This document shows, one piece after another, positions 1-64,000 of a stretch of DNA of 64,000 nt; positions within the stretch are counted from its first letter, which is position 1; every line of letters begins with the position of its first letter. The stretch comes from Mesobacillus persicus (GTDB taxonomy: Bacteria > Bacillota > Bacilli > Bacillales > Cytobacillaceae), in the NCBI RefSeq assembly GCF_900109925.1, contig NZ_FOBW01000003.1, positions 124,001-188,000 on the forward strand, given 5' to 3'. The position numbers were made by a program, and so were the translations under genes. Under the pieces are notes generated by a model. That model saw nothing but the letters and a program-made list of their open reading frames with translations, searched no databases and was not told the DNA's origin.

Positions 1-216
1 GCGGTTGCCCTACTTGGAGCGAATACAGCTATTGGTGTAGTTCTTGCAGCGATTCTTTTTGGTAGCTTGAAGGTCGGGGCTTTAAATATGCCATTAGAAG
101 CTGGAATTCCTAATGAGCTTGTCGACATTATTATCGCACTCATCATCTTCTTTGTAGCATCAAGTTATATTATTCGCTGGTTCATCGATCGTATTAGCAA
201 AAAGGGGGCGAAATAA
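1..216 (+). CDS. nupP: Nucleoside ABC transporter permease, C-terminal end (partial)
   Basis: An open frame enters from the window edge and stops at 214-216. The visible 71 residues hold hydrophobic membrane segments and end in a basic tail (SKKGAK). The next permease starts directly after the stop, as in the NupNOPQ (YufNOPQ) guanosine/nucleoside importer of Bacillus, where two different permeases form the membrane channel. The gene name rests on this adjacency and the general character of the tail, because the diagnostic N-terminal part lies outside the window. Confidence 0.75.
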   Translation, partial: AVALLGANTAIGVVLAAILFGSLKVGALNMPLEAGIPNELVDIIIALIIFFVASSYIIRWFIDRISKKGAK

Positions 217-1176
217 GTGGGCTTGATGGATATCTTATTAATCATCATTCCGTCGACTCTTCTGTGGGCATCTCCGCTTATTCTCACTGCATTGGGCGGA
301 ATCTTTTCGGAAAGATCCGGTGTAATCAATATTGGTCTAGAAGGTTTAATGGTTATCGGTGCCTTTTCAGCGATTGTTTTTAACCTAAGTACAGCTAGTG
401 TGTTAGGTAACTGGACTCCTTGGGTTGCTCTACTGGTCGCTGCCTTGGCCGGTGCACTGTTCTCAGGGATTCATGCTGTTGCCTCGATTACTTTTAGAGC
501 AGACCATACTGTCTCAGGGGTAGCAATAAACCTTTTGGCGGTGGGAGTCACTCTATTCCTTGTTAAGTTAATTTATGATAAAGGTCAAACTGATATCATT
601 CAAAAAGGCTTCAGTAAAATTGATGTGCCAATCTTAAGCGACATTCCGTTTATTGGACCATTATTCTTTTCAAACACTTACTGGACCTCGTACTTTGCGA
701 TTGCCGTCGCAATTATTGCATGGTTCGTTGTGTTCAAAACTCCATTCGGTCTTCGCCTTCGTTCCACTGGTGAACATCCAATGGCAGCAGACACAATGGG
801 GATTAATGTTACGAAAATGAGATACATTGGGGTTCTTCTTTCTGGGGCTCTTGGTGGACTTGGTGGAGCCGTTTATGCTCAATCGATTTCCTCTGATTTT
901 AGTCATGCGACGATTAGTGGTCAAGGCTTTATGGCCCTTGCGGCAATGATCTTTGGTAAGTGGCATCCACTAGGTGCAATGGGAGCTGCGATTTTCTTCG
1001 GATTTGCACAAAGTTTAAGTATCATTGGAAACAGCTTGCCATTCCTTGAAAATGTACCGAATGTATACTTGCTAATTGCACCTTATATCTTAACAATCCT
1101 TGCATTAACCGGATTTATTGGACGTGCGGACGCACCAAAATCAATCGGAACACATTATATTAAAGGAAGTCGTTAA
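217..1176 (+). CDS. nupQ: Nucleoside ABC transporter permease (BPL/BmpA-type importer)
   Basis: This 319-residue integral membrane protein belongs to the branched-chain-amino-acid/ribose-type permease family, with about eight to ten hydrophobic segments. The segment GGIFSERSGVINIGLEGLM near residues 27-45 is the typical signature of this family (SERSGVxNIGxEG). It starts with GTG directly after the upstream permease stop, with a GGGGG ribosome site inside the upstream gene, so the two are translationally coupled. With the upstream permease it should form the channel of a purine nucleoside importer; the ATPase and lipoprotein genes would lie to the left of the window. It closes the operon, followed by a terminator. 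Confidence 0.88.
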   Translation: MGLMDILLIIIPSTLLWASPLILTALGGIFSERSGVINIGLEGLMVIGAFSAIVFNLSTASVLGNWTPWVALLVAALAGALFSGIHAVASITFRADHTVSGVAINLLAVGVTLFLVKLIYDKGQTDIIQKGFSKIDVPILSDIPFIGPLFFSNTYWTSYFAIAVAIIAWFVVFKTPFGLRLRSTGEHPMAADTMGINVTKMRYIGVLLSGALGGLGGAVYAQSISSDFSHATISGQGFMALAAMIFGKWHPLGAMGAAIFFGFAQSLSIIGNSLPFLENVPNVYLLIAPYILTILALTGFIGRADAPKSIGTHYIKGSR

Positions 1177-1185
1177 GAACAAAAT

Positions 1186-1217
1186 AACTCTCGGGCGTAT
1201 TTGTCCGAGAGTTTTTT
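1186..1217 (+). terminator. Intrinsic terminator after nupQ
   Basis: A 9-bp perfect stem (AACTCTCGG / CCGAGAGTT) with a short loop is followed by a run of T. It closes the nucleoside transporter operon. Confidence 0.9.
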
Positions 1218-1423
1218 GCATGGTACAACAGAGATTTAAAGAGATCTTTCACGTGGGCAATAGGCGTCCCGCTTGTAAATATAAAAATCAGCAAGGTATA
1301 GTAAGTATAGGTCAGTATCCAAAGGAAAAGATAGAAATATAACCTTCGTAAGTTTTACATAATAATCAGTATGGCTGAAATTAGAAGGACTGAAAACAGC
1401 AGGTAATAAAAAGGAGGAACCTC

Positions 1424-2701
1424 ATGGGAGTGATTTCGGAAAGCACCAAGGATATGAAAGGCTATAAGCTTCATATCGTCAAGACCGATAAATTTAAAAC
1501 GAATACAATTGTTTGGAAGATGAAGGCCCCATTATCAAAAGAAACGGTAACACGTCGTGCGTTATTACCACATGTATTGCAGAGCAGTACGGCAGGGTAC
1601 CCAACGACGGCAAAGTTAAGGTCCTATTTGGATGAACTATATGGAGCTAATATGTTTGTAGATGTATCAAAAAAAGGGGAATATCAAGTGATTTCCATGT
1701 CTATTGAAATCGCTAATGAGAAGTTTCTGAGTGATTCCACCCCACTACTAGCAAAAGCGCTTGAATTATTGAGTGAACTGCTTCAAAATCCGCTCATGGA
1801 AAACGAAGCTTTTGACAGCTCTACCGTTGAGAAAGAGAAACGTACCTTAAAGCAACGGATTCAGTCTGTATATGATGATAAAATGCGTTATTCAAGTTTT
1901 AGATTAGTCCAAGAAATGTGCGCAAGCGAGCCATATGCTCTTCCTGTGAATGGAGAACTTGAAGAAGTGGATGCGATCACAGCAAAATCTTTATTTGATT
2001 ATTACCAACGGGCATTTTCTGAGGACGAATTAGATCTCTACATCATTGGGGATGTGGTGGAGGAGGAAGTTGAATCTACCACTTCAAAATTGTTTCAGTT
2101 TGCTGAGCGCACACCGCTTGAAGCCAATACTGTGAACCGTCTAGCGGGGGAAGAAAAGGTAGTCAAAGAAAAGCAAGACGTGAAGCAGGGCAAACTCAAC
2201 ATTGGCTATCGGACAAATGTTAAATATGGAGATCCTGATTATAATGCTTTACAAGTTTTCAATGGAATCTTCGGTGGTTTTTCACATTCAAAGCTTTTTC
2301 TAAACGTGCGTGAAAAAAATAGTCTCGCCTATTATGTTGCAAGTAGGTTGGAAAGTCATAAAGGGTTAATGATGGTAATGTCGGGGATAGAATTTGAAAA
2401 CTTTGATCTCGCGGTAACTATCATAAACGAACAAATGGCAGCGATGAAGTCCGGTGACTTTACTGATGAAGAACTCAAGCAAACAAAAGCTGTTATTCAA
2501 AACCAGCTCCTCGAAACGCTTGATACCGCTCGTGGAATGGTTGAGCTTTTATACCATAATGTGGTGTCAAAAGTTGAAGTTCCATTTGATGATTGGGTAC
2601 AAGGAATGCAAGAGGTGACGAAGGATGAAATTGTCGCAGTCGCAAATAAAGTAAACCTTGATACCATTTACTTTTTAACTGGAATGGAGGCGGCGGAATA
2701 A
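1424..2701 (+). CDS. ymfF: M16-family peptidase-like protein YmfF, inactive partner
   Basis: This 425-residue protein has the fold of zinc-dependent M16 (insulinase/processing peptidase) proteins. At the position of the zinc motif HxxEH it reads HVLQS (residues 50-54), so the metal site is degraded and it is probably not catalytic. M16 proteins often work as a pair of one active and one inactive member, and the next gene, overlapping by one base (TAATG), carries the intact motif. In Bacillus this pair precedes the EF-P reductase gene ymfI, and homologues are annotated as associated with the 5-aminopentanol modification of elongation factor P; the exact role is not clear. The start has a good AAGGAGG site. 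Confidence 0.88.
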   Translation: MGVISESTKDMKGYKLHIVKTDKFKTNTIVWKMKAPLSKETVTRRALLPHVLQSSTAGYPTTAKLRSYLDELYGANMFVDVSKKGEYQVISMSIEIANEKFLSDSTPLLAKALELLSELLQNPLMENEAFDSSTVEKEKRTLKQRIQSVYDDKMRYSSFRLVQEMCASEPYALPVNGELEEVDAITAKSLFDYYQRAFSEDELDLYIIGDVVEEEVESTTSKLFQFAERTPLEANTVNRLAGEEKVVKEKQDVKQGKLNIGYRTNVKYGDPDYNALQVFNGIFGGFSHSKLFLNVREKNSLAYYVASRLESHKGLMMVMSGIEFENFDLAVTIINEQMAAMKSGDFTDEELKQTKAVIQNQLLETLDTARGMVELLYHNVVSKVEVPFDDWVQGMQEVTKDEIVAVANKVNLDTIYFLTGMEAAE

Positions 2702-3987
2702 TGGAGAAAATTGCATTTGAACAACTGAAAGAAGAACTTTATTATGAAAAATTATCCAACGGGCTTGATGTCTATATTCTCCCGAAAAAGGGATTTAACA
2801 AAACGTACGCCACATTCACAACAAAGTATGGATCAATTGACAATCATTTTAAGCCACCAGGCAAAACAGAACATGTAAAAGTGCCTGATGGGATTGCTCA
2901 CTTTCTAGAACATAAGTTGTTTGAAAAAGAAGATGGCGATGTGTTCCAACAGTTCAGTCGCCAAGGAGCATCAGCGAATGCCTTCACTTCTTTTACGAGA
3001 ACAGCCTACCTGTTTTCAAGTACTTCGCATGTGGAGGAGAACCTGGAAACGTTAATGGATTTCGTTCAGGAGCCATACTTCACCGAATCGACGGTTGAGA
3101 AAGAAAAGGGGATAATCGGTCAAGAAATTACGATGTATGATGATAATCCCGACTGGCGGCTTTACTATGGTGTGATAGAAAATATGTTTAAAAGCCACCC
3201 GGTAAAAATAGATATTGCTGGGACGAAGGAATCGATTTCCCATATAACGAAGGATATGCTCTATGAATGCTACAATACGTTCTATCATCCAAGTAATATG
3301 TTGCTGTTTGTTGTTGGTGCCGTTGAACCAGAGCAAATCATGAAGCAAATCAAAGATAACCAAGCGAAAAGGGATTATGCTGTTCAACCAGAGATTGACC
3401 GCCAGTTTGAAGCGGAAATGGAAGAAGTGGCTGAGAAGAAGCAGGTCCTGAAAATGAATGTGCAAACGCCTAAGTGCATAGTGGGCATTAAAGCCCCACC
3501 ATCAACAAGGCAAGGACAGGAAATGCTAAAATATGAGCTGTCTCAAAATATTATGCTTGATATTTTGTTCGGAAAAAGTTCTCCAGGTTATACTGAGCTG
3601 TATAGTGAAGGGTTAATCGATGATTCGTTCTCCTATGATTTTAGTCAGGAACAAGGCTTCGGTTTTGCCATGGCTGGTGGAGATACAACGGATCCGGATA
3701 AGCTTACTGAAAAAATAACGGCGATTTTATTAGAGGGCAAAACAGGCTCTAGTTTTAATGAAGAAAATCTTGGTCGGGCTAGAAAGAAAAAAATCGGTGC
3801 CTTTTTAAGAGCAATCAATTCTCCCGAGTATATCGCCAATCAATTTACACGGTATGCGTTTAATGACATGGATCTATTCGAAGTCGTACCGGTGCTTGAA
3901 AGCATCACGGTTGAAGACATCAAGGCAGCCGCAGCTAGCTTGATTGATGAGAAGCGGTTTACCGTCTGCCAAGTAGTGCCGAAATAA
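2701..3987 (+). CDS. ymfH: M16-family zinc peptidase YmfH, active partner
   Basis: This 428-residue protein carries the intact inverted zinc motif HFLEH at residues 67-71, with a probable third ligand Glu142 in GQEI. It is therefore the catalytic half of the YmfF/YmfH pair. Its start codon overlaps the ymfF stop by one base, giving tight co-translation and probably a 1:1 complex. A terminator sits right after it, just before ymfI, so ymfI may be partly uncoupled. The link to EF-P modification comes from conserved gene neighbourhood in Bacillus; the substrate is unknown to me. Confidence 0.9.
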   Translation: MEKIAFEQLKEELYYEKLSNGLDVYILPKKGFNKTYATFTTKYGSIDNHFKPPGKTEHVKVPDGIAHFLEHKLFEKEDGDVFQQFSRQGASANAFTSFTRTAYLFSSTSHVEENLETLMDFVQEPYFTESTVEKEKGIIGQEITMYDDNPDWRLYYGVIENMFKSHPVKIDIAGTKESISHITKDMLYECYNTFYHPSNMLLFVVGAVEPEQIMKQIKDNQAKRDYAVQPEIDRQFEAEMEEVAEKKQVLKMNVQTPKCIVGIKAPPSTRQGQEMLKYELSQNIMLDILFGKSSPGYTELYSEGLIDDSFSYDFSQEQGFGFAMAGGDTTDPDKLTEKITAILLEGKTGSSFNEENLGRARKKKIGAFLRAINSPEYIANQFTRYAFNDMDLFEVVPVLESITVEDIKAAAASLIDEKRFTVCQVVPK

Positions 3988-3993
3988 GAGTAG

Positions 3994-4024
3994 GAGCGCC
4001 GGACAACCGCCGGCGCTCATTTTT
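3994..4024 (+). terminator. Terminator between ymfH and ymfI
   Basis: A GC-rich 9-bp stem (GAGCGCCGG / CCGGCGCTC) is followed by ATTTTT. The ymfI ribosome site begins immediately in the T-run, so some read-through into ymfI is likely. Confidence 0.85.
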
Positions 4025-4036
4025 GAGGAGAAAAAG

Positions 4037-4759
4037 ATGAAAAAATTTATATTAATTACAGGGGCAAGTGGAGCAATTGGTCAAGCAATCGCACTAAATC
4101 TGGCGGCCAAGGGGTATTCATTATATCTTCATTACAACCTTAACCAACAAGCGATGGACAAGCTGCTTAAAAGGCTTGAGCCTTTTAATGGGGAATACAT
4201 TCCGATTCAGGCGGACTTAGCTGAACCAGATAGTTATCAGCGCGTGGCGTCGCAGATTTTTTCACTAGATGGGATTGTCCATAACGCAGGTCATGCTCTG
4301 TATGGTTTACTTCAGGAACTGGATGAAGGGGATGCTGCACGACTGATTCAGGTGTCGATTACCACCCCGCTTTTATTGACAAAAGCATTGCTTCCGAAAT
4401 TGATTACAAAAAAAGCAGGATCGATCGTCGTGATTTCGTCTATCTGGGGTCAGACAGGTGCTGCTTATGAGGTAGCTTATTCTACAGTGAAAGGCGCTCA
4501 AATCGCGTTTGTGAAGTCTCTGAGTAAGGAGTTGGCTCCATCGGGGATACGAGTAAATGGAGTGGCACCAGGGGCTGTTGAAACACCAATGATTTCTGGG
4601 TTTTCGCCTGATGAGCTGTCCGCAGTCGAAGCTGAAATACCAATGGGGAGATTAGGAACACCCGAAGATATTGCGAATGGAGTAGAGTACTTAGTTTCTG
4701 GTCAATCCAGTTATATAACTGGCCATGTTTTATCCATTAATGGGGGTTGGCATATTTGA
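4037..4759 (+). CDS. ymfI: SDR-family EF-P 5-aminopentanone reductase
   Basis: This 240-residue short-chain dehydrogenase has the NADPH-binding motif TGASGAIG (residues 8-15), NAG (83-85) and the catalytic set Ser134/135, Tyr148 and Lys152 (YxxxK). In B. subtilis YmfI (also called EfpI) reduces the 5-aminopentanone group on lysine 32 of elongation factor P to 5-aminopentanol, which supports translation of proline-rich stretches. The assignment depends on its place behind ymfF-ymfH and on the family; SDR motifs alone would not give substrate specificity. Another gene of the same pathway, ynbB, is in this window at 34118. Confidence 0.87.
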   Translation: MKKFILITGASGAIGQAIALNLAAKGYSLYLHYNLNQQAMDKLLKRLEPFNGEYIPIQADLAEPDSYQRVASQIFSLDGIVHNAGHALYGLLQELDEGDAARLIQVSITTPLLLTKALLPKLITKKAGSIVVISSIWGQTGAAYEVAYSTVKGAQIAFVKSLSKELAPSGIRVNGVAPGAVETPMISGFSPDELSAVEAEIPMGRLGTPEDIANGVEYLVSGQSSYITGHVLSINGGWHI

Positions 4760-4771
4760 TTAATGCACTTT

Positions 4772-4905
4772 TCTCAAACTTTGTTGCTTTCATGAATAAA
4801 TGGAACTTTATAGCATTGATTTCTTTGGGAAATATTTAAGTTTTAGAAAAGAGCTTTGTAAACTGAATTTTAATCCCACCAGACTGCTTATTCTCCGTTA
4901 ATATA
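4772..4905. repeat. Dispersed intergenic repeat, copy 1
   Basis: This non-coding stretch aligns by eye with 32514-32652 over about 130 bases, sharing CTCAA-CTTTGTTGCTTTC, AAATGGAACTT-ATAGC and AAATAT-TTTTAG blocks in the same order. The AACTTTGTTGCT core also appears, reversed, at the end of the element at 45219-45410. The remaining sequence up to ymfJ holds nothing else I can name. Confidence 0.5.
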
Positions 4906-5015
4906 CAATAATCCTGATGAGCAGCTTTGGTTTTTTTGAATCCTTTGTGAACATGCATATTTTTAGGCATTCCTTCGCACAATATGCTTGAACACTTTAT
5001 AAGGAGGTTCAAACT

Positions 5016-5276
5016 ATGTCTGTATTAGATAACTGGGGACAATGGAAAGATTTCTTAGGTAGCCGTTTGGATCAAGCGCAAAATGAAGGAATGAACAACA
5101 GTGTAATCTCCGATGTTGCTTATCAAGTGGGGGATTATCTTGCAAAAAATGTTGATCCAAAGAACGAACAAGAACGCGTTCTTGCTGATCTTTGGTCAGT
5201 AGCGGATCAACAAGAGCAACATGCAATCGCCAACCTAATGGTTAAGCTTGTCCAAAACAATGGTGGTAGCAATTAA
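5016..5276 (+). CDS. ymfJ: DUF3243 protein YmfJ
   Basis: This 86-residue acidic protein is mostly predicted helical, with the start supported by an AAGGAGG site seven bases upstream. The sequence WGQWKDFLGSRLDQAQNEGM near the N terminus is characteristic of the DUF3243 family, whose function is not known. Its place between ymfI and ymfK matches B. subtilis. It has its own terminator directly downstream, so it is a single-gene transcript. Confidence 0.88.
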   Translation: MSVLDNWGQWKDFLGSRLDQAQNEGMNNSVISDVAYQVGDYLAKNVDPKNEQERVLADLWSVADQQEQHAIANLMVKLVQNNGGSN

Positions 5277-5292
5277 GAGGCTTTGAAAGAGA

Positions 5293-5319
5293 AAAGAGAG
5301 GCTAAGCCTCTCTTTTTTA
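5293..5319 (+). terminator. Terminator after ymfJ
   Basis: The stem AGAGAGGC / GCCTCTCT with a three-base loop is followed by TTTTTT. The rest of the 312-base gap up to ymfK (5277-5588) is AT-rich; I see no other defined element in it. Confidence 0.9.
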
Positions 5320-5588
5320 TATGCGCTTTTCGGAAAATTTTCGATTGTTATTGTTTTCCCCTTTTTCTTTCATCTTCTTCCAAAATCATATATTATAGAA
5401 GCTAGATAAACTTGTCAAAACTTGTCTCTAAAACATACACTAAGGTATGCACAGTATTATGAGTGGATTTGGGAGAAATATATAACTTTTGTCTGTGTTA
5501 AAGTATATTGTTGATTAAGCGGCAGGCGAAGTACCTGATGCGGAAATCAACAGCCACGTATACGCAGCCAATTATTTGGAGGGTTTTG

Positions 5589-6380
5589 ATGGAGAAGAAA
5601 GAGTGGTATTTAGAGTACGAAATCATGATTAACCGTCCGGGTTTGCTAGGGGATATATCTTCCTTGCTTGGAATGCTCGCAATTAATATTGTGACCATTA
5701 ATGGGATTGACCAGGGAAGACGGGGGCTTTTAATTTTAGCTAAAAATGATGAACAAATCGTGAGACTCGAGTCAATTTTAAATACAATGGACACTATAAG
5801 GGTAATTAAGTTACGACAACCAAAACTTCGTGATCGCATGGCTGTTCGTCATGGAAGATATATCGAGCGGGATGCAGATGACAAGAAGACCTTTCGATTT
5901 GTTCGCAATGAGCTTGGACTCTTAGTTGATTTTATGGCAGAATTATTTAAGCAGGAAGGCCATAAGCTGATTGGAATTAGAGGGATGCCAAGAGTGGGAA
6001 AAACGGAATCGGTTGTGGCTGCAAGTGTTTGTGCGAATAAACGCTGGTTGTTCGTTTCATCCACACTGCTTAAACAAACGATTCGAAATCAATTAATTGA
6101 GGATGAGTACAACGCAGATAATTTGTTTATCCTTGATGGAATTGTCTCTACTAGAAGAGCGAGCGAACGCCATTGGCAGCTTGTAGGGGAGATTATGCGT
6201 ATGCCCGCTATCAAAGTGGTTGAACATCCTGATATCTTTGTTCAAAACACAGAGTACACAATAAACGACTTTGATTATATTATCGAGCTTCGTAATAGTC
6301 CGGACGAAGAAATTACTTATGAAATGGTCCAACAGAATCAATTGTTTACTGATTCTGATTTCGGAGGATTCGATTTTTAA
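5589..6380 (+). CDS. ymfK: DUF3388 protein YmfK: ACT-like domain plus P-loop-like segment
   Basis: I placed the start at the ATG behind TTGGAGGG (263 residues), not at the upstream in-frame ATG at 5508, which lacks a ribosome site. Residues 1-75 resemble an ACT-type regulatory domain (EIMINRPGLLGDISSLLGML, where ligand-binding ACT domains have a similar RPGLLxxI core). Around residue 134 there is GMPRVGKTES, which fits the Walker A pattern GxxxxGK[ST]. The biochemical role of this family is unknown; the two segments suggest a nucleotide-binding protein with ligand control (inference). It lies in the conserved ymf cluster ahead of rodZ. Confidence 0.85.
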   Translation: MEKKEWYLEYEIMINRPGLLGDISSLLGMLAINIVTINGIDQGRRGLLILAKNDEQIVRLESILNTMDTIRVIKLRQPKLRDRMAVRHGRYIERDADDKKTFRFVRNELGLLVDFMAELFKQEGHKLIGIRGMPRVGKTESVVAASVCANKRWLFVSSTLLKQTIRNQLIEDEYNADNLFILDGIVSTRRASERHWQLVGEIMRMPAIKVVEHPDIFVQNTEYTINDFDYIIELRNSPDEEITYEMVQQNQLFTDSDFGGFDF

Positions 6381-6399
6381 CGTATTGGAAGGTGTTATC

Positions 6400-7296
6400 G
6401 TGACAGAGCTAGGAGAACGCTTTAAGCAAGAGCGTGAAGCAAAAGGACTAAGTCTTGAACAACTACAGAGTATGACTAAGATTCAGAAGCGCTATCTTGT
6501 TGGGATTGAAGAAGGCAATTATTCAATGATGCCGGGTAAGTTTTACGTCAGGGCCTTTATCAAACAATATGCCGAAGCAGTTGGTCTTGATCCGGATGAA
6601 ATTTTTGAGCAATATAAAAATGAAATACCTACTACATACAATGAAGATTTACCAGAACAGCTTTCCCGTGTTCAATCACGAAAAAGCATATCAGGCAGTA
6701 CATCAAAAGTATTAGACATTCTTCCTAAGCTCTTGATTGGACTTGTTGTCATTGGAGTCATCGTACTTGTTTGGTACTGGCTTGTACAGAGCGCTGGAGA
6801 CGAAACACAGGAAAATGTAAATGAAGGAAACAATCCAGTCAATATCGAGGAAACTCCGAATGTGATTGAGGAAGAGAATACGGAAGCCCCAGCTACAGAA
6901 GAAGAGAATCCTGAAGCAGGAAATGAAGAGACAGAACAGGAAGAGGTTGTCGAAGAACCTGATACACCTGTTCAGGAGATAACCGTTGCTGAGAATAATG
7001 GAAGCCTGACTGTATATGATTTAAACAATGCAGAAGCATTTGAAGTGAAGGTTGTTTCAACAGGCTCAACTTGGGTGAGTGTTAAGAATGGGGCAGGAAA
7101 ATCTTTCTTTGAGACAACATTACAGAAGGATGCCAGTGAAACCGTTGATCTTTCGAATGAAACTGAAGCTGCTATTCGTATTGGCTTTGTGCCAGCTACA
7201 GAGATTTACATTAATGGTGAAAAGCTCGATTACGCTGTTCCTCCGAATGAGCGAACAACACAAAACATTACAATTCGTTATAATAAAAGCGAATAA
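6400..7296 (+). CDS. rodZ: Cell-shape protein RodZ (YmfM)
   Basis: This 298-residue bitopic membrane protein links the MreB cytoskeleton to wall synthesis. Residues 1-75 form the cytoplasmic helix-turn-helix domain (LGERFKQEREAKGLSLEQL; YLVGIEEGNY), one membrane segment covers about 111-129, a very acidic low-complexity linker covers about 135-190, and the rest is the extracellular DUF4115 domain. The GTG at 6400 is chosen because the protein then begins at the conserved TELGERF and has GGAAGG upstream; the longer frame from 6271 overlaps ymfK. An MreB-family partner, mreBH, is encoded at 26557. Confidence 0.92.
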   Translation: MTELGERFKQEREAKGLSLEQLQSMTKIQKRYLVGIEEGNYSMMPGKFYVRAFIKQYAEAVGLDPDEIFEQYKNEIPTTYNEDLPEQLSRVQSRKSISGSTSKVLDILPKLLIGLVVIGVIVLVWYWLVQSAGDETQENVNEGNNPVNIEETPNVIEEENTEAPATEEENPEAGNEETEQEEVVEEPDTPVQEITVAENNGSLTVYDLNNAEAFEVKVVSTGSTWVSVKNGAGKSFFETTLQKDASETVDLSNETEAAIRIGFVPATEIYINGEKLDYAVPPNERTTQNITIRYNKSE

Positions 7297-7322
7297 TAGT
7301 CATCGAAAGGTGACTATTTTTT
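7296..7322 (+). terminator. Terminator after rodZ
   Basis: The 7-bp stem ATAGTCA / TGACTAT begins at the last base of the rodZ stop codon and is followed by TTTTTT. Confidence 0.85.
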
Positions 7323-7416
7323 CGCTGTTAAAAAATTGGTGGTATAATGAGGGCTGAGTCGGATCCGATTTTACAATGATGAGGTCCTAAATTATTTGTT
7401 TTTGGAGGCAAAACCA

Positions 7417-7995
7417 ATGAATATTCCGAATAAAATCACCATTTCTCGTATTTTTCTTATACCTGTCTTTTTAGTGGTGATGCTTTATCCATTTGATTGG
7501 GGGAACATGATTCTCTTGGGGGCAGAGATGCCAGTTACCCATTTCGTAGGTGCACTCATCTTTATCTTTGCTTCAACGACAGATTGGGTCGATGGCTATT
7601 ATGCACGCAAATACAACCTTGTCACGAATTTAGGGAAATTTCTAGATCCCCTTGCCGATAAGTTGCTTGTTGCGTCAGCGCTTATTGTCTTAGTGGACCT
7701 TCAGATGGCTGCTTCATGGATTGTCATTATTATTATCTTCAGGGAATTTGCTGTCACAGGTCTTAGAGCCATTCTTGCAGAGGGCGGAGAAGTTGTTGCG
7801 GCCAATATGCTTGGGAAAATTAAGACTTGGGCCCAGATTATAGCCATTTCTGCACTGCTCTTGCATAATATTATTTTTGAAATGGTGTCAATCCCCTTTG
7901 ATGACCTGGCACTATGGGTGGCGATGATCTTTACCGTTTGGTCAGGCTGGGATTATTTTATTAAAAATAAAGCCGTTTTCACGAGTTCAAAATAG
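7417..7995 (+). CDS. pgsA: CDP-diacylglycerol--glycerol-3-phosphate 3-phosphatidyltransferase
   Basis: This 192-residue membrane enzyme makes phosphatidylglycerophosphate, the committed step to phosphatidylglycerol and cardiolipin. The complete CDP-alcohol phosphotransferase motif is visible: D56-x2-D59-G60-x2-A63-R64-x8-G73-x3-D77-x3-D81, with the four aspartates that bind the metals. Hydrophobic segments on both sides fit the usual six membrane helices. The ATG at 7417 is preceded by TTGGAGG and removes seven unsupported residues from the longer frame. Confidence 0.95.
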   Translation: MNIPNKITISRIFLIPVFLVVMLYPFDWGNMILLGAEMPVTHFVGALIFIFASTTDWVDGYYARKYNLVTNLGKFLDPLADKLLVASALIVLVDLQMAASWIVIIIIFREFAVTGLRAILAEGGEVVAANMLGKIKTWAQIIAISALLLHNIIFEMVSIPFDDLALWVAMIFTVWSGWDYFIKNKAVFTSSK

Positions 7996-8081
7996 GCATC
8001 TGCGAGTGATGTACCTAGTTTAGTTATATCTATAAAATGGACAAGGGAAATGAAATGGCTCAGACAATAAGGGGGAAATCA

Positions 8082-9320
8082 ATGAACGCTGAAATTATTG
8101 CGGTAGGTTCAGAATTATTGCTTGGGCAAATTAACAACACAAACGCTAGATTTTTGTCAGCGCAATTGGCTAGTGTTGGTGTGAATGTATATTTTCATAC
8201 AGTGGTAGGGGATAACCCTTCAAGGCTGGAGAAAGTGCTAGAAGTGGCAGGGGAACGCTCTGACTTGATTATTTTAACAGGTGGTCTCGGACCCACAAAG
8301 GATGACCTTACAAAAGAAACGATTGCCAAACACATTGGGGTGGACCTTGCACTCGATGAGGTGGCAATGGCGTCAATCGAGGGGTATTTTAAAAGAACCA
8401 ATCGTGTGATGACAGAAAACAACCGGAAGCAGGCGCTGGTTCTAAAGGGCTCGGAGGTCTTGCCCAATGACCATGGAATGGCACCGGGGATGATGTTCAC
8501 GAGTGGAAAGCGACACTATATGTTGTTGCCCGGCCCACCAAGTGAAATGGAGCCAATGTTTACTAAATATGGAATACCGGCAATTACAACAAAAATGGGC
8601 GAACAAGCGAAAATTGTCTCGCGAGTTCTTCGTTTTTTTGGAATTGGAGAAGCGGCACTTGAAACAAAGCTAGAAGATCTTATTGAGAAGCAAAGCAATC
8701 CTACGATTGCACCACTTGCCTCAGAATCGGAAGTAACCGTCCGACTAACAGCTAGGGATCAATCTGAAGAACATGCAATCAAGCTAATTGATGAATTGGA
8801 AGCGAAAATTCTTGAGCGGGTCGGCGCTTACTTCTATGGCTATAATGAAACCTCGCTGATTAACGAACTGGCTATGCGATTAAAAGGTCGAGGTTTAACC
8901 ATTGCTGCTGCAGAAAGCTTGACCGGTGGAATGTTTCAAGAACAGCTAACATCCGTGCCTGGAGCTAGTGCAATATTAAAGGGCGGTGTCGTGTGCTATA
9001 GCAATGAAGCAAAAATAAACATCGTAAACGTCCGTAAAGAAACCATTGAAGAGAATGGATCGGTTAGTGCGGCTTGTGCTCAGGAGTTAGCGGAGAATGC
9101 AGCTAAGCTTTTTGGGGCAGATCTAGGGATTAGCTTTACGGGGGTTGCAGGACCGGAGGAGCTCGAAGGCCACCCGGCAGGCACGGTGTTTATTGGGATT
9201 CATCAAAAAGGGAAACCAACAATCACAGAGAAGCTTCAGCTTGCAGGTACGCGGGAAATCAATCGTATTCGTGCAGTAAAGCATGGTTGCCGACTTTTGA
9301 TCAATAGTTTGAAAGAATAG
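8082..9320 (+). CDS. cinA: Competence/damage-inducible protein CinA, nicotinamide-nucleotide amidase type
   Basis: This 412-residue protein has two domains. The N-terminal MoaB/MogA-like domain (about 1-170) carries the GSELLLGQ and [10 protein letters not shown] motifs; the C-terminal amidase domain (about 255-412) carries AAESLTGG and [10 protein letters not shown]. The C-terminal domain of this family deamidates nicotinamide mononucleotide. In Firmicutes cinA is usually just upstream of recA and is linked to competence, as here. The start at 8082 follows GGGGGAAA; a longer frame from 8037 has no ribosome site. Confidence 0.94.
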
Positions 9321-9339
9321 AAATAGAGTGTAAAAACCA

Positions 9340-9380
9340 AGGCCCCGCTTGAGAATAATTGAGCGAGGGCCTATTTGATT
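9340..9380 (+). terminator. Terminator after cinA
   Basis: The stem AGGCCC-CGCT / AGCG-A-GGGCCT has one bulged base and is followed by a T-rich stretch. It separates cinA from recA, so recA is driven mainly by its own SOS promoter. Confidence 0.75.
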
Positions 9381-9492
9381 TTATAAAATTTCAGCCTTGA
9401 AAAGAACAATTCCAACTTACCTTTTTACGTCAACATAATAAAAAATACATTTAAAAATCACTTTTTTAGCGAAACTTACCAATCAAAAATAT

Positions 9493-9544
9493 CGAATGAA
9501 TGTTCGTTTTTTTGCTCGACAAACAACGAAAAAAAAGGTATAGT
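9493..9544 (+). promoter_or_regulatory. recA promoter with LexA (SOS) box
   Basis: CGAATGAATGTTCG at 9493-9506 matches the Bacillus LexA box CGAAC-N4-GTTCG at nine of ten specified bases. A sigma-A promoter follows: TCGACA (9516-9521), 17-base spacer, TATAGT (9539-9544). The box lies just upstream of the -35, and lexA itself is in the window at 37751. The 290-base gap 9321-9610 contains only this promoter and the cinA terminator. Confidence 0.88.
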
Positions 9545-9610
9545 ATGAGTAGTAATTCGAATAGAAATAAGGTTCGGACCAGAACGTTTGGTAAAGGGAG
9601 GAAATAATTA

Positions 9611-10651
9611 GTGAGTGATCGTAAAGCGGCCTTAGATATGGCATTAAAACAAATAGAAAAGCAATTTGGTAAAGGTTCAATAATGAAGTTAGGTGAACAA
9701 ACAGACCGTAGAGTATCCACTAGTCCTAGTGGTTCGATTGCGTTGGATGTCGCCCTTGGAATTGGTGGTTATCCACGCGGACGTGTAATTGAAATTTATG
9801 GACCTGAAAGTTCTGGTAAAACAACTGTGTCTCTTCATGCAATTGCAGAAGTGCAGGCTTCAGGAGGACAAGCAGCTTTCATCGATGCGGAGCATGCGCT
9901 CGATCCAGTCTATGCTCAAAAACTGGGTGTTAACATCGATGAATTATTGCTTTCTCAGCCAGATACTGGTGAGCAAGCATTAGAAATTGCTGAAGCACTT
10001 GTACGAAGTGGCGCGGTTGATATTCTAGTTATTGACTCAGTTGCTGCTCTAGTTCCGAAGGCGGAAATTGAAGGAGAAATGGGAGATTCCCATATGGGAC
10101 TTCAAGCAAGGATGATGTCGCAGGCCCTTCGTAAGCTGTCAGGAGCTATTAACAAATCCAATACAATTGCGATTTTCATCAACCAGATTCGTGAAAAGAT
10201 TGGTGTTATGTTTGGAAACCCCGAGACAACTCCAGGTGGACGTGCGCTTAAATTCTATTCCAGCGTTCGTCTTGAAGTACGCCGTGCAGAATCCTTAAAG
10301 CAAGGCAATGATATTGTCGGGAACAAAACAAAAATTAAAGTAGTTAAAAACAAGGTAGCTCCTCCTTTCAAGGTAGCTGAAGTGGATATTATGTACGGAG
10401 AGGGAATCTCTAGAGAAGGAGAAATCATTGATATCGGTGCTGAACTGGATATCGTTCTTAAGAGTGGGTCTTGGTATTCCTATAATAATGAGCGAGTTGG
10501 ACAGGGACGTGAGAATGCAAAACAGTTCTTGAAAGAAAACCCTGCTATTCGTCTTGAAATTCAACAAAAAATTCGTGACCACTATGGTCTAGATGGCGTA
10601 AAGCCCCTTGATAAATCCGAAGAAGATCAGGAAGAAATGGAGCTTTCTTAA
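9611..10651 (+). CDS. recA: Recombinase RecA
   Basis: This 346-residue ATPase polymerises on single-stranded DNA, carries out strand exchange and stimulates LexA self-cleavage. Walker A is GPESSGKTT at residues 64-72, the segment EHALDPVYA follows, and the DNA-binding loops [13 protein letters not shown] and [20 protein letters not shown] are intact. The C-terminal tail is acidic, as usual. It starts with GTG behind AAAGGGAGG and is under the LexA box upstream. Confidence 0.98.
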
Positions 10652-10658
10652 TTCAGGA

Positions 10659-10689
10659 AAAAGCAAAGCCGTCTTTGGCTTTGCTTTTT
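10659..10689 (+). terminator. Terminator after recA
   Basis: AAAGCAAAGCC pairs with GGCTTTGCTTT and is followed by a run of T. Confidence 0.93.
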
Positions 10690-10921
10690 TTGTGTGAGAA
10701 ATCTGTTTAAAATTGGAAAAGAAACGTGAGCTCATCGCGGACAACCCCTTGACAATAAAAATGGGAAAACATACAATTAACATGTATATTTTTACTTTTA
10801 CTATTACTAGTAATAAAAACGTTTAAAAGCCTTTGTGCTGTATGTTGACTTGAGAAACAATATACATGCCGACACTTTAAAAAACGTAACAAAAAAGTTC
10901 ATAGCAAGAGGAGGTGAAATG

Positions 10922-12484
10922 ATGGAATTTTTATTACCGATCATCTCCATTTTGCTTGGCCTAATCGTCGGTGCAGTTGTTGGCTATTTTTATCGAAAAT
11001 CCGTTGCAGAGGCAAAAATAGCAGGAGCAAGAAATGCGGCAGAACAGATTCTTGAGGATGCGAAGCGGGATGCGGAAGCATTAAAGAAGGAAGCCCTGCT
11101 TGAAGCAAAGGATGACATTCATAAGCTACGCACAGAAGCGGAACGTGAAGTGCGTGAGCGTAGAAATGAACTGCAAAAACAAGAAAATCGTTTACTGCAA
11201 AAGGAGGAGAATCTTGACCGGAAGGACGAATCGTTAAATAAACGGGAACTTCTTTTGGAGAAGAAAGATGACTCTCTAAACCAAAAACAACAGCATATTG
11301 AACAGATGCAAAGCAAAGTGGACGAAATGGTTCGTGTGCAACAAGCCGAGTTAGAACGAATCTCGAGCTTAACGCGTGATGAGGCAAAATCCATCATTTT
11401 AGAACGTACTGAACAGGAGCTAGCTCACGACACCGCTGTCATGATCAAAGAGAGCGAAAACAGAGCGAAGGAAGAGTCCGACAAGAAAGCGAAGGAGCTA
11501 TTGTCCTTAGCGATCCAGCGTTGCGCTGCAGACCATGTTGCTGAAACAACGGTTTCCGTTGTGAATCTTCCAAATGATGAAATGAAGGGCCGTATCATTG
11601 GCCGTGAAGGACGGAATATTCGGACGTTAGAAACGCTGACAGGAATCGACTTGATCATCGATGATACACCAGAAGCGGTCATTCTATCCGGTTTCGACCC
11701 AATACGCCGTGAAACAGCACGATTAGCACTTGATAAACTTGTCCAGGATGGTCGAATCCACCCAGCAAGAATCGAGGAAATGGTAGAAAAGGCTCGTCGT
11801 GAAGTCGATGAACACATTCGTGAAGTTGGCGAACAGACGACGTTTGAAGTGGGTGTACATGGTCTTCACCCAGATTTAATTAAGATTCTTGGACGATTGA
11901 AATATCGTACGAGTTACGGCCAGAACGTCCTAAAGCATTCTATGGAGGTTGCACAACTTTCAGGACTGCTTGCTGCTGAATTAGGCGAGGACGAAACGCT
12001 TGCAAGGCGTGCAGGTCTATTGCATGACATCGGGAAAGCGATTGACCATGAAGTCGAAGGAAGCCACGTGGAAATTGGTGTTGAACTAGCGACGAAGTAT
12101 AAAGAACACCCAGTCGTTATTAACAGTATTGCTTCCCACCATGGTGACACTGAACCAACTTCAGTTATTGCTGTTCTTGTGGCTGCTGCTGATGCATTGT
12201 CAGCTGCTAGACCGGGAGCGCGTAGTGAGGCACTAGAAAACTATATTCGCCGCTTAGAGAGATTAGAAGAAATTTCTGAATCCTTTGAGGGTGTTGAAAA
12301 GTCTTTTGCCATTCAAGCCGGTCGTGAAATACGAATCATGGTTAAACCAGATTTAATTGATGACCTTCAAGCTCATCGCTTAGCGCGTGACATCAGGAAA
12401 AATATCGAAGAAGAACTCGATTATCCTGGCCATATCAAGGTTACGGTCATTCGTGAAACAAGGGCTGTTGAATACGCTAAATAA
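10922..12484 (+). CDS. rny: Ribonuclease Y
   Basis: This is the 520-residue membrane-anchored endoribonuclease that starts mRNA decay in Bacillus. It has an N-terminal membrane helix (about 4-24), a long charged coiled coil (about 30-200), a KH RNA-binding domain ([13 protein letters not shown]) and an HD domain ([12 protein letters not shown]) with the metal-binding His-Asp pair. Two adjacent ATGs follow AGGAGGTG; the second (10922) has better spacing and gives exactly the family length. RNase Y interacts with YmcA/RicA, encoded at 18768. Confidence 0.97.
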
Positions 12485-12510
12485 AGCGGTGCTTATGCAC
12501 CGCTTTTTTA
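12483..12510 (+). terminator. Terminator after rny
   Basis: The stem AAAGCGGTGC / GCACCGCTTT with a four-base loop and a T-run overlaps the end of the rny stop codon. Confidence 0.93.
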
Positions 12511-12606
12511 ATATGAGTGAACTTAGAATGAACATAGTGCCTTTTAACAAAGAATAAGAGATACAATTTCATATAGACAAAAAAATAGGTTAGGAATGAA
12601 ACCAAA

Positions 12607-13404
12607 ATGAGAATTTTATTTATCGGCGATGTCGTCGGATCCCCTGGTCGAGACATGGTGAAAGAATACCTTCCCAAGCTTAAAGAAAAGTACCGTCCGA
12701 CCATCACGATTATAAATGGGGAAAATGCTGCGAGTGGCAAAGGGATTAACGAAAATATCTATCGCCAGTTTTTGGAGTGGGGTGCCCAAGCAGTGACCCT
12801 TGGAAATCATGCGTGGGACAAAAAAGAAATCTTTGATTTTATCGACAAAGCGAAATATCTGGTAAGACCAGCGAACTTTCCGGAGGGGACACCAGGTACC
12901 GGGATTGTCTATTTAAAAGTCAATCAGGATGAGGTAGCTGTTATCAACTTGCAGGGAAGAACATTCCTTGCACCGCTTGACTGCCCTTTTACTAAAGCAG
13001 ATGAATTGATAGCTGAGGCACAGAAGCGTACAAACATCATTTTTGTCGATTTTCATGCTGAAGCTACTAGTGAGAAAGAGGCTATGGGTTGGTATCTAGA
13101 TGGCCGTGTAACCGCTGTGGTTGGGACCCATACCCATGTCCAAACAGCAGATGAGCGAATTCTCCCTGGAGGAACTGCCTATCAATCAGATGTGGGGATG
13201 ACAGGCCCGTATGATGGAATCTTAGGTATGGATAGGGAAGCGGTTCTAACACGGTTCTTAACCTCGTTACCGACCCGTTTTGAGGTAAGCACAGGAAGCA
13301 GAACCCAATTATCTGGCGTAATCATCGATCTCGATAAGAAAACAGGGAAAGCTTCCAAGATTCAACGAGTTCGAATCAATGATGACCAACCATTCTTTGG
13401 GTAA
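12607..13404 (+). CDS. ymdB: YmdB-family metallophosphodiesterase
   Basis: This 265-residue enzyme hydrolyses 2',3'-cyclic nucleotides and in B. subtilis controls the switch between motility and biofilm gene expression. Metal-binding motifs appear in order: IGDVVGSPGRD at the N terminus, NGENAASGKGI, LGNHAWD, DFHAEATSEK and GTHTHVQTADE. It follows rny as in B. subtilis, where the pair is linked by RNA metabolism. The ribosome site (TAGGAATG) is weak. Confidence 0.95.
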   Translation: MRILFIGDVVGSPGRDMVKEYLPKLKEKYRPTITIINGENAASGKGINENIYRQFLEWGAQAVTLGNHAWDKKEIFDFIDKAKYLVRPANFPEGTPGTGIVYLKVNQDEVAVINLQGRTFLAPLDCPFTKADELIAEAQKRTNIIFVDFHAEATSEKEAMGWYLDGRVTAVVGTHTHVQTADERILPGGTAYQSDVGMTGPYDGILGMDREAVLTRFLTSLPTRFEVSTGSRTQLSGVIIDLDKKTGKASKIQRVRINDDQPFFG

Positions 13405-13585
13405 GTTCAAACTAAATTTGCAGCTGAAGCAACAATAGCAAATTTTTAAAAGCCTCCTTATTTTTTAAACAGCTCGGTTATATCCCTGGAATTTCCTGAA
13501 TATAGTATCAGTGGAACAACTTACCCTGAAGTAGTGAATTAGAGGGCATTCAGGTTTTGAGGGATTAAATAAGGAGGAGCTAGGA

Positions 13586-13846
13586 ATGGAGATATTAAAA
13601 GTTTCAGCAAAATCTAACCCTAATTCTGTAGCTGGTGCGCTTGCAGGAGTTCTGCGTGAAAGAGGAAATGCAGAAATTCAGGCAATCGGTGCGGGTGCAT
13701 TGAATCAGGCCGTGAAGGCAGTAGCTATCGCAAGAGGATTTGTAGCGCCTAGCGGAGTAGATCTGATTTGCATCCCGGCATTTACCGATATCCTGATAGA
13801 TGGAGAGGAACGTACCGCTATAAAACTGATTATCGAACCGAGGTAA
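13586..13846 (+). CDS. spoVS: Stage V sporulation protein S
   Basis: This is an 86-residue Alba-like protein of the strongly conserved SpoVS family, needed for normal septation and late coat/cortex assembly in B. subtilis. The whole sequence fits the family, including AGALAGVLRERG and GAGALNQAVKAVAIARGF. The ribosome site is AAGGAGG. In B. subtilis the gene is read by sigma-H; upstream GAAT at 13498 with CGGTTAT about 17 bases before it is a poor but possible sigma-H promoter. Confidence 0.97.
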   Translation: MEILKVSAKSNPNSVAGALAGVLRERGNAEIQAIGAGALNQAVKAVAIARGFVAPSGVDLICIPAFTDILIDGEERTAIKLIIEPR

Positions 13847-13933
13847 TGAGGGGGCTAGTATCACGATTGTTAGTGGTAATAGGTCAAACGCACTTATTTA
13901 TTGCATCCTGTCACGAACAGAATATAATTAAAA

Positions 13934-13974
13934 AATCCATCTGTCAGAACGAGAGGGCAGATGGACTTTTTTTG
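13934..13974 (+). terminator. Terminator downstream of spoVS
   Basis: TCCATCTGTC pairs with GGCAGATGGA and is followed by a seven-T run. It is 90 bases after the spoVS stop. Confidence 0.88.
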
Positions 13975-14201
13975 TTTAAAACTGTTAAAATATTACATAT
14001 ATTATTATCTTAACATAAGAGAATGCTTATTTTGTACTTTTAGAAGAAAGAGTAAGTTCCTGTAAAATCAAGGGTTTGCAGGCTAAGTCACGAGCATTCT
14101 GATTTGATTTATTTAGAGAAAACTAAAAAATAAAAAAATATTCATATTTTGTTCAATATTTAGTCCCAAAGGGTTGCTTTTTTTTCAGCATAGGTCTAGA
14201 A

Positions 14202-14217
14202 TTGAAAGCGTTTAGTA
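14202..14217 (+). promoter_or_regulatory. Possible CcpA (cre) half-conserved site upstream of korA
   Basis: TTGAAAGCGTTTAGTA matches the first twelve positions of the cre pattern WTGNAARCGNWWNCAW but has G-T in place of the final CA. It could place korAB under carbon catabolite control. The match is incomplete and may be chance. Confidence 0.3.
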
Positions 14218-14343
14218 CCCCTCCAAGTTGTTAAGTTAAAGGAAAGTAAGAGCGTTATTTCTAGTGATTTACTTGGATAAGTGCTAAAATTATTTATGGA
14301 ATAGATTTACATACTTTTTAACGTAACTAAAGGGGTGTAGGAG

Positions 14344-16080
14344 ATGATCAATCAACTTTCATGGAAAGTTGGAGGACAGCAAGGAGAAGGAATTGAAAGT
14401 ACCGGGGAAATATTTGCGATAGCTCTAAACCGATTAGGTTATTATTTATATGGCTATCGTCACTTTTCTTCACGTATCAAAGGTGGCCATACGAATAACA
14501 AAATTCGAGTGAGTACGACACAGGTTCGTTCCATTTCTGATGATTTGGACATCCTAGTTGCCTTTGACCAAGAGACCATTGATGTGAACTACAAAGAACT
14601 TCACGCAAATGGTGTGATTATGGCGGATGCAAAGTTTGGACCAAAGGAACCTGAAGATACTGAAGCTGCATTGTATGCGGTTCCATTTACAGAAATTGCT
14701 ACAGAACTTGGAACATCTCTGATGAAGAACATGGTTGCGATTGGTGCAACAAGTGCCGTTTTGGATTTGGAAATTCAAGTGTTTGAAGAAGTGGTTCAAG
14801 AAATTTTTGGACGTAAAGGCCAACAAGTGGTCGATAAGAATATGGAAGCCATTAAAGCTGGCTATGAATATATGAAAGAACAATTAGGTTCTAAAAATGA
14901 AACGATGCAGCTTGAAAAAGCTGATGGACAAAAGCGTTTGTTCATGATTGGAAACGATGCAATCGCTTTAGGAGCGCTTGCTGGTGGATGTCGATTTATG
15001 GCAGCATACCCAATTACTCCAGCTTCAGAAATCATGGAATACCTAATTAAGAAATTACCTGCAGTCGGTGGAACGGTTATTCAAACAGAAGATGAAATCG
15101 CTGCTGTAACAATGGCAATCGGAGCAAACTACGGTGGTGTACGTACAATCACTGCATCTGCTGGTCCTGGTTTATCTCTTAAAATGGAAGCAATCGGCTT
15201 ATCAGGGATTACAGAAACTCCATTAGTTATTGTTGATACACAGCGTGGTGGCCCTTCTACAGGTCTTCCAACGAAACAGGAGCAATCAGACTTAATGGCA
15301 ATGATTTACGGTACGCATGGAGAGATTCCTAAAATTGTTATGGCTCCTAGTACAGTGCAGGAAGCTTTCTATGATACAGCAGAGGCTTTCAATCTAGCAG
15401 AAGAGTACCAATGCCCTGTCATTATTTTAACGGATCTACAACTTTCTTTAGGAAAGCAAACAGTAGAACCATTAGATTATGGAAAAGTAGAAGTTCGTCG
15501 TGGAAAGCTTCAAACGGGTGAACTACCAGAGCTTGAAAATAAAGGCTATTTTAAACGTTTTGAAGTAACGGAAGATGGCGTTTCTCCTCGTGTGATTCCA
15601 GGAATGAAAAATGGAATTCACCATGTTACAGGTGTTGAGCACGAAGAAACAGGGAAACCTTCTGAGTCTGCGGCTAATCGTATTGCACAGATGGATAAGC
15701 GTTTCCGTAAGATTAGTAATCTTAAATTTAATACTCCAGTTCACAAGAACGCTCCGCATGAAGAAGCAGATTTGTTGATTATTGGTTTCAACTCAACAAG
15801 AGGGGCAATCGAGGAAGCAATGGGCCGATTAGAGCAGGACGGCGTGAAAGTAAACCATGCGCAAATCCGCTTGATTCACCCATTCCCAGTTGATGAGCTA
15901 CTTCCGCTTGTGAAATCTGCAAAGAAAATTGCAGTAATTGAGAACAATGCGACAGGTCAACTAGCGAATATTCTAAAAATGAATGTCGGTCATGCCGAAA
16001 AGGTTAACAAAGTGCTGAAGTATGACGGAAATCCATTTTTGCCGCATGAAATTCATACGAAATGCAAGGAGTTGTTCTAA
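14344..16080 (+). CDS. korA: 2-oxoacid:ferredoxin oxidoreductase, fused gamma-alpha subunit
   Basis: This 578-residue subunit joins a gamma domain (about 1-190: GGQQGEGIESTGEIFA, SSRIKGGHTNNKIR) to the alpha (PFOR) domain (from about 200: GAYPITPASEIME-like segment, then TITASAGPGLSLKMEAIGLS). With KorB it oxidises a 2-oxoacid, probably 2-oxoglutarate, with CoA and passes electrons to ferredoxin. The fused arrangement is normal for this KorAB type. It is translationally coupled to korB. Substrate is inferred from family; 2-oxoglutarate or a branched-chain oxoacid cannot be separated here. Confidence 0.9.
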   Translation: MINQLSWKVGGQQGEGIESTGEIFAIALNRLGYYLYGYRHFSSRIKGGHTNNKIRVSTTQVRSISDDLDILVAFDQETIDVNYKELHANGVIMADAKFGPKEPEDTEAALYAVPFTEIATELGTSLMKNMVAIGATSAVLDLEIQVFEEVVQEIFGRKGQQVVDKNMEAIKAGYEYMKEQLGSKNETMQLEKADGQKRLFMIGNDAIALGALAGGCRFMAAYPITPASEIMEYLIKKLPAVGGTVIQTEDEIAAVTMAIGANYGGVRTITASAGPGLSLKMEAIGLSGITETPLVIVDTQRGGPSTGLPTKQEQSDLMAMIYGTHGEIPKIVMAPSTVQEAFYDTAEAFNLAEEYQCPVIILTDLQLSLGKQTVEPLDYGKVEVRRGKLQTGELPELENKGYFKRFEVTEDGVSPRVIPGMKNGIHHVTGVEHEETGKPSESAANRIAQMDKRFRKISNLKFNTPVHKNAPHEEADLLIIGFNSTRGAIEEAMGRLEQDGVKVNHAQIRLIHPFPVDELLPLVKSAKKIAVIENNATGQLANILKMNVGHAEKVNKVLKYDGNPFLPHEIHTKCKELF

Positions 16081-16947
16081 ATGGCCACATTTAAAGACTT
16101 TCGAAACAATGTAAAACCTAACTGGTGCCCTGGTTGTGGCGATTTCTCAGTACAGGCAGCGATGCAGCGTGCAGCAGCGAACGTTGGACTTGAGCCTGAG
16201 AATTTGGCTGTTGTTTCTGGAATCGGCTGTTCTGGGCGTATCTCAGGATATATTAATTCATACGGATTCCATGGGATCCACGGTCGTTCATTACCAATTG
16301 CACAAGGTGTGAAAATGGCAAACCGTGACTTAACGGTTATTGCTTCTGGTGGGGACGGAGATGGATTTGCGATTGGGATGGGACATACCATTCACGCAAT
16401 CCGCCGTAACATCGATATCACTTACATCGTAATGGATAACCAAATTTACGGCTTAACAAAGGGACAAACATCCCCTCGTTCAGCAGCAGGCTTCAAAACA
16501 AAATCAACACCATTAGGATCTATTGAGCAAGCGATTTCTCCAATGGAAATGGCATTAACAGCTGGTGCAACCTTTGTTGCTCAAAGCTTCTCAACAGACC
16601 TTAAAGATTTGACTGCTTTGATTGAAGCGGGAATTAACCATAAAGGTTTCTCTCTAATCAACGTTTTCAGTCCATGTGTTACGTATAATAAGGTAAATAC
16701 GTATGATTGGTTTAAAGAAAATCTTACAAAACTTAGCGATATTGAAGGCTACGATCCATCAAATCGTGAAGATGCGATGCAAACACTAATGAAACATGAT
16801 GGTCTAGTTACTGGACTTATCTATCAAAATACAGAGCGTAAATCTTATCAAGAATTGATTAATGGGTACTCAGAAACTCCACTTTCTCAAGCTGATCTTT
16901 CTCTTGACCAAGAGTATTTTGATAAACTTACAGCTGAATTTATCTAA
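16081..16947 (+). CDS. korB: 2-oxoacid:ferredoxin oxidoreductase, beta subunit
   Basis: This 288-residue subunit binds thiamine diphosphate: GGDGDGFAIGMGHTIHA followed by the NxxYGLTKGQTSPRS segment. Cysteines in NWCPGCGDF near the N terminus, with Cys in GIGCSGR and SPCVTY, are the ligands of the single [4Fe-4S] cluster in this enzyme class. Its ATG follows the korA stop with no gap. A strong terminator closes the two-gene operon. Confidence 0.92.
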   Translation: MATFKDFRNNVKPNWCPGCGDFSVQAAMQRAAANVGLEPENLAVVSGIGCSGRISGYINSYGFHGIHGRSLPIAQGVKMANRDLTVIASGGDGDGFAIGMGHTIHAIRRNIDITYIVMDNQIYGLTKGQTSPRSAAGFKTKSTPLGSIEQAISPMEMALTAGATFVAQSFSTDLKDLTALIEAGINHKGFSLINVFSPCVTYNKVNTYDWFKENLTKLSDIEGYDPSNREDAMQTLMKHDGLVTGLIYQNTERKSYQELINGYSETPLSQADLSLDQEYFDKLTAEFI

Positions 16948-16953
16948 AGCTAG

Positions 16954-16981
16954 AAACCCCAACATCTGTTGGGGTTTTTTA
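16954..16981 (+). terminator. Terminator after korAB
   Basis: AACCCCAAC pairs with GTTGGGGTT around a four-base loop, followed by six T. Confidence 0.95.
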
Positions 16982-17221
16982 ATTGCAGGGGATTGATATG
17001 GTTTCATTCTCAGTTAGTTTTTACATGGGATATTTTGTGCACTCTTCGAGGTTGTTATTTTGATATAATTAAATACAGTGGGTTTCTCTATAAAGATATC
17101 TTACTTGAACGCTAGAACTGTGATATATGATATTGTTTGTCGGTCTTTTAACCGTTATAATTACTTATTGTATGTTTATATCTTTAAAATTATTTTCACT
17201 TTAAGAAAGGAGTAAAAAAAC

Positions 17222-18766
17222 ATGAATGAAAAACAACGCCTAGAAGGCCAGCACGCTCAAAATGCTAATCCTTCGGACAAAAAATCCGATAAGGATTATA
17301 GCAAGTACTTTGAAACGGTTTTTGCGCCACCTTCTTTAAAGGATGCAAAAAAGCGTGGCAAAGAAGAAGTTAAGTACCATAATGATTTCCAAATTTCCGA
17401 GGAATTCCGCGGGATGGGAAAAGGTAGAAAGTTTTATATTCGGACCTATGGCTGCCAGATGAACGAACATGATACAGAGGTAATGGCTGGGATCTTTATG
17501 GCTTTAGGCTATGAACCAACAGATTCGGTTAATGATGCCAACGTTATCCTTCTAAATACATGTGCAATTCGTGAAAATGCTGAAAATAAGGTATTTGGTG
17601 AGCTTGGTCATTTGAAGCATTTGAAAACAGAAAAACCTGACTTGCTCTTAGGTGTATGTGGATGTATGTCCCAGGAAGAATCGGTAGTAAATAAAATCCT
17701 CAAGACTTATAACCAAGTAGATATCATTTTTGGAACTCATAATATCCACCGTCTACCAAATATTCTACAAGAAGCCTATATGTCGAAGGAAATGGTTGTT
17801 GAGGTATGGTCGAAAGAAGGGGATGTCATTGAAAACCTTCCTAAAGTCCGCCGTGGAAACATCAAAGGCTGGGTCAACATCATGTACGGCTGTGATAAAT
17901 TCTGTACGTACTGTATCGTTCCGTTTACACGTGGGAAAGAACGTAGTCGCCGTCCAGATGAAATCATTCAGGAAGTACGTGAGCTAGCTGCTCAAGGATA
18001 TCAAGAAATTACATTGCTTGGACAAAACGTAAATGCTTATGGAAAAGATTTCGAGGACAGTAAGTATGGCCTTGGTGACTTAATGGACGAAATTCGTCAC
18101 ATTGGAATTCCACGTATTCGCTTTACAACAAGTCATCCGCGGGATTTTGATGATCATTTAATTGAGGTGTTAGCTAAAGGCGGCAACTTAATGGATCATA
18201 TTCATCTTCCGGTTCAATCAGGTTCGACAGATGTCCTGAAAATCATGGCACGTAAATATACGCGTGAGCAGTATCTAGAGCTCGTACGTAAAATTAAAGA
18301 AGCCATTCCTAATGTTTCGTTAACAACCGATATTATTGTCGGGTATCCAAATGAAACAGAGGAGCAGTTTGAAGAAACTTTATCATTGTATCGGGAAGTA
18401 GGCTTTGAAGCTGCTTATACATTTATCTACTCTCCACGAGAAGGTACACCAGCAGCGAAAATGCAGGATAATGTACCGATGGAGGTTAAAAAAGAGCGTC
18501 TTCAACGGTTGAATGCCCTAGTCAATGAGCAATCAGCGAAAGCAATGGAAAAGTACAAAGGTCAAACTTTAGAAGTTCTTGTTGAAGGGGAAAGCAAGAA
18601 CAACCCTGATGTCCTTGCCGGCTATACGAATAAAAGTAAGCTAGTAAACTTTGTCGGACCAAAAACAGCAATCGGTAAAATTGTGAAAGTGAAGATTACA
18701 GATGCGAAGACATGGTCTTTAAATGGGGAAATGGTCGAAGAACTACAATCAGCTGAGGTGAAATAG
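17222..18766 (+). CDS. miaB: tRNA-2-methylthio-N6-dimethylallyladenosine synthase
   Basis: This 514-residue radical-SAM methylthiotransferase adds the methylthio group to i6A37 in tRNAs reading UNN codons. The N-terminal cluster ligands are Cys78, Cys114 and Cys148; the radical-SAM cluster is Cys224-x3-Cys228-x2-Cys231 ([12 protein letters not shown]). A C-terminal TRAM domain is present. The about 65-residue charged N-terminal extension is usual in Bacillus. The substrate-making enzyme MiaA is encoded at 27986. The next gene, ymcA, starts two bases after the stop. Confidence 0.97.
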
Positions 18767-18767
18767 G

Positions 18768-19196
18768 ATGGCAAAATACAATAAAGACGATATTATCGCT
18801 CAAGCGCAACAGCTTGCGAAAATGGTGGCAGAAACAGAAGAAGTGGATTTCTTTAAGCGTGCAGAAGCACAAATTCACAGCAATGAAAAGGTCAGCATGC
18901 TGATTTCTTCTATTAAAGGCTTACAAAAGCAAGCCGTTAACTTTCAACATTACGGAAAGCCTGAGGCCCTTAAGAAAACTGAAGATAAAATTGCTAAACT
19001 TGAAGCGGAATTAGATGGAATCCCAGTAGTTCAACAGTTTAAAGAATCACAAATTGAAGTCAACGATTTATTGCAAATCATTGCCTCAACAATTTCTAAC
19101 ACCGTGACAGACGAAATTCTTACCTCAACGGGTGGAGACGTCTTACGCGGCCAAACAGGCGCAGAACTAGCTAAAGGCTCAAGCTGCAGCCACTAA
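18768..19196 (+). CDS. ymcA: RicA/YmcA, RNase Y specificity and biofilm protein
   Basis: This 142-residue helical protein belongs to the YlbF/YmcA family. In B. subtilis YmcA, YlbF and YaaT form the RicAFT complex, which carries iron-sulfur clusters, binds RNase Y and affects Spo0A phosphorylation, competence and biofilm formation. The last residues (KGSSCSH) hold the conserved C-terminal cysteine thought to help bind a cluster. It is coupled to miaB by a two-base gap. Its partner RNase Y is encoded in this window. Confidence 0.93.
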   Translation: MAKYNKDDIIAQAQQLAKMVAETEEVDFFKRAEAQIHSNEKVSMLISSIKGLQKQAVNFQHYGKPEALKKTEDKIAKLEAELDGIPVVQQFKESQIEVNDLLQIIASTISNTVTDEILTSTGGDVLRGQTGAELAKGSSCSH

Positions 19197-19204
19197 ATTC
19201 TACC

Positions 19205-19256
19205 AGGTGCCAGGCACCATCCATTTTATGGATGGCGCCTGGCACCTTATTTTTTT
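19205..19256 (+). repeat. GGTGCCAGGCACC palindromic repeat, also likely terminator
   Basis: AGGTGCCAGGCACCATCCAT is mirrored by ATGGATGGCGCCTGGCACCT around a TTT centre, giving a stem of about 20 bp followed by TTATTTTTTT. A shorter copy of the same module lies at 31783-31811. It ends the miaB-ymcA transcript. This looks like a small dispersed REP-type element used as a terminator. Confidence 0.8.
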
Positions 19257-19413
19257 GCTTCTTTCTTTGCGCATTACGAACCTTTCGTGGTCATGGGCAT
19301 ATCATGTGGTATGCCTTTGATAATCCTTGGGATTTAGATAAAAAACATCTCGCACACTAGTCTACTGTCCCGCATAGGATGAATTGAAACTGATTGAGGA
19401 GGGTTCGCTCGCA

Positions 19414-19962
19414 ATGGGAGAATACAGAGAGATTATTACAAAAGCTGTCGTAGCGAAGGGGCGCAAATTTACACAGTCCAATCATACGATTTGCCCACCA
19501 CACGATCCAAGTAGTATTCTTGGCTGCTGGGTCATTAACCACAAATATAAGGCGAAAAAGTCCGGAAAAACTGTTGAAGTCAACGGATCTTATGATATCA
19601 ACGTTTGGTACTCCTTTGATGATAATACAAGAACAGAAGTTGTTACTGAAAAAGTAACATATTGTGATGTTATCAAATTAAAGTACCGTGATCCGGATTG
19701 CATCGATGACCATGAGGTTCTAGTTCAGGTTCTTCAACAGCCTAACTGCATCGAAGCAGTCATTTCTCCAAATGGCAATAAAGTTATTGTCCATGTTGAA
19801 AGAGAATTTATGACTGAAGTGATTGGTGAAACAAAGGTATGCGTTGCTATCAATCCTGATGGATGCGAAGACTGTGATGATGACGAATGGGGCCTTGATG
19901 TTGATGATGAAGAATTCGAGGACTTAAATCCAGATTTCTTACTAGGAACAGAAGAGGAATAG
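19414..19962 (+). CDS. cotE: Outer spore coat morphogenetic protein CotE
   Basis: This 182-residue protein organises the outer coat of the spore. The sequence from [19 protein letters not shown] through [16 protein letters not shown] is typical of CotE, and the C terminus is a very acidic tail ([17 protein letters not shown]). The ATG at 19414 follows GAGGAGGG and gives the family length. In B. subtilis transcription is by sigma-E and sigma-K in the mother cell; I could not fix such a promoter here. Position after ymcA and before mutS is conserved. Confidence 0.97.
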
Positions 19963-19967
19963 GCTAG

Positions 19968-20001
19968 AACTAGGAAGTTAGTACTTCCTAGTTTTTTTTT
20001 T
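19968..20001 (+). terminator. Terminator after cotE
   Basis: AACTAGGAAGT pairs with ACTTCCTAGTT, four-base loop, followed by about ten T. Confidence 0.94.
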
Positions 20002-20100
20002 GTCTTTTTTAAGTAGCATTTTAGGTTAAAAGTCGCCTGTGGTAGATACATATTTGTATTTGCATACAGTTGGTTGGAGTAGTCTTTTTACCACAGATTT

Positions 20101-21012
20101 TTAAAAAAGGAATTTTAGCTGCTTTCGTTTTTTACAAATAGGGCAGGTATCGGTCCCTTCCCAAGCAGGAAAGTTGGACCCGCAAGTTTGACATTCATTT
20201 TTTACAACGGGCTTTTGTTGGAGTTCAGATGGCGTGACCTCTAAAGAAATTGTCATGCCTTTTTCCATACAAACATCCACACAAAGCATACAGCCAGAGC
20301 ATTTCTCGCTGTTCACTTCAAGGTTCTCATCTTTTAGTGTAAAAACCCCATTAGGACATAGCTTGAAGCAAGTTTCGCAAAGGGTACAACTCGTCTCAAA
20401 TCCGACTGAATAGAAGGACCAGCCTGGAAACATCCCCGCAAGGTTAAAATGATTTTGATTAAAACGCCATTTTGCCGGGGCAGCGCTTGCTAGAGCATAC
20501 TTTTTACTATCGTTCGTAACCTTCGAAAAGAAATCACGCCTCGATAGTTTTTTCTCAGCGGAGGACAAAGTGAGTGATGAAGTGATCTTGAAAGACTCCT
20601 TTTCCATAAGCGTTAGTTGTATGTTCGCCTCCTCGATGATCAGGCGAGTCTTACTGGCTAACTCATCTTCGGATGGAAGGTAGATAGTGCAAATCCCTTT
20701 TTTATATAAATATAGCAGTTCATTGACAGTTGGGAGAGGACCCTCATCAAGGAGCAAAATGCCATCTAATGTTTTTCTCTTAGGGGATTCCCCCATTAAA
20801 GCTTGCACAGGACATACGGTGACACATCTTCCACAGCCAGTGCAAAGTTTATGATCAATCGTAAGGGAACCTTTAGCCCCAGTAATGGCTTGGACCTCAC
20901 AGCTGTCGATGCATACGGTGCAGGTACTAAACGGACTAGTTTTGCGCACGCAAGAATCAGCCGCTTCTAGTTCGTAGCTAAGGCTCTCAAGCCAGTTGAT
21001 AAAAAGCGACAT
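20101..21012 (-). CDS. Polyferredoxin-like 4Fe-4S protein with C-terminal zinc ribbon
   Basis: This 303-residue cytoplasmic protein has four cysteine clusters: 21-38 (irregular), CTGCGRCVTVCP at 57-68, CTLCETCFKLCP at 209-220 and CSGCMLCVDVC at 238-248. It ends with a rubredoxin/zinc-ribbon pair, CQTCG (274-278) and CPIC (290-293). Between the ferredoxin pairs lies SRRDFFSKV (158-166), which resembles a twin-arginine motif but is internal. It probably moves electrons between redox partners; the partner is unknown. It is transcribed against its neighbours and interrupts the cotE-mutS order of B. subtilis. Confidence 0.85.
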   Translation of the reverse strand: MSLFINWLESLSYELEAADSCVRKTSPFSTCTVCIDSCEVQAITGAKGSLTIDHKLCTGCGRCVTVCPVQALMGESPKRKTLDGILLLDEGPLPTVNELLYLYKKGICTIYLPSEDELASKTRLIIEEANIQLTLMEKESFKITSSLTLSSAEKKLSRRDFFSKVTNDSKKYALASAAPAKWRFNQNHFNLAGMFPGWSFYSVGFETSCTLCETCFKLCPNGVFTLKDENLEVNSEKCSGCMLCVDVCMEKGMTISLEVTPSELQQKPVVKNECQTCGSNFPAWEGTDTCPICKKRKQLKFLF

Positions 21013-21283
21013 CTTGTCACCCTCTTACTCTAGTTTTGCTCTAATTTTACCTTGTTTCCCTTCTGGTTAGTGGAGGTTCACAGGATATACATATAGAGTT
21101 TAGAAAAGAGTCAAATCTTTGTGAACCATTGTCCATATCTAATCGACAAGCACTCTAGTGACCAGCGCATTTTTTACCAAAACCCACCTTTAAAAATCAA
21201 TGTCTTAAGCGAGTGGAAAACCGATATTATGATATAATAGATTTTTAGAATTATGTCGAAACAAGATGATTTTGGAGGACATT

Positions 21284-23977
21284 ATGGCAGCTTATACGCC
21301 GATGATTATGCAATATTTACAGATAAAGGCAGATTACCAAGATGCCTTTTTATTTTTTCGCCTAGGCGATTTTTATGAAATGTTTTTTGACGATGCGCTT
21401 AAAGCATCACAAGAGTTAGAGATTACCTTGACGAGCCGCGAAGGTGGCGGAGAAGAACGGATTCCGATGTGTGGGGTTCCTTATCACTCCGCCCCAGGCT
21501 ACATTGAACAGCTCATTCAAAAAGGCCACAAGGTGGCGATATGCGAGCAAACAGAAGATCCGAGGGCTGCTAAAGGTGTGGTCAGACGAGAGGTCGTTCA
21601 ACTCATTACCCCAGGGACAGTGATGGAAGGCCGAGGGTTAAATGAGAAAGAAAATAACTTCATCGCAGCTGTATCTATGTTTGATGATGGTTCTTATGGA
21701 TTTGCCTCTAGTGATCTTTCAACTGGGGAAAGTAGACTAACTATCCTTTCAGGTAGTTTTGAGGGAGTCTTAAACGAGCTCTCGTTATCAGGAGCAAAGG
21801 AAGTCGTCTTAGATTCCTCTACGCCAGAAGACCTGAAAAACAAACTGAAAGAACGGTCAGTGCTCGCGTTTTCTTATGAAAATCAGATTGAAATGAAAGA
21901 AAGCTATCAGCATCTTCTGAGTGAACTAGTGGACGATAAGGCCAAGAGCGTCGCTGCAAGATTGTTCAATTATCTTCACAGGACACAAAAACGCAGCCTT
22001 GACCATTTGCAACCTGTCCTAGCCTATGAAGTTGAGCAATTTATGAAAATTGACTATTTTTCAAAGCGAAATTTAGAGCTAACCGAAACGATTCGCTCAA
22101 CCGCTAAAAAAGGCTCCCTTCTATGGTTGTTAGATGAAACTAAAACAGCGATGGGTGGTCGGATGCTGAAACAGTGGATCAATCGTCCATTGTTAAATGT
22201 CAAAGGGATTGAACGTCGACAGGCGATTGTCGATTTGTTCATGATGAACTTCTTTGAGCGCCATGAAATTAGGGAAAAGCTTAAGGAAGTCTATGACTTA
22301 GAAAGACTAGCAGGACGCGTCGCGTTCGGAAATGTCAATGCTAGGGACCTTGTTCAATTAAAAAAATCGTTATTGCAAATTCCGTTGCTAAAAGAAACAC
22401 TCGTATCGATGGGCAATGAAGATGCGATTGAACTAGCAGCTAAACTTGATCCATGTGAGGAAGTCACAGATTTACTTGAAACAGCATTAGTTGAAAACCC
22501 GCCGCTGTCGATAAAAGAAGGAAATATCATACAAGATGGCTATGATAACCAGCTCGATCAGTATCGTGATGCGAGTCGAAACGGAAAGACTTGGATTGCC
22601 AGCCTTGAGCGACAAGAACGAGAAAAGACCGGAATTAAATCGTTGAAAATTGGCTACAACCGTGTGTTTGGCTATTATATCGAAGTGACGAAGGCGAACC
22701 TTCATCTTTTAAAAGAAGGGCAATATGACCGGAAGCAAACGTTATCGAATGCGGAACGATTCATCACTCCTGAACTGAAGGAGAAAGAAGATTTAATTTT
22801 ACAAGCTGAGGAAAAGATTGTTGAACTAGAGTACGAAATTTTCGTTACGATAAGAGAAACCGTGAAGGAATATATTCCGCGGCTACAGACGTTAGCAAAG
22901 ACAATCAGTGAACTCGATGTGCTAACAAGTTTTGCTGAGTTAAGTGAACAGCGCCGCTACGTCAAACCGGCTTTCACGGATGAACGGAGAATTGTCTTAA
23001 AGGACGGCCGTCACCCTGTCGTCGAAAAAGTGATGAATGCGCAAGAATATGTTCCAAATGACTGCTTTATGGACCGAGAGCGAGAGCTTTTGTTAATTAC
23101 AGGACCAAATATGTCCGGTAAGAGTACCTATATGAGACAAGTGGCCTTAACCGCGATTATGGCGCAGATTGGTTGCTTTGTACCGGCCTCTGAAGCGGTT
23201 TTACCAGTATTCGATCAAGTGTTTACGAGAATTGGAGCGGCGGATGACTTAATTTCCGGCCAGAGTACATTTATGGTCGAAATGCTTGAAGCCAATAACG
23301 CAATTGCTAATGCAACGGAAAACAGCTTGATACTATTCGATGAAATTGGCCGCGGGACGTCTACCTATGATGGAATGGCCCTCGCCCAAGCAATCATTGA
23401 ATACATCCATGACCGCATTGGTGCGAAGACTCTCTTCTCCACCCATTACCATGAGTTAACGGCACTAGACGAAAACCTGTCGATGTTGAAAAACGTCCAT
23501 GTTTCAGCAGTGGAGCAAAACGGGAAAGTGGTTTTCCTTCATAAAATTAAGGAAGGCGCAGCTGATAAAAGTTATGGGATTCATGTCGCCCAGCTTGCGG
23601 ATCTTCCGCCAGAATTGATTAGCCGAGCGGCAGAAATTCTTGAGACGCTTGAAATGAAGGACGAGCTAGGTGCAGCTAGGGCAACAGTGGGGAATAGCAG
23701 AGTAATTCATGAGAGTGGAGCAGACGTAAAAACGGAATCTATGCCGTCGAAGGTTGAAAGTGAAACTAGTGAACAGGAGTCTAATTCGACCGAACCAACT
23801 GATTATTCTGCCGGGCAGCTATCGTTCTTTGATGAAGCCCCTGTAAAAGCAAAAGCCGTAGCACCGAATAAAAAAGAAAAACGGGTTTTAGAGAAATTAA
23901 CAGAACTCGATATTCTTGATATGACGCCATTACAAGCGATGAACGTACTTTATGAGTTGCAACGGAAGTTAAAGTAG
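21284..23977 (+). CDS. mutS: DNA mismatch repair protein MutS
   Basis: This 897-residue protein recognises mismatches. The mismatch-binding motif F-x-E appears in [11 protein letters not shown] near the N terminus, the Walker A motif is GPNMSGKST (about 607-615), and Walker B is [17 protein letters not shown] Ser/Glu-rich linker (about 800-850) leads to the C-terminal segment with the clamp-binding-like QLSFF. The ATG at 21284 follows TTGGAGGAC. mutL follows 37 bases later. Confidence 0.97.
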
Positions 23978-24014
23978 CAATAGTGTTTAAAATGAAAATC
24001 GTGAGGTGAATCGG

Positions 24015-26048
24015 ATGGGGAAGATCAAACAGCTTGATGATGCATTATCGAATAAAATTGCTGCAGGTGAGGTGGTCGAACGTCCTGCATCCGTTGTAAA
24101 GGAGTTAGTGGAAAATGCGATTGACGCCGGTAGCACCGTTGTCGAAATCGATATCGAAGAAGCTGGAATGGCGAAAATCAGAATCACGGACAATGGCGGT
24201 GGGATTGATGAAGAGGATGTCCTCATTGCCTTTCAACGACATGCCACAAGCAAAATTAAGGATGAAAATGATCTGTTCCGCATCCGTACCCTCGGCTTTC
24301 GCGGGGAAGCTCTGCCGAGTATTGCCTCCGTCTCTCGCCTAGAAATGAAAACATCCACAGGTGAAGCGGCCGGAACCCGGGTCGTCATTGAAGGCGGAAA
24401 AGTTCTGACAGTAGAGAAAGCCGATAGCCGCAAAGGGACAGATATCATCGTGAGCGATTTGTTTTTTAACACGCCAGCACGACTTAAATATATGAAAACC
24501 ATCCACACCGAGCTGGGCAATATTACCGATGTCGTCAACCGGCTCGCGCTTTCGCATCCGGAAGTGTCAATCCGGCTGATCCATAATGAACGGAAACTCC
24601 TCTACACAACAGGAAATGGGGATGTAAGACAGGTATTGGCGGCGATTTATGGAATGAATATGGTCAAAAACATGGTGGCCATCTCTGGGGAATCACTTGA
24701 TTATAAAATCAAGGGCTGGGTGACGATGCCAGAAATCACCCGGGCGTCGCGCAATTATATTTCGACGATGATCAATGGCCGCTTTATTAAAAATTATCCG
24801 TTGGCAAAAGCAATTCAGGAAGGCTATCATACCCTTCTTCCGATTGGTCGTTACCCTTTAGTTCTTTTAGATATTCAAATGGACCCGCTATTAGTTGATG
24901 TTAATGTTCATCCGTCCAAAATGGAGGTTCGTCTGAGCAAGGAGCAGGAGTTAAATCAGCTTGTGACCGAGACGATTAAAAATACCTTCAAAACAAAAGA
25001 GCTGATTCCGGCCGGTTTTACCGCACCGAAAATCGCAAAACCGAAATCAGAACAAACCTTTATGGAATTGGATCATATGCCTGAAAACAGAAACGTTGAA
25101 CTGCGCGGAGAGGTAGATTCGGCCGGTTTGGAATCACTTTATAAAAGTGGAGCAGTGATGGAGTCGAGAGGTTCACATGAACAGGTAGATTCTCGTACGG
25201 AGAAGCTGCAGGCTGAGTCTGGTGGAGAGTCGGTGTCGTCTGGCCCGGCTACTTTCCAACAGGGAGTAGAGGAACAGCCTTATCACCAATTAACTCGCGA
25301 TCAAGCTGAACCATCTATTCGGCAGCGAGATCAAGTTCAAAAAGGAACAGAGGAATCTTATCCGATCGTTGGGGATGAACATGCTTTTGAAGAGCAAGCT
25401 GATTTTAGTAACGGAGATCCTTTTGACACTGCCGATGAACCACAGTTGGAGCAGGAAGCACCGTCAAGGGTTCCACCGCTTTATCCAATTGGACAAATGC
25501 ATGGAACGTATATTTTAGCTCAAAACGAGAATGGCTTGTACATCATTGATCAACATGCTGCACAGGAACGGATCAAATATGAGTATTTCCGCGAGAAGGT
25601 CGGGCAAGTGGCTAGTGAGCTGCAGGAGATGCTTGTGCCACTAACTTTCGAATACTCGCCAGATGAATGCATTCGAATCAATGAGTTTTTACCGGAATTG
25701 GAAAAGGTCGGCGTGTTTCTAGAGCCATTTGGTCCAAACAGTTTTATTGTCCGGGCCCACCCGCAATGGTTTCCACGTGGCGAGGAAAAGGAAACAATCG
25801 AAGAAATGATTGAGCAACTTTTGTCGATGAAAAAGGTAGACATTAAAAAGCTCCGGGAAGAGGCGGCGATTTTAATGAGCTGCAAAGGATCCATTAAAGC
25901 AAATCGCCATTTGCGAAACGACGAGATTCAAGCCTTGTTAGATGAATTGAGACGATCTTCTGACCCGTTTACATGTCCGCATGGACGACCAATCATTGTC
26001 CATTATTCAACCTATGAGATGGAAAAAATGTTTAAGCGCGTCATGTAA
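24015..26048 (+). CDS. mutL: DNA mismatch repair endonuclease MutL
   Basis: This 677-residue protein links MutS to strand removal. The GHKL ATPase motifs are clear: [29 protein letters not shown] long acidic, Gln/Glu-rich linker (about 340-490) separates it from the dimerisation and nuclease domain, where [12 protein letters not shown] is the metal-binding endonuclease motif found in Bacillus MutL but absent from E. coli. The ATG at 24015 has GAGGTGA upstream; the GTG at 24006 lies within that site. Confidence 0.97.
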
Positions 26049-26183
26049 TTGTGACAACATTTTGTTACGATAATTTTCGATTGTGTAATGGATGCGTTTG
26101 CTTTATGATTTAGTTAAGTGGTCCTTTGCTTGTTTAATCTATTGAATTTTAGGACGCACAATAAACAAAAGGGAGGGATTGCA

Positions 26184-26384
26184 ATGTTTTCAAACATTGG
26201 TATTCCTGGCTTGATCATCATCCTAGTTCTAGCACTTATTATTTTCGGACCAAAGAAGCTTCCGGAGTTAGGTCGTGCGGTGGGACAAACTTTAGGAGAA
26301 TTTAAGAAGTCCACAAAAGAATTGATGGACGACGAAAAAGAAACAATCAAGGAAATCGCTTCGGAAGATAAAAAGAAAAAATAA
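26184..26384 (+). CDS. tatA: Twin-arginine translocase subunit TatA
   Basis: This 66-residue protein has an N-terminal membrane helix (about 6-22), the [14 protein letters not shown] hinge that marks TatA/E, and a charged amphipathic C-terminal part. TatA oligomers form the pathway for folded proteins across the membrane, driven by proton motive force. The ATG follows GGGAGGG. No tatC is nearby, so it is a stand-alone paralogue; it may work with a tatC elsewhere. Confidence 0.95.
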
Positions 26385-26401
26385 ACTAACTTAACGATAA
26401 T

Positions 26402-26431
26402 AGCGCACCTCTTTATGAGGTGCGCTTTTCT
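26402..26431 (+). terminator. Terminator after tatA
   Basis: GCGCACCTC pairs with GAGGTGCGC, followed by TTTTC. The same GCGCACCT stem occurs again in the mreBH terminator 110 bases away. Confidence 0.88.
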
Positions 26432-26519
26432 TGTTATCCCGAATTTTATCGGAGATGAGATAGGGATAGCGGGAAATCGAATTTTATGTCCCGCAACTAA
26501 CCCATAAACTATAACAAAT

Positions 26520-26553
26520 AAAAAAAGCGCACCTAACAAAAGGTGCGCTTTTC
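26520..26553 (-). terminator. Terminator after mreBH
   Basis: On the minus strand AAGCGCACCT-type stem (AGCGCACC / GGTGCGCT) is followed by a T-run; A- and T-runs flank both sides so it can act in both directions. Confidence 0.85.
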
Positions 26554-26556
26554 CCG

Positions 26557-27564
26557 CTATTTCGCCACGGGGTGAAGTTTGTTAATGTATTTAAGGGCTT
26601 TACCTGTTCCGACTGCAACAGATTCAAGTGGGTTTGGTGCTAGGTGGACAGGGACAGAGATTTCCTTGCTCAACCACTCCTGCATCCCACTTAATAAGGA
26701 GCCGCCCCCGGTTAATACGACCCCACGATCAACGATATCACCGCTTAGTTCTGCGGGACAGTCCTCTAGTGTTTTTCTTACTGTTTCTAAAATATGAATC
26801 AAGGATTCTTTTAAACAATCTCTAATTTCAAATGAATTTAACGTAATCGTACTTGGTAGTCCGGTGACGAGATCACGGCCGCGCACTTCCATTTCGAGTT
26901 TGTCGTGTTCAATGAGTGCGTGTCCAATTTCCATTTTGATTCTTTCAGCAGTTCTCTCACCAATCAAAATATTGTAAGCTTTGCGGACATGGTGAATGAT
27001 ATGTTCATCAAACCGATCGCCACCTATACGTAAAGAATGGCAGGCAACAATGCCACCGTAAGAAATAATCGCGACCTCAGAGGTTCCGCCACCAATGTCA
27101 ACAACAACGTTGGCAATCGGTTCGTCCACGGGTAAACCAGCACCAATCGCCGCTGCCACAGGCTCCTCGATGATATGCACCTTTTTGGCACCAGCATTTC
27201 GAACGGCTTCATGAATCGCCCGGCGCTCGGCACTCGTTGCCCCAGAGGGGGTACAAACGACCACATTCGGCTTCCGAAGAGAAAATCCACCACTCCTCAT
27301 TGCTTTTTTCATCAGCTGCACCAGCATTTCAGAAGTAATATCGAAATCAGCGATTACCCCGTCCTTTAGAGGGCGGACAGCGATAATTTTTTCAGGAGTC
27401 TTTCCAATCATCTCTTTTGCCTCTGTACCAACAGCAACCACCTTTTTGGTTGCTGTATCAATCGCAACCACAGAAGGCTCATTCAAAGCAATGCCTTTAT
27501 TTTTACTATATACCAATGTATTTGCAGTACCTAAATCAATTCCAATTTCAGCTTGTACAATCAT
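26557..27564 (-). CDS. mreBH: MreB-family actin MreBH
   Basis: This 335-residue bacterial actin guides lateral wall synthesis. Phosphate and nucleotide motifs are [24 protein letters not shown] and GGGSLLSGM. Wording such as [26 protein letters not shown] and [19 protein letters not shown] is closer to MreBH (335 residues in B. subtilis) than to MreB or Mbl. Its RodZ partner is at 6400. It is monocistronic and convergent with tatA; in B. subtilis mreBH is elsewhere, so the locus differs. Start has AAAGGTGATG upstream. Confidence 0.87.
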
Positions 27565-27985
27565 TTATGTCATCACCTTTTACTAGTTTTATGCCTATTA
27601 CCTTTTAGGAGGCTCCCTATATTCCATTTTTAACATCCTGTTGATTTGAGCTAGGAGTGCCAATCAACAGCCACGTTTATCAACGCTTTTAAAATTGGAC
27701 ATGAATAGGACCCCATAATCTTCTATAAAAACTAACACGAATATGGGGGTAAATTGTCGATTGTTATCAAAACGTTACGTAAATGTAAAAACGATGGGAA
27801 ATAATACAAATTATTCGGTAGTGTTTGGAAAAAAGATAGGGATAAGGGATTAAGAAGGGCTCAAGCGGGATATAATAATTTGATGTTCAACTGCTTTTCT
27901 AAAAACTTTGGGTTAAAATAGTAGATAGGACGCCAATTGGCTAGATGAGGGGCGTAGTTAGGGAATTTTTAGTTAAAAAGGCAGT
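27565..27985. other. Divergent gap between mreBH and miaA
   Basis: This 421-base AT-rich stretch must hold the promoters for mreBH (minus) and miaA (plus). I see an ACCCCC hexamer on the minus strand near 27745, as in sigma-I -35 elements, but no matching CGAA -10 at the right distance. No hairpin or ORF is convincing. Confidence 0.6.
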
Positions 27986-28939
27986 GTGAGTTGTTTGAAA
28001 CAGAAGGAAAAGTTATTAGTTTTAATTGGGCCAACTGCTGTTGGCAAAACAAAGTTAAGTATCGACCTAGCAAAACGGTTTAACGGTGAGATCATTAGCG
28101 GGGACTCAATGCAAATCTACAAAGGGATGGACATTGGTACCGCTAAAATAACGAGTCAAGAGATGGAGGGAATCCCACATCATTTAATTGACATCAAATC
28201 CCCGGAAGAACCTTTCTCGGTGGCGGAGTTTCAAGAACTTGTCCGTGAAAAAATCAGTGAAATTGCTAGTCGAGGAAAATTACCAATGATTGTCGGTGGA
28301 ACGGGATTGTATATTCAATCGGTCATCTACGATTACCAGTTTTCAGATGCGCCATCAGACAGTGCATTCCGGACGATGCTTGAGAAGATTGCAGAAGAAC
28401 AAGGCACCGAGGAACTCTATGAAAGATTGAAAAAAGTTGATCCAGATAGTGCGGAGAGAATCCATCCAAATAATGTGCGGCGTGTCATCCGGGCACTTGA
28501 GGTTTTTCAATGTACAGGAAAGACGATGACGGAGTACCAGCAAGACCAGCAGCCGGAGCTTTTATACGATACTTGCCTCATTGGGCTAACGATGGAGCGC
28601 GAACTGCTGTATAATAGAATTAACCAACGAGTTGACATCATGAAGGAACAGGGACTTGTTGAAGAAGTTAGGTCACTGTTTGACAGTGGTCTACGAGAGT
28701 GCCAGTCGATTCAAGCCATCGGTTATAAGGAATTGTACGATTACTTCGAGGATAAGGTCAGTTTTGATACGGCGATAGAGAATTTGAAACAAAATTCACG
28801 CCGTTATGCGAAAAGGCAACTTACCTGGTTTCGAAACAAAATGGATGTAGAATGGTTCGAAATGTCAGACGGTCAAAAAAAATTCGCGGAAATTTCCAGC
28901 TACATTGAAGGAAAGCTCCAAATTAAAGCGAATACATAA
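27986..28939 (+). CDS. miaA: tRNA dimethylallyltransferase
   Basis: This enzyme of about 314-317 residues adds the isopentenyl group to A37 of tRNA, making the substrate of MiaB (17222). The P-loop is GPTAVGKT (residues 15-22), followed by the substrate motifs SGDSMQIYKGMDIGTAK, HHLIDI and GGTGLYIQS. The start is GTG 27986 or the in-frame TTG 27995; the ribosome site AAAAAGG suits the first only with tight spacing, so the true start is uncertain. hfq follows 27 bases later. Confidence 0.96.
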   Translation: MSCLKQKEKLLVLIGPTAVGKTKLSIDLAKRFNGEIISGDSMQIYKGMDIGTAKITSQEMEGIPHHLIDIKSPEEPFSVAEFQELVREKISEIASRGKLPMIVGGTGLYIQSVIYDYQFSDAPSDSAFRTMLEKIAEEQGTEELYERLKKVDPDSAERIHPNNVRRVIRALEVFQCTGKTMTEYQQDQQPELLYDTCLIGLTMERELLYNRINQRVDIMKEQGLVEEVRSLFDSGLRECQSIQAIGYKELYDYFEDKVSFDTAIENLKQNSRRYAKRQLTWFRNKMDVEWFEMSDGQKKFAEISSYIEGKLQIKANT

Positions 28940-28966
28940 TATTAGAGATAAAAAGGAGGATTTGCA

Positions 28967-29197
28967 ATGAAACAAGTTAACATTCAAGACCAGTATTTAA
29001 ACCAGCTGCGCAAGGATGGGATTAATGTCACTGTCTTCTTATTAAATGGATTCCAATTACGTGGGCAAATTAAAGGCTTTGATAACTTCACGGTCTTATT
29101 TGAAACAGAAGGAAAACAGCAGCTTGTCTACAAGCACGCGATCTCCACATTTGCACCACAAAAGAATGTTCAAATCGATCTTGATCCACAGCAATAA
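28967..29197 (+). CDS. hfq: RNA chaperone Hfq
   Basis: This 76-residue Sm-like protein forms hexamers that bind small RNAs. The Sm1 motif ([19 protein letters not shown]) and the Sm2 motif ([10 protein letters not shown]) are intact. The ribosome site AAAAAGGAGG is strong. The miaA-hfq order is conserved in Firmicutes and proteobacteria. Confidence 0.98.
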
Positions 29198-29285
29198 TAT
29201 GGAGTGGCGGTCCCTCAGAAATGAGAGATGAAGGATTGCCGGTTAAACATTTTGGGGTAGTTGGGATAGATTTATATGTATAAAG

Positions 29286-29313
29286 AAGCTCGCAGCTAAT
29301 GCGGGCTTTTTTG
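29286..29313 (+). terminator. Terminator after hfq
   Basis: AAGCTCGCA pairs with TGCGGGCTT (one G-T pair), followed by TTTTTT. Confidence 0.85.
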
Positions 29314-29527
29314 TCGGTTTAAAAGCCTGGAAAAGGCTAAGGCTCCGCCGCGAGGCATAGTGTGGCTGTCCTTTAGCTAAAATCAGTTGCTAAGTGACCA
29401 AATAGAATAAAAAATAACTATTTTTAATAAAAGGAGGTCAAAAAAAGCCCATTTTATGAATTTTTTCGCCAACCTGAGGGGTATTTTGGTCCGAAAAGTC
29501 GGTTCAGAGGCCTCATATGGGGAGTGA

Positions 29528-29632
29528 ATTCCCTATAAGCTGAATTATATTCCCTCATAGAGATGTTTTATTCCCTCACAGAGACGTTATATTCCTAGTA
29601 CGGGAATATATATTCCTACTACAAGGAATAAA
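29528..29632. repeat. Five tandem 21-bp units beginning ATTCC
   Basis: Units start at 29528, 29549, 29570, 29591 and 29612, each exactly 21 bases and each opening with ATTCC. Units 2 and 3 are nearly identical (ATTCCCTCA-AGAGA-GTT); units 4 and 5 keep ATTCCTA-TAC. Stops occur in the frames I read, so the array is not a coding repeat. Confidence 0.85.
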
Positions 29633-29847
29633 TACTGGGTGGGGTATGGTTGAGTTACTTTCTTAATTTTAATGTAACAGCATACTAAGGTGATTTCCTC
29701 CGACCAGCCTGGGAAAATTCCTTTTAATGAATTTTGCTTTAACTGAATACATATAGTTATAGGAGTATTTCCCCCGGGGAATATAGCTTTTATCACAAGT
29801 AAGAGCTTCTTCACGCATACCGTCTTTTAGAATAGAGGTGAGAAAGC

Positions 29848-30798
29848 TTGGAACAACCGTTTCGCATGAATAACAATGGACAAATTAGCATTGTACTCAA
29901 TGCGCAGAAGCGCAATGCAGCAACGAAGGAATTGCCTAAATCACCGCCAACAGAAGTGAAACCAAAGCCAACTGATCATGAAGCCTTAAAAGAAATTGAA
30001 GATGAGCTGGGGACATTGGTTGGAATGGACGAAATGAAACGCATGATAAAAGAAATCTATGCGTGGATTTATGTGAATAAAAAAAGAGAAGAAAAAGGAT
30101 TGAAGGCCGGTCGTCAAGCTTTACACATGATGTTCAAAGGAAATCCTGGTACAGGAAAGACGACCGTCGCGAGATTAATTGGAAAGCTATTTTTAAAAAT
30201 GAATGTACTATCTAAAGGGCATTTAATCGAAGCTGAAAGAGCCGATTTAGTTGGAGAATACATTGGTCATACGGCACAAAAAACACGTGATTTAGTCAAG
30301 AAAGCTCTTGGTGGAATTTTATTTATTGATGAAGCGTACTCTTTAGGACGTGGTGGAGAAAAGGATTTTGGGAAAGAAGCGATTGATACGCTTGTTAAAC
30401 ATATGGAAGACAAACAACATGAATTTATCTTGATTCTTGCGGGCTATTCACGAGAAATGGATTATTTCTTATCGTTGAATCCAGGTTTGCATTCTAGATT
30501 TCCATTAGTCGTTGATTTTCCAGATTATACAATAGATCAATTAATGGATATAGGCAGACGTATGCTAGATGAAAGAGAGTATACATTAAGTCATGAAGCG
30601 GAGCGAAAACTGAGGGAGCATCTTGCCTGGGTGAAATCAAGCCTAGGACCAACTGGATTTTCAAATGGCCGCTATATTCGTAATATCATAGAAAAATCCA
30701 TTCGTGCCCAGGCGATGAGGCTGCTGCTAGACAATCAGTTCGAGCGGCATGAACTTGTCACCCTTCGGAGCAATGATCTTATTTTAAATGAGGGTTGA
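29848..30798 (+). CDS. spoVK: Stage V sporulation protein K, AAA+ ATPase
   Basis: This 316-residue ATPase of the CbxX/CfxQ type is needed for spore maturation in B. subtilis. It has a charged N-terminal part, Walker A GNPGTGKTT (about 99-107), Walker B GGILFIDEAYSLG and the sensor/arginine region LHSRFPLVVDF. It starts with TTG behind GAGGTGAG. The position ahead of hflX-ynbB-glnRA matches B. subtilis. Its molecular target is unknown. Confidence 0.95.
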   Translation: MEQPFRMNNNGQISIVLNAQKRNAATKELPKSPPTEVKPKPTDHEALKEIEDELGTLVGMDEMKRMIKEIYAWIYVNKKREEKGLKAGRQALHMMFKGNPGTGKTTVARLIGKLFLKMNVLSKGHLIEAERADLVGEYIGHTAQKTRDLVKKALGGILFIDEAYSLGRGGEKDFGKEAIDTLVKHMEDKQHEFILILAGYSREMDYFLSLNPGLHSRFPLVVDFPDYTIDQLMDIGRRMLDEREYTLSHEAERKLREHLAWVKSSLGPTGFSNGRYIRNIIEKSIRAQAMRLLLDNQFERHELVTLRSNDLILNEG

Positions 30799-30820
30799 TT
30801 GGCATTCTGATAGCACGGAG

Positions 30821-30857
30821 CGGAGGACGAAAAGGTGTCATTTTCGTCCTCCTTTTC
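30821..30857 (+). terminator. Terminator after spoVK
   Basis: The perfect 12-bp stem GGAGGACGAAAA / TTTTCGTCCTCC is followed by TTTTCTCG. Confidence 0.92.
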
Positions 30858-31043
30858 TCGTTTTCTTGATTGGGAGTGAAAATCAACACTCATGATAAAA
30901 AAAAGTCACTTGAAAAAATCAATTATCCGATTATATATGGTAGAATTTGTATAAAATAGAGAAGTTTGTACGGATAGTTTGTTGCAAATCAACAAAGGGC
31001 CTTCGTCCAGGCAAATGAATAGCAAAATAATGGGAGTATGGTT

Positions 31044-31781
31044 ATGGAGAAAAAAATTGCAATTTTAACAGATATTCATGGCAATAACGCCGCTTTAACA
31101 GCAGTGTTAGATGAAATTGATCATGACCTGCAAGTGGAACATATTTATTGTTTAGGGGATTTAGTGGGGATTGGGCATGAAACGAATGAAGTCCTAGAGA
31201 CATTGTTTTCACGGGAGGATGTGTCATTTGTGCTAGGGAACCATGATGAGGCGATCTTAGACATACTTGCGGGGAAAGAGCCGGAGAGTAAGGGACCGGA
31301 AAGAGATCATCATAAATGGATTGCTTCTCGTTTAAATGAGCAGTTAACCGCTCCCCTTCATCAGATTCCTAAACAATTAGAAAGCAATTATAATGGGAAA
31401 AAGTTTCTGTTTACGCATTACCATTTGAACGAGGAAAATGAGTTTATGACGGTGGACTATGAACCAACAGCGAAGAAACTGGATGAACATTACAGCAAAA
31501 CAAACGCTGACGTTGTCTGTTTTGGTCACCATCACGTCGTTCACCATTTTCATTCAAGACAGCGCTTGTATTTTAACCCCGGCGCACTTGGTTGCCAATA
31601 CAAACCGATTGCCCCCTATGCGATGTTAACGGTTGGGGAATTGGGGAACATCAATATCGATTTGAAAGAAGTTCCGTACAATAACAAAGATTACATGCTA
31701 GCCTATTCAAGGCTGCCAATCCCAGCGAAAGACTTTGTTCTGAAAAACTTCTATGGAAATCAACATCTGAATTACCTCTAA
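31044..31781 (+). CDS. Calcineurin-like metallophosphoesterase
   Basis: This 245-residue phosphoesterase shows the full metal-binding series: LTDIHGNNAAL (D and H), CLGDLVGIG, LGNHDEAIL, LFTHYHLN and GHHHV. It resembles the bacterial YfcE/serine-threonine phosphatase-like group that acts on phosphodiesters or phosphoproteins; the natural substrate cannot be told. The second ATG (31044) has GGGAG at proper spacing; the first (31038) is too close. A palindromic repeat follows two bases after its stop. Confidence 0.88.
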   Translation: MEKKIAILTDIHGNNAALTAVLDEIDHDLQVEHIYCLGDLVGIGHETNEVLETLFSREDVSFVLGNHDEAILDILAGKEPESKGPERDHHKWIASRLNEQLTAPLHQIPKQLESNYNGKKFLFTHYHLNEENEFMTVDYEPTAKKLDEHYSKTNADVVCFGHHHVVHHFHSRQRLYFNPGALGCQYKPIAPYAMLTVGELGNINIDLKEVPYNNKDYMLAYSRLPIPAKDFVLKNFYGNQHLNYL

Positions 31782-31782
31782 A

Positions 31783-31811
31783 AAATGGATGGTGCCAGGC
31801 ACCATCCATTT
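31783..31811. repeat. GGTGCCAGGCACC palindromic repeat, copy 2
   Basis: AAATGGATGGTGCC and GGCACCATCCATTT form a perfect 14-bp palindrome about one central A. The module equals the core of the element at 19205-19247. It lies between convergent genes and may help end transcription from both sides. Confidence 0.82.
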
Positions 31812-31835
31812 ATTTAACATATAGTTATTTTCCTT

Positions 31836-32441
31836 TTAGTTCATTTCAACTTTGCGGATAGGGAGGCGCCAACCATGAGTATAGGAGTATACGCGGAGGC
31901 CGGTGATTACGGCAAACAATGCGTAAAGCTCGATTGGTGACTGGACCCAGTTTATTCCGATTAGTAGCCCTGCTAGGATGGCCCATATCGCGTAAACTTC
32001 GGACTTTAATACGAGCGGTTTACGGCCAGCCAATAGATCACGGATCATTCCACCACCACTCCCTGTTAGAACGGCAGCGATAATGACAGCGGCTAATGGA
32101 TGGTTCATCCCCGTTGCATAAAGTGCTCCTTGGATAGCAAACGCAGATAGACCGATGGCATCCGTGAAATTCCCCCACTTTTGCCAATGTTTTAATAGTT
32201 TGCTTGGAAAAAGCAAGATGATGGTAATCGACAAAAGGGCAATTGTGAACAGGAGGCCTTGCTCCCACAAAGCTGAAATCGGAACTCCAATTAACAGGTT
32301 CCGGATTGCTCCTCCTCCAAAGGCTGTGACAATTCCCAACATATAAACACCGAAAATATCATACTCTTCTTCCATCGCGACAATGGCGCCACTGATGGCA
32401 AAGGCAATTGTACCAATCATGCTGAGAACTTCCCAAGTCAT
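31836..32441 (-). CDS. yvgT: TRIC-type (UPF0126) cation channel family protein
   Basis: This 201-residue membrane protein has six to seven hydrophobic segments and two repeated glycine-rich motifs: GGGAIRNLLIG near residue 43 and GSGGGMIRDLLAGR near residue 127. This duplicated GGG-xxR signature is typical of the UPF0126 family, now linked to trimeric intracellular cation (TRIC) channels that pass K+ ions. In B. subtilis the family member is YvgT. The symbol is by similarity only. Confidence 0.82.
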   Translation of the reverse strand: MTWEVLSMIGTIAFAISGAIVAMEEEYDIFGVYMLGIVTAFGGGAIRNLLIGVPISALWEQGLLFTIALLSITIILLFPSKLLKHWQKWGNFTDAIGLSAFAIQGALYATGMNHPLAAVIIAAVLTGSGGGMIRDLLAGRKPLVLKSEVYAIWAILAGLLIGINWVQSPIELYALFAVITGLRVYSYTHGWRLPIRKVEMN

Positions 32442-32513
32442 CGCCGATCTCTCCCTTACAAGTCATTTCTAATAAGTTATGTTCCGAACTTTTCCTGCGT
32501 TATCTAGGTTCCC

Positions 32514-32652
32514 TCTCAAGCTTTGTTGCTTTCGAGCCAAATGGAACTTATAGCTATATATGTATCGTTGAAATATAGTTTTAGTTTTATAAAGAAAAGC
32601 CTGCAAACCTAATTTAATTGCAACAAATAGCTATTCTACGTTAAAATCTGCT
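32514..32652. repeat. Dispersed intergenic repeat, copy 2
   Basis: This copy aligns by eye with 4772-4905: TCTCAAGCTTTGTTGCTTTC, then AAATGGAACTTATAGC, then a T/A-rich part. It diverges toward the end. Confidence 0.5.
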
Positions 32653-32696
32653 GTTGGATTTTAACACCAATCTTTACGAAAACAGTCTATTTAAAA

Positions 32697-32782
32697 GAAC
32701 CATAATGATTTTACCATCTTCAACTTGTTTTTTTAACCAAAATATCTCATAAAAATCAAGAATAAGGTAAAAATTATGGTTC
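32697..32782. repeat. Long inverted repeat upstream of hflX
   Basis: GAACCATAAT-GA-TTTTACC (32697-32715) is mirrored by GGTAAAAATTATGGTTC (32766-32782) around an about 50-base centre. It lies upstream of the predicted promoter, so it is more likely a DNA element or remnant than a leader hairpin. Confidence 0.6.
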
Positions 32783-32793
32783 ATTGACCTTTT

Positions 32794-32803
32794 TTGGTAT
32801 GAT
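32794..32803 (+). promoter_or_regulatory. Extended -10 promoter of hflX
   Basis: TTGGTATGAT holds TG-N-TATGAT, an extended -10 element. It gives a leader of about 30 bases before the TTG start at 32839. No good -35 is needed for such a promoter. Confidence 0.55.
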
Positions 32804-32838
32804 GAGATTAAATACATATGAAGAAAGGTGGAATTCGC

Positions 32839-34104
32839 TTGGAACAGAAAATGGATTCCTCTGAAAAAGCCATTCTCGTTGGCTGTCAGACCCCAGCTTC
32901 TGACGACCTCCGATTTCAATATTCAATGGATGAACTGGCTTCTTTAACTGAAACAGCTCAGGGAACGGTCGTTATTTCGGTTGTGCAAAAACGGGACCGC
33001 ATTCATCCTTCAACCTATATTGGCAAAGGGAAAGTGGAAGAGCTGAAAGCTTTGGTTGCCGAATTAGAAGCGGAGTTAATCATCTTCAACGATGAGCTTT
33101 CACCAAGTCAGATACGGAATCTCTCAAGAGATCTTGAAGTTCGGATTATCGACCGAACGCAACTTATCCTTGATATCTTTGCCCGTAGAGCACGCTCCAA
33201 GGAAGGGAAGTTGCAAGTGGAACTGGCTCAGCTGCAATACTTGCTCCCTCGATTAATGGGGCAGGGAACAGCGATGTCGCGGTTAGGTGCCGGGATTGGG
33301 ACAAGAGGTCCAGGGGAAACGAAACTTGAGTCAGACCGACGCCATATTCGCCGGAGAATTGACGATATCAAGGGCCAGCTGGAAGTTATCGTTCAGCATC
33401 GTGATCGTTATCGGGAGCGCCGGAAGAAAAATAAGGCTTTCCAAATTGCACTCGTCGGTTATACGAATGCTGGGAAATCCACGCTTTTTAATCGGTTAAC
33501 TGAAGCGGACTCCTATGAAGAAAATCAACTGTTTGCAACGCTAGATCCGATGACGAGGAAAGTCATTTTGCCAAGCGGATTTACCGTCCTGATGACGGAT
33601 ACGGTTGGATTTATTCAAGACTTACCGACCACCTTGGTTGCAGCATTCCGCTCGACCCTAGAGGAAGTTCGCGAAGCCGACTTACTTTTACATGTCGTCG
33701 ATATGTCAAATGAGGATTATTTTTCTCATGAGCAAACCGTCACGAAATTGTTAGCAGACTTAGAAGTGAACCAAATTCCGCAAATAACGGTTTATAATAA
33801 AAGAGATATCAAACATCCTGATTTCGTACCAGTAGCGAAAACGGAGACCGCTTTTATCAGTGCTCATAATGATGAGGACCGGGATCAACTAAAGCTAAAA
33901 ATAGAAGAAACGGTCATCGGGATGATGGAAGCATTCCATGTACTTGTTCCTTCTGGTGAAGGGAAGCTACTTTCTCAGTTGAAAAATGAGACCATCTTAC
34001 GAGAGCTTACTTTTGATGAAGATAAGCAGGGGTATGTTTGTAAAGGTTATGCGTTAAAGGACCATCATGTAACAGGTCAACTTAATAAATATTCAGTGAG
34101 ATAG
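32839..34104 (+). CDS. hflX: Ribosome-associated GTPase HflX
   Basis: This 421-residue GTPase (YnbA in B. subtilis) splits stalled or idle ribosomes. It has the HflX N-terminal domain ([10 protein letters not shown]), the glycine-rich connector [19 protein letters not shown], and the G domain with [11 protein letters not shown] (G1), DTVGFI (G3) and NKRD (G4). The TTG at 32839 follows AAAGGTGG at good spacing; the ATG at 32818 has no ribosome site. ynbB follows after 13 bases. HflX is linked to macrolide and lincosamide stress in other Firmicutes. Confidence 0.95.
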
Positions 34105-34117
34105 GGGAAACAAAGGT

Positions 34118-35389
34118 ATGTTTACGCAATTTACATCTGGGGAAAAGCTTGAAAATCTTGTTCAACAAGTAGAAGAGCAAATTTCAGCGATACATAAAAA
34201 AATCGACCAGCGGATTGATGCCAATCAGTTCCGTGTTTTGCAGAGTTTTCAAAAGCACCGTGTCAGTGATTCTCATTTCATGCCATCTACTGGGTACGGT
34301 TATGATGACATAGGTCGCGATACATTAGAAAAAATTTACGCGGATGTGTTCGGTGGCGAAGCAGGTTTAGTTAGACCGCAAATTATCTCGGGCACGCATG
34401 CAATCTCTATTGCCCTTTTTGGCATTTTGCGACCTGGAGATGAGCTTTTATATATGACAGGGAAGCCTTACGACACCCTCGAAGAGATCGTCGGAATCCG
34501 TGGCAGTGGGAATGGGTCACTAAAAGAATACGGCATTTCCTATGATTCTGTTTCATTAACGGAAGCGGGACAAATCGATTGGCAGGCGGTTGAAAAAGCG
34601 ATTAAGCCAAACACAAAAATGATTGGCATTCAGCGGTCAAAAGGCTATGCAACCCGACCATCCTTTACAGTTGCCGAAATAGGCGAAATGGTTCGGTTTG
34701 TCAAAGAAATCAAATCGGATGTAGTCGTCTTCGTTGATAATTGTTATGGTGAGTTTGTGGAAGAGCAGGAACCATGCCATGTCGGTGCCGATTTAATGGC
34801 TGGGTCGCTTATAAAAAATCCTGGTGGCGGAATCGCGAAAACAGGTGGTTATCTTGTTGGGAAAGCGGAGTACGTCGAGTCATGTTCCTACCGGATGACT
34901 TCACCAGGAATTGGTGCGGAAGCGGGTGCGTCCCTTTATGCGCTCCAGGAAATGTACCAAGGCTTTTTCATGGCACCGCATATTGTTGCCCAAGCATTAA
35001 AGGGGGCTGTTTTTACAGCAGCGATGCTTGAAAGATGCGGCATGAATTCGCAGCCAAGTTGGGATGCAGACAGAACCGATTTAATTCAATCTATTCAGTT
35101 TGATGATCGTGAGAAAATGGTGGCTTTCTGTCAAGCGATTCAATTTGCTTCTCCAATTAATTCACATGTCACTCCGTACCCGAGCTATATGCCAGGGTAT
35201 GAAGATGACGTTATCATGGCAGCTGGAACGTTTATTCAAGGCGCAAGTATCGAATTAACGGCCGATGGCCCGACGCGCCCGCCATATGTTGCCTATGTGC
35301 AAGGTGGATTAACCTATTCCCACGTTAAAATGGCCGTATGTCTCGCCTTGGATCGGCTAGTGGAAAAAGGATTAGTGAACCTAGCATAG
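34118..35389 (+). CDS. ynbB: PLP-dependent enzyme YnbB (EF-P modification pathway)
   Basis: This 423-residue fold-type I PLP enzyme is often annotated as a cystathionine beta-lyase or methionine gamma-lyase family aminotransferase. VDNCYGEFVEEQEP holds the PLP-ring aspartate, and GSLIKNPGGGIAKTGGYLVGK holds the Schiff-base lysine. In B. subtilis, ynbB has been linked genetically, as I recall, to 5-aminopentanol modification of EF-P. That fits the presence of ymfI in the same window; the precise reaction is not certain. Confidence 0.88.
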   Translation: MFTQFTSGEKLENLVQQVEEQISAIHKKIDQRIDANQFRVLQSFQKHRVSDSHFMPSTGYGYDDIGRDTLEKIYADVFGGEAGLVRPQIISGTHAISIALFGILRPGDELLYMTGKPYDTLEEIVGIRGSGNGSLKEYGISYDSVSLTEAGQIDWQAVEKAIKPNTKMIGIQRSKGYATRPSFTVAEIGEMVRFVKEIKSDVVVFVDNCYGEFVEEQEPCHVGADLMAGSLIKNPGGGIAKTGGYLVGKAEYVESCSYRMTSPGIGAEAGASLYALQEMYQGFFMAPHIVAQALKGAVFTAAMLERCGMNSQPSWDADRTDLIQSIQFDDREKMVAFCQAIQFASPINSHVTPYPSYMPGYEDDVIMAAGTFIQGASIELTADGPTRPPYVAYVQGGLTYSHVKMAVCLALDRLVEKGLVNLA

Positions 35390-35498
35390 GAATGTAGAAA
35401 TTATAAAAGTATGGGGCTGGTTATCAAGTGTATAACCAGTCTTAATATAGGTAAAGATAAAGGCAAAATCATTTATCTAAAAATTAATTCAAAAACTA

Positions 35499-35549
35499 TG
35501 TTAGATTATCTTACATATAGTTGACATGTTAACTTACATTACATATAAT
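35499..35549 (+). promoter_or_regulatory. glnRA promoter with two GlnR boxes
   Basis: Two perfect matches to the GlnR/TnrA box TGTNA-N7-TNACA are present: 35499-35515 and 35527-35543. The sigma-A promoter is ideal: TTGACA (35521-35526), a 17-base spacer and TATAAT (35544-35549). The second box fills the spacer exactly and the first ends just upstream of the -35, so GlnR bound here blocks RNA polymerase. Confidence 0.96.
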
Positions 35550-35581
35550 AAAACTATCAATAGGAGAAAGGAGAGAAATCG

Positions 35582-35983
35582 ATGGGCGGAAGCCAGATTC
35601 GCCGCAATATGCCACTGTTTTCAATCGGGATCGTCATGCAGTTGACAGATCTTACTGCTAGACAAATCCGATACTATGAAGAACATGGCTTGATTTCTCC
35701 AGCAAGAACAGAAGGCAATAAACGTCTTTTTTCCTTAAACGATATTGACAAACTGCTTGAAGTCAAGGATTTAATTGACCAAGGTGTCAATCTTGCTGGC
35801 ATTAAACAAATCTTCAATGTAAAACAACAACAAGATGATGTACTAACAGATGAAGACAACCAAGAAGCTGAAAAAGTGAGAAAAGACCTTTCCGATGCTG
35901 AGCTTCGGAAGCTTCTCCGCAAAGAATTACTCAGAGCTGGAAGGTTTAATCGGGGCCATGGCAACCCGCCAAGACTCCAGTAA
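35582..35983 (+). CDS. glnR: MerR-family glutamine synthetase repressor GlnR
   Basis: This 133-residue repressor has an N-terminal winged helix of MerR type ([25 protein letters not shown], residues 15-40) and a short C-terminal region that senses feedback-inhibited glutamine synthetase. The C-terminal tail ([16 protein letters not shown]-like) is the part that auto-inhibits DNA binding in B. subtilis. It represses its own operon through the two boxes upstream. The ribosome site is AGGAGAAAGGAG. Confidence 0.96.
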
Positions 35984-36021
35984 AATTATGAAAATATGAA
36001 AATAGTAGGAGGAAGATAAGA

Positions 36022-37356
36022 ATGGCAAAGTTTACTAGGGAAGATATCGCTCGTTTATCTCAAGAACAAAATGTAAAGTTCATCCGCTTACAGTTTACTG
36101 ATATTTTAGGAACAATCAAAAACGTGGAGATTCCAATCAGCCAGCTTGAAAAAGCACTAGATAATAAAATGATGTTTGATGGATCTTCAATTGAAGGTTT
36201 CGTTCGTATTGAAGAATCAGATATGTACTTAATTCCAGATTTAGATACTTGGGTTGTCTTCCCTTGGACAGCTGAAAAAGGAAAAGTTGCACGACTTATC
36301 TGTGATATTCAGAACCCAGACGGAACGCCATTCCTAGGTGATCCACGTGCAAACCTTAAGCGTGTCTTAAAGGAAATGGAAGAACTAGGCTTCACTGATT
36401 TCAACTTAGGGCCTGAGCCAGAATTCTTCTTATTCAAGTTAGATGAAAAAGGCGAGCCAACGCTTGAATTAAACGATAATGGTGGATACTTTGACCTTGC
36501 ACCAACCGATTTAGGTGAAAACTGCCGTCGTGATATCGTTCTTGAGCTTGAAGAGATGGGCTTTGAAATCGAAGCTTCTCACCACGAGGTAGCGCCAGGA
36601 CAGCACGAAATCGACTTTAAATATGCTGATGCGATTACAGCTTGTGACAACATCCAAACGTTCAAGTTAGTTGTCAAAACCATCGCACGTAAGCATGGTC
36701 TTCATGCAACATTCATGCCGAAACCATTGTTCGGTGTAAACGGTTCTGGAATGCACATGAACCTATCATTGTTTAAGAATGGCGAAAATGCATTCTATGA
36801 TACAACAGGAGACCTTGAATTGAGTGAAACAGCAAGACAGTTTATTGCAGGTACAATTAAAAATGCTACAGCTTTCACAGCTGTAACAAACCCAACAGTA
36901 AACTCTTATAAGCGTCTAGTTCCTGGTTATGAAGCTCCTTGTTATGTTGCATGGTCTGCTCAAAACCGTTCACCATTGATTCGTATCCCAGCATCCCGTG
37001 GATTGAGCACGCGTGTTGAGGTACGTAGCGTAGACCCAGCTGCGAACCCATATCTAGCAATGGCTGTTCTTCTACAAGCTGGACTTGACGGTATCAAGAA
37101 CAAACTGACTCCTCCAGCTCCAGTTGACCGCAACATCTACGTGATGGATAAAGAAGAGCGCGAAGAAGTAGGAATTGTTGATCTTCCTGCAACTCTTGCA
37201 GCGGCTCTTGATCAGTTAAAATCTAGCGAAGTCATCCGTGCAGCCCTAGGTGAGCACATCCTTGAGCACTTCGTTGAAGCAAAAGAGATTGAATGGGATA
37301 TGTTCCGTACGCAAGTGCACCCATGGGAGCGCGAGCAGTACTTGACGATGTATTAA
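36022..37356 (+). CDS. glnA: Glutamine synthetase, type I-alpha
   Basis: This 444-residue dodecameric enzyme makes glutamine from glutamate, ammonia and ATP. The motifs [52 protein letters not shown] and NRSPLIRIP are intact. The length and absence of the adenylylation loop tyrosine context fit the GSI-alpha type, which in Bacillus is controlled by feedback inhibition and by GlnR and TnrA binding. It lies 38 bases after glnR in the same transcript. Confidence 0.98.
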
Positions 37357-37364
37357 AATAAAAT

Positions 37365-37401
37365 GAAAAAAGCCCTGACACTTTGGTGTTGGGGCTTTTT
37401 T
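37365..37401 (+). terminator. Terminator after glnA
   Basis: AAAAAGCCC-TG-ACAC pairs with GTGT-T-GGGGCTTTTTT, a strong hairpin flanked by A- and T-runs. Confidence 0.92.
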
Positions 37402-37475
37402 GTGCTAGGTCCGGTTCTACACAATTCGGAGATTAACGAGTGGTGTTAATTCGCTGAGTGTTTGTCTATGTGTTC

Positions 37476-37634
37476 GTGGGAGGAATGGGAAGGAAGCTAC
37501 CGGTAACATAGGGGGCTTCTATGAGCCCGTGGGAGGTGCAGGAAGGAGGTTACCGGTAACATAGGGGGCTTCTATGAGCCCGTGGGAGGTGCAGGAAGGA
37601 GGTTACCGGTAACATAGAGGGCTTCTACGTGCCC
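37476..37634. repeat. Three tandem 53-bp units between glnA and lexA
   Basis: Units cover 37476-37528, 37529-37581 and 37582-37634. Each opens with GTGGGAGG, has TACCGGTAACATAG in the middle and ends with GGGCTTCTA-G-GCCC. Units 2 and 3 differ at only a few bases; unit 1 differs in its first third. A decayed fourth unit with GGTAACATAA follows. A unit of 53 is not divisible by three, so this is not a protein repeat. It makes up most of the 394-base gap here. Confidence 0.9.
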
Positions 37635-37716
37635 GAGAAAGCCACGAAAACCTTGGAAACGGTAACATAAACAACTCTATAGGAGTGAGATGAATATCGA
37701 CTATACTTCCAAAACA

Positions 37717-37754
37717 TTAAAGAGCTTGTCCCAATCTAGGGACAAGCTCTTTAA
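37717..37754 (-). terminator. Terminator after lexA
   Basis: TTAAAGAGCTTGTCCC pairs perfectly with GGGACAAGCTCTTTAA. The lexA stop codon lies within the stem. It may also stop rightward read-through from glnA. Confidence 0.9.
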
Positions 37755-38374
37755 TGCATATGACGGTAAACGCCAACCACTTTTCCAAGAATGGAAACAT
37801 TCCGAAGAATAATAGGATCCATCGTAGGGTTCTCAGGTTGTAGGCGAATAAAGTCTTTTTCTTTAAAGAATCGCTTCACAGTTGCTTCATCTTCCTCGGT
37901 CATCGCAACGACAATTTCCCCGTTGTTGGCTGTTTGCTGCTGTTTCACGATTACATAATCGCCATCGAGGATACCTGCATCAATCATACTATCTCCCATG
38001 ACTTCAAGCATAAATACTTGTTCATCGGAAGGGACCAAAGTGTCTGGAAGTGGGAAGTATTCCTCAACATTTTCAATCGCAGTTATTGGTTGACCGGCAG
38101 TGACTTTTCCAACAACCGGAACATTTATGACACTATATTTAGGCGTTGGCATATCTGGTTCATTTTCAAGTATTTCAATCGCCCGTGGTTTGGTTGGATC
38201 GCGGCGAATCAGCCCTTTGCTTTCTAAGCGAGCTAAATGTCCATGGACAGTCGAGCTGGAAGCAAGTCCAACAGCTTCGCCAATTTCACGAACAGAAGGT
38301 GGATAGCCTTTTTTCTTCACTTCATCCTTGATGAAGGCAAGGATGTCTTGTTGCCTTTTTGATAGTTTTGTCAT
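37751..38374 (-). CDS. lexA: SOS repressor LexA
   Basis: This 207-residue repressor has a winged-helix DNA-binding domain (1-70, with [25 protein letters not shown]) and a self-cleaving peptidase domain. The cleavage site is Ala93-Gly94 (VTAGQP); the Ser/Lys pair is Ser129 (MGDSM) and Lys167 (ATVKRF). The start at 38374 has GAGGTG upstream and gives the standard MTKLSKRQ start. Its own promoter, with LexA boxes, lies in the divergent gap to yneA. Confidence 0.98.
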
Positions 38375-38406
38375 AATCACGCACCTCGTCTTTTTTATCT
38401 ATTTTG

Positions 38407-38516
38407 ATTATAACACGTATGTTCGTATGGTACAAACATAAGTTCGAACATGTTGTTGACAAGAAACAAATGTTCGCATTATAATAAAATCAATCAAACA
38501 AACGAACATATATTCT
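38407..38516. promoter_or_regulatory. Divergent lexA/yneA promoters with LexA boxes
   Basis: lexA (minus): -35 TTGTAC at 38435-38430, 17-base spacer, TATAAT at 38412-38407. yneA (plus): TTGACA 38456-38461, 18-base spacer, TATAAT 38480-38485. LexA-like boxes: 38412-38425 (in the lexA spacer), 38433-38446 (CAAACATAAGTTCG, nine of ten specified bases, over the lexA -35), 38463-38476 (in the yneA spacer, eight of ten) and a weaker one at 38503-38516. Both genes are therefore silenced by LexA and switched on by DNA damage. Confidence 0.92.
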
Positions 38517-38532
38517 GATTGAGGTGTACAAA

Positions 38533-38850
38533 ATGAAAAAGATTTGGCAAAATAACTCTTATACCATTTTACTAATCGCAACAAGTTTAATAGTCTCATT
38601 GGTGTTCGCAAGTGGACTTAAATCAGGGAATGAAGATTACATAACAATAACAGTTCAATCTGGGGAATCGCTCTGGAAAATTGCAGACGATTTTTCTAAT
38701 AATCATAATTTAACGAACCATGAATTTGTTGTTTGGGTTGAAAAAGAGAACGGTATTACAGGCGGGAAAATATATGCGGGGGATGAATTGATCATTCCCA
38801 TCCGTACGCAGCATAATGATGATACACCACAGTATGCAAGTATAGATTGA
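38533..38850 (+). CDS. yneA: SOS cell division suppressor YneA
   Basis: This 105-residue protein delays septum formation during the SOS response. It has one N-terminal membrane segment (about 9-28, with a signal-peptide-like A-S-G at its end) and a LysM domain (about 38-86: ITVQSGESLWKIADDF and GGKIYAGDELIIPI). The ATG follows TGAGGTG. It is induced by LexA cleavage via the promoter described above, and yneB follows. Confidence 0.95.
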   Translation: MKKIWQNNSYTILLIATSLIVSLVFASGLKSGNEDYITITVQSGESLWKIADDFSNNHNLTNHEFVVWVEKENGITGGKIYAGDELIIPIRTQHNDDTPQYASID

Positions 38851-38855
38851 AATAG

Positions 38856-39524
<669 letters not shown>

Positions 39525-39709
39525 ACTTTTAAGCAAATTTGCCTTTACAAGTGTAGCGAAACGAAACCTTAAAAACAGAACCCAATAGAAATAAAAATAA
39601 GAAATCATCAACCCTGAATACTACCAAATCCAGTACTCCATTCTTGTAATAATTTACGTTTTCCCTTAAAATAGCTTCTATGTTAATTTTTTTATAAAGG
39701 AGCTTTTTA

Positions 39710-39943
39710 ATGCTTTCTAAAGATAAACTCGCTAGAATTAATGAGTTGGCCAAAAAGGCAAAAACCTCACGTCTATCAGAAGAAGAGGCAAAGGAACAGT
39801 CAGCGCTTCGGGCTGAGTATCTGCAAACCTTCCGGTCATCCATGTTAAATACTTTAAAAGGTGTGACCATTGTGGACCCACTTGGCAATGACGTGACACC
39901 AAAGAAATTGAAGAACGAAAGAGATAAGAATAATCTCCATTAA
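39710..39943 (+). CDS. ynzC: DUF896 protein YnzC
   Basis: This 77-residue protein forms a helical hairpin (LARINELAKKAKTSRLSEEEAKEQ) with a charged unstructured tail. The DUF896 family sits in the SOS operon after yneB. Function is unknown. An AAAGGAG site precedes the ATG. The 185-base gap before it suggests that it may also have its own promoter. Confidence 0.93.
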   Translation: MLSKDKLARINELAKKAKTSRLSEEEAKEQSALRAEYLQTFRSSMLNTLKGVTIVDPLGNDVTPKKLKNERDKNNLH

Positions 39944-39950
39944 AAGCAAC

Positions 39951-39989
39951 CAAAGCCGAGGATACTCATTTCCTCGGCTTTGATTTTTT
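39951..39989 (+). terminator. Terminator after ynzC
   Basis: AAAGCCGAGGA pairs with TCCTCGGCTTT with a loop of about nine bases, followed by a T-run. Confidence 0.92.
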
Positions 39990-40180
39990 ATTTAATCTAT
40001 CTCCATTTTGTAAAAAAAGCATTGTAACCCCTTTTAAAGTACATATATAATATAATTTTCGGCAAAATAATGAAAGGTTCGGCAACTTTTTTGAGTTTTT
40101 TCGTTACATTTGTTGAATAAAAAAAGGTCTCACTATAATATTAAGGTTGTATGTAGTTTAACTTAGAAAGGATGTATCTA

Positions 40181-42181
40181 ATGTTCGATAAAATTGATAC
40201 TCTATCCATCGACTCGATCCGTACGTTATCGATTGATGCAATTGAAAAAGCAAATTCTGGGCACCCAGGAATGCCAATGGGTGCTGCACCTATGGCATAC
40301 ACACTTTGGACGCGCTACATGAATCATAATCCAAAAAATCCTGATTGGATGAATCGTGATCGTTTTGTTTTATCAGCAGGACATGGATCAATGTTATTGT
40401 ATAGCTTGCTTCACTTATCCGGTTATGGTCTTTCCATGGACGAAATTAAGAATTTCCGTCAATGGGGTAGCAAAACTCCAGGACATCCTGAATATGGCCA
40501 CACGGTCGGGGTAGAAGCAACAACAGGTCCACTAGGACAAGGTGTTGCAATGGCAGTTGGTATGGCAATGGCAGAGCGTCACTTAGCTGCTGTTTATAAC
40601 AAAGACCAATATGAAATTGTGAATCATTTTACATATAGCATCTGTGGAGATGGCGATTTAATGGAGGGTGTATCTGCTGAAGCAGCTTCACTTGCAGCCC
40701 ACTTAAAACTTGGTCGTTTAGTTGTTATGTATGATTCTAATGATATTTCCCTTGATGGTGATCTAGATAAATCATTCTCTGAGAGCGTTGAAGATCGTTT
40801 CAAAGCATACGGCTGGCAGTATGTACGTGTTGAAGATGGGAACAATCTAGAAGAAATTGCCAAGGCACTTGAAGAAGCGAAGGGTGACCTAGACCGTCCA
40901 ACACTTATTGAAGTAAAAACAGTAATTGGTTATGGTTCTCCAAATCTATCTGGCAAATCAGATGTTCACGGTGCTCCATTAGGCGCAGATGAGCTTAAGT
41001 TAACAAAAGAAGCTTATAAGTGGACGTTCGAAGAAGATTTTCATGTGCCGGACGAAGTGTATCAAAACTTTGAAAAGCAGATTGTTGAAAAAGGGCAATC
41101 CACTGAGCAGGAATGGAATGCACTATACAGCAAGTACAAGGCTGAATACCCTGAACTAGCTGCACAACTTGAAGCGGCTATTAAAGGAGAACTTCCTGAA
41201 GGATGGGAAAAGGCACTTCCTGTATATGAGGAAGGTAAGAGTCTTGCAAGCCGTGCATCTTCTGGTGAGGCATTAAACGCGGTAGCGCAAGTGGTACCAT
41301 CTTTCATTGGTGGTTCAGCTGACCTAGCTGGTTCTAACAAGACGATGGTGAAAGGTTCTGGAGACTTCTTCCCAGGTTCTTATGAAGGCCGCAACATCTG
41401 GTTCGGTGTCCGCGAATTTGCAATGGGCGCAGCGATGAACGGGATGGCACTTCATGGAGGATTAAAAGTATTCGGTGGTACATTCTTTGTATTCTCTGAT
41501 TACCTTCGTCCAGCGATTCGTCTTGCAGCGCTTATGGGACTACCTGTCACATATGTGTTTACACATGATAGTATTGCAGTTGGAGAAGATGGCCCGACAC
41601 ATGAGCCAGTTGAACAACTTGCAGCATTGCGTGCAATGCCAAACTTGGGTGTTATTCGTCCAGCTGATGGCAACGAAACAGCTGCAGCTTGGAGAGTGGC
41701 TGTTGAATCAACGAATAAGCCAACGGCATTAGTGTTAACTCGCCAAAATCTACCGACAATTAAAGATACTGATAAAAATGCGTACGAGGGCGTTTCGCGT
41801 GGGGCGTATATCATTTCACCAGCGGATAATCCTGACGCTCTATTGCTTGCATCAGGTTCAGAAGTTGGCCTTGCGGTGAAAGCTCAAGAAGCACTTGCAG
41901 CTGAGGGAATTCAAGTTTCCGTAATCAGTATGCCTTCATGGGATCGTTTCGAGCAACAATCTAAAGAATATAAAGAATCCGTTATTTCAAAATCAGTGAA
42001 GAAGCGTCTTGGTATTGAAATGGGAACATCACTAGGCTGGCACCGCTATGTGGGCGATGAAGGGGAAGTCCTCGCAATCGACACATTTGGAGCTTCAGCA
42101 CCTGGTGAAAAAATCATGCAGGAATATGGCTTCTCTGTTGAAAACGTTGTATCACGTGTGAAAGCACTTCTACAACAATAA
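40181..42181 (+). CDS. tkt: Transketolase
   Basis: This 666-residue thiamine-diphosphate enzyme works in the pentose phosphate pathway. The TPP motif is [17 protein letters not shown], the N-terminal domain has [17 protein letters not shown], and [14 protein letters not shown] marks the pyrimidine-binding domain. The ATG at 40181 has GAAAGGA at proper spacing; the upstream in-frame ATG at 40172 does not. Length is as in B. subtilis. Confidence 0.97.
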
Positions 42182-42198
42182 ACAAAAGCTTATCAATA

Positions 42199-42235
42199 AG
42201 AAAGGAACGGGCCACTGGCTCCGTTCCTTTTTTAG
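42199..42235 (+). terminator. Terminator after tkt
   Basis: AAAGGAACGG pairs with CCGTTCCTTT, followed by six T. Confidence 0.93.
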
Positions 42236-42304
42236 ATTTTGTTGATTTTACCACCAATAAGGGTGCGAAGGTGTTGAAACGGAATTCAACATGGTCCTTT
42301 ACCT

Positions 42305-42330
42305 AAAAATGCCTCCAAACAGGAGGCTTT
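42305..42330 (-). terminator. Terminator after the DUF3231 gene
   Basis: On the minus strand GCCTCC-TGTTT-GGAGGC is followed by ATTTTT. Confidence 0.85.
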
Positions 42331-42356
42331 AAGGAAAGTTATTTTACTAAAAGAAA

Positions 42357-43376
42357 TTAATTCGAAGTGGGTTTCCCCTTAATCAAGGAATTGCGGTCGT
42401 CGGCTTGTGGGGGTTCTTCCATCCAACCGTGCTTAATCATTAGATTTGCTGCATCTTCTGCGAATAAACCAACTTCCGGAATCAATGAAGCATACCTTGC
42501 GGCAATATCTCTTCTTGGGCTGGCTGCCATCGCCATTCCATAATTACCAATACCAGCAGCGATCATCGCAGTGACATTAAATAAAATTAATTTATCTGAG
42601 AAGACCTTTGTCGTTGAATCGGTTAAGGCTGGATCCCACCCCATCGGAGCAGGAAGGTCTTCTCTTAGTAAATATTCACTAAATATCTCTACATGCTTAT
42701 GGGCCATGCGTTTTCCTCTCAATAGTAATTGTTTTACATCATCATGTTCTGCAATTTGTGCTAATCCGGTAATCAAGGTTTTACCGATTATATTTGATTG
42801 GATATTCAGAAATAAATGCGTTATTTCAGCAGAACTTAGAGACCGTTGATTACCCCAGAACCCAGCTAAGAAGGATTGTTTTTTTACAAAGTCGACCTTG
42901 TCAGGAGTGGAGATATAAGGTGGTTTAATGTAGATTCCTTGCTTTAGCATTAAATCTCGGGTTTTATCCTGCAATTTGACTCCTTTATCTAAAACTCGTT
43001 TATGAAATTCGATGACATCTGGGCGAGTGGCTAAGCCAAGTGCCGCACTACTTGCAGCCATTGCAAGAATGGACAAATACCGTAAATAGTATAATACAAA
43101 CGAATCGGAAAATAATTTTGGAGCTCTAGGATTCACATCCTCGTCGGTAAAACCAATCGGAACGGGAAAATGCTCCTTTTTAAAAATGGTTTCCATGATA
43201 TCTAGGTTTTCTTTGGCTACTTGTAAGGTGTATTCAATGAGCGGACGTACCTCATCATCATCCGTTTTTTCAAGAAAATATTGGTTTACACATATGCCTA
43301 AAGTATCATTGATGTATTGGGTCCATAAACACGTCATTTCGGCTGAAGTCAGTCGAATCTTTGATTTATCTTCCAT
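42357..43376 (-). CDS. DUF3231 protein, duplicated helical domain
   Basis: This 339-residue protein is an internal duplication. Half one (about 9-155) reads LTSAEMTCLWTQYIND ... KEHFPVPIGFTDEDVN ... LMLKQGIYIKPP; half two (about 181-325) reads LSSAEITHLFLNIQSN ... REDLPAPMGWDPALT ... LMIKHGWMEEPP. Each half is predicted as a four-helix, ferritin-like bundle with the shared [LV]PxPxG[FW] turn. The family is common in spore-formers; no function is established. It lies against the neighbouring genes, between tkt and sirA, and is not in the B. subtilis order. Confidence 0.85.
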   Translation of the reverse strand: MEDKSKIRLTSAEMTCLWTQYINDTLGICVNQYFLEKTDDDEVRPLIEYTLQVAKENLDIMETIFKKEHFPVPIGFTDEDVNPRAPKLFSDSFVLYYLRYLSILAMAASSAALGLATRPDVIEFHKRVLDKGVKLQDKTRDLMLKQGIYIKPPYISTPDKVDFVKKQSFLAGFWGNQRSLSSAEITHLFLNIQSNIIGKTLITGLAQIAEHDDVKQLLLRGKRMAHKHVEIFSEYLLREDLPAPMGWDPALTDSTTKVFSDKLILFNVTAMIAAGIGNYGMAMAASPRRDIAARYASLIPEVGLFAEDAANLMIKHGWMEEPPQADDRNSLIKGKPTSN

Positions 43377-43540
43377 TCAAAAACCTCATTTCCTAAAGCA
43401 GTTTTCACTGATTTTAAGTTATGTTTATGATTCCCTATAGTTCTATGGACATGTAAGATTCTATTGTTTGTCTTGCTTTTTTCAATGCATCGTCGCTAGA
43501 AATGTTGAAAATAGGACGATCTTATTAAGAATCTTGTGGA

Positions 43541-43606
43541 TTTGACAAAATTAGTGCGTTTTCTCAACACCTTTAGACAACGACAGACGCTCGAATTTTC
43601 TATAAT
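43541..43606 (+). promoter_or_regulatory. Probable Spo0A-controlled sirA promoter
   Basis: TTTGACAAA at 43541-43549 is, on the minus strand, a perfect 0A box (TTTGTCAAA). TTTAGACAA at 43572-43580 gives TTGTCTAAA, one base from the pattern. A -10 TATAAT lies at 43601-43606 with no good -35, as expected for a promoter needing an activator. In B. subtilis sirA is under direct Spo0A control. Confidence 0.6.
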
Positions 43607-43639
43607 GAAATAAAGCTTGTCTATAGAGGAGGACATCCA

Positions 43640-44083
43640 ATGAGGGCCTATCAACTTTATTTAATCAAAGATGAAATTGCTAGCCATTACGTGGGAAAAG
43701 AGCGAATGTTTTATCAATTGTTTAAGGATTACAACTCCGCAGAGGGTGAGTTAAAATCGATCATTTCTAAACAAATTGAATATTTGACAAAACCTTTACC
43801 TGTCCTTCGGATTCATCAATTATTGTATCAGCAGCTTTCAAAGCATACAGGTTTCCGTGCGGAACAAGGCTCATACCATCTTCGTTCGAATAAGCTGCCT
43901 AGCACGGCGACATTAAAGATTGTCAATGAACGGACCCTTTTAGTTGAATCGGACGGAAGTTTAGAAGCGGAAACGGTCTTTTTTGAAGTTTTACGTAAAA
44001 GTGAAACCTCTTTCTTGGCTGTCGATATCGATAGTACTCGTTACGGCTGGCTCAAACCTATCAAGGAAAGAAAATTTGTCTAA
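43640..44083 (+). CDS. sirA: Sporulation inhibitor of replication SirA
   Basis: This 147-residue protein (YneE) binds domain I of DnaA and stops new rounds of replication when Spo0A is active. The sequence RAYQLYLIKDEIASHYVGKERMFY and FRAEQGSYHLRSNKLPS is typical. The ribosome site AGAGGAGG is strong. Neighbour yneF is conserved, and 0A boxes are found upstream. Confidence 0.93.
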   Translation: MRAYQLYLIKDEIASHYVGKERMFYQLFKDYNSAEGELKSIISKQIEYLTKPLPVLRIHQLLYQQLSKHTGFRAEQGSYHLRSNKLPSTATLKIVNERTLLVESDGSLEAETVFFEVLRKSETSFLAVDIDSTRYGWLKPIKERKFV

Positions 44084-44170
44084 AGGGGAGAAAAATCCTC
44101 CCGTATATTGTATAATTACGATTGGTCGAGTACACTGTATGGTAGACAACATGAAGGAGGAAGAAAGAAT

Positions 44171-44386
44171 ATGTGGATGTACGTTCTAGTAGGTATACTA
44201 GCTCTTGCTGCTGGTGTAGCACTAGGATTTTTCATTGCTCGTAAGTATATGATGGACTACTTGAAGAAAAATCCGCCAATCAACGAACAAATGCTAAAAG
44301 TCATGATGATGCAGATGGGACAAAAACCATCTCAGAAGAAAATTAATCAAATGATGTCAGCTATGAATAAACAGCAAGGCAAGTAA
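44171..44386 (+). CDS. yneF: UPF0154 membrane protein YneF
   Basis: This 71-residue protein has one N-terminal membrane helix (about 3-24) and a Met/Lys-rich cytoplasmic part: [30 protein letters not shown]. This is the full pattern of UPF0154 (YneF), conserved in Firmicutes with unknown function. The ATG at 44171 follows GAAGGAGG. Confidence 0.95.
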
Positions 44387-44462
44387 TAGAGGACGAGCAC
44401 TCGTTTTGAGCTGCTTTGGGTTACTTTTTGATAAAAGAATTAATTTCCTTTATTACCGATGT

Positions 44463-44509
44463 AAAAACCACTTTTCTTTGGAAAACACTAAAGAAAAGTG
44501 GTTTTTCAC
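44463..44509 (+). terminator. Terminator after yneF
   Basis: A 17-bp perfect stem, AAAAACCACTTTTCTTT with its complement, encloses ten bases and ends in T-runs. Confidence 0.92.
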
Positions 44510-44622
44510 GTTTTTAGGAGAGTTATGGGACAATTGGAAATTTTTAAGTAATCCGCACGAATAAAGTGTACATATTAAAACCATAGGCAAGAACAAACAA
44601 CTAAGAAAAAGGAGTTTTTCAC

Positions 44623-45120
44623 ATGAAAAAAGGTATTTTTCTTTTATTATTTATATCTCTAATCTTATCTGCTTGTGGAACAGCAGAAACTACTGAGGAG
44701 CAAGCGACCCCTGAAGGGAACCAAGCCTCACAACCTGAGGAGACCAAGGAAGAAGAGACTCAAAGAACGATAACGGAAGAGGATGAAAAGTTCACTCAGT
44801 TACTACTTGAGAGAGATTATGAAACGTTAATTAGAGAAACGATTTCTTTTGATACGGACTCACAAAAGGACTTTTATAATCTAGCTTCCGCCCTAAAGAA
44901 AAAGGATGAAATCGAAACAAAGTCTTATGTGGATGAAACCACAAATGAGATGAACTATAGCGATGCCATAAGCGATTATAAAGTCATCTCCCGTTATATA
45001 AACAAGGCAGAGTACATTCCAGAAGAGATGAAGGCTGAGTTTGATGAGTTAAAAACTGTAGCAGAAGAGCAAGTCGCTCATTACCAAGCTGAAATGGACA
45101 AGCAAAGCCAAGCACAGTAA
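44623..45120 (+). CDS. Putative lipoprotein, function unknown
   Basis: This 165-residue protein has a lipoprotein signal peptide: basic MKK, hydrophobic core and lipobox LSAC with the modified Cys at residue 18. Then follows an acidic, Thr/Glu/Pro-rich spacer (about 20-50) and a helical domain (about 52-160). I do not recognise a named family. It has a GGAG ribosome site and is read alone, between yneF and the large repeat. Confidence 0.85.
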   Translation: MKKGIFLLLFISLILSACGTAETTEEQATPEGNQASQPEETKEEETQRTITEEDEKFTQLLLERDYETLIRETISFDTDSQKDFYNLASALKKKDEIETKSYVDETTNEMNYSDAISDYKVISRYINKAEYIPEEMKAEFDELKTVAEEQVAHYQAEMDKQSQAQ

Positions 45121-45218
45121 GTGGTTGTCAGTGAAAAGACCAGCAGTACTCGACGTACCAGTGAATCATCATACATGATAAGATAGGAATAAACCTTTAA
45201 GTTTTGGAGTTTTCTAAA

Positions 45219-45410
45219 GGATGTTGTTTTTCAGAGACCGGTTGATTGGAGCGTAAGGCGCTTGACTCCTGCGGGAGCAGCGGGACAGGTGAGACCCCTT
45301 AGGAGCGCAAGCGACGAGGAGGCTCACCGCACGCCCCGCTGTTCGCTGAGCGCCTGGAGCGGAAATCAACCTCTCCTTGTTCAATAGCAACAAAGTTTTG
45401 AAAAACATCC
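45219..45410. repeat. 192-bp Bacillaceae intergenic structured repeat with terminal inverted repeats
   Basis: Ends are GGATGTT-G-TTTTTCA and TGAAAAACATCC (imperfect inverted repeats). Inside, GGTTGATTGGAGCG faces CTGGAGCGGAAATCAACC, and the centre (GACTCCTGCGGGAGCAGCGGG, AGGTGAGACCCC, GAGGAGGCTCACC, GCACGCCCCGCTG) is much more GC-rich than the surroundings and self-complementary. I know this type as a frequent intergenic element in Bacillus-group genomes. It encodes no protein. Confidence 0.85.
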
Positions 45411-45423
45411 ATAGGTTTTAATT

Positions 45424-45450
45424 AAAAGCACCCCAACCCGGGTGCTTTTT
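45424..45450 (+). terminator. Terminator downstream of the repeat element
   Basis: AAAGCACCC pairs with GGGTGCTTT, followed by T. It lies 300 bases after the lipoprotein gene. Confidence 0.85.
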
Positions 45451-45649
45451 CTTGTGGAAGGATTTAATAAAGTTTGTTGATTTTATATAACGTTGACAGG
45501 AATGAAACAACATGGCCAGTAAGTAAAAGGAGAATCAACAAAAGATTCAAACACTTAAAATTATTGTAGAAACATTAATCTTTTCTATTTTGTGAACATT
45601 TGTTAAAATGAGGAAGCACTGAAGAGACTCGCGGTTGGAGGATATAAAA

Positions 45650-47398
45650 ATGAGAACATTTCTAGATTTAATGTGGTTCTTTAAAGCGGAAAAGAAGGCT
45701 TACTTAATTGGAATCAGTATGCTTCTTTTTGTTGCTTTTTTACAGCTCGTTCCGCCTCGGGTGATCGGAATGGTAGTGGATGAGATTGAAACGGGAACCC
45801 TGACAAGGGAGGGGCTAATTCAATGGGTCCTCATTCTGGTTGCTGCTGGAGTAGGAATGTATGTGCTTCGCTACTTTTGGAGGATTATGATTTTTGGTTC
45901 ATCCGTGAAGTTAGCGCGGCTATTAAGAAACCGATTATATGAACATTTTACCAAAATGTCCCCCAATTTTTATCAAAAGCGGCGGACAGGAGATTTAATG
46001 GCCCATGCTACCAATGACCTACAAGCCATTCAACAAACCGCAGGCGTAGGGGTCTTGACACTGGTAGATTCCCTCGCTACGGGTGGATTTGTCATCATTG
46101 CAATGGCAACGACAATCAGTTGGAAATTAACCTTAATTTGCCTTTTGCCGATGCCGTTAATGGCTATTCTTACCGGTTGGTATGGAAAGATGCTTCATGC
46201 ACGATTTCATAAGGCTCAGGAAGCATTTTCGACTTTAAATGACAAGTCACAGGAAAGTATCACAGGAATAAAAGTCATTAAAACATTTGGGCAGGAAAAG
46301 GAAGATATTGAGGATTTCCGCAAGCAATCTCAGGATGTCGTAAAGAAAAATATATCCGTTGCTAAAATTGATTCATTATTTGACCCGACGATATCGTTAA
46401 TCGTTGGAATTTCCTTCTTTTTGTCCATTGTATTTGGGTCAAGGTTTGTCATAAATGGGGAGATGACGATAGGTAGCCTTGTTTCGTTTACGACTTACCT
46501 AGGATTACTCATTTGGCCGATGCTTGCTTTTGGACATTTGTTTAACGTTGTTGAACGCGGACGTGCTTCACTTGACCGTGTTAATGCGCTACTGGCTGAA
46601 AAGGTTGAAATTAAAGACGAGGAAGGAGCCGTTCGTATCGTTCCTCAAGGGGATATCGTCTACAATCTTAAGAACTATGCTTTTCCTGGTGAACAAGAGC
46701 CTCAGCTTAAAAATATTCATTTCACCTTACCAAAAGGTTCGACATTGGGGATTGTTGGAAAAACAGGTGCAGGGAAGACATCTCTTCTAAAATTATTAAT
46801 CCGGGAGTTTGAAGGATACGAAGGCACCGTTTCCATTGGTGGAAGATTACTTAAGGATTATCAGCTTGATAAATTGAGAGAGGCTGTCGGATACGTTCCT
46901 CAAGATCATTTCCTATTTTCAGCCACTGTTGCTGAGAACATCGCTTTTGCCAACCCAGAAGCCTCACGTGAACAAGTATATGAGGCTGCTAGAATCGCCC
47001 GTATTCACGAGGATATTCTCGACTTTACGGATGGCTATGAAACAGTGGTCGGGGAGCGGGGGGTTTCCTTATCGGGAGGTCAGAAACAGCGGATTTCAAT
47101 TGCCCGGGCAATTCTTTTGAATCCAGAAATTCTAATCCTCGATGATTCGCTTTCAGCGGTCGATGCGAAGACAGAAGAAGAAATTTTAGAGGCATTAAAG
47201 GGAAATAGGGAAGGGAAAACAACGCTTATTACCGCCCACCGTCTTAGTGCCATTGAGCATGCAGATTTAATTCTTGTATTAGAGGATGGCGAAATTGTTG
47301 AGCGTGGCACTCATGAGCAGTTAATGGAACATGAGGGCTGGTACAAGGATATGTATTTGCGTCAACAGCTAGAAGAACTTGTTGAGTTAGGGGGGTAG
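45650..47398 (+). CDS. Heterodimeric multidrug ABC exporter subunit, YheI/BmrC-like
   Basis: This 582-residue protein has six membrane helices (about 1-300) and one ATPase domain. Walker A is GKTGAGKTS, the signature is LSGGQKQR, and Walker B is ILILDDSLSAVD, with Asp where the catalytic Glu normally is. This fits the degenerate-site half of a heterodimer and closely resembles YheI (BmrC). The partner follows three bases after the stop. The BmrCD pair exports drugs and in B. subtilis is induced by ribosome-targeting antibiotics. The ATG follows TTGGAGGAT. Confidence 0.9.
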   Translation: MRTFLDLMWFFKAEKKAYLIGISMLLFVAFLQLVPPRVIGMVVDEIETGTLTREGLIQWVLILVAAGVGMYVLRYFWRIMIFGSSVKLARLLRNRLYEHFTKMSPNFYQKRRTGDLMAHATNDLQAIQQTAGVGVLTLVDSLATGGFVIIAMATTISWKLTLICLLPMPLMAILTGWYGKMLHARFHKAQEAFSTLNDKSQESITGIKVIKTFGQEKEDIEDFRKQSQDVVKKNISVAKIDSLFDPTISLIVGISFFLSIVFGSRFVINGEMTIGSLVSFTTYLGLLIWPMLAFGHLFNVVERGRASLDRVNALLAEKVEIKDEEGAVRIVPQGDIVYNLKNYAFPGEQEPQLKNIHFTLPKGSTLGIVGKTGAGKTSLLKLLIREFEGYEGTVSIGGRLLKDYQLDKLREAVGYVPQDHFLFSATVAENIAFANPEASREQVYEAARIARIHEDILDFTDGYETVVGERGVSLSGGQKQRISIARAILLNPEILILDDSLSAVDAKTEEEILEALKGNREGKTTLITAHRLSAIEHADLILVLEDGEIVERGTHEQLMEHEGWYKDMYLRQQLEELVELGG

Positions 47399-47401
47399 AA
47401 G

Positions 47402-49198
47402 ATGGAAGAGAAGATGACAGCGTTGAATTCAAAAGAACAACGGACAGTTTTAAAAAGGTTATTGGCTTATACAAAACCCCACATCAAACCAATCTTGCTA
47501 GCGTTTGCATTGCTATTACTCACGACGATTGGGGATGTACTCGGTCCAATCTTAATTAAGATTTTCATTGATGATTATTTAACAGTGGGACACTTTCCAT
47601 ATGAACCCTTGCTCATGCTAGGGATTGCCTATATGGGGATACAAGTGCTGAACGTATTCGTTACTTATTTTCAACTTTATAAATTTCAAGAAGTGGCGCT
47701 TAAAATCATTCAGCAGCTCCGCGTGGATGTGTTTTCGAAGGTTCAGTCGCTCGGTTTGAGGTATTTTGACCGAACCCCTGCAGGGTCGATTGTTTCGCGG
47801 GTTACAAATGATACCGAAGCGATAAAGGATATGTTCGTGTTTGTGATTGCCACGTTCATTCAGAGCGGGTTTTTGCTTGTAGGGATTCTAACTGCAATGT
47901 TCATTCTTAACGTAAAATTGGCCTTATTCTGTTTAATCGTGCTCCCAATTATTTTTATGATCATGGTCATCTACCGCAGACTAAGTTCGAAGTTTTATTT
48001 AGATATGCGGGAGCGTCTTAGCCAGTTGAATGCGAAGCTAAGTGAATCGCTACAAGGGATGTCGATTATCCAAGTATTCCGACAGGAAAAGCGTCTTAGA
48101 AAGGAATTTGGCGACATCAATGAGAAGCACTATAATGCTGGGATGCGGAATATTAAAGCGGATGGGCTCTTACTACGACCGGCGATTGACCTTGTATATG
48201 TTCTCGCTCTCATCATTGTATTAAGTTATTTTGGAATAAGTTCATTTGAAAATCCAATTGAAATTGGTGTGCTCTACGCATTTATTAATTATCTTGATCG
48301 TTTCTTTGAACCGGTAAACCAAATTATGCAACGTTTGTCGATGTACCAACAGGCGATTGTTGCCGCATCTAGGGTGTTTAGGCTATTGGATGACAAAGAA
48401 ATGGCCCCAGAGCAGCCAAATGGGAATGACAACAAGGTAGATGAAGGGAAAATTGAAGTTCGAAACTTGAGCTTTTCTTATGATGGCCAACGGGATGTAC
48501 TGAAAAATATTGAGTTTACCGCTTTGCCAGGGCAGACAGTCGCTCTAGTTGGTCATACGGGTAGCGGGAAAAGCTCGATTATTAACTTGCTAATGCGCTT
48601 TTATGAGTTCAATCGGGGGGAAATCTTGATTGATGGGGTTTCAATAAAGGACTATCCAATGAATGTGCTTCGTGACCGGATGGGTCTCGTTCTGCAGGAT
48701 CCGTTTCTCTTTTATGGAAGTGTAAAGGATAATATTCGCTTACATAATGAGGGAATAACAGATGAAGAGATTGAAGAAGCGGCGAAGTTTGTTCAGGCGG
48801 ATAGCTTCATTTCGAAGTTAGAGGATGGCTATGATCATCAGGTCGTGGAGCGAGGCGCAACGTTTTCAAGTGGTCAGCGGCAGTTAATTGCCTTTGCCCG
48901 GACGATTGCAACGAACCCTAAGATCCTGATTTTAGACGAAGCGACCGCGAATATAGATACAGAGACAGAGGAAGCGATCCAGACGGCACTTGCCAAGATG
49001 CGGGAAGGTCGAACAACCATTGCCATTGCCCATCGACTTTCTACCATCCAGGATGCCAATCTTATTCTGGTCTTGCACCAAGGGGAAATCGTTGAGAGAG
49101 GAACACACCAGGAGCTCCTCGCGCTAAAAGGACTTTACCATAAGATGTATCTTTTACAAAATGGTTCGGTTGAACGCTTAGAAGATGTTGTTAGCTAG
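47402..49198 (+). CDS. Heterodimeric multidrug ABC exporter subunit, YheH/BmrD-like
   Basis: This 598-residue protein has six membrane helices and an ATPase domain with Walker A GHTGSGKSS, signature FSSGQRQL and Walker B ILILDEATANID, which keeps the catalytic Glu. Its signature (SSGQ) is atypical while its Walker B is complete, the mirror image of the upstream subunit, so one consensus ATP site is made from parts of both. B. subtilis YheH is longer (about 673 residues), so this is a YheH-like paralogue and not a certain orthologue. Confidence 0.9.
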   Translation: MEEKMTALNSKEQRTVLKRLLAYTKPHIKPILLAFALLLLTTIGDVLGPILIKIFIDDYLTVGHFPYEPLLMLGIAYMGIQVLNVFVTYFQLYKFQEVALKIIQQLRVDVFSKVQSLGLRYFDRTPAGSIVSRVTNDTEAIKDMFVFVIATFIQSGFLLVGILTAMFILNVKLALFCLIVLPIIFMIMVIYRRLSSKFYLDMRERLSQLNAKLSESLQGMSIIQVFRQEKRLRKEFGDINEKHYNAGMRNIKADGLLLRPAIDLVYVLALIIVLSYFGISSFENPIEIGVLYAFINYLDRFFEPVNQIMQRLSMYQQAIVAASRVFRLLDDKEMAPEQPNGNDNKVDEGKIEVRNLSFSYDGQRDVLKNIEFTALPGQTVALVGHTGSGKSSIINLLMRFYEFNRGEILIDGVSIKDYPMNVLRDRMGLVLQDPFLFYGSVKDNIRLHNEGITDEEIEEAAKFVQADSFISKLEDGYDHQVVERGATFSSGQRQLIAFARTIATNPKILILDEATANIDTETEEAIQTALAKMREGRTTIAIAHRLSTIQDANLILVLHQGEIVERGTHQELLALKGLYHKMYLLQNGSVERLEDVVS

Positions 49199-49218
49199 AA
49201 ACCTATTAAAAATAGCAA

Positions 49219-49262
49219 AAAAAAATCAGCTGTTTGCCTCTGGGCTTTCAGCTGTTTTTAAT
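49219..49262. terminator. Bidirectional terminator between ABC exporter and Spo0E-like gene
   Basis: CAGCTG-AAA-GCC and GGC-AAA-CAGCTG form a hairpin with an internal loop, with A-run on one side and T-run on the other, able to serve both convergent genes. Confidence 0.75.
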
Positions 49263-49428
49263 AGGTCTTGCTAGGTTGTGTGTATTGTTGCTGATAGGTA
49301 TTAATCAAATGATCAAGTTCTTGGCTGTAGCGGATGGCAACCGAGGAGGTAAGGCCATTGGTGGTAGCAACTTCGATGAGTTCGGAGCGTTTCTTTTCAA
49401 TAAGTCGGACGAGTTCGTTTTTAGACAT
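49258..49428 (-). CDS. Spo0E-family aspartyl-phosphate phosphatase, short
   Basis: This 56-residue protein begins MSKNELVRLIEKKRSELIEV and contains SQELDHLIN at residues 35-43. The SQELD motif is the active-site signature of the Spo0E family, which dephosphorylates Spo0A~P and so holds back sporulation. Two helices joined by a short loop (about 22-28) fit the family fold. A GAAAGGAA site precedes the ATG. It is antisense to a longer spurious frame on the plus strand. Which member of the family (Spo0E, YnzD, YisI) it matches is not clear, though in B. subtilis ynzD lies just upstream of ccdA, which fits the position. Confidence 0.88.
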   Translation of the reverse strand: MSKNELVRLIEKKRSELIEVATTNGLTSSVAIRYSQELDHLINTYQQQYTQPSKTY

Positions 49429-49698
49429 GAGCGTTCCTTTCTCGGAATAATAGTTTCCTTAATTCTGTAAATCTATTGAAAAATATAGGAGAATTTTTAA
49501 GGCACGAAACTTAGTATAATAGAAAATGAATGATAATTCAAAAGGAATTTTTGACGAAATTTGACTGATTCTGGGGTTTTCTGGGTTATATACTCATTTT
49601 ATCAATATTAATAAATTGTTCACAGGTTAATTCATATCTTTTATGAAGGGGATTTGATAAAATTAGTGAGAATTGAGTTAAACAGGAGATGTTTATGA

Positions 49699-50406
49699 AT
49701 GACTGATGTTAACGTTCTGCTTGCATTCGGAGCTGGCTTTTTAAGCTTTATTTCACCATGCTGTCTCCCGCTTTATCCAGCATTTCTATCCTATATCACA
49801 GGAATGTCTGTGGGAGAGATTAAAAGTGAAAATGCGATGCTACAAAAGCGGAGTATGCTTCACACACTGTTTTTCCTAGTTGGTTTTTCGATTATTTTTA
49901 TCGCTCTAGGATTTGCCACTAGTTTTGTGGGCCAAATCTTTAGTCAGTACAATGATGTCATTCGACAGGTTGGCGCGATTTTTATTGTGATTTTTGGTTT
50001 GATGGTCATCGGGCTCTTCCAACCAAAATGGTTGATGGCTGACCGCAAATTTGAATTTAAGAACCGTCCTGCTGGTTATATCGGAACCGTTCTAATTGGG
50101 ATGGCGTTTGCTGCCGGGTGGACTCCTTGTACAGGGCCAATCCTTGCTTCGGTTATATTGCTAGCAGGCTCGAACCCAGGGTCTGGAATGCTTTATATGA
50201 TTGCCTATATCCTTGGTTTTGCGATTCCATTCTTTATCCTCAGCTTCTTTGTTGGGAAAATGCAATGGATTAGAAAGAACAATGTGAAAATCATGAAAGT
50301 CGGCGGATATATCATGATTGTCATGGGGATTGTTCTTTACTTTGATTGGATGACAAGAATTATTGCCTTCCTTTCACCACTGTTTGGTGGCTTTACTGGA
50401 TTATAA
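49699..50406 (+). CDS. ccdA: Cytochrome c biogenesis protein CcdA
   Basis: This 235-residue membrane protein has six helices and carries reducing power from cytoplasmic thioredoxin to the outside for cytochrome c maturation and spore cortex formation. The two redox cysteines lie in SPCCLPLYP (near residue 22) and WTPCTGP (near 139), each in the first helix of a duplicated half. It starts 15 bases after AGGAGAT. ccdC follows after 118 bases; ccdB (yneI), present between them in B. subtilis, is missing. Confidence 0.94.
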
Positions 50407-50524
50407 TAAGGTTGGTTTTTCGATTTGAACTTTGAGAGGAAAACTTGTTCATTCCTCCTCTCTTAAAAATTACGAGGGATTACTGTATAATGATAGTGTA
50501 AACCTATTTTAAAGGATGAATCGT

Positions 50525-51013
50525 ATGGACTATGTTTTGCTCTCAACGATTGCGGCAATTGGGATGGGATCCCTTGCTATGTTTGTTCGGATGAAAGCCG
50601 CCAAAAGACCAGCTACAGCGAGGAAAATCATCTTGCCACCCATCTTTATGAGCACTGGGGCGTTGATGTTTATTTTCCCTATGTTTCGTGTAGGGCCTCT
50701 TCAAATTATTGAGGCACTAGCAGTGGGGATGCTGTTTTCGATCTTACTGATAAGAACTTCAAAATTTGAGATTCGTGAGCAAGATATCTACTTAAAACGC
50801 TCAAAAGCTTTTATCTATATTTTAGTTGGCCTACTTATTGCCCGGTTAATTGCTAAGATGATTTTAAGCAACTCAATTGATGTCGGGGAACTTGGCGGTA
50901 TGTTCTGGATTCTCGCTTTCGGCATGATCGTTCCATGGCGAATTGCGATGTATGTGGAGTTTAAAAAACTTTACCGTCAGTTGCATGGGGCGGGGAAGCC
51001 AACGACCGTGTAA
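50525..51013 (+). CDS. ccdC: CcdC (YneJ) membrane protein
   Basis: This 162-residue protein has four to five membrane helices. Sequence such as RPATARKIILPPIFMSTGALMFI-type and ILIRTSKFEIREQDIYLKRSKAF is typical of the CcdC/DUF1453 family. In B. subtilis it follows ccdA-ccdB. It is named with them, but it is not known to be essential for cytochrome c. The second ATG (50525) suits the AAAGGA site; the first is too close. Confidence 0.92.
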   Translation: MDYVLLSTIAAIGMGSLAMFVRMKAAKRPATARKIILPPIFMSTGALMFIFPMFRVGPLQIIEALAVGMLFSILLIRTSKFEIREQDIYLKRSKAFIYILVGLLIARLIAKMILSNSIDVGELGGMFWILAFGMIVPWRIAMYVEFKKLYRQLHGAGKPTTV

Positions 51014-51040
51014 TCGTTTATTTGATGTCTAGCAGTATAA

Positions 51041-51077
51041 AATGACCTGTGGATGGATTTCACGGGTTATTTTTTAT
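51041..51077 (+). terminator. Terminator after ccdC
   Basis: ATGACCTGTG pairs with CACGGGTTAT (two wobble pairs), followed by TTTTTT. Confidence 0.85.
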
Positions 51078-51175
51078 TTTAGGGCGGGGCTTTGTTGCTA
51101 TAAGGGTGATGAAGATGATACCCAGCCAAAAAGGAGTGGGAAACCATCTTCATAGGGCTAACCGTAAAACTTCTT

Positions 51176-51490
51176 TTAAGAAACCAACTTCAACCCAACA
51201 GCTGCACTTAATACCATCGCGATGAACACAAGCCGTTTCCAATCCTTAGATTCACCATAAAACAGCATCCCGATAATGGCTCCTCCAGAAGCGCCAATTC
51301 CTGTCCAGATCGCATAGGCCGTTCCCATTGGTAAAGTATCCATTGCAATCGATAAGAAAAAGAAACTTGCACCAAAGGAAACAATTAACAGCAGAAGGGA
51401 GCGCCATTTCCTATCCTTGGTATATTGATTCATCATCGCAACCCCGGACATTTCGAATAAACCAGCAATGACTAAAGAAATCCAAGCCAT
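51176..51490 (-). CDS. gdnD: Guanidinium exporter subunit, SMR family (YkkD-like)
   Basis: This 104-residue protein has four membrane helices, with MGTAYAIWTGIGASGGAIIGM in helix 3, which matches YkkD of B. subtilis (MGTAYAVWTGIGTAGGALIGI). It pairs with the gene before it, with a one-base stop/start overlap (TAATG). The YkkCD heterodimer exports guanidinium against protons. The guanidine-I riboswitch upstream strongly supports the substrate. Confidence 0.93.
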   Translation of the reverse strand: MAWISLVIAGLFEMSGVAMMNQYTKDRKWRSLLLLIVSFGASFFFLSIAMDTLPMGTAYAIWTGIGASGGAIIGMLFYGESKDWKRLVFIAMVLSAAVGLKLVS

Positions 51491-51831
51491 TAAGACTCCA
51501 CTCCTTCCGCCGCTTTTTCATCGGTTACCATCTTCAACCCAATGACCCCTACTAGTAAAAGAACAATCAGAAGAACCTTTGGCAGGCTAAACGGTACTCC
51601 GAAAAAGAGAATGTCGGCAGCCGCCGTGCCAGCTGTTCCTAAGCCGACAAAGACCGCATAGACAGTTCCGACAGGTAGCCTACGGCCGGCGACAATGAGA
51701 CCGTAAAAACTGACAGCGATGGCAATCACTGTTCCACTCCACTCCAAAATACTATCTGCATGCTTTAATCCAATGACCCAAAATACTTCAAAGACGGCTG
51801 CAAGAAAGACCTTGATCCAATCACGATTCAT
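51490..51831 (-). CDS. gdnC: Guanidinium exporter subunit, SMR family (YkkC-like)
   Basis: This 113-residue protein has four membrane helices. The conserved Glu in [17 protein letters not shown] is the proton/substrate site of small multidrug resistance proteins, and [19 protein letters not shown] is close to YkkC. Heterodimeric pairs such as this one belong to the guanidine exporter subgroup and not to broad drug pumps. It is the first gene after the riboswitch. Confidence 0.93.
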
Positions 51832-51872
51832 ATAGTATCACTTCCTCATTTTTTAGATTGCCCAACATAAGC

Positions 51873-51918
51873 AAAAAAGCCCGAGAGATCCTGTAGAAAC
51901 AGATCTCCCGGGCTTTTA
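51873..51918 (-). terminator. Riboswitch-controlled terminator
   Basis: Minus-strand AAAAGCCCGGGAGATC pairs with GATCTCTCGGGCTTTTTT. The 5' arm includes AAAGCCCGGGAGA, which is also part of the guanidine-I riboswitch core. Ligand binding therefore blocks formation of the terminator. Confidence 0.93.
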
Positions 51919-51997
51919 TCCCTCCGTGGCACAGACAAGCTGTGAGTTTTCTCTCGGACCAGTCCAAACTTGACGGTGTTTGCGGAACCCTAGAAAA
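51903..51997 (-). ncRNA. Guanidine-I (ykkC subtype 1) riboswitch
   Basis: On the minus strand the conserved blocks occur in order: CTAGGGTTCCGC, ACTGGTCCGAGAGA, ACGGAGGGATAAAAGCCCGGGAGA. This is the full consensus of the guanidine-I riboswitch. It precedes the ykkCD-type exporter genes, the original context of this motif. Free guanidine should raise expression of gdnC-gdnD. Confidence 0.96.
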
Positions 51998-52022
51998 CAT
52001 TCAACTTATGCAATTATCGTTC

Positions 52023-52051
52023 ATTATACTAGATGTTTTCGGTTTTTTGAA
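52023..52051 (-). promoter_or_regulatory. Promoter of the riboswitch-gdnCD transcript
   Basis: Minus-strand TTCAAA (52051-52046), 17-base spacer, TATAAT (52028-52023). It starts transcription about 20 bases ahead of the riboswitch. Confidence 0.72.
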
Positions 52052-52057
52052 GGAAAA

Positions 52058-52089
52058 ATGAAAAAGACTGCCGATGCTTGGCAGTCTAA
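52058..52089 (-). terminator. Terminator after yneK
   Basis: AGACTGCC pairs with GGCAGTCT, followed on the minus strand by TTTTTC. The yneK stop codon touches the stem. Confidence 0.9.
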
Positions 52090-52520
52090 AATAAATGTTC
52101 ATAGGGTTCAATATTAATCTGGCTATCTGATAATTTCTGTCGTAAAAATTTATGATCACGTTTCGGTGTGGCCAAAATATAGCCGCGAATGACAAGGTCT
52201 TGAGTAATCCTCGATACTCTTTCATTAAGCGCGAGCTCCCCAATTTTCCCAGCGATTTTTTGACGGGCGACATCACGGAATAATTCAGGAACTGGGCTCA
52301 CCAAGTCCTCAAGAAAAGCCTTTTGATCATCAGGCCAAAGGTGGCGCGTCTCATTAACAAAATGTTCTTCCCAATCCATATCCGATTTACCGTCTTCTTT
52401 CGGGAGCTTTTTAAGGAACTTCCGGAACATAAAGAAGCCACCAATAGCCATTAAAACGACCATAACTACCGTCCAAAATATGATGAATAAACCAAACCAA
52501 CCGTCTAACTGAAACTCCAT
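52086..52520 (-). CDS. yneK: DUF2621 membrane protein YneK
   Basis: This 144-residue protein has one N-terminal membrane helix (about 8-28) and a charged cytoplasmic domain: DWEEHFVNETRHLWPDDQK is typical of YneK/DUF2621. Function is unknown. The start at 52520 follows AAAGGGGA. Location downstream of the ccd genes is as in B. subtilis, where cotM is close; cotM is not seen here. Confidence 0.9.
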   Translation of the reverse strand: MEFQLDGWFGLFIIFWTVVMVVLMAIGGFFMFRKFLKKLPKEDGKSDMDWEEHFVNETRHLWPDDQKAFLEDLVSPVPELFRDVARQKIAGKIGELALNERVSRITQDLVIRGYILATPKRDHKFLRQKLSDSQINIEPYEHLF

Positions 52521-52620
52521 AGATATTCCCCTTTTACCAAACAATCTCGTTAGTTTTATTATAGTATCAGGTTAGTAAATAAGACAAGTGAGGGAAATTA
52601 TGTCCAATTAGTGAATAGGG

Positions 52621-52649
52621 TTGAAATAATCTGAGTGTCGAATTATAAT
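52621..52649 (+). promoter_or_regulatory. Promoter of tRNA-Sec
   Basis: TTGAAA (52621-52626), a 17-base spacer and TATAAT (52644-52649) lie 18 bases before the tRNA. Confidence 0.85.
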
Positions 52650-52666
52650 AGAGCTTGTCACACTAC

Positions 52667-52763
52667 GGGGCTGGATGGGGTACTGGTGTCCTCCACGGTC
52701 TTCAAAACCGCTTGTGACCTGCGTGCCAGGTCAGGTGGGTTCGATTCCCACGCGGTCCCGCCA
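52667..52763 (+). tRNA. selC: Selenocysteine tRNA (anticodon TCA)
   Basis: This 97-base tRNA has all tRNA-Sec features. The anticodon arm CGGTCTTCAAAACCG shows anticodon TCA, which reads UGA. It has an extra-long variable arm (TGACCTG / CAGGTCA), a T arm GTGGG-TTCGATT-CCCAC, an eight-base acceptor 3' strand GCGGTCCC, discriminator G and an encoded CCA. The D arm has the ATGGGGTACTGGTGTCC pattern seen in firmicute tRNA-Sec. The 5' acceptor GGGGCTGG pairs at seven of eight positions with two G-U pairs, somewhat weak. Genes for SelA, SelB and SelD are not in the window. Confidence 0.92.
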
Positions 52764-52804
52764 ATTTAATAACACCAAGGGTTCAAGTGAATCCACTACA
52801 TACC

Positions 52805-52833
52805 TAGACCAGAGGCGACTCGGTCTTTTTTTT
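52805..52833 (+). terminator. Terminator after tRNA-Sec
   Basis: AGACC-A-GAG pairs with CTC-GGTCT, one bulge, followed by seven T. Confidence 0.88.
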
Positions 52834-53000
52834 GTTGCTTGGTGCCCTAAAAGGTGCCGGATTTACAGAGGAAAACGACGCTCATCACTATAAACTACAA
52901 AAAAACTACTCATGAATCATAAATTAAAATGATCAGTATGTAGGTAGTAATTCCCTTTGTTATACTATTAGTAGTTGAAACTAGTATTGGAGTGAATGAA

Positions 53001-53726
53001 ATGTTGATCGGTCATATAAAAGAAATTGTTCGTCATCCGGTAAAATCTCTCCGTGGAGAAGTTGTAAACACATCTAAAATAATGAATTACGGATTATACG
53101 GTGACCGTAGCCATGCTTTTTTTGATGATACAAAAGGGGATTTCTTAACGATAACCCAATTCCAAGAAATGGTTCGATATCAAGCGAGATTTGTGGGCGA
53201 AGAATCACTAGACAACTATCCAAAAGTCGAAGTCATCACGCCTGAGGGAAAGGTTTTTGATTGGGACGATCACGAATTAATTGAAGAGTTGGAAACTAAA
53301 TCGAAGCGAAAAATTTCTACTAAGAAATATACTCCATCACATGTTCCAATTGGACCTATTGCAGTAGAACACATTCTCCTTACAACAGATGCTTCCCTAG
53401 AGCATTTAGAAGAATTGTCGGGAAAGAAAGAGGTTGATATTCGACGTTTTCGTCCGAATTTATTCATTTCTTTAATTGATAAAGTTCCATTTCAGGAAGA
53501 AGAATGGATTGGTCGACGAATAAAAATCGGAAGTGAAGTAGAAATTGAATTAGTAGGATATTGCCCAAGGTGTATGATTATTACGGTTGATCCTGATGAT
53601 GCCCAGCGAAATCCAAGTCTACTTAAAACTCTTGTAAAAGAAAGAAAAAGTAATTTTGGTGTTTATGCTTCTGTGATAAAAACAGGTGATATTTGTGTGG
53701 ATGATGAAGTGATTCTTCTTGATTAG
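53001..53726 (+). CDS. MOSC-domain protein
   Basis: This 241-residue protein has an N-terminal beta-barrel-like part (VRHPVKSLRGEVV, YGLYGDRSHAFFD) and the MOSC core with the conserved cysteine in VGYCPRCMIITVDPD. MOSC proteins bind molybdenum cofactor sulfur or carry sulfur in related reactions. It is not next to cofactor genes in this window. The ATG at 53001 suits TTGGAG; a GTG at 52992 lies in the ribosome site. It is next to tRNA-Sec, but no functional link is visible. Confidence 0.85.
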   Translation: MLIGHIKEIVRHPVKSLRGEVVNTSKIMNYGLYGDRSHAFFDDTKGDFLTITQFQEMVRYQARFVGEESLDNYPKVEVITPEGKVFDWDDHELIEELETKSKRKISTKKYTPSHVPIGPIAVEHILLTTDASLEHLEELSGKKEVDIRRFRPNLFISLIDKVPFQEEEWIGRRIKIGSEVEIELVGYCPRCMIITVDPDDAQRNPSLLKTLVKERKSNFGVYASVIKTGDICVDDEVILLD

Positions 53727-53780
53727 GGTCGATTCTATGGTTCCATTTTTCTAATACAACTTCGTAAACTAGAACCACAT

Positions 53781-53815
53781 GAAGGGGCAAAGGGCTAGAT
53801 CCTTTGCTCCTTTAT
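53781..53815 (+). terminator. Terminator after the MOSC gene
   Basis: AAGG-GGCAAAGG pairs with CCTTTGC-TCCTT, followed by TT; moderate. Confidence 0.75.
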
Positions 53816-53912
53816 GCATTGGACTTGCTAGTAAAATTATGGGAAACCCTTTTGAAAAAGGATACTTTATTTTGCTTTGGTTTATCCTTAAACCTTGATA
53901 AGGGAATGTGAA

Positions 53913-53947
53913 AATAAGAGGACACTCGGCACATGAGGTCCTCTTGT
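53913..53947 (-). terminator. Terminator after the DUF1002 gene
   Basis: On the minus strand AAGAGGAC pairs with GTCCTCTT, 14-base loop, followed by ATTTTC. Confidence 0.78.
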
Positions 53948-54007
53948 TTGAACTAGGCTCTATTATCAAACATTGTTAATAGCTTTATCTTTGGATTCTA
54001 ACAACAT

Positions 54008-54877
54008 TTAACTAAATAGGCCTTTTATCGCATCGATTAAGGAAACAAAGAATTGCTTTAATCTCTCTAAAAAGTTTTGGCCTTCTTCAGACTGAAGATA
54101 TTTTGAAATTTTATCTTTGGCTTGATTTAGTTGATCGCCTACTTGGTTCCAATCAATGTTTAACTCTTTCAGTTTGTTGAAAACGTCCATTAACAGTTGG
54201 ATTTGTTCATCTGTTAAGGTGAGTCCAAGCTCTTTTGCTGCCTGTAATATAATGTCTCGTAATTCGGCATCGGTTTGAGGGGAATTCTCAGCAATTTTCT
54301 CTTTGATTTTAGCAAATAATGCAGAGGCGTTTTCCGCACCGATTTGGTCGCCTAATTTTGCCGTTTGAATCATCTCTTCATTGGCCGCTTGCTTCACATC
54401 TTCAGGAATGACATCCCCGGTTGAAACTTCATACGCCTTAATCAACCCTGTTAGAGCTGCCGTACCGGAAACGTTAAACGGTGCGGTTACTTGGATATCG
54501 GCGTCTTTAACCCCAGCGGTGATCAGTGCATTTAAATACATTTCATCGGTCACCCAATTGATGTTGTTGGTTGTGACGTCTAATCCGCTTCCTGCTTTGG
54601 TATAGGTGATCGCAGAAGAAGAGATGGCTCTTGTTCCGATAGTCGCCTTAGGAAGAAGGTTCCCCAGATATTTATGTTCTTCTTGATTTGAAACGGTAAT
54701 CACTTGAGTTGTATCTGTTGCTCCTAATTCAGATAAAATTTGTTCCCTTTGTTCATTCGATAAATTCTCTCCAAGTGTTATGATTTTGTCGCCCTCAGCA
54801 ACGTCAGCGAATGTGACAGAGGCAAGGGAAAGCATCAACACAAGAAGAGGGATAAGCACTGCTGAAAACCTCTTCAT
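54008..54877 (-). CDS. ypuA: DUF1002 secreted protein, YpuA-like
   Basis: This 289-residue protein has a signal peptide (MKRFSAVLIPLLVLMLSLAS, cleavage near VTFA-D) followed by the DUF1002 domain (ITLGENLSNEQREQIL, near residues 33-48, then KYLGNLLP and NINWVTDEMYLNALITAGVKDADI). The C-terminal third is helical and amphipathic. YpuA of B. subtilis has the same length and is linked to cell envelope stress; function is unknown. The start at 54877 has AGGAGGAA upstream. Confidence 0.88.
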   Translation of the reverse strand: MKRFSAVLIPLLVLMLSLASVTFADVAEGDKIITLGENLSNEQREQILSELGATDTTQVITVSNQEEHKYLGNLLPKATIGTRAISSSAITYTKAGSGLDVTTNNINWVTDEMYLNALITAGVKDADIQVTAPFNVSGTAALTGLIKAYEVSTGDVIPEDVKQAANEEMIQTAKLGDQIGAENASALFAKIKEKIAENSPQTDAELRDIILQAAKELGLTLTDEQIQLLMDVFNKLKELNIDWNQVGDQLNQAKDKISKYLQSEEGQNFLERLKQFFVSLIDAIKGLFS

Positions 54878-55183
54878 CGAAATTCCTCCTGTTGGAATAG
54901 ATATACAATTTCTTTGATTATTGTACACTCATTTTCTAATTTTAGCTAAAATTTAGCCATTTTATGGGTTGACCGATATTGTTATTTGGATGAAATACAT
55001 ATCTAAAGCTTGGACCAATTCCTCAAATTCTTCGCATACCCACCTAACAGGAACCTGCTTTAAATTTTTGGAAGCAAAAGAACCGTCCCCATTAACCCCC
55101 ATAAAAAAGGAAGCAGCGACGAATAGTATTCAGTAAGTATCATTTTTTGTATGGGAATAGAAAAATCAAAAGGGTGTTGTTTC
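54878..55183. other. Divergent gap between ypuA and the small ORF
   Basis: This 306-base AT-rich stretch should include the ypuA promoter (minus-strand TACAAT at about 54919 is a possible -10). I see no hairpin, repeat or ORF. Confidence 0.5.
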
Positions 55184-55399
55184 ATGAATAAATTCCGTGT
55201 TTGTTATATTTTGGAGGATAAGGTAAAGACAGAAAACATTGTAAAAAGTTTGAATATAAATGCGGGACAGATTTTTGAAGAGTTGGTTAAGAAGATAGCA
55301 ACCTCGAAATATTTAAAGATTGAATCGGAGGAAGGGCGGCAGGATCGTCTGGATACCTCTTGTATCCGTTATATTCGTGTGACGGCTTTGAATGAATAG
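55184..55399 (+). CDS. Small hypothetical protein ahead of the PBP gene
   Basis: This 71-residue protein (MNKFRVCYILEDKVKTENIV ... CIRYIRVTALNE) appears to have two beta-rich ends and a central helix, with no membrane segment. I do not recognise the family. An AAAGGG site lies 14 bases upstream of the ATG at 55184. An in-frame ATG at 55151 would add 11 residues. It is 88 bases upstream of the PBP gene and may share its transcript. Confidence 0.6.
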   Translation: MNKFRVCYILEDKVKTENIVKSLNINAGQIFEELVKKIATSKYLKIESEEGRQDRLDTSCIRYIRVTALNE

Positions 55400-55487
55400 G
55401 TTTGAAGATATATAAATTAGAAAAATAGCTATCTAGTAGATTTAGATAGTAAATATTTAACACTGGTAAAGGTAGGAATACATCATC

Positions 55488-57653
55488 ATGACAGGTACGT
55501 ATCAAACAAGAGAAGAACGTAAGTCTGCCGAACGAGCCAATAAGCAAGCAAAGCAGCGAAACAAAAAAACGCCGAAACTTTTTAAAAAGCTGTTGATTGG
55601 ATTGTTGATTTTAAGCTTCATTTGCTTATCGGTAGTAGGAATCAGTGCTTTTGCATTTATACAAGATGCTCCTGAACTGGATACTGCAAAATTAGCTGAC
55701 CCGTTGTCATCAAAGTTTTATGATAAGGATGGTCAATTCGTTCACGAATATGGAACGGAACATCGAACGAAAATTTCGCATGAGCAGATTCCGAAACAAC
55801 TGGAGGAAGCCATCCTAGCGACAGAAGACAATCGTTTTTATGACCATCAAGGTGTGGATGTATTAAGAACGGCGAAAGCCATTTTTGTGAACGTTACAGG
55901 TGAATTCGGTAGTCAGGGTGGTAGTACAATCACTCAGCAGGTAATTAAAAATTCGTTTCTAACTCCCGAGAAAACGATTAAGCGGAAGGTGCAGGAATGG
56001 TACCTGGCTTATCAGTTAGAGAAACAATATAGCAAGGAAGAAATTCTTGCTATGTATGTAAATAAAATTAATCTTGGCAATCGTTCTTATGGCGTTGCAG
56101 CGGCTGCTGAAAATTATTATAGACTTGATGTAAAAAATCTCAATCAATTAACACTACCACAAGCAGCGATGATAGCGGGTTTAACGCAAAGTCCGAACAA
56201 TTATGACCCAACTAAATCAGAAAACCACCAGGCAGCAACAGATCGTCGGAATGTAGTTCTCACCTTAATGAATAGGCACGGGTACATTTCAAATAGTGAA
56301 ATGGAAGCTGCGAAACAAGTCCCGGTGACGGAGGGAATCATAGAGGAAGTAGCGAGCAACGGTATGCCTTATGAAGCCTTTTTAGACGCGGCGGTTAAAG
56401 AAGTAGAAACGAAGTTAAAGGATGTTGATATCACCAAAGATGGGTTGAAGATTTACTTAACGCTCGACCCCAAGGCCCAGAAGCTGGCAGATTCGATTCT
56501 TGCAGGCGAACTAGTTTCCTATCCGAATGATCGCTTTCAAACAGCGTTTGCTTTTATGGATTCAAAGACAGGTGAAATTAGAGCCATCGGAAGTGGGCGC
56601 AATGAATCTAAAACAACGTTTCGTGGGCATAACCTCGCCACGGATTTGAAACGTCAGCCCGGCTCAACATTTAAGCCTATCTTTGACTATGGACCTGCGA
56701 TTGAATATTTAAAATGGTCCACTTACCATCAAATTGAGGATGCACCTTATCAATATTCTACGGGAGATCCTATCCGTAATGCCTATACGAATTATCGTGG
56801 GATGATGTCTATCCGTGAAGCCTTAGTAGAATCAAGAAATATCCCCGCCTTAAAAACACTCGAAAGCGTCGGGTTAGAAAAGGCAAAGGCTTTTTCAGAA
56901 GATCTCGGCATCACCTATCCAAATGGGGAAGTGTACGAATCCTATTCAATCGGCAGCAACACCGTTTCGCCGGTTGAATTAGCGGGTGCTTATGGTGCGT
57001 TTGCGAATGAAGGGAATTATTATAAGCCTCACTTTGTAGCAAAAGTTGAATTTCCAGATGGAAAAATCATCGACTTTAAGACGAAGCCTGAGCGTGTGAT
57101 GCAGGACTATACGGCTTATATGGTGACCGATATGCTGCGAGGTGTCTTAAATGCCCCGAACGGTACAGGTAAAACAGCGGCTGTGCCTGGTGCGGATGTT
57201 GCAGGGAAAACAGGAACCACCAATTTTGATGAAAAAGTGATTCAAAAATTTGGTTACCCTCAAGATGCCACGAGTGATAGTTGGTTTGCTGGCTATACCA
57301 CTAATTACACGATGACCGTGTGGACGGGATATGCGCAAAATGGTTCTGGAAACTATCTGACATCGGCCGATACAAAGATTTCGCAGAGTATTTTTAAAAC
57401 AATGATGCAAGAATACGCCAGTGATAGCGAGCGCTTTGCTCAACCAGACTCTGTTGAAAAAATCCGAAATGAACTGTATATAAAAGGGGTTAAACGGGAT
57501 ATGGTGCCGCCAGCGTTTATACCAAAAAATGAAGGGAAAAAGAATAAGGAGAAAGATAAAGATAAAGGGAGATCGGAAGAAAAGAAGAAGGGAAAAGGAA
57601 ATTCCGATAAGGGAAAAGGGAGAGGGAATGGAAAGGGCAAAGAGGACGATTAG
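55488..57653 (+). CDS. Class A penicillin-binding protein (PBP1a/PonA-type)
   Basis: This 721-residue membrane-anchored enzyme builds peptidoglycan. It has a basic cytoplasmic tail (1-33), a membrane helix (about 34-58), a transglycosylase domain with catalytic Glu113 (ATEDNRFYDHQG) and GSTITQQ, and a transpeptidase domain with Ser393 in PGSTFKP, SRN and KTGTT. The extreme C terminus (from about 680) is a Lys/Gly/Asp-rich low-complexity tail. The sequence is closest in style to PonA of B. subtilis but shorter, so it is probably a second class A PBP. Confidence 0.93.
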   Translation: MTGTYQTREERKSAERANKQAKQRNKKTPKLFKKLLIGLLILSFICLSVVGISAFAFIQDAPELDTAKLADPLSSKFYDKDGQFVHEYGTEHRTKISHEQIPKQLEEAILATEDNRFYDHQGVDVLRTAKAIFVNVTGEFGSQGGSTITQQVIKNSFLTPEKTIKRKVQEWYLAYQLEKQYSKEEILAMYVNKINLGNRSYGVAAAAENYYRLDVKNLNQLTLPQAAMIAGLTQSPNNYDPTKSENHQAATDRRNVVLTLMNRHGYISNSEMEAAKQVPVTEGIIEEVASNGMPYEAFLDAAVKEVETKLKDVDITKDGLKIYLTLDPKAQKLADSILAGELVSYPNDRFQTAFAFMDSKTGEIRAIGSGRNESKTTFRGHNLATDLKRQPGSTFKPIFDYGPAIEYLKWSTYHQIEDAPYQYSTGDPIRNAYTNYRGMMSIREALVESRNIPALKTLESVGLEKAKAFSEDLGITYPNGEVYESYSIGSNTVSPVELAGAYGAFANEGNYYKPHFVAKVEFPDGKIIDFKTKPERVMQDYTAYMVTDMLRGVLNAPNGTGKTAAVPGADVAGKTGTTNFDEKVIQKFGYPQDATSDSWFAGYTTNYTMTVWTGYAQNGSGNYLTSADTKISQSIFKTMMQEYASDSERFAQPDSVEKIRNELYIKGVKRDMVPPAFIPKNEGKKNKEKDKDKGRSEEKKKGKGNSDKGKGRGNGKGKEDD

Positions 57654-57680
57654 ACCGGTTCAATGAACAAAATGATTTAA

Positions 57681-57718
57681 GATGATCTCTGTTAGTACAG
57701 AGGTCATTTTTTTTGACT
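57681..57718 (+). terminator. Terminator after the PBP gene
   Basis: ATGATCTCTGT pairs with ACAGAGGTCAT (one wobble), followed by eight T. Confidence 0.9.
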
Positions 57719-57865
57719 AGGATTGATTGTTTTTAGAGAAGTTTTACTTATGAAGAAAACTAGGAAAGATGCAAAATGTGTTTGATTTGTTTTTATGATA
57801 GGTACAGTGTTACTTTTATCTAATATAAAAATTGGACATTATTCTAATTTACAAGGAGACCAACT

Positions 57866-58870
57866 ATGTTTTCCCTAAGCATTTTAGATTATTCCCCGAT
57901 CGATGAAGGTTCCAATGCACATGAGGCATTATGGCAAACAACGGAATTGGCAAAGGATGCTGAAATGCTGGGCTATAAACGATTTTGGGTGTCAGAACAC
58001 CATAGTGTTCACTCTGTTGCGAACAGTAGTCCTGAATTGTTAATGATGCATTTGGCAACGTCAACAAACAAAATTCGAATTGGTTCCGGTGGGGTCATGC
58101 TACCGCATTATAGCAGTTACAAGGTGGCAGAAAACTTCCGGATGATGGAAGCTCTTCATCCCAACCGTATTGATATCGGAATCGGGCGATCGCCTAGCTA
58201 CCGTATGGTTAACCAAGCCTTAAATGAGGGGAAACAGCCAAGACATTCTTATGAGCAGCAGGTGATTGATTTAAAAAAGTATTTTACTGATAATACCGAA
58301 GAGGAACATCGTTTTCAGTCCCTGATTGCAACTCCGCATATCCTAACAAAACCGGAAATGTGGATGCTGGGAACTGGTGAGACAGGTGCTGAGGTTGCAG
58401 CCACACAAGGGGCAGGATACGTTTTTGCTCATTTTGCAAAACCGGGAAACGAAGGGGTACGGATTGTAGAAGAATATCGAAGCAAGTTTAAGCCTTCTGC
58501 TTTTTTAAATCGACCGAAAACGATCATTTCGGTTTTCGCGGTTGTGGACGAAACAGAAGAGAAAGCCGAAGATTTAGCAAAAGCGTTTGACCTATGGTTA
58601 TATTTTGTGGAGTCGCCTAACCAGCCTCCTTATTACCCATCCATTCATACAGCTAAAAGTCGCGGATTTAGTTCCGTGGAAGAAGAAAAGGTGAGGCGGA
58701 ATCGCGAACGAATGATTGTGGGCACACCAAAGCAAGTCAAAGAGAAAATTGAAGCGATCGCAGAAAGATATGAAACAGATGAAATCATGATTGTACCGAA
58801 TGTATCTGGTATCGAAAATCGAAAGAAAGTTATCTATCTGCTTGCGAAGGAATTTAACTTGGAGAATTAA
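57866..58870 (+). CDS. LLM-class flavin-dependent oxidoreductase
   Basis: This 334-residue protein belongs to the bacterial luciferase-like monooxygenase family (MsnO8-like). Characteristic pieces are SILDYSPIDEG, RFWVSEHHSVHSVANSSPE, RIGSGGVMLPHYSSYKVAENF and RIDIGIGRSP. It needs reduced FMN and oxygen; the substrate is unknown. In Bacillus similar proteins are YwcH and YvbT, but orthology cannot be told. The ribosome site is CAAGGAGA. Its stop lies within a terminator hairpin. Confidence 0.9.
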   Translation: MFSLSILDYSPIDEGSNAHEALWQTTELAKDAEMLGYKRFWVSEHHSVHSVANSSPELLMMHLATSTNKIRIGSGGVMLPHYSSYKVAENFRMMEALHPNRIDIGIGRSPSYRMVNQALNEGKQPRHSYEQQVIDLKKYFTDNTEEEHRFQSLIATPHILTKPEMWMLGTGETGAEVAATQGAGYVFAHFAKPGNEGVRIVEEYRSKFKPSAFLNRPKTIISVFAVVDETEEKAEDLAKAFDLWLYFVESPNQPPYYPSIHTAKSRGFSSVEEEKVRRNRERMIVGTPKQVKEKIEAIAERYETDEIMIVPNVSGIENRKKVIYLLAKEFNLEN

Positions 58871-58902
58871 ATTTTGAATTCTCCTAGGCCTTATTTTTTT
58901 AT
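58861..58902 (+). terminator. Terminator after the LLM oxidoreductase gene
   Basis: GGAGAATT pairs with AATTCTCC around the stop codon, followed by TTATTTTTTT. Confidence 0.8.
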
Positions 58903-59023
58903 TATTAAAGGGAAAAACAAGGGAGTACGTATTCGTTTTCCGTTTGTGAGATTTGACAAAAGGAAAGCTTTACATGTACAATCTCAATATACCCCAACGG
59001 GTAATAAAAAGGAGGAAACGAGA

Positions 59024-59257
59024 ATGAATGAGATTACTGTCTATTCAACAAATACTTGACCGTACTGCACAATGATGAAAGAATTCCTTGAGGCTCAAGG
59101 ATTAGAATACAAAGAAGTAAACGTGCAGTTAGATGCTGAAGCTGCCCGAAAGCTGGTAGAAGAAACAGGACAGATGGGCGTACCGCAGACAAAGGTAAAT
59201 GGCCAATGGATTTTAGGATTTGATCCTGAAAAGTTGATGGAGTATGTGAAAAAATAG
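59024..59257 (+). CDS. Glutaredoxin-like selenoprotein (UPYC active site, in-frame TGA)
   Basis: Reading from ATG 59024 (behind AAAGGAGGAAACGAG) gives MNEITVYSTNT, then TGA at 59057-59059, then PYCTMMKEFLEAQGLEYKEV and so on to TAG at 59255-59257: 77 residues with selenocysteine at position 12. The frame is the same on both sides, and the TGA takes the place of the first Cys in the CPYC motif of the glutaredoxin family. The C-terminal half keeps the TGQMGVPQTKVNGQW and GFDPEKL segments (cis-Pro loop V-P). A SECIS-like hairpin is just downstream, and a tRNA-Sec is at 52667. Standard annotation would split it or call it a pseudogene. Confidence 0.92.
59083..59103 (+). promoter_or_regulatory. 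Predicted bacterial SECIS hairpin
   Basis: TCCTTGA (59085-59091) pairs perfectly with TCAAGGA (59095-59101), with apical loop GGC. The loop begins 33 bases after the TGA, within the 16-37 range of the general bacterial SECIS model, with G at the first loop positions as that model asks. A T-T mismatch and an A-T pair extend the stem. Confidence 0.75.
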
Positions 59258-59261
59258 TGCG

Positions 59262-59291
59262 AAAAAAAAGAGACCTAGGTCTCTTTTTTTC
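59262..59291. terminator. Bidirectional terminator between selenoprotein and efflux genes
   Basis: AAAAAGAGACC-TA-GGTCTCTTTTT is a perfect palindrome with A- and T-runs on both sides, serving both convergent genes. Confidence 0.92.
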
Positions 59292-59317
59292 ACTTTATTA
59301 GTTATAACAACAAAATG

Positions 59318-60553
59318 TTAGTTAACTGGTTTCCCAGCCTCAATCAATATTTTGTTCCGCCCCATGAAGATGGCTAAGACGATAATCATTACACCGGTTC
59401 CAATCAGGAGCCATTCGATCTGGATGATATCGGCGATAGGGCCGAAAATCAGCATGCCAATCGGCATCATCGAAGTGGAAATCATGCCCATGACACCGAA
59501 CACTCTTCCTAAATAATCCTCTTCGATTTTCTCCTGTAATAGTACGGTTGATGGTGTATTGAACAGCGGAAGCGCCACTCCGAATAGAGCCATGAAAGCT
59601 AAATACATCCAAAATGCCGGGGCAATCCCGAGTGCCAATGTACAGACTCCCATAATTAGACTAGCAAGGGTAATGGTCTTAATTTTATTGGGATAGCCTC
59701 CCCAGGAAGCGATAATTCCGCCTCCCGCCATCATGCCGATTGAAAAGGCAATTTCGATTGCGGTGAGCCGCCATACATCAGCACCAAAGCTTCGTGTCAC
59801 CTGCAGAGGGGTCAAAAAGGCGGCAGGAGCCATCAACACAAAGAAGATGGCAAAGAACAAAAAGAATTTCTTCAAAAAGGCATGGTTGCCGACATACTGC
59901 AAACCTTGTTTGAAATCATTGAGATAGCTCGTTGCCTGCGCTTCCGTGGCTTTCTTGTGTACCTCAATTTTCAAGAAGGCAAGCAAGGTGACAATCGCGA
60001 TGATGGCTGTGATGACATCGATGAAAAAGATGATCTCAAGCGAGGTCATCGCCAATAGTGCTGCACTGACCATTGGCGAGACGAACATAATAACGGCTTG
60101 AATGCTTCCGTTTATGCCATTTACCTTCGTCAGTTTATCCTTTGGAACGATTTGCGGTAGAATCGCACCGACTGCAGGTGTTTGGATGCCAGTTCCGATG
60201 GCACGAATAGCAGCCATTACAAAGAGCAGCCAAATGGCATCAAAGCCCATTAGAAATAAGATGGCAAGGATTAAGGTTGAAAAGGCGATCAGTCCATCAG
60301 CTAATAGAATCAGAATTTTTCTGTTGTAACGATCGGCCCAAACCCCTGCAACTGGGGACAAAATAAACGTGGGAATAAACCCACAAATGATATAGAGCGT
60401 CATCATCAAACCGGATTCGGTCGTGAGTGTGATATACCACATGATGGCGTATTGAACCAGGGACGAACCAAAAAGGGAAATCGTCTGACTGCTTAAAAAG
60501 AGAATGATGTTCTTTACCCAATTCTCCTTGGGTAGGTTACTTACTGTATTCAT
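59318..60553 (-). CDS. Mef-like MFS efflux pump
   Basis: This about 411-residue transporter has twelve membrane helices. The family motif between helices 2 and 3 is GVWADRYNRKILIL, and later pieces such as IRAIGTGIQTPAVGAILPQIVP, LTKVNGINGSIQ and LLQEKIEEDYLGRVFGVMG resemble Mef(A)/(E) macrolide efflux proteins and related MFS_3 pumps. The leader upstream (60744-60788) supports macrolide-type induction. The start is uncertain: ATG 60553 or ATG 60568; neither has a strong ribosome site, and the longer frame from 60628 begins within a terminator. The substrate is inferred. Confidence 0.88.
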   Translation of the reverse strand: MNTVSNLPKENWVKNIILFLSSQTISLFGSSLVQYAIMWYITLTTESGLMMTLYIICGFIPTFILSPVAGVWADRYNRKILILLADGLIAFSTLILAILFLMGFDAIWLLFVMAAIRAIGTGIQTPAVGAILPQIVPKDKLTKVNGINGSIQAVIMFVSPMVSAALLAMTSLEIIFFIDVITAIIAIVTLLAFLKIEVHKKATEAQATSYLNDFKQGLQYVGNHAFLKKFFLFFAIFFVLMAPAAFLTPLQVTRSFGADVWRLTAIEIAFSIGMMAGGGIIASWGGYPNKIKTITLASLIMGVCTLALGIAPAFWMYLAFMALFGVALPLFNTPSTVLLQEKIEEDYLGRVFGVMGMISTSMMPIGMLIFGPIADIIQIEWLLIGTGVMIIVLAIFMGRNKILIEAGKPVN

Positions 60554-60626
60554 GGACCAACCACTCATTTCTATGAAGTTTTTATTTTGAAATTGGGTCG
60601 ATCGATAGACATCTTTTAAAGACAAC

Positions 60627-60655
60627 AAAAAAAGAGGGAAGATTCCTCCCTCTTT
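60627..60655 (-). terminator. Attenuator terminator in the efflux leader
   Basis: On the minus strand AGAGGGA-GGAATCT-TCCCTCT is followed by TTTTTTT. It sits between the leader ORF and the pump gene. Upstream in the leader is a second hairpin, GCTCTGG / CCAGAGC (60709-60728). Confidence 0.92.
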
Positions 60656-60743
60656 TAAAATAACCGACTAATGTAGGTTTCCTTAAAATTAGACAGACCG
60701 ATCCCGTTGCTCTGGATTTCGCCAGAGCTTCAAAGCTATTAAG

Positions 60744-60788
60744 TTAGCGAATGAAAGTTGGAAATCGTAATCTCATTGATGCTGTCAA
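60744..60788 (-). CDS. Ribosome-stalling leader peptide MTASMRLRFPTFIR
   Basis: A 14-codon ORF starts with TTG at 60788, eight bases after GGAGG (60801-60797), and stops at 60746-60744. Its first eight residues, MTASMRLR, are the same as the leader peptide known from streptococcal mef/mel operons, where macrolide-bound ribosomes stall and prevent termination. A promoter lies upstream and an attenuator terminator downstream. So many features in the right order make chance very unlikely. Confidence 0.9.
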   Translation of the reverse strand: MTASMRLRFPTFIR

Positions 60789-60821
60789 AAGGAAAACCTC
60801 CATTTCATTAATAATTAACTA

Positions 60822-60850
60822 ATAATAGCAAAGAATCCGTAGGAATACAA
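60822..60850 (-). promoter_or_regulatory. Promoter of leader and efflux gene
   Basis: Minus-strand TTGTAT (60850-60845), 17-base spacer, TATTAT (60827-60822). Transcription would begin about 25 bases before the leader start. Confidence 0.7.
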
Positions 60851-61028
60851 TAACGATAGTGGTACACGTTAGTTCTCATATTATGAGTAAGCAGGGGCAT
60901 AGGCCACATGCGGTAATAAGATAATAAGTCATAGCTACCATATCTCATACATAAAGTTAATATTGGACCAATAAGGTAGCTTTACGTTAACTAGTTAATA
61001 ACTTTATGACTAACAATGAGGTGAAAAA

Positions 61029-61481
61029 ATGGCAAACGGCAAACATTCGGTGGAACTTCCTGTTTCAATACAAGATATCTGGAATTACATAAGCGATATT
61101 GATCGATGGGCGACGACTGTACCTGGCTATGAAAGCCACGAGATTGTCAATGAAAAACAATCAACATGGGCGATTAAAGGGGATATGGGCATCTTGAAGA
61201 AAACGGCAAATCTGAAGGTCGAGATCACAGAATGGGTGGAACCAAAAAGGGTAGCATTTCAGTTTAAAAGCCTTTCCGGCGACTTTGTTGGAAACGGGCA
61301 GTATGAGGCTGAAGCCATAGATGATAGTCATACTCGGATAACAGGTCATCTCGAAATTGAGCCGGAAGCCACAAGAGGCCCGATGGCGTCCATGCAAAAG
61401 ACCGTATTAAAAAAGTTCGTTCCGAAGACAACGAAAGATATTACCACTGCAGTAGCCGATGAGATTAAATCATTGAAGTAG
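61029..61481 (+). CDS. SRPBCC-family (CoxG-like) protein
   Basis: This 150-residue protein has the START/SRPBCC fold pattern: strand-rich beginning (HSVELPVSIQDIWNYISDIDRWATTVPGY), a central lipid-cavity sheet and a long C-terminal helix. It resembles carbon-monoxide dehydrogenase subunit G (CoxG) proteins, which bind small hydrophobic ligands. No cox genes are near. A GAGGTG site precedes the ATG. Substrate is unknown. Confidence 0.85.
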   Translation: MANGKHSVELPVSIQDIWNYISDIDRWATTVPGYESHEIVNEKQSTWAIKGDMGILKKTANLKVEITEWVEPKRVAFQFKSLSGDFVGNGQYEAEAIDDSHTRITGHLEIEPEATRGPMASMQKTVLKKFVPKTTKDITTAVADEIKSLK

Positions 61482-61523
61482 ACCTGGGGAGTGATTTGTG
61501 CCCGGGGGAACCCTAGCTTATAA

Positions 61524-61566
61524 AAAAAGTCGATTAACTAATCAAATGTAGTTAATCGACTTTTAT
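61524..61566 (+). terminator. Terminator after the SRPBCC gene
   Basis: AAAAGTCGATTAACT pairs perfectly with AGTTAATCGACTTTT, flanked by A- and T-runs. Confidence 0.92.
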
Positions 61567-61670
61567 AAGACCAAAAAGACAAAATCCATTCTATAGAAGA
61601 AAGATCTGTAAAATAAAAGGATTTATGCAGGGTCTGACGCTTTTTATTTGCTGAGCACGCACGTGTTCCT

Positions 61671-62939
61671 CTATTTATCTAATAAAAATAGACTAATAGA
61701 TGGAACAAAACTAATAATGAGTACGTCAATGATTAAGATAATTAGGAAGGGGATAATCGCCCTAACAATCTTCTCTAATCGTAAGTTTGCGATGTTGGAT
61801 GCCACGAACAAGTTGAGTCCAACCGGAGGTGTGACAAAACCGATCGCAAGGTTCACAACCATGATGATCCCAAAGTGAACAGGGTCAATTCCAGCTGCAA
61901 TTACAACAGGAAGTAGGATAGGTGCCAAAATGATGATGGCTGCCGAAGTTTCCAAGAATGTACCGACTATTAACAGAATCACATTAATAATTAATAAAAT
62001 AATAATCGGGTTTGATGAAATCTCTAGCATTGCATTTGAGATTTGAAGTGGAATTTGTTCTCTTGTTAAAATGAATCCAAAAACAGAAGCGCAAGAGATG
62101 ATAAACATGATAACAGCAGAAGTAACTGCTGATGAGATGAAGATCTCAGGTAAATCCCTCCACTTTATTTCCCGGTATATAACTAGACCAACAATTAACC
62201 CATAGACTACTGCGACAACGGATCCTTCTGTTGGGGTAAATATCCCCCCATATATCCCACCTAAAATGATAACTGGCATTAGAATAGCTAGGATGGCCTT
62301 GTTAAATGAAGTGAAAACTTCCCGAATTGAGTTTTTTTCCTCTTTCCCATAGCCACGCTTTCGTGAAATAAAATAAGCAACCAAAATAAGCGAAAAACCA
62401 ACTAGGATACCAGGTAATACCCCAGCAATGAACAAATCACCAATAGAAGTTCCGGCAATGACCCCAAATAAAATTAACGGTACACTTGGTGGAATCATCA
62501 CTCCTACCGTTCCACCTGCAGCCTGTATAGCCGTAGCAAAGCCTTTATCGTACCCTTTTTTGGTCATGGCAGGAATAAGAATAGCTCCTACTGCTGCGGT
62601 TGTAGCTGCAGCAGATCCAGAAATAGCCGCAAAAAACATACAGGTAACAATCGATACAATCGCTAAGCCTCCATGCATCCTTCCTACGATCGTCATGGCG
62701 AAATCTACAAGTCTCCTTGAAATTCCACCCACTTCCATTAACTTCCCTGCTAACACGAAGAAGGGGATCGCCATTAACGTAAAAGAATCAGTCGACGTGA
62801 ACATCTTTTGGACGACAACCATTAATGGAACGCTGTCTTGAATCATGAGAACAATAACTGAAGCGAGACCAAGTGCTATTGCGACTGGAATATTAATGAA
62901 GAAAAGGACAAGTAATAACCCGAATAATAACCAAGCCAT
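61671..62939 (-). CDS. dctM: TRAP transporter large permease DctM
   Basis: This 422-residue protein has about twelve membrane segments. IPFFVLAGKLMEVGGISRRLVDFA and ISGSAAATTAAVGAILIPAM are typical DctM pieces. It uses the sodium gradient to import a carboxylate together with DctQ and the binding protein DctP. Its ATG overlaps the dctQ stop by one base (TAATG), behind AAAGGAGGAG. The substrate (C4-dicarboxylate, sialic acid or another acid) cannot be told. Confidence 0.93.
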   Translation of the reverse strand: MAWLLFGLLLVLFFINIPVAIALGLASVIVLMIQDSVPLMVVVQKMFTSTDSFTLMAIPFFVLAGKLMEVGGISRRLVDFAMTIVGRMHGGLAIVSIVTCMFFAAISGSAAATTAAVGAILIPAMTKKGYDKGFATAIQAAGGTVGVMIPPSVPLILFGVIAGTSIGDLFIAGVLPGILVGFSLILVAYFISRKRGYGKEEKNSIREVFTSFNKAILAILMPVIILGGIYGGIFTPTEGSVVAVVYGLIVGLVIYREIKWRDLPEIFISSAVTSAVIMFIISCASVFGFILTREQIPLQISNAMLEISSNPIIILLIINVILLIVGTFLETSAAIIILAPILLPVVIAAGIDPVHFGIIMVVNLAIGFVTPPVGLNLFVASNIANLRLEKIVRAIIPFLIILIIDVLIISFVPSISLFLLDK

Positions 62940-63415
62940 TAATTCGTCTCCTCCTTTCTCCACTCAGTAATCACTACAAACAGAAGATTAATTACAAACA
63001 GCACACTTGAAATTGGTATGACTGTATAGACTAACCCCATTGGAATCCTTAGAACGGGGGAAGTCTGGGCCATGCTTCGCTCAATGGCTTCAAAACTATT
63101 GACAATAACTTGCCAAAAGAAAAAGATGATTAAAATCGTGGTAACAACCTGGAGAACCTTCTTTAAGTTAGCACCCGCTTTATCAAAAAGAATCTCAATA
63201 CTAGGGTGTGCTTTTATACTCATCCCATAAGCTGCTCCAAGGAATGTGATCCAAACGAGTAAATAACGAGATAGTTCCTCTGTCCAAGCCAATGGTTGTT
63301 CTAGGACAAAGCGGAATAGTACTTGTAAAAAAACAACGACTACTAAAAGAAAGAAAAGAATAATAAGTATCCATTTTATGAATAGATTTAATAAGTTTAC
63401 TAACTTTTTGGCCAC
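62939..63415 (-). CDS. dctQ: TRAP transporter small permease DctQ
   Basis: This 158-residue protein has four membrane helices and the conserved W-T-E-E-L-S-R-Y-L-L-V-W motif after helix 2 (residues 40-51), which marks DctQ. It begins with GTG behind AGGGGA and is coupled to dctM. It lies between the binding protein and the large permease, the usual order. Confidence 0.92.
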   Translation of the reverse strand: MAKKLVNLLNLFIKWILIILFFLLVVVVFLQVLFRFVLEQPLAWTEELSRYLLVWITFLGAAYGMSIKAHPSIEILFDKAGANLKKVLQVVTTILIIFFFWQVIVNSFEAIERSMAQTSPVLRIPMGLVYTVIPISSVLFVINLLFVVITEWRKEETN

Positions 63416-63435
63416 CTGATATTCCCCTTATTTAG

Positions 63436-63476
63436 AAAAAACTTGGATTGTGCAAAGCACTACCCAAGTTTTTTAT
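63436..63476 (-). terminator. Leaky hairpin between dctP and dctQ
   Basis: AAAAACTTGG pairs with CCAAGTTTTT with an inner GTGC-TTTG-CAC stem on the minus strand. It may reduce read-through so that more binding protein than permease is made. Confidence 0.7.
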
Positions 63477-63478
63477 TT

Positions 63479-64000
63479 TTATTCGTTTCCGTTTAAAATC
63501 GCATCAATGTTTTCTTTTCCAAAATCAGCTTCGTATTTTTCATATACAGACTGAATTGCCTCACGGAAAGGCGCAACATCCACATCTTCAACAACTTTTA
63601 CCCCATTATCTTTTACGACTTGTAACGAATCTTCGTCAGCTTGGGTACTAAGTTCACGGATTTTGTCTCCAGCTATTTTTGCTTCTTCTTTAAGAACGGA
63701 TTGATACTCACTAGGAACGGTATCCCAGATGCTTTTACTGAACATGATGATTGCAGGTGAGTAGATATGACCTGTTAATGACATGTGTGTTTGGTTTGCT
63801 TCATGAAGCTTATACGTATCTGCAATAATTAGCGGATTTTCCTGTGCATCAACAACTCCTTGTTGAAGGGCTGTTAGTGCTTCATTCCAAGCCATTGGTG
63901 TAGGTTGAGCGCCTAATGCCTCAAATGCATCAAGGTGAATTTGATTTTCCTGAGTACGAATTTTCAAGCCCTTTAAGTCCTCAGGTTTTGTAATTTCTTG
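63479..64000 (-). CDS. dctP: TRAP transporter substrate-binding protein DctP (partial)
   Basis: The frame is open to the window edge; only the C-terminal 173 residues are visible. KPEDLKGLKIRT, GAQPTPMAWNEALTALQQGVVDAQENP and FSKSIWDTVP are standard DctP segments; the conserved Arg in KIRT normally binds the substrate carboxylate. The signal peptide lies outside the window. It starts the TRAP operon with dctQ and dctM. Confidence 0.93.
   Translation of the reverse strand, partial: QEITKPEDLKGLKIRTQENQIHLDAFEALGAQPTPMAWNEALTALQQGVVDAQENPLIIADTYKLHEANQTHMSLTGHIYSPAIIMFSKSIWDTVPSEYQSVLKEEAKIAGDKIRELSTQADEDSLQVVKDNGVKVVEDVDVAPFREAIQSVYEKYEADFGKENIDAILNGNE

Follow-up and report, generated by a model that had tools for sequence, protein, structure and literature searches.

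The frame at positions 59024–59257 of the window (the whole 64,000-nucleotide stretch of DNA analysed here) is almost certainly the gene of a true selenoprotein, a glutaredoxin-like redoxin of 77 residues in which we infer that selenocysteine (Sec) is inserted in vivo at the UGA of codon 12. An earlier note on this DNA had proposed a true selenoprotein, and that reading is supported by the conservation of the TGA at codon 12, by the conservation of a SECIS hairpin and by the Sec machinery of the genome.

The frame opens with the ATG at 59024, has TGC as codon 15 and stops at 59255–59257, with no frame shift (Table 1). Re-reading the sequence gave the same 77-codon frame and strong ribosome site (AGGAGG) that the note had described; the sole in-frame TGA lies at 59057, at the place of the first Cys of a CxxC (CPYC) site, and the frame is unchanged across it. 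A GGAGG-like site is found at the matching place in many glutaredoxin homologues. Since it has a promoter-like site upstream and a strong terminator downstream, the gene looks like a single-gene unit. Two such promoter-like sites were found in the stretch, against a shuffle mean of 1.2.

Table 1. Features of the selenoprotein glutaredoxin gene and the tRNA-Sec gene in the window.
Feature	Position	Strand	Basis
Promoter-like TTGACA-18-TACAAT, 11/12 matches	58953..58982	+	Consensus match alone
Shine-Dalgarno AGGAGG, 8 nt 5' of ATG	59010..59015	+	Sequence
Predicted selenoprotein CDS, glutaredoxin-like (77 residues; UPYC site)	59024..59257	+	Frame reading; Pfam; TGA also at codon 12 in 39 more family copies
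Sec UGA codon (codon 12)	59057..59059	+	Alignment to the Cys codons in Cys homologues
U-P-Y-C active-site motif	59057..59068	+	Translation
SECIS hairpin: arms 59085–59091 and 59095–59101, loop 59092–59094 (GGC)	59085..59101	+	Conservation and model limits (PMC13188914)
Intrinsic terminator, 12-bp stem and T run	59263..59290	+	−15.6 kcal/mol, z −4.88
tRNA-Sec gene (selC), UCA anticodon	52667..52759	+	63.5 bits, Rfam cut-off 47

A search of 193 genomes of the GTDB family (E ≤ 1e-12) gave matches in 95 genomes, 125 matches in sum. An internal TGA was flagged in 40 of these, from 40 genomes; all 40 were read, and the TGA stands at codon 12 in every one. Among the remaining 85 matches, 63 were read, with TGT or TGC at codon 12 in 61 (two of which have a later TAA) and degraded sequence in 2; the other 22 are without a TGA flag. 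The in-frame UGA is aligned with a conserved Cys of homologues, and the Cys that the note had expected at position 12 is present in the 61 readable copies without a TGA flag. A scan of named genomes also found TGA at codon 12 in 29 of 52 loci, including Mesobacillus, Neobacillus and Mesobacillus selenatarsenatis. Purifying selection acts on both sides of the TGA: for the 40 Sec genes, the ratio of mean dN to mean dS is 0.042 upstream and 0.061 downstream (567 and 671 of 780 pairs, respectively, after pairs without a usable dS were dropped).

Were this the only genome at hand, its lone in-frame TGA could pass for a nonsense mutation in a glutaredoxin gene under decay, or for a sequencing error. 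Neither has any realistic chance of being the explanation here, as 40 of 40 flagged family matches from 40 genomes carry the TGA at the same codon and purifying selection acts on both sides of it; it is only by the sequences of relatives that a base error in this assembly can be excluded. Both readings are ruled out by the codon conservation, and the stop codons scattered over other places that the note had named as counting against a selenoprotein do not appear among the flagged matches.

A second glutaredoxin copy without a TGA flag is present in 21 of the 40 Sec genomes (group g15, and G068; e.g., G072 and G081), and the nine of these copies that were read all have Cys. At L205 and L207 a CPVC glutaredoxin-like gene adjoins a CPFC or CPYC one, which may be a tandem pair.

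Bacterial selenoproteins are expected to come with SelA, SelB, SelC and SelD, and all four are found in this genome. The selA (576.2 bits), selB (366.9 bits) and selD (395.3 bits) genes, for which the earlier note had proposed a search, all score over the curated cut-offs, and the tRNA-Sec gene of the window (Table 1) is the only match in the genome over the Rfam cut-off. The SelD frame itself has one in-frame TGA, and two formate dehydrogenase alpha (FdhA) frames (L195 and L196, in C33 and C24 of the window's genome) carry an in-frame TGA and, downstream of it, hairpins whose loop is GGUCU. Together with the glutaredoxin, these frames bring the genome to at least four predicted selenoproteins. 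When the glutaredoxin hairpin was made into a covariance model and run against the genome, no further selenoprotein came up among the 150 of 4169 first-look candidates scored (next best E 2.6).

This GTDB family contradicts the note's remark that selenoproteins are rare in Bacillaceae: selA scores over the cut-off in 172 of its 193 genomes, so that Sec use is common. All 40 genomes with the Sec glutaredoxin have a selA match, and no TGA-flagged copy occurs in the 21 family genomes that lack selA over the cut-off. A linkage between the glutaredoxin and the tRNA-Sec gene, which are 6.3 kb apart here, was considered and rejected, and their closeness is put down to chance: ARAGORN found no tRNA-Sec near the glutaredoxin of 12 relatives in 20-kb stretches (5.7 to 14 kb a side), nor was there any within about 5 kb on either side at 20 named loci.

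The hairpin downstream of the TGA lies within the published limits for bacterial SECIS elements (PMC13188914), with a loop of 3 nt (limits 3–9 nt), a stem of 7 bp (4–16 bp), G as the first loop base (G in the first two positions), a spacing of 32 nt (16–37 nt) and an energy of −7.6 kcal/mol, only just inside the limit of −7.5 kcal/mol. Its folding energy is ordinary by itself (z −0.63), and 53 of 200 shuffles were at least as good. It occupies columns 29–45 after the TGA, and all 7 pairs are intact in 45 of 45 Sec genes as compared to 2 of 70 Cys genes.

The hairpin codons are synonymously frozen, and in Sec genes only. Where two of the 40 Sec genes have the same residue within codons 17–26, the codon is identical in a fraction of 0.9998 (5252 pairs), as against 0.486 (5067 pairs) among 41 close Cys genes. 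Elsewhere in the Sec genes this fraction is 0.554 (codons 2–11), 0.740 (13–16), 0.671 (27–38) and 0.457–0.510 (39–75). Residue 24 varies between Ala, Gly, Ser and Asp in UPYC genes and is Glu in genes of a second form, UPHC, and despite this the loop letters of the 45 Sec genes are confined to GGG (21), GGC (17), GTC (4) and GGA (3), a G[G/U]N pattern that fits the published G[G/U] rule.

In 28 Sec sequences, a subset of the 45 picked to trim near-copies, 100% of 196 cells are paired and changes on both sides are seen at two pairs, a number reached by 7 of 500 shuffles. A version slid by −2 columns also gives two such pairs, but with 30.6% of cells paired. The two-sided changes stem solely from two UPHC genes; there are none within the UPYC group, whose pairs barely vary.

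A rival reading to be weighed against this is that a near-cognate or suppressor tRNA decodes UGA-12 as Cys or Trp. Cys is tolerated at codon 12, as the Cys homologues tell us, but the genome has a complete Sec system and the hairpin is frozen in TGA genes only, whereas general suppression requires no hairpin, so that we regard such a reading as highly improbable. With Sec insertion as the preferred reading, SelB with Sec-tRNA(Sec) would bind the hairpin during translation, 32 nt past UGA-12, and selenocysteine would be put in at this codon as the attacking residue of the U-P-Y-C site. After attack of the selenolate on a substrate disulfide, the Se–S intermediate would be resolved by Cys15, and the protein could be re-reduced by thioredoxin reductase or by a low-molecular-weight thiol. 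In UxxC redoxins in general Sec attacks and the Cys of the motif (here Cys15) resolves; that the Sec form would be more reactive than the Cys form, as the note held, is likewise general chemistry.

With Cys typed for Sec, the protein scores 67.4 bits with the Pfam Glutaredoxin model (PF00462), well over the cut-off of 22.9. The closest model is that of the YruB family (TIGR02196), whose cut-off of 88.55 bits is missed by 0.65 (87.9 bits, again with Cys typed for Sec), and we therefore describe the protein as working like YruB and not as a member. Like the known selenoprotein glutaredoxins (PF00462, UxxC), it is a small protein of the glutaredoxin fold with Sec in place of the first Cys in UxxC, and its gene has a bacterial SECIS downstream; it differs from them in its Bacillaceae-type host and in a sequence that is closest to the YruB/Cp9 redoxins. 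UXX-star (NF041212) is likewise glutaredoxin-like and is named as a (seleno)protein family, and the score with that model lies under its cut-off (47.1 vs 66 bits).

Several features are shared with the Clostridium YruB/Cp9 redoxins as described in PMC3720550, namely a CP[YW]C-type site, the [IV]x[ILV][YF][ST] motif at residues 4–8, and Pro54, Gly65 and Phe66 at the same numbers. Leu44 is also common to this protein and the YruB/Cp9 group (Leu/Met44) and is absent from NrdH (PMC3720550). Unlike the Clostridium proteins, the one studied here has Sec for Cys and is encoded by a solitary gene, not one between thioredoxin reductase and peroxiredoxin. The Cp9/YruB redoxins are described as carrying electrons from an NADH-dependent thioredoxin reductase to peroxiredoxin (PMC3720550), and by resemblance to them we tentatively suggest electron transfer to peroxiredoxin as the likeliest job of the glutaredoxin. 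This role is drawn from resemblance because no partner family was found among the scanned neighbours.

There is about an even chance that the Sec protein is instead a general reductase of disulfides or low-molecular-weight thiols, or a donor to ribonucleotide reductase, and not a peroxiredoxin donor. It also matches NrdH (TIGR02194, 51.9 bits) and glutaredoxin 3 (TIGR02181, 55.3 bits), the related BC3987 of B. cereus can reduce class Ib ribonucleotide reductase (PMC3720550), and peroxiredoxin is absent among the neighbours scanned. Both scores are nevertheless far under the curated cut-offs (85.75 and 90 bits), the closest model is that of YruB, and the motif is UPYC and not the C-[IMV]-Q-C of NrdH, whose CVQC is absent.

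In the window, the glutaredoxin gene is flanked by those of a luciferase-like monooxygenase and an MFS transporter. Neither a thioredoxin reductase nor a peroxiredoxin family was found among the immediate neighbours scanned, either in the window or in 12 relatives, for which the 24 closest ORFs with a length of 100 aa or more were considered (15 scanned with Pfam, 7 homologues of scanned ones and 2 unscanned). This gives no support for a partner, and says nothing against the Sec claim. Operon partners were also looked for by comparing 15 ORFs of the window with the 12 relatives and were rejected, as only a MOSC protein is common, and in one relative (L190).

At L186, L188 and L189 (Sec) and at L193 (Cys), the neighbours of the glutaredoxin on its two sides are an AAA protein and an HflX-like GTPase. 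Genes for these two proteins (29848–30798 and 32818–34104; 78–82% identical) are found at 27986–35389 of the window without a glutaredoxin between them, the glutaredoxin being 25 kb further on. A guanidine-I riboswitch (51903–52004, minus strand, 84.6 bits) is located just upstream of two genes of the small multidrug-resistance family (51176–51831).

The wider order was scanned in 397 genomes, of which 98 had a match at E ≤ 1e-18. Outside the family a TGA was flagged in six matches; all were read, and the TGA is at codon 12 in five. The TGA-flagged G256 was rejected as a Sec copy, codon 12 being TGT in the copies read there. In two genomes (G314 and G195) the gene is of the UPYC form and has the same hairpin, while G224 and G406 have the more distant UPHC form (L203:2019–2078 and L204:1998–2057), with a hairpin in the same columns and of the same geometry, made of different base pairs. 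All five genomes with TGA at codon 12 have selA, but in G224 (about 200 contigs) no tRNA-Sec was found over the cut-off. The copy of Salirhabdus (L154 and L202, which appear to be one locus; genome G564, with selA) has the TGA and the hairpin but is probably a remnant, because stop codons stand where its start is expected. An independent gain of the UPHC form could not be established, as the data do not reject a single clade of UPYC, UPHC and four Cys genes (p-AU 0.719).

These four Cys genes group with the Sec genes. In a DNA tree of 98 rows with codons 12–27 removed, three Cys genes (L030, L042 and L044) join 39 Sec genes in one supported set of 42 (97/97, with the bootstrap not fully settled), and four state changes are needed. 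The fourth Cys gene, L201 (genome G258), came from the order scan, where nine stretches with no TGA or a doubtful one were read; as these were just nine, further such Cys genes may exist. In a protein tree without identical proteins, a branch at 98/90 sets the UPYC genes and all four Cys genes apart from the rest. One reversion shared by the four genes is not rejected (p-AU 0.147), and a Sec clade without them is borderline (p-AU 0.049, for a group picked after an earlier tree); low-scoring rows were left out of this analysis. Five rows (L059, L115, L119, L125 and L126) and seven duplicate loci were left out of the trees as well.

Both Cys exceptions with an intact hairpin, L042 and L201, fall within the Sec clade. 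L042 has TGT followed by the full 7-pair hairpin with the loop G kept, and L201 has kept the stem and lost the loop G; neither a selA match nor a tRNA-Sec over the cut-off was found in the genome of L201. In L044 and L030, 5 and 4 of the 7 pairs are kept, as in many ordinary Cys genes. A codon-match test speaks for a relic SECIS in L042 (P 0.016) and L201 (P 0.038) and not in L030 (P 0.31) or L044 (P 0.19) (four tests, uncorrected). From their sequences, L042 and L201 look like Sec-to-Cys reversions with a relic SECIS. We find it fairly likely that the glutaredoxin of Bacillales switches between Sec and Cys, by a gain of the UPYC form and then at least one, most likely two or three, Sec-to-Cys reversions, with a second Sec form in UPHC. 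The SECIS would be in graded decay, from an intact stem and loop in L042, through the intact stem without the loop G in L201 and the partly eroded L044, to L030, which can no longer be told from ordinary Cys genes.

The UxxC glutaredoxins are listed as an experimentally verified selenoprotein family (PMC9312934 and PMC13188914, whose tables cite Kim et al., 2011). The family is known already, and what is new is a member in this Bacillales family. A 2006 survey (PMC1794560) counted 3 selenoproteins in Bacillales, and the glutaredoxin entry in its Table 1 gives 3 selenoproteins, 3 Cys-to-Sec events and no Sec-to-Cys events, if the column headings are as the totals and text suggest. Bacterial changes from Sec to Cys are described as rare and mostly of FdhA and SelD in a 2026 review (PMC13188914), and remnant SECIS-like structures at Cys codons have already been reported for other cases (PMC1794560). 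The word glutaredoxin is absent from the available text of PMC5029168, and no title on this gene was found in the open-licence literature, supplements aside, on selenoproteins in Bacillaceae, Mesobacillus and Bacillales.

A Sec thiol redoxin is now placed in a Bacillales family. Its relatives that are apparently back at Cys make the glutaredoxin useful for studying the loss of Sec. The second Cys copies together with these apparent reversions offer a natural series, which may tell what a small redoxin gains from Sec and how quickly the SECIS decays after a change of the codon to Cys.
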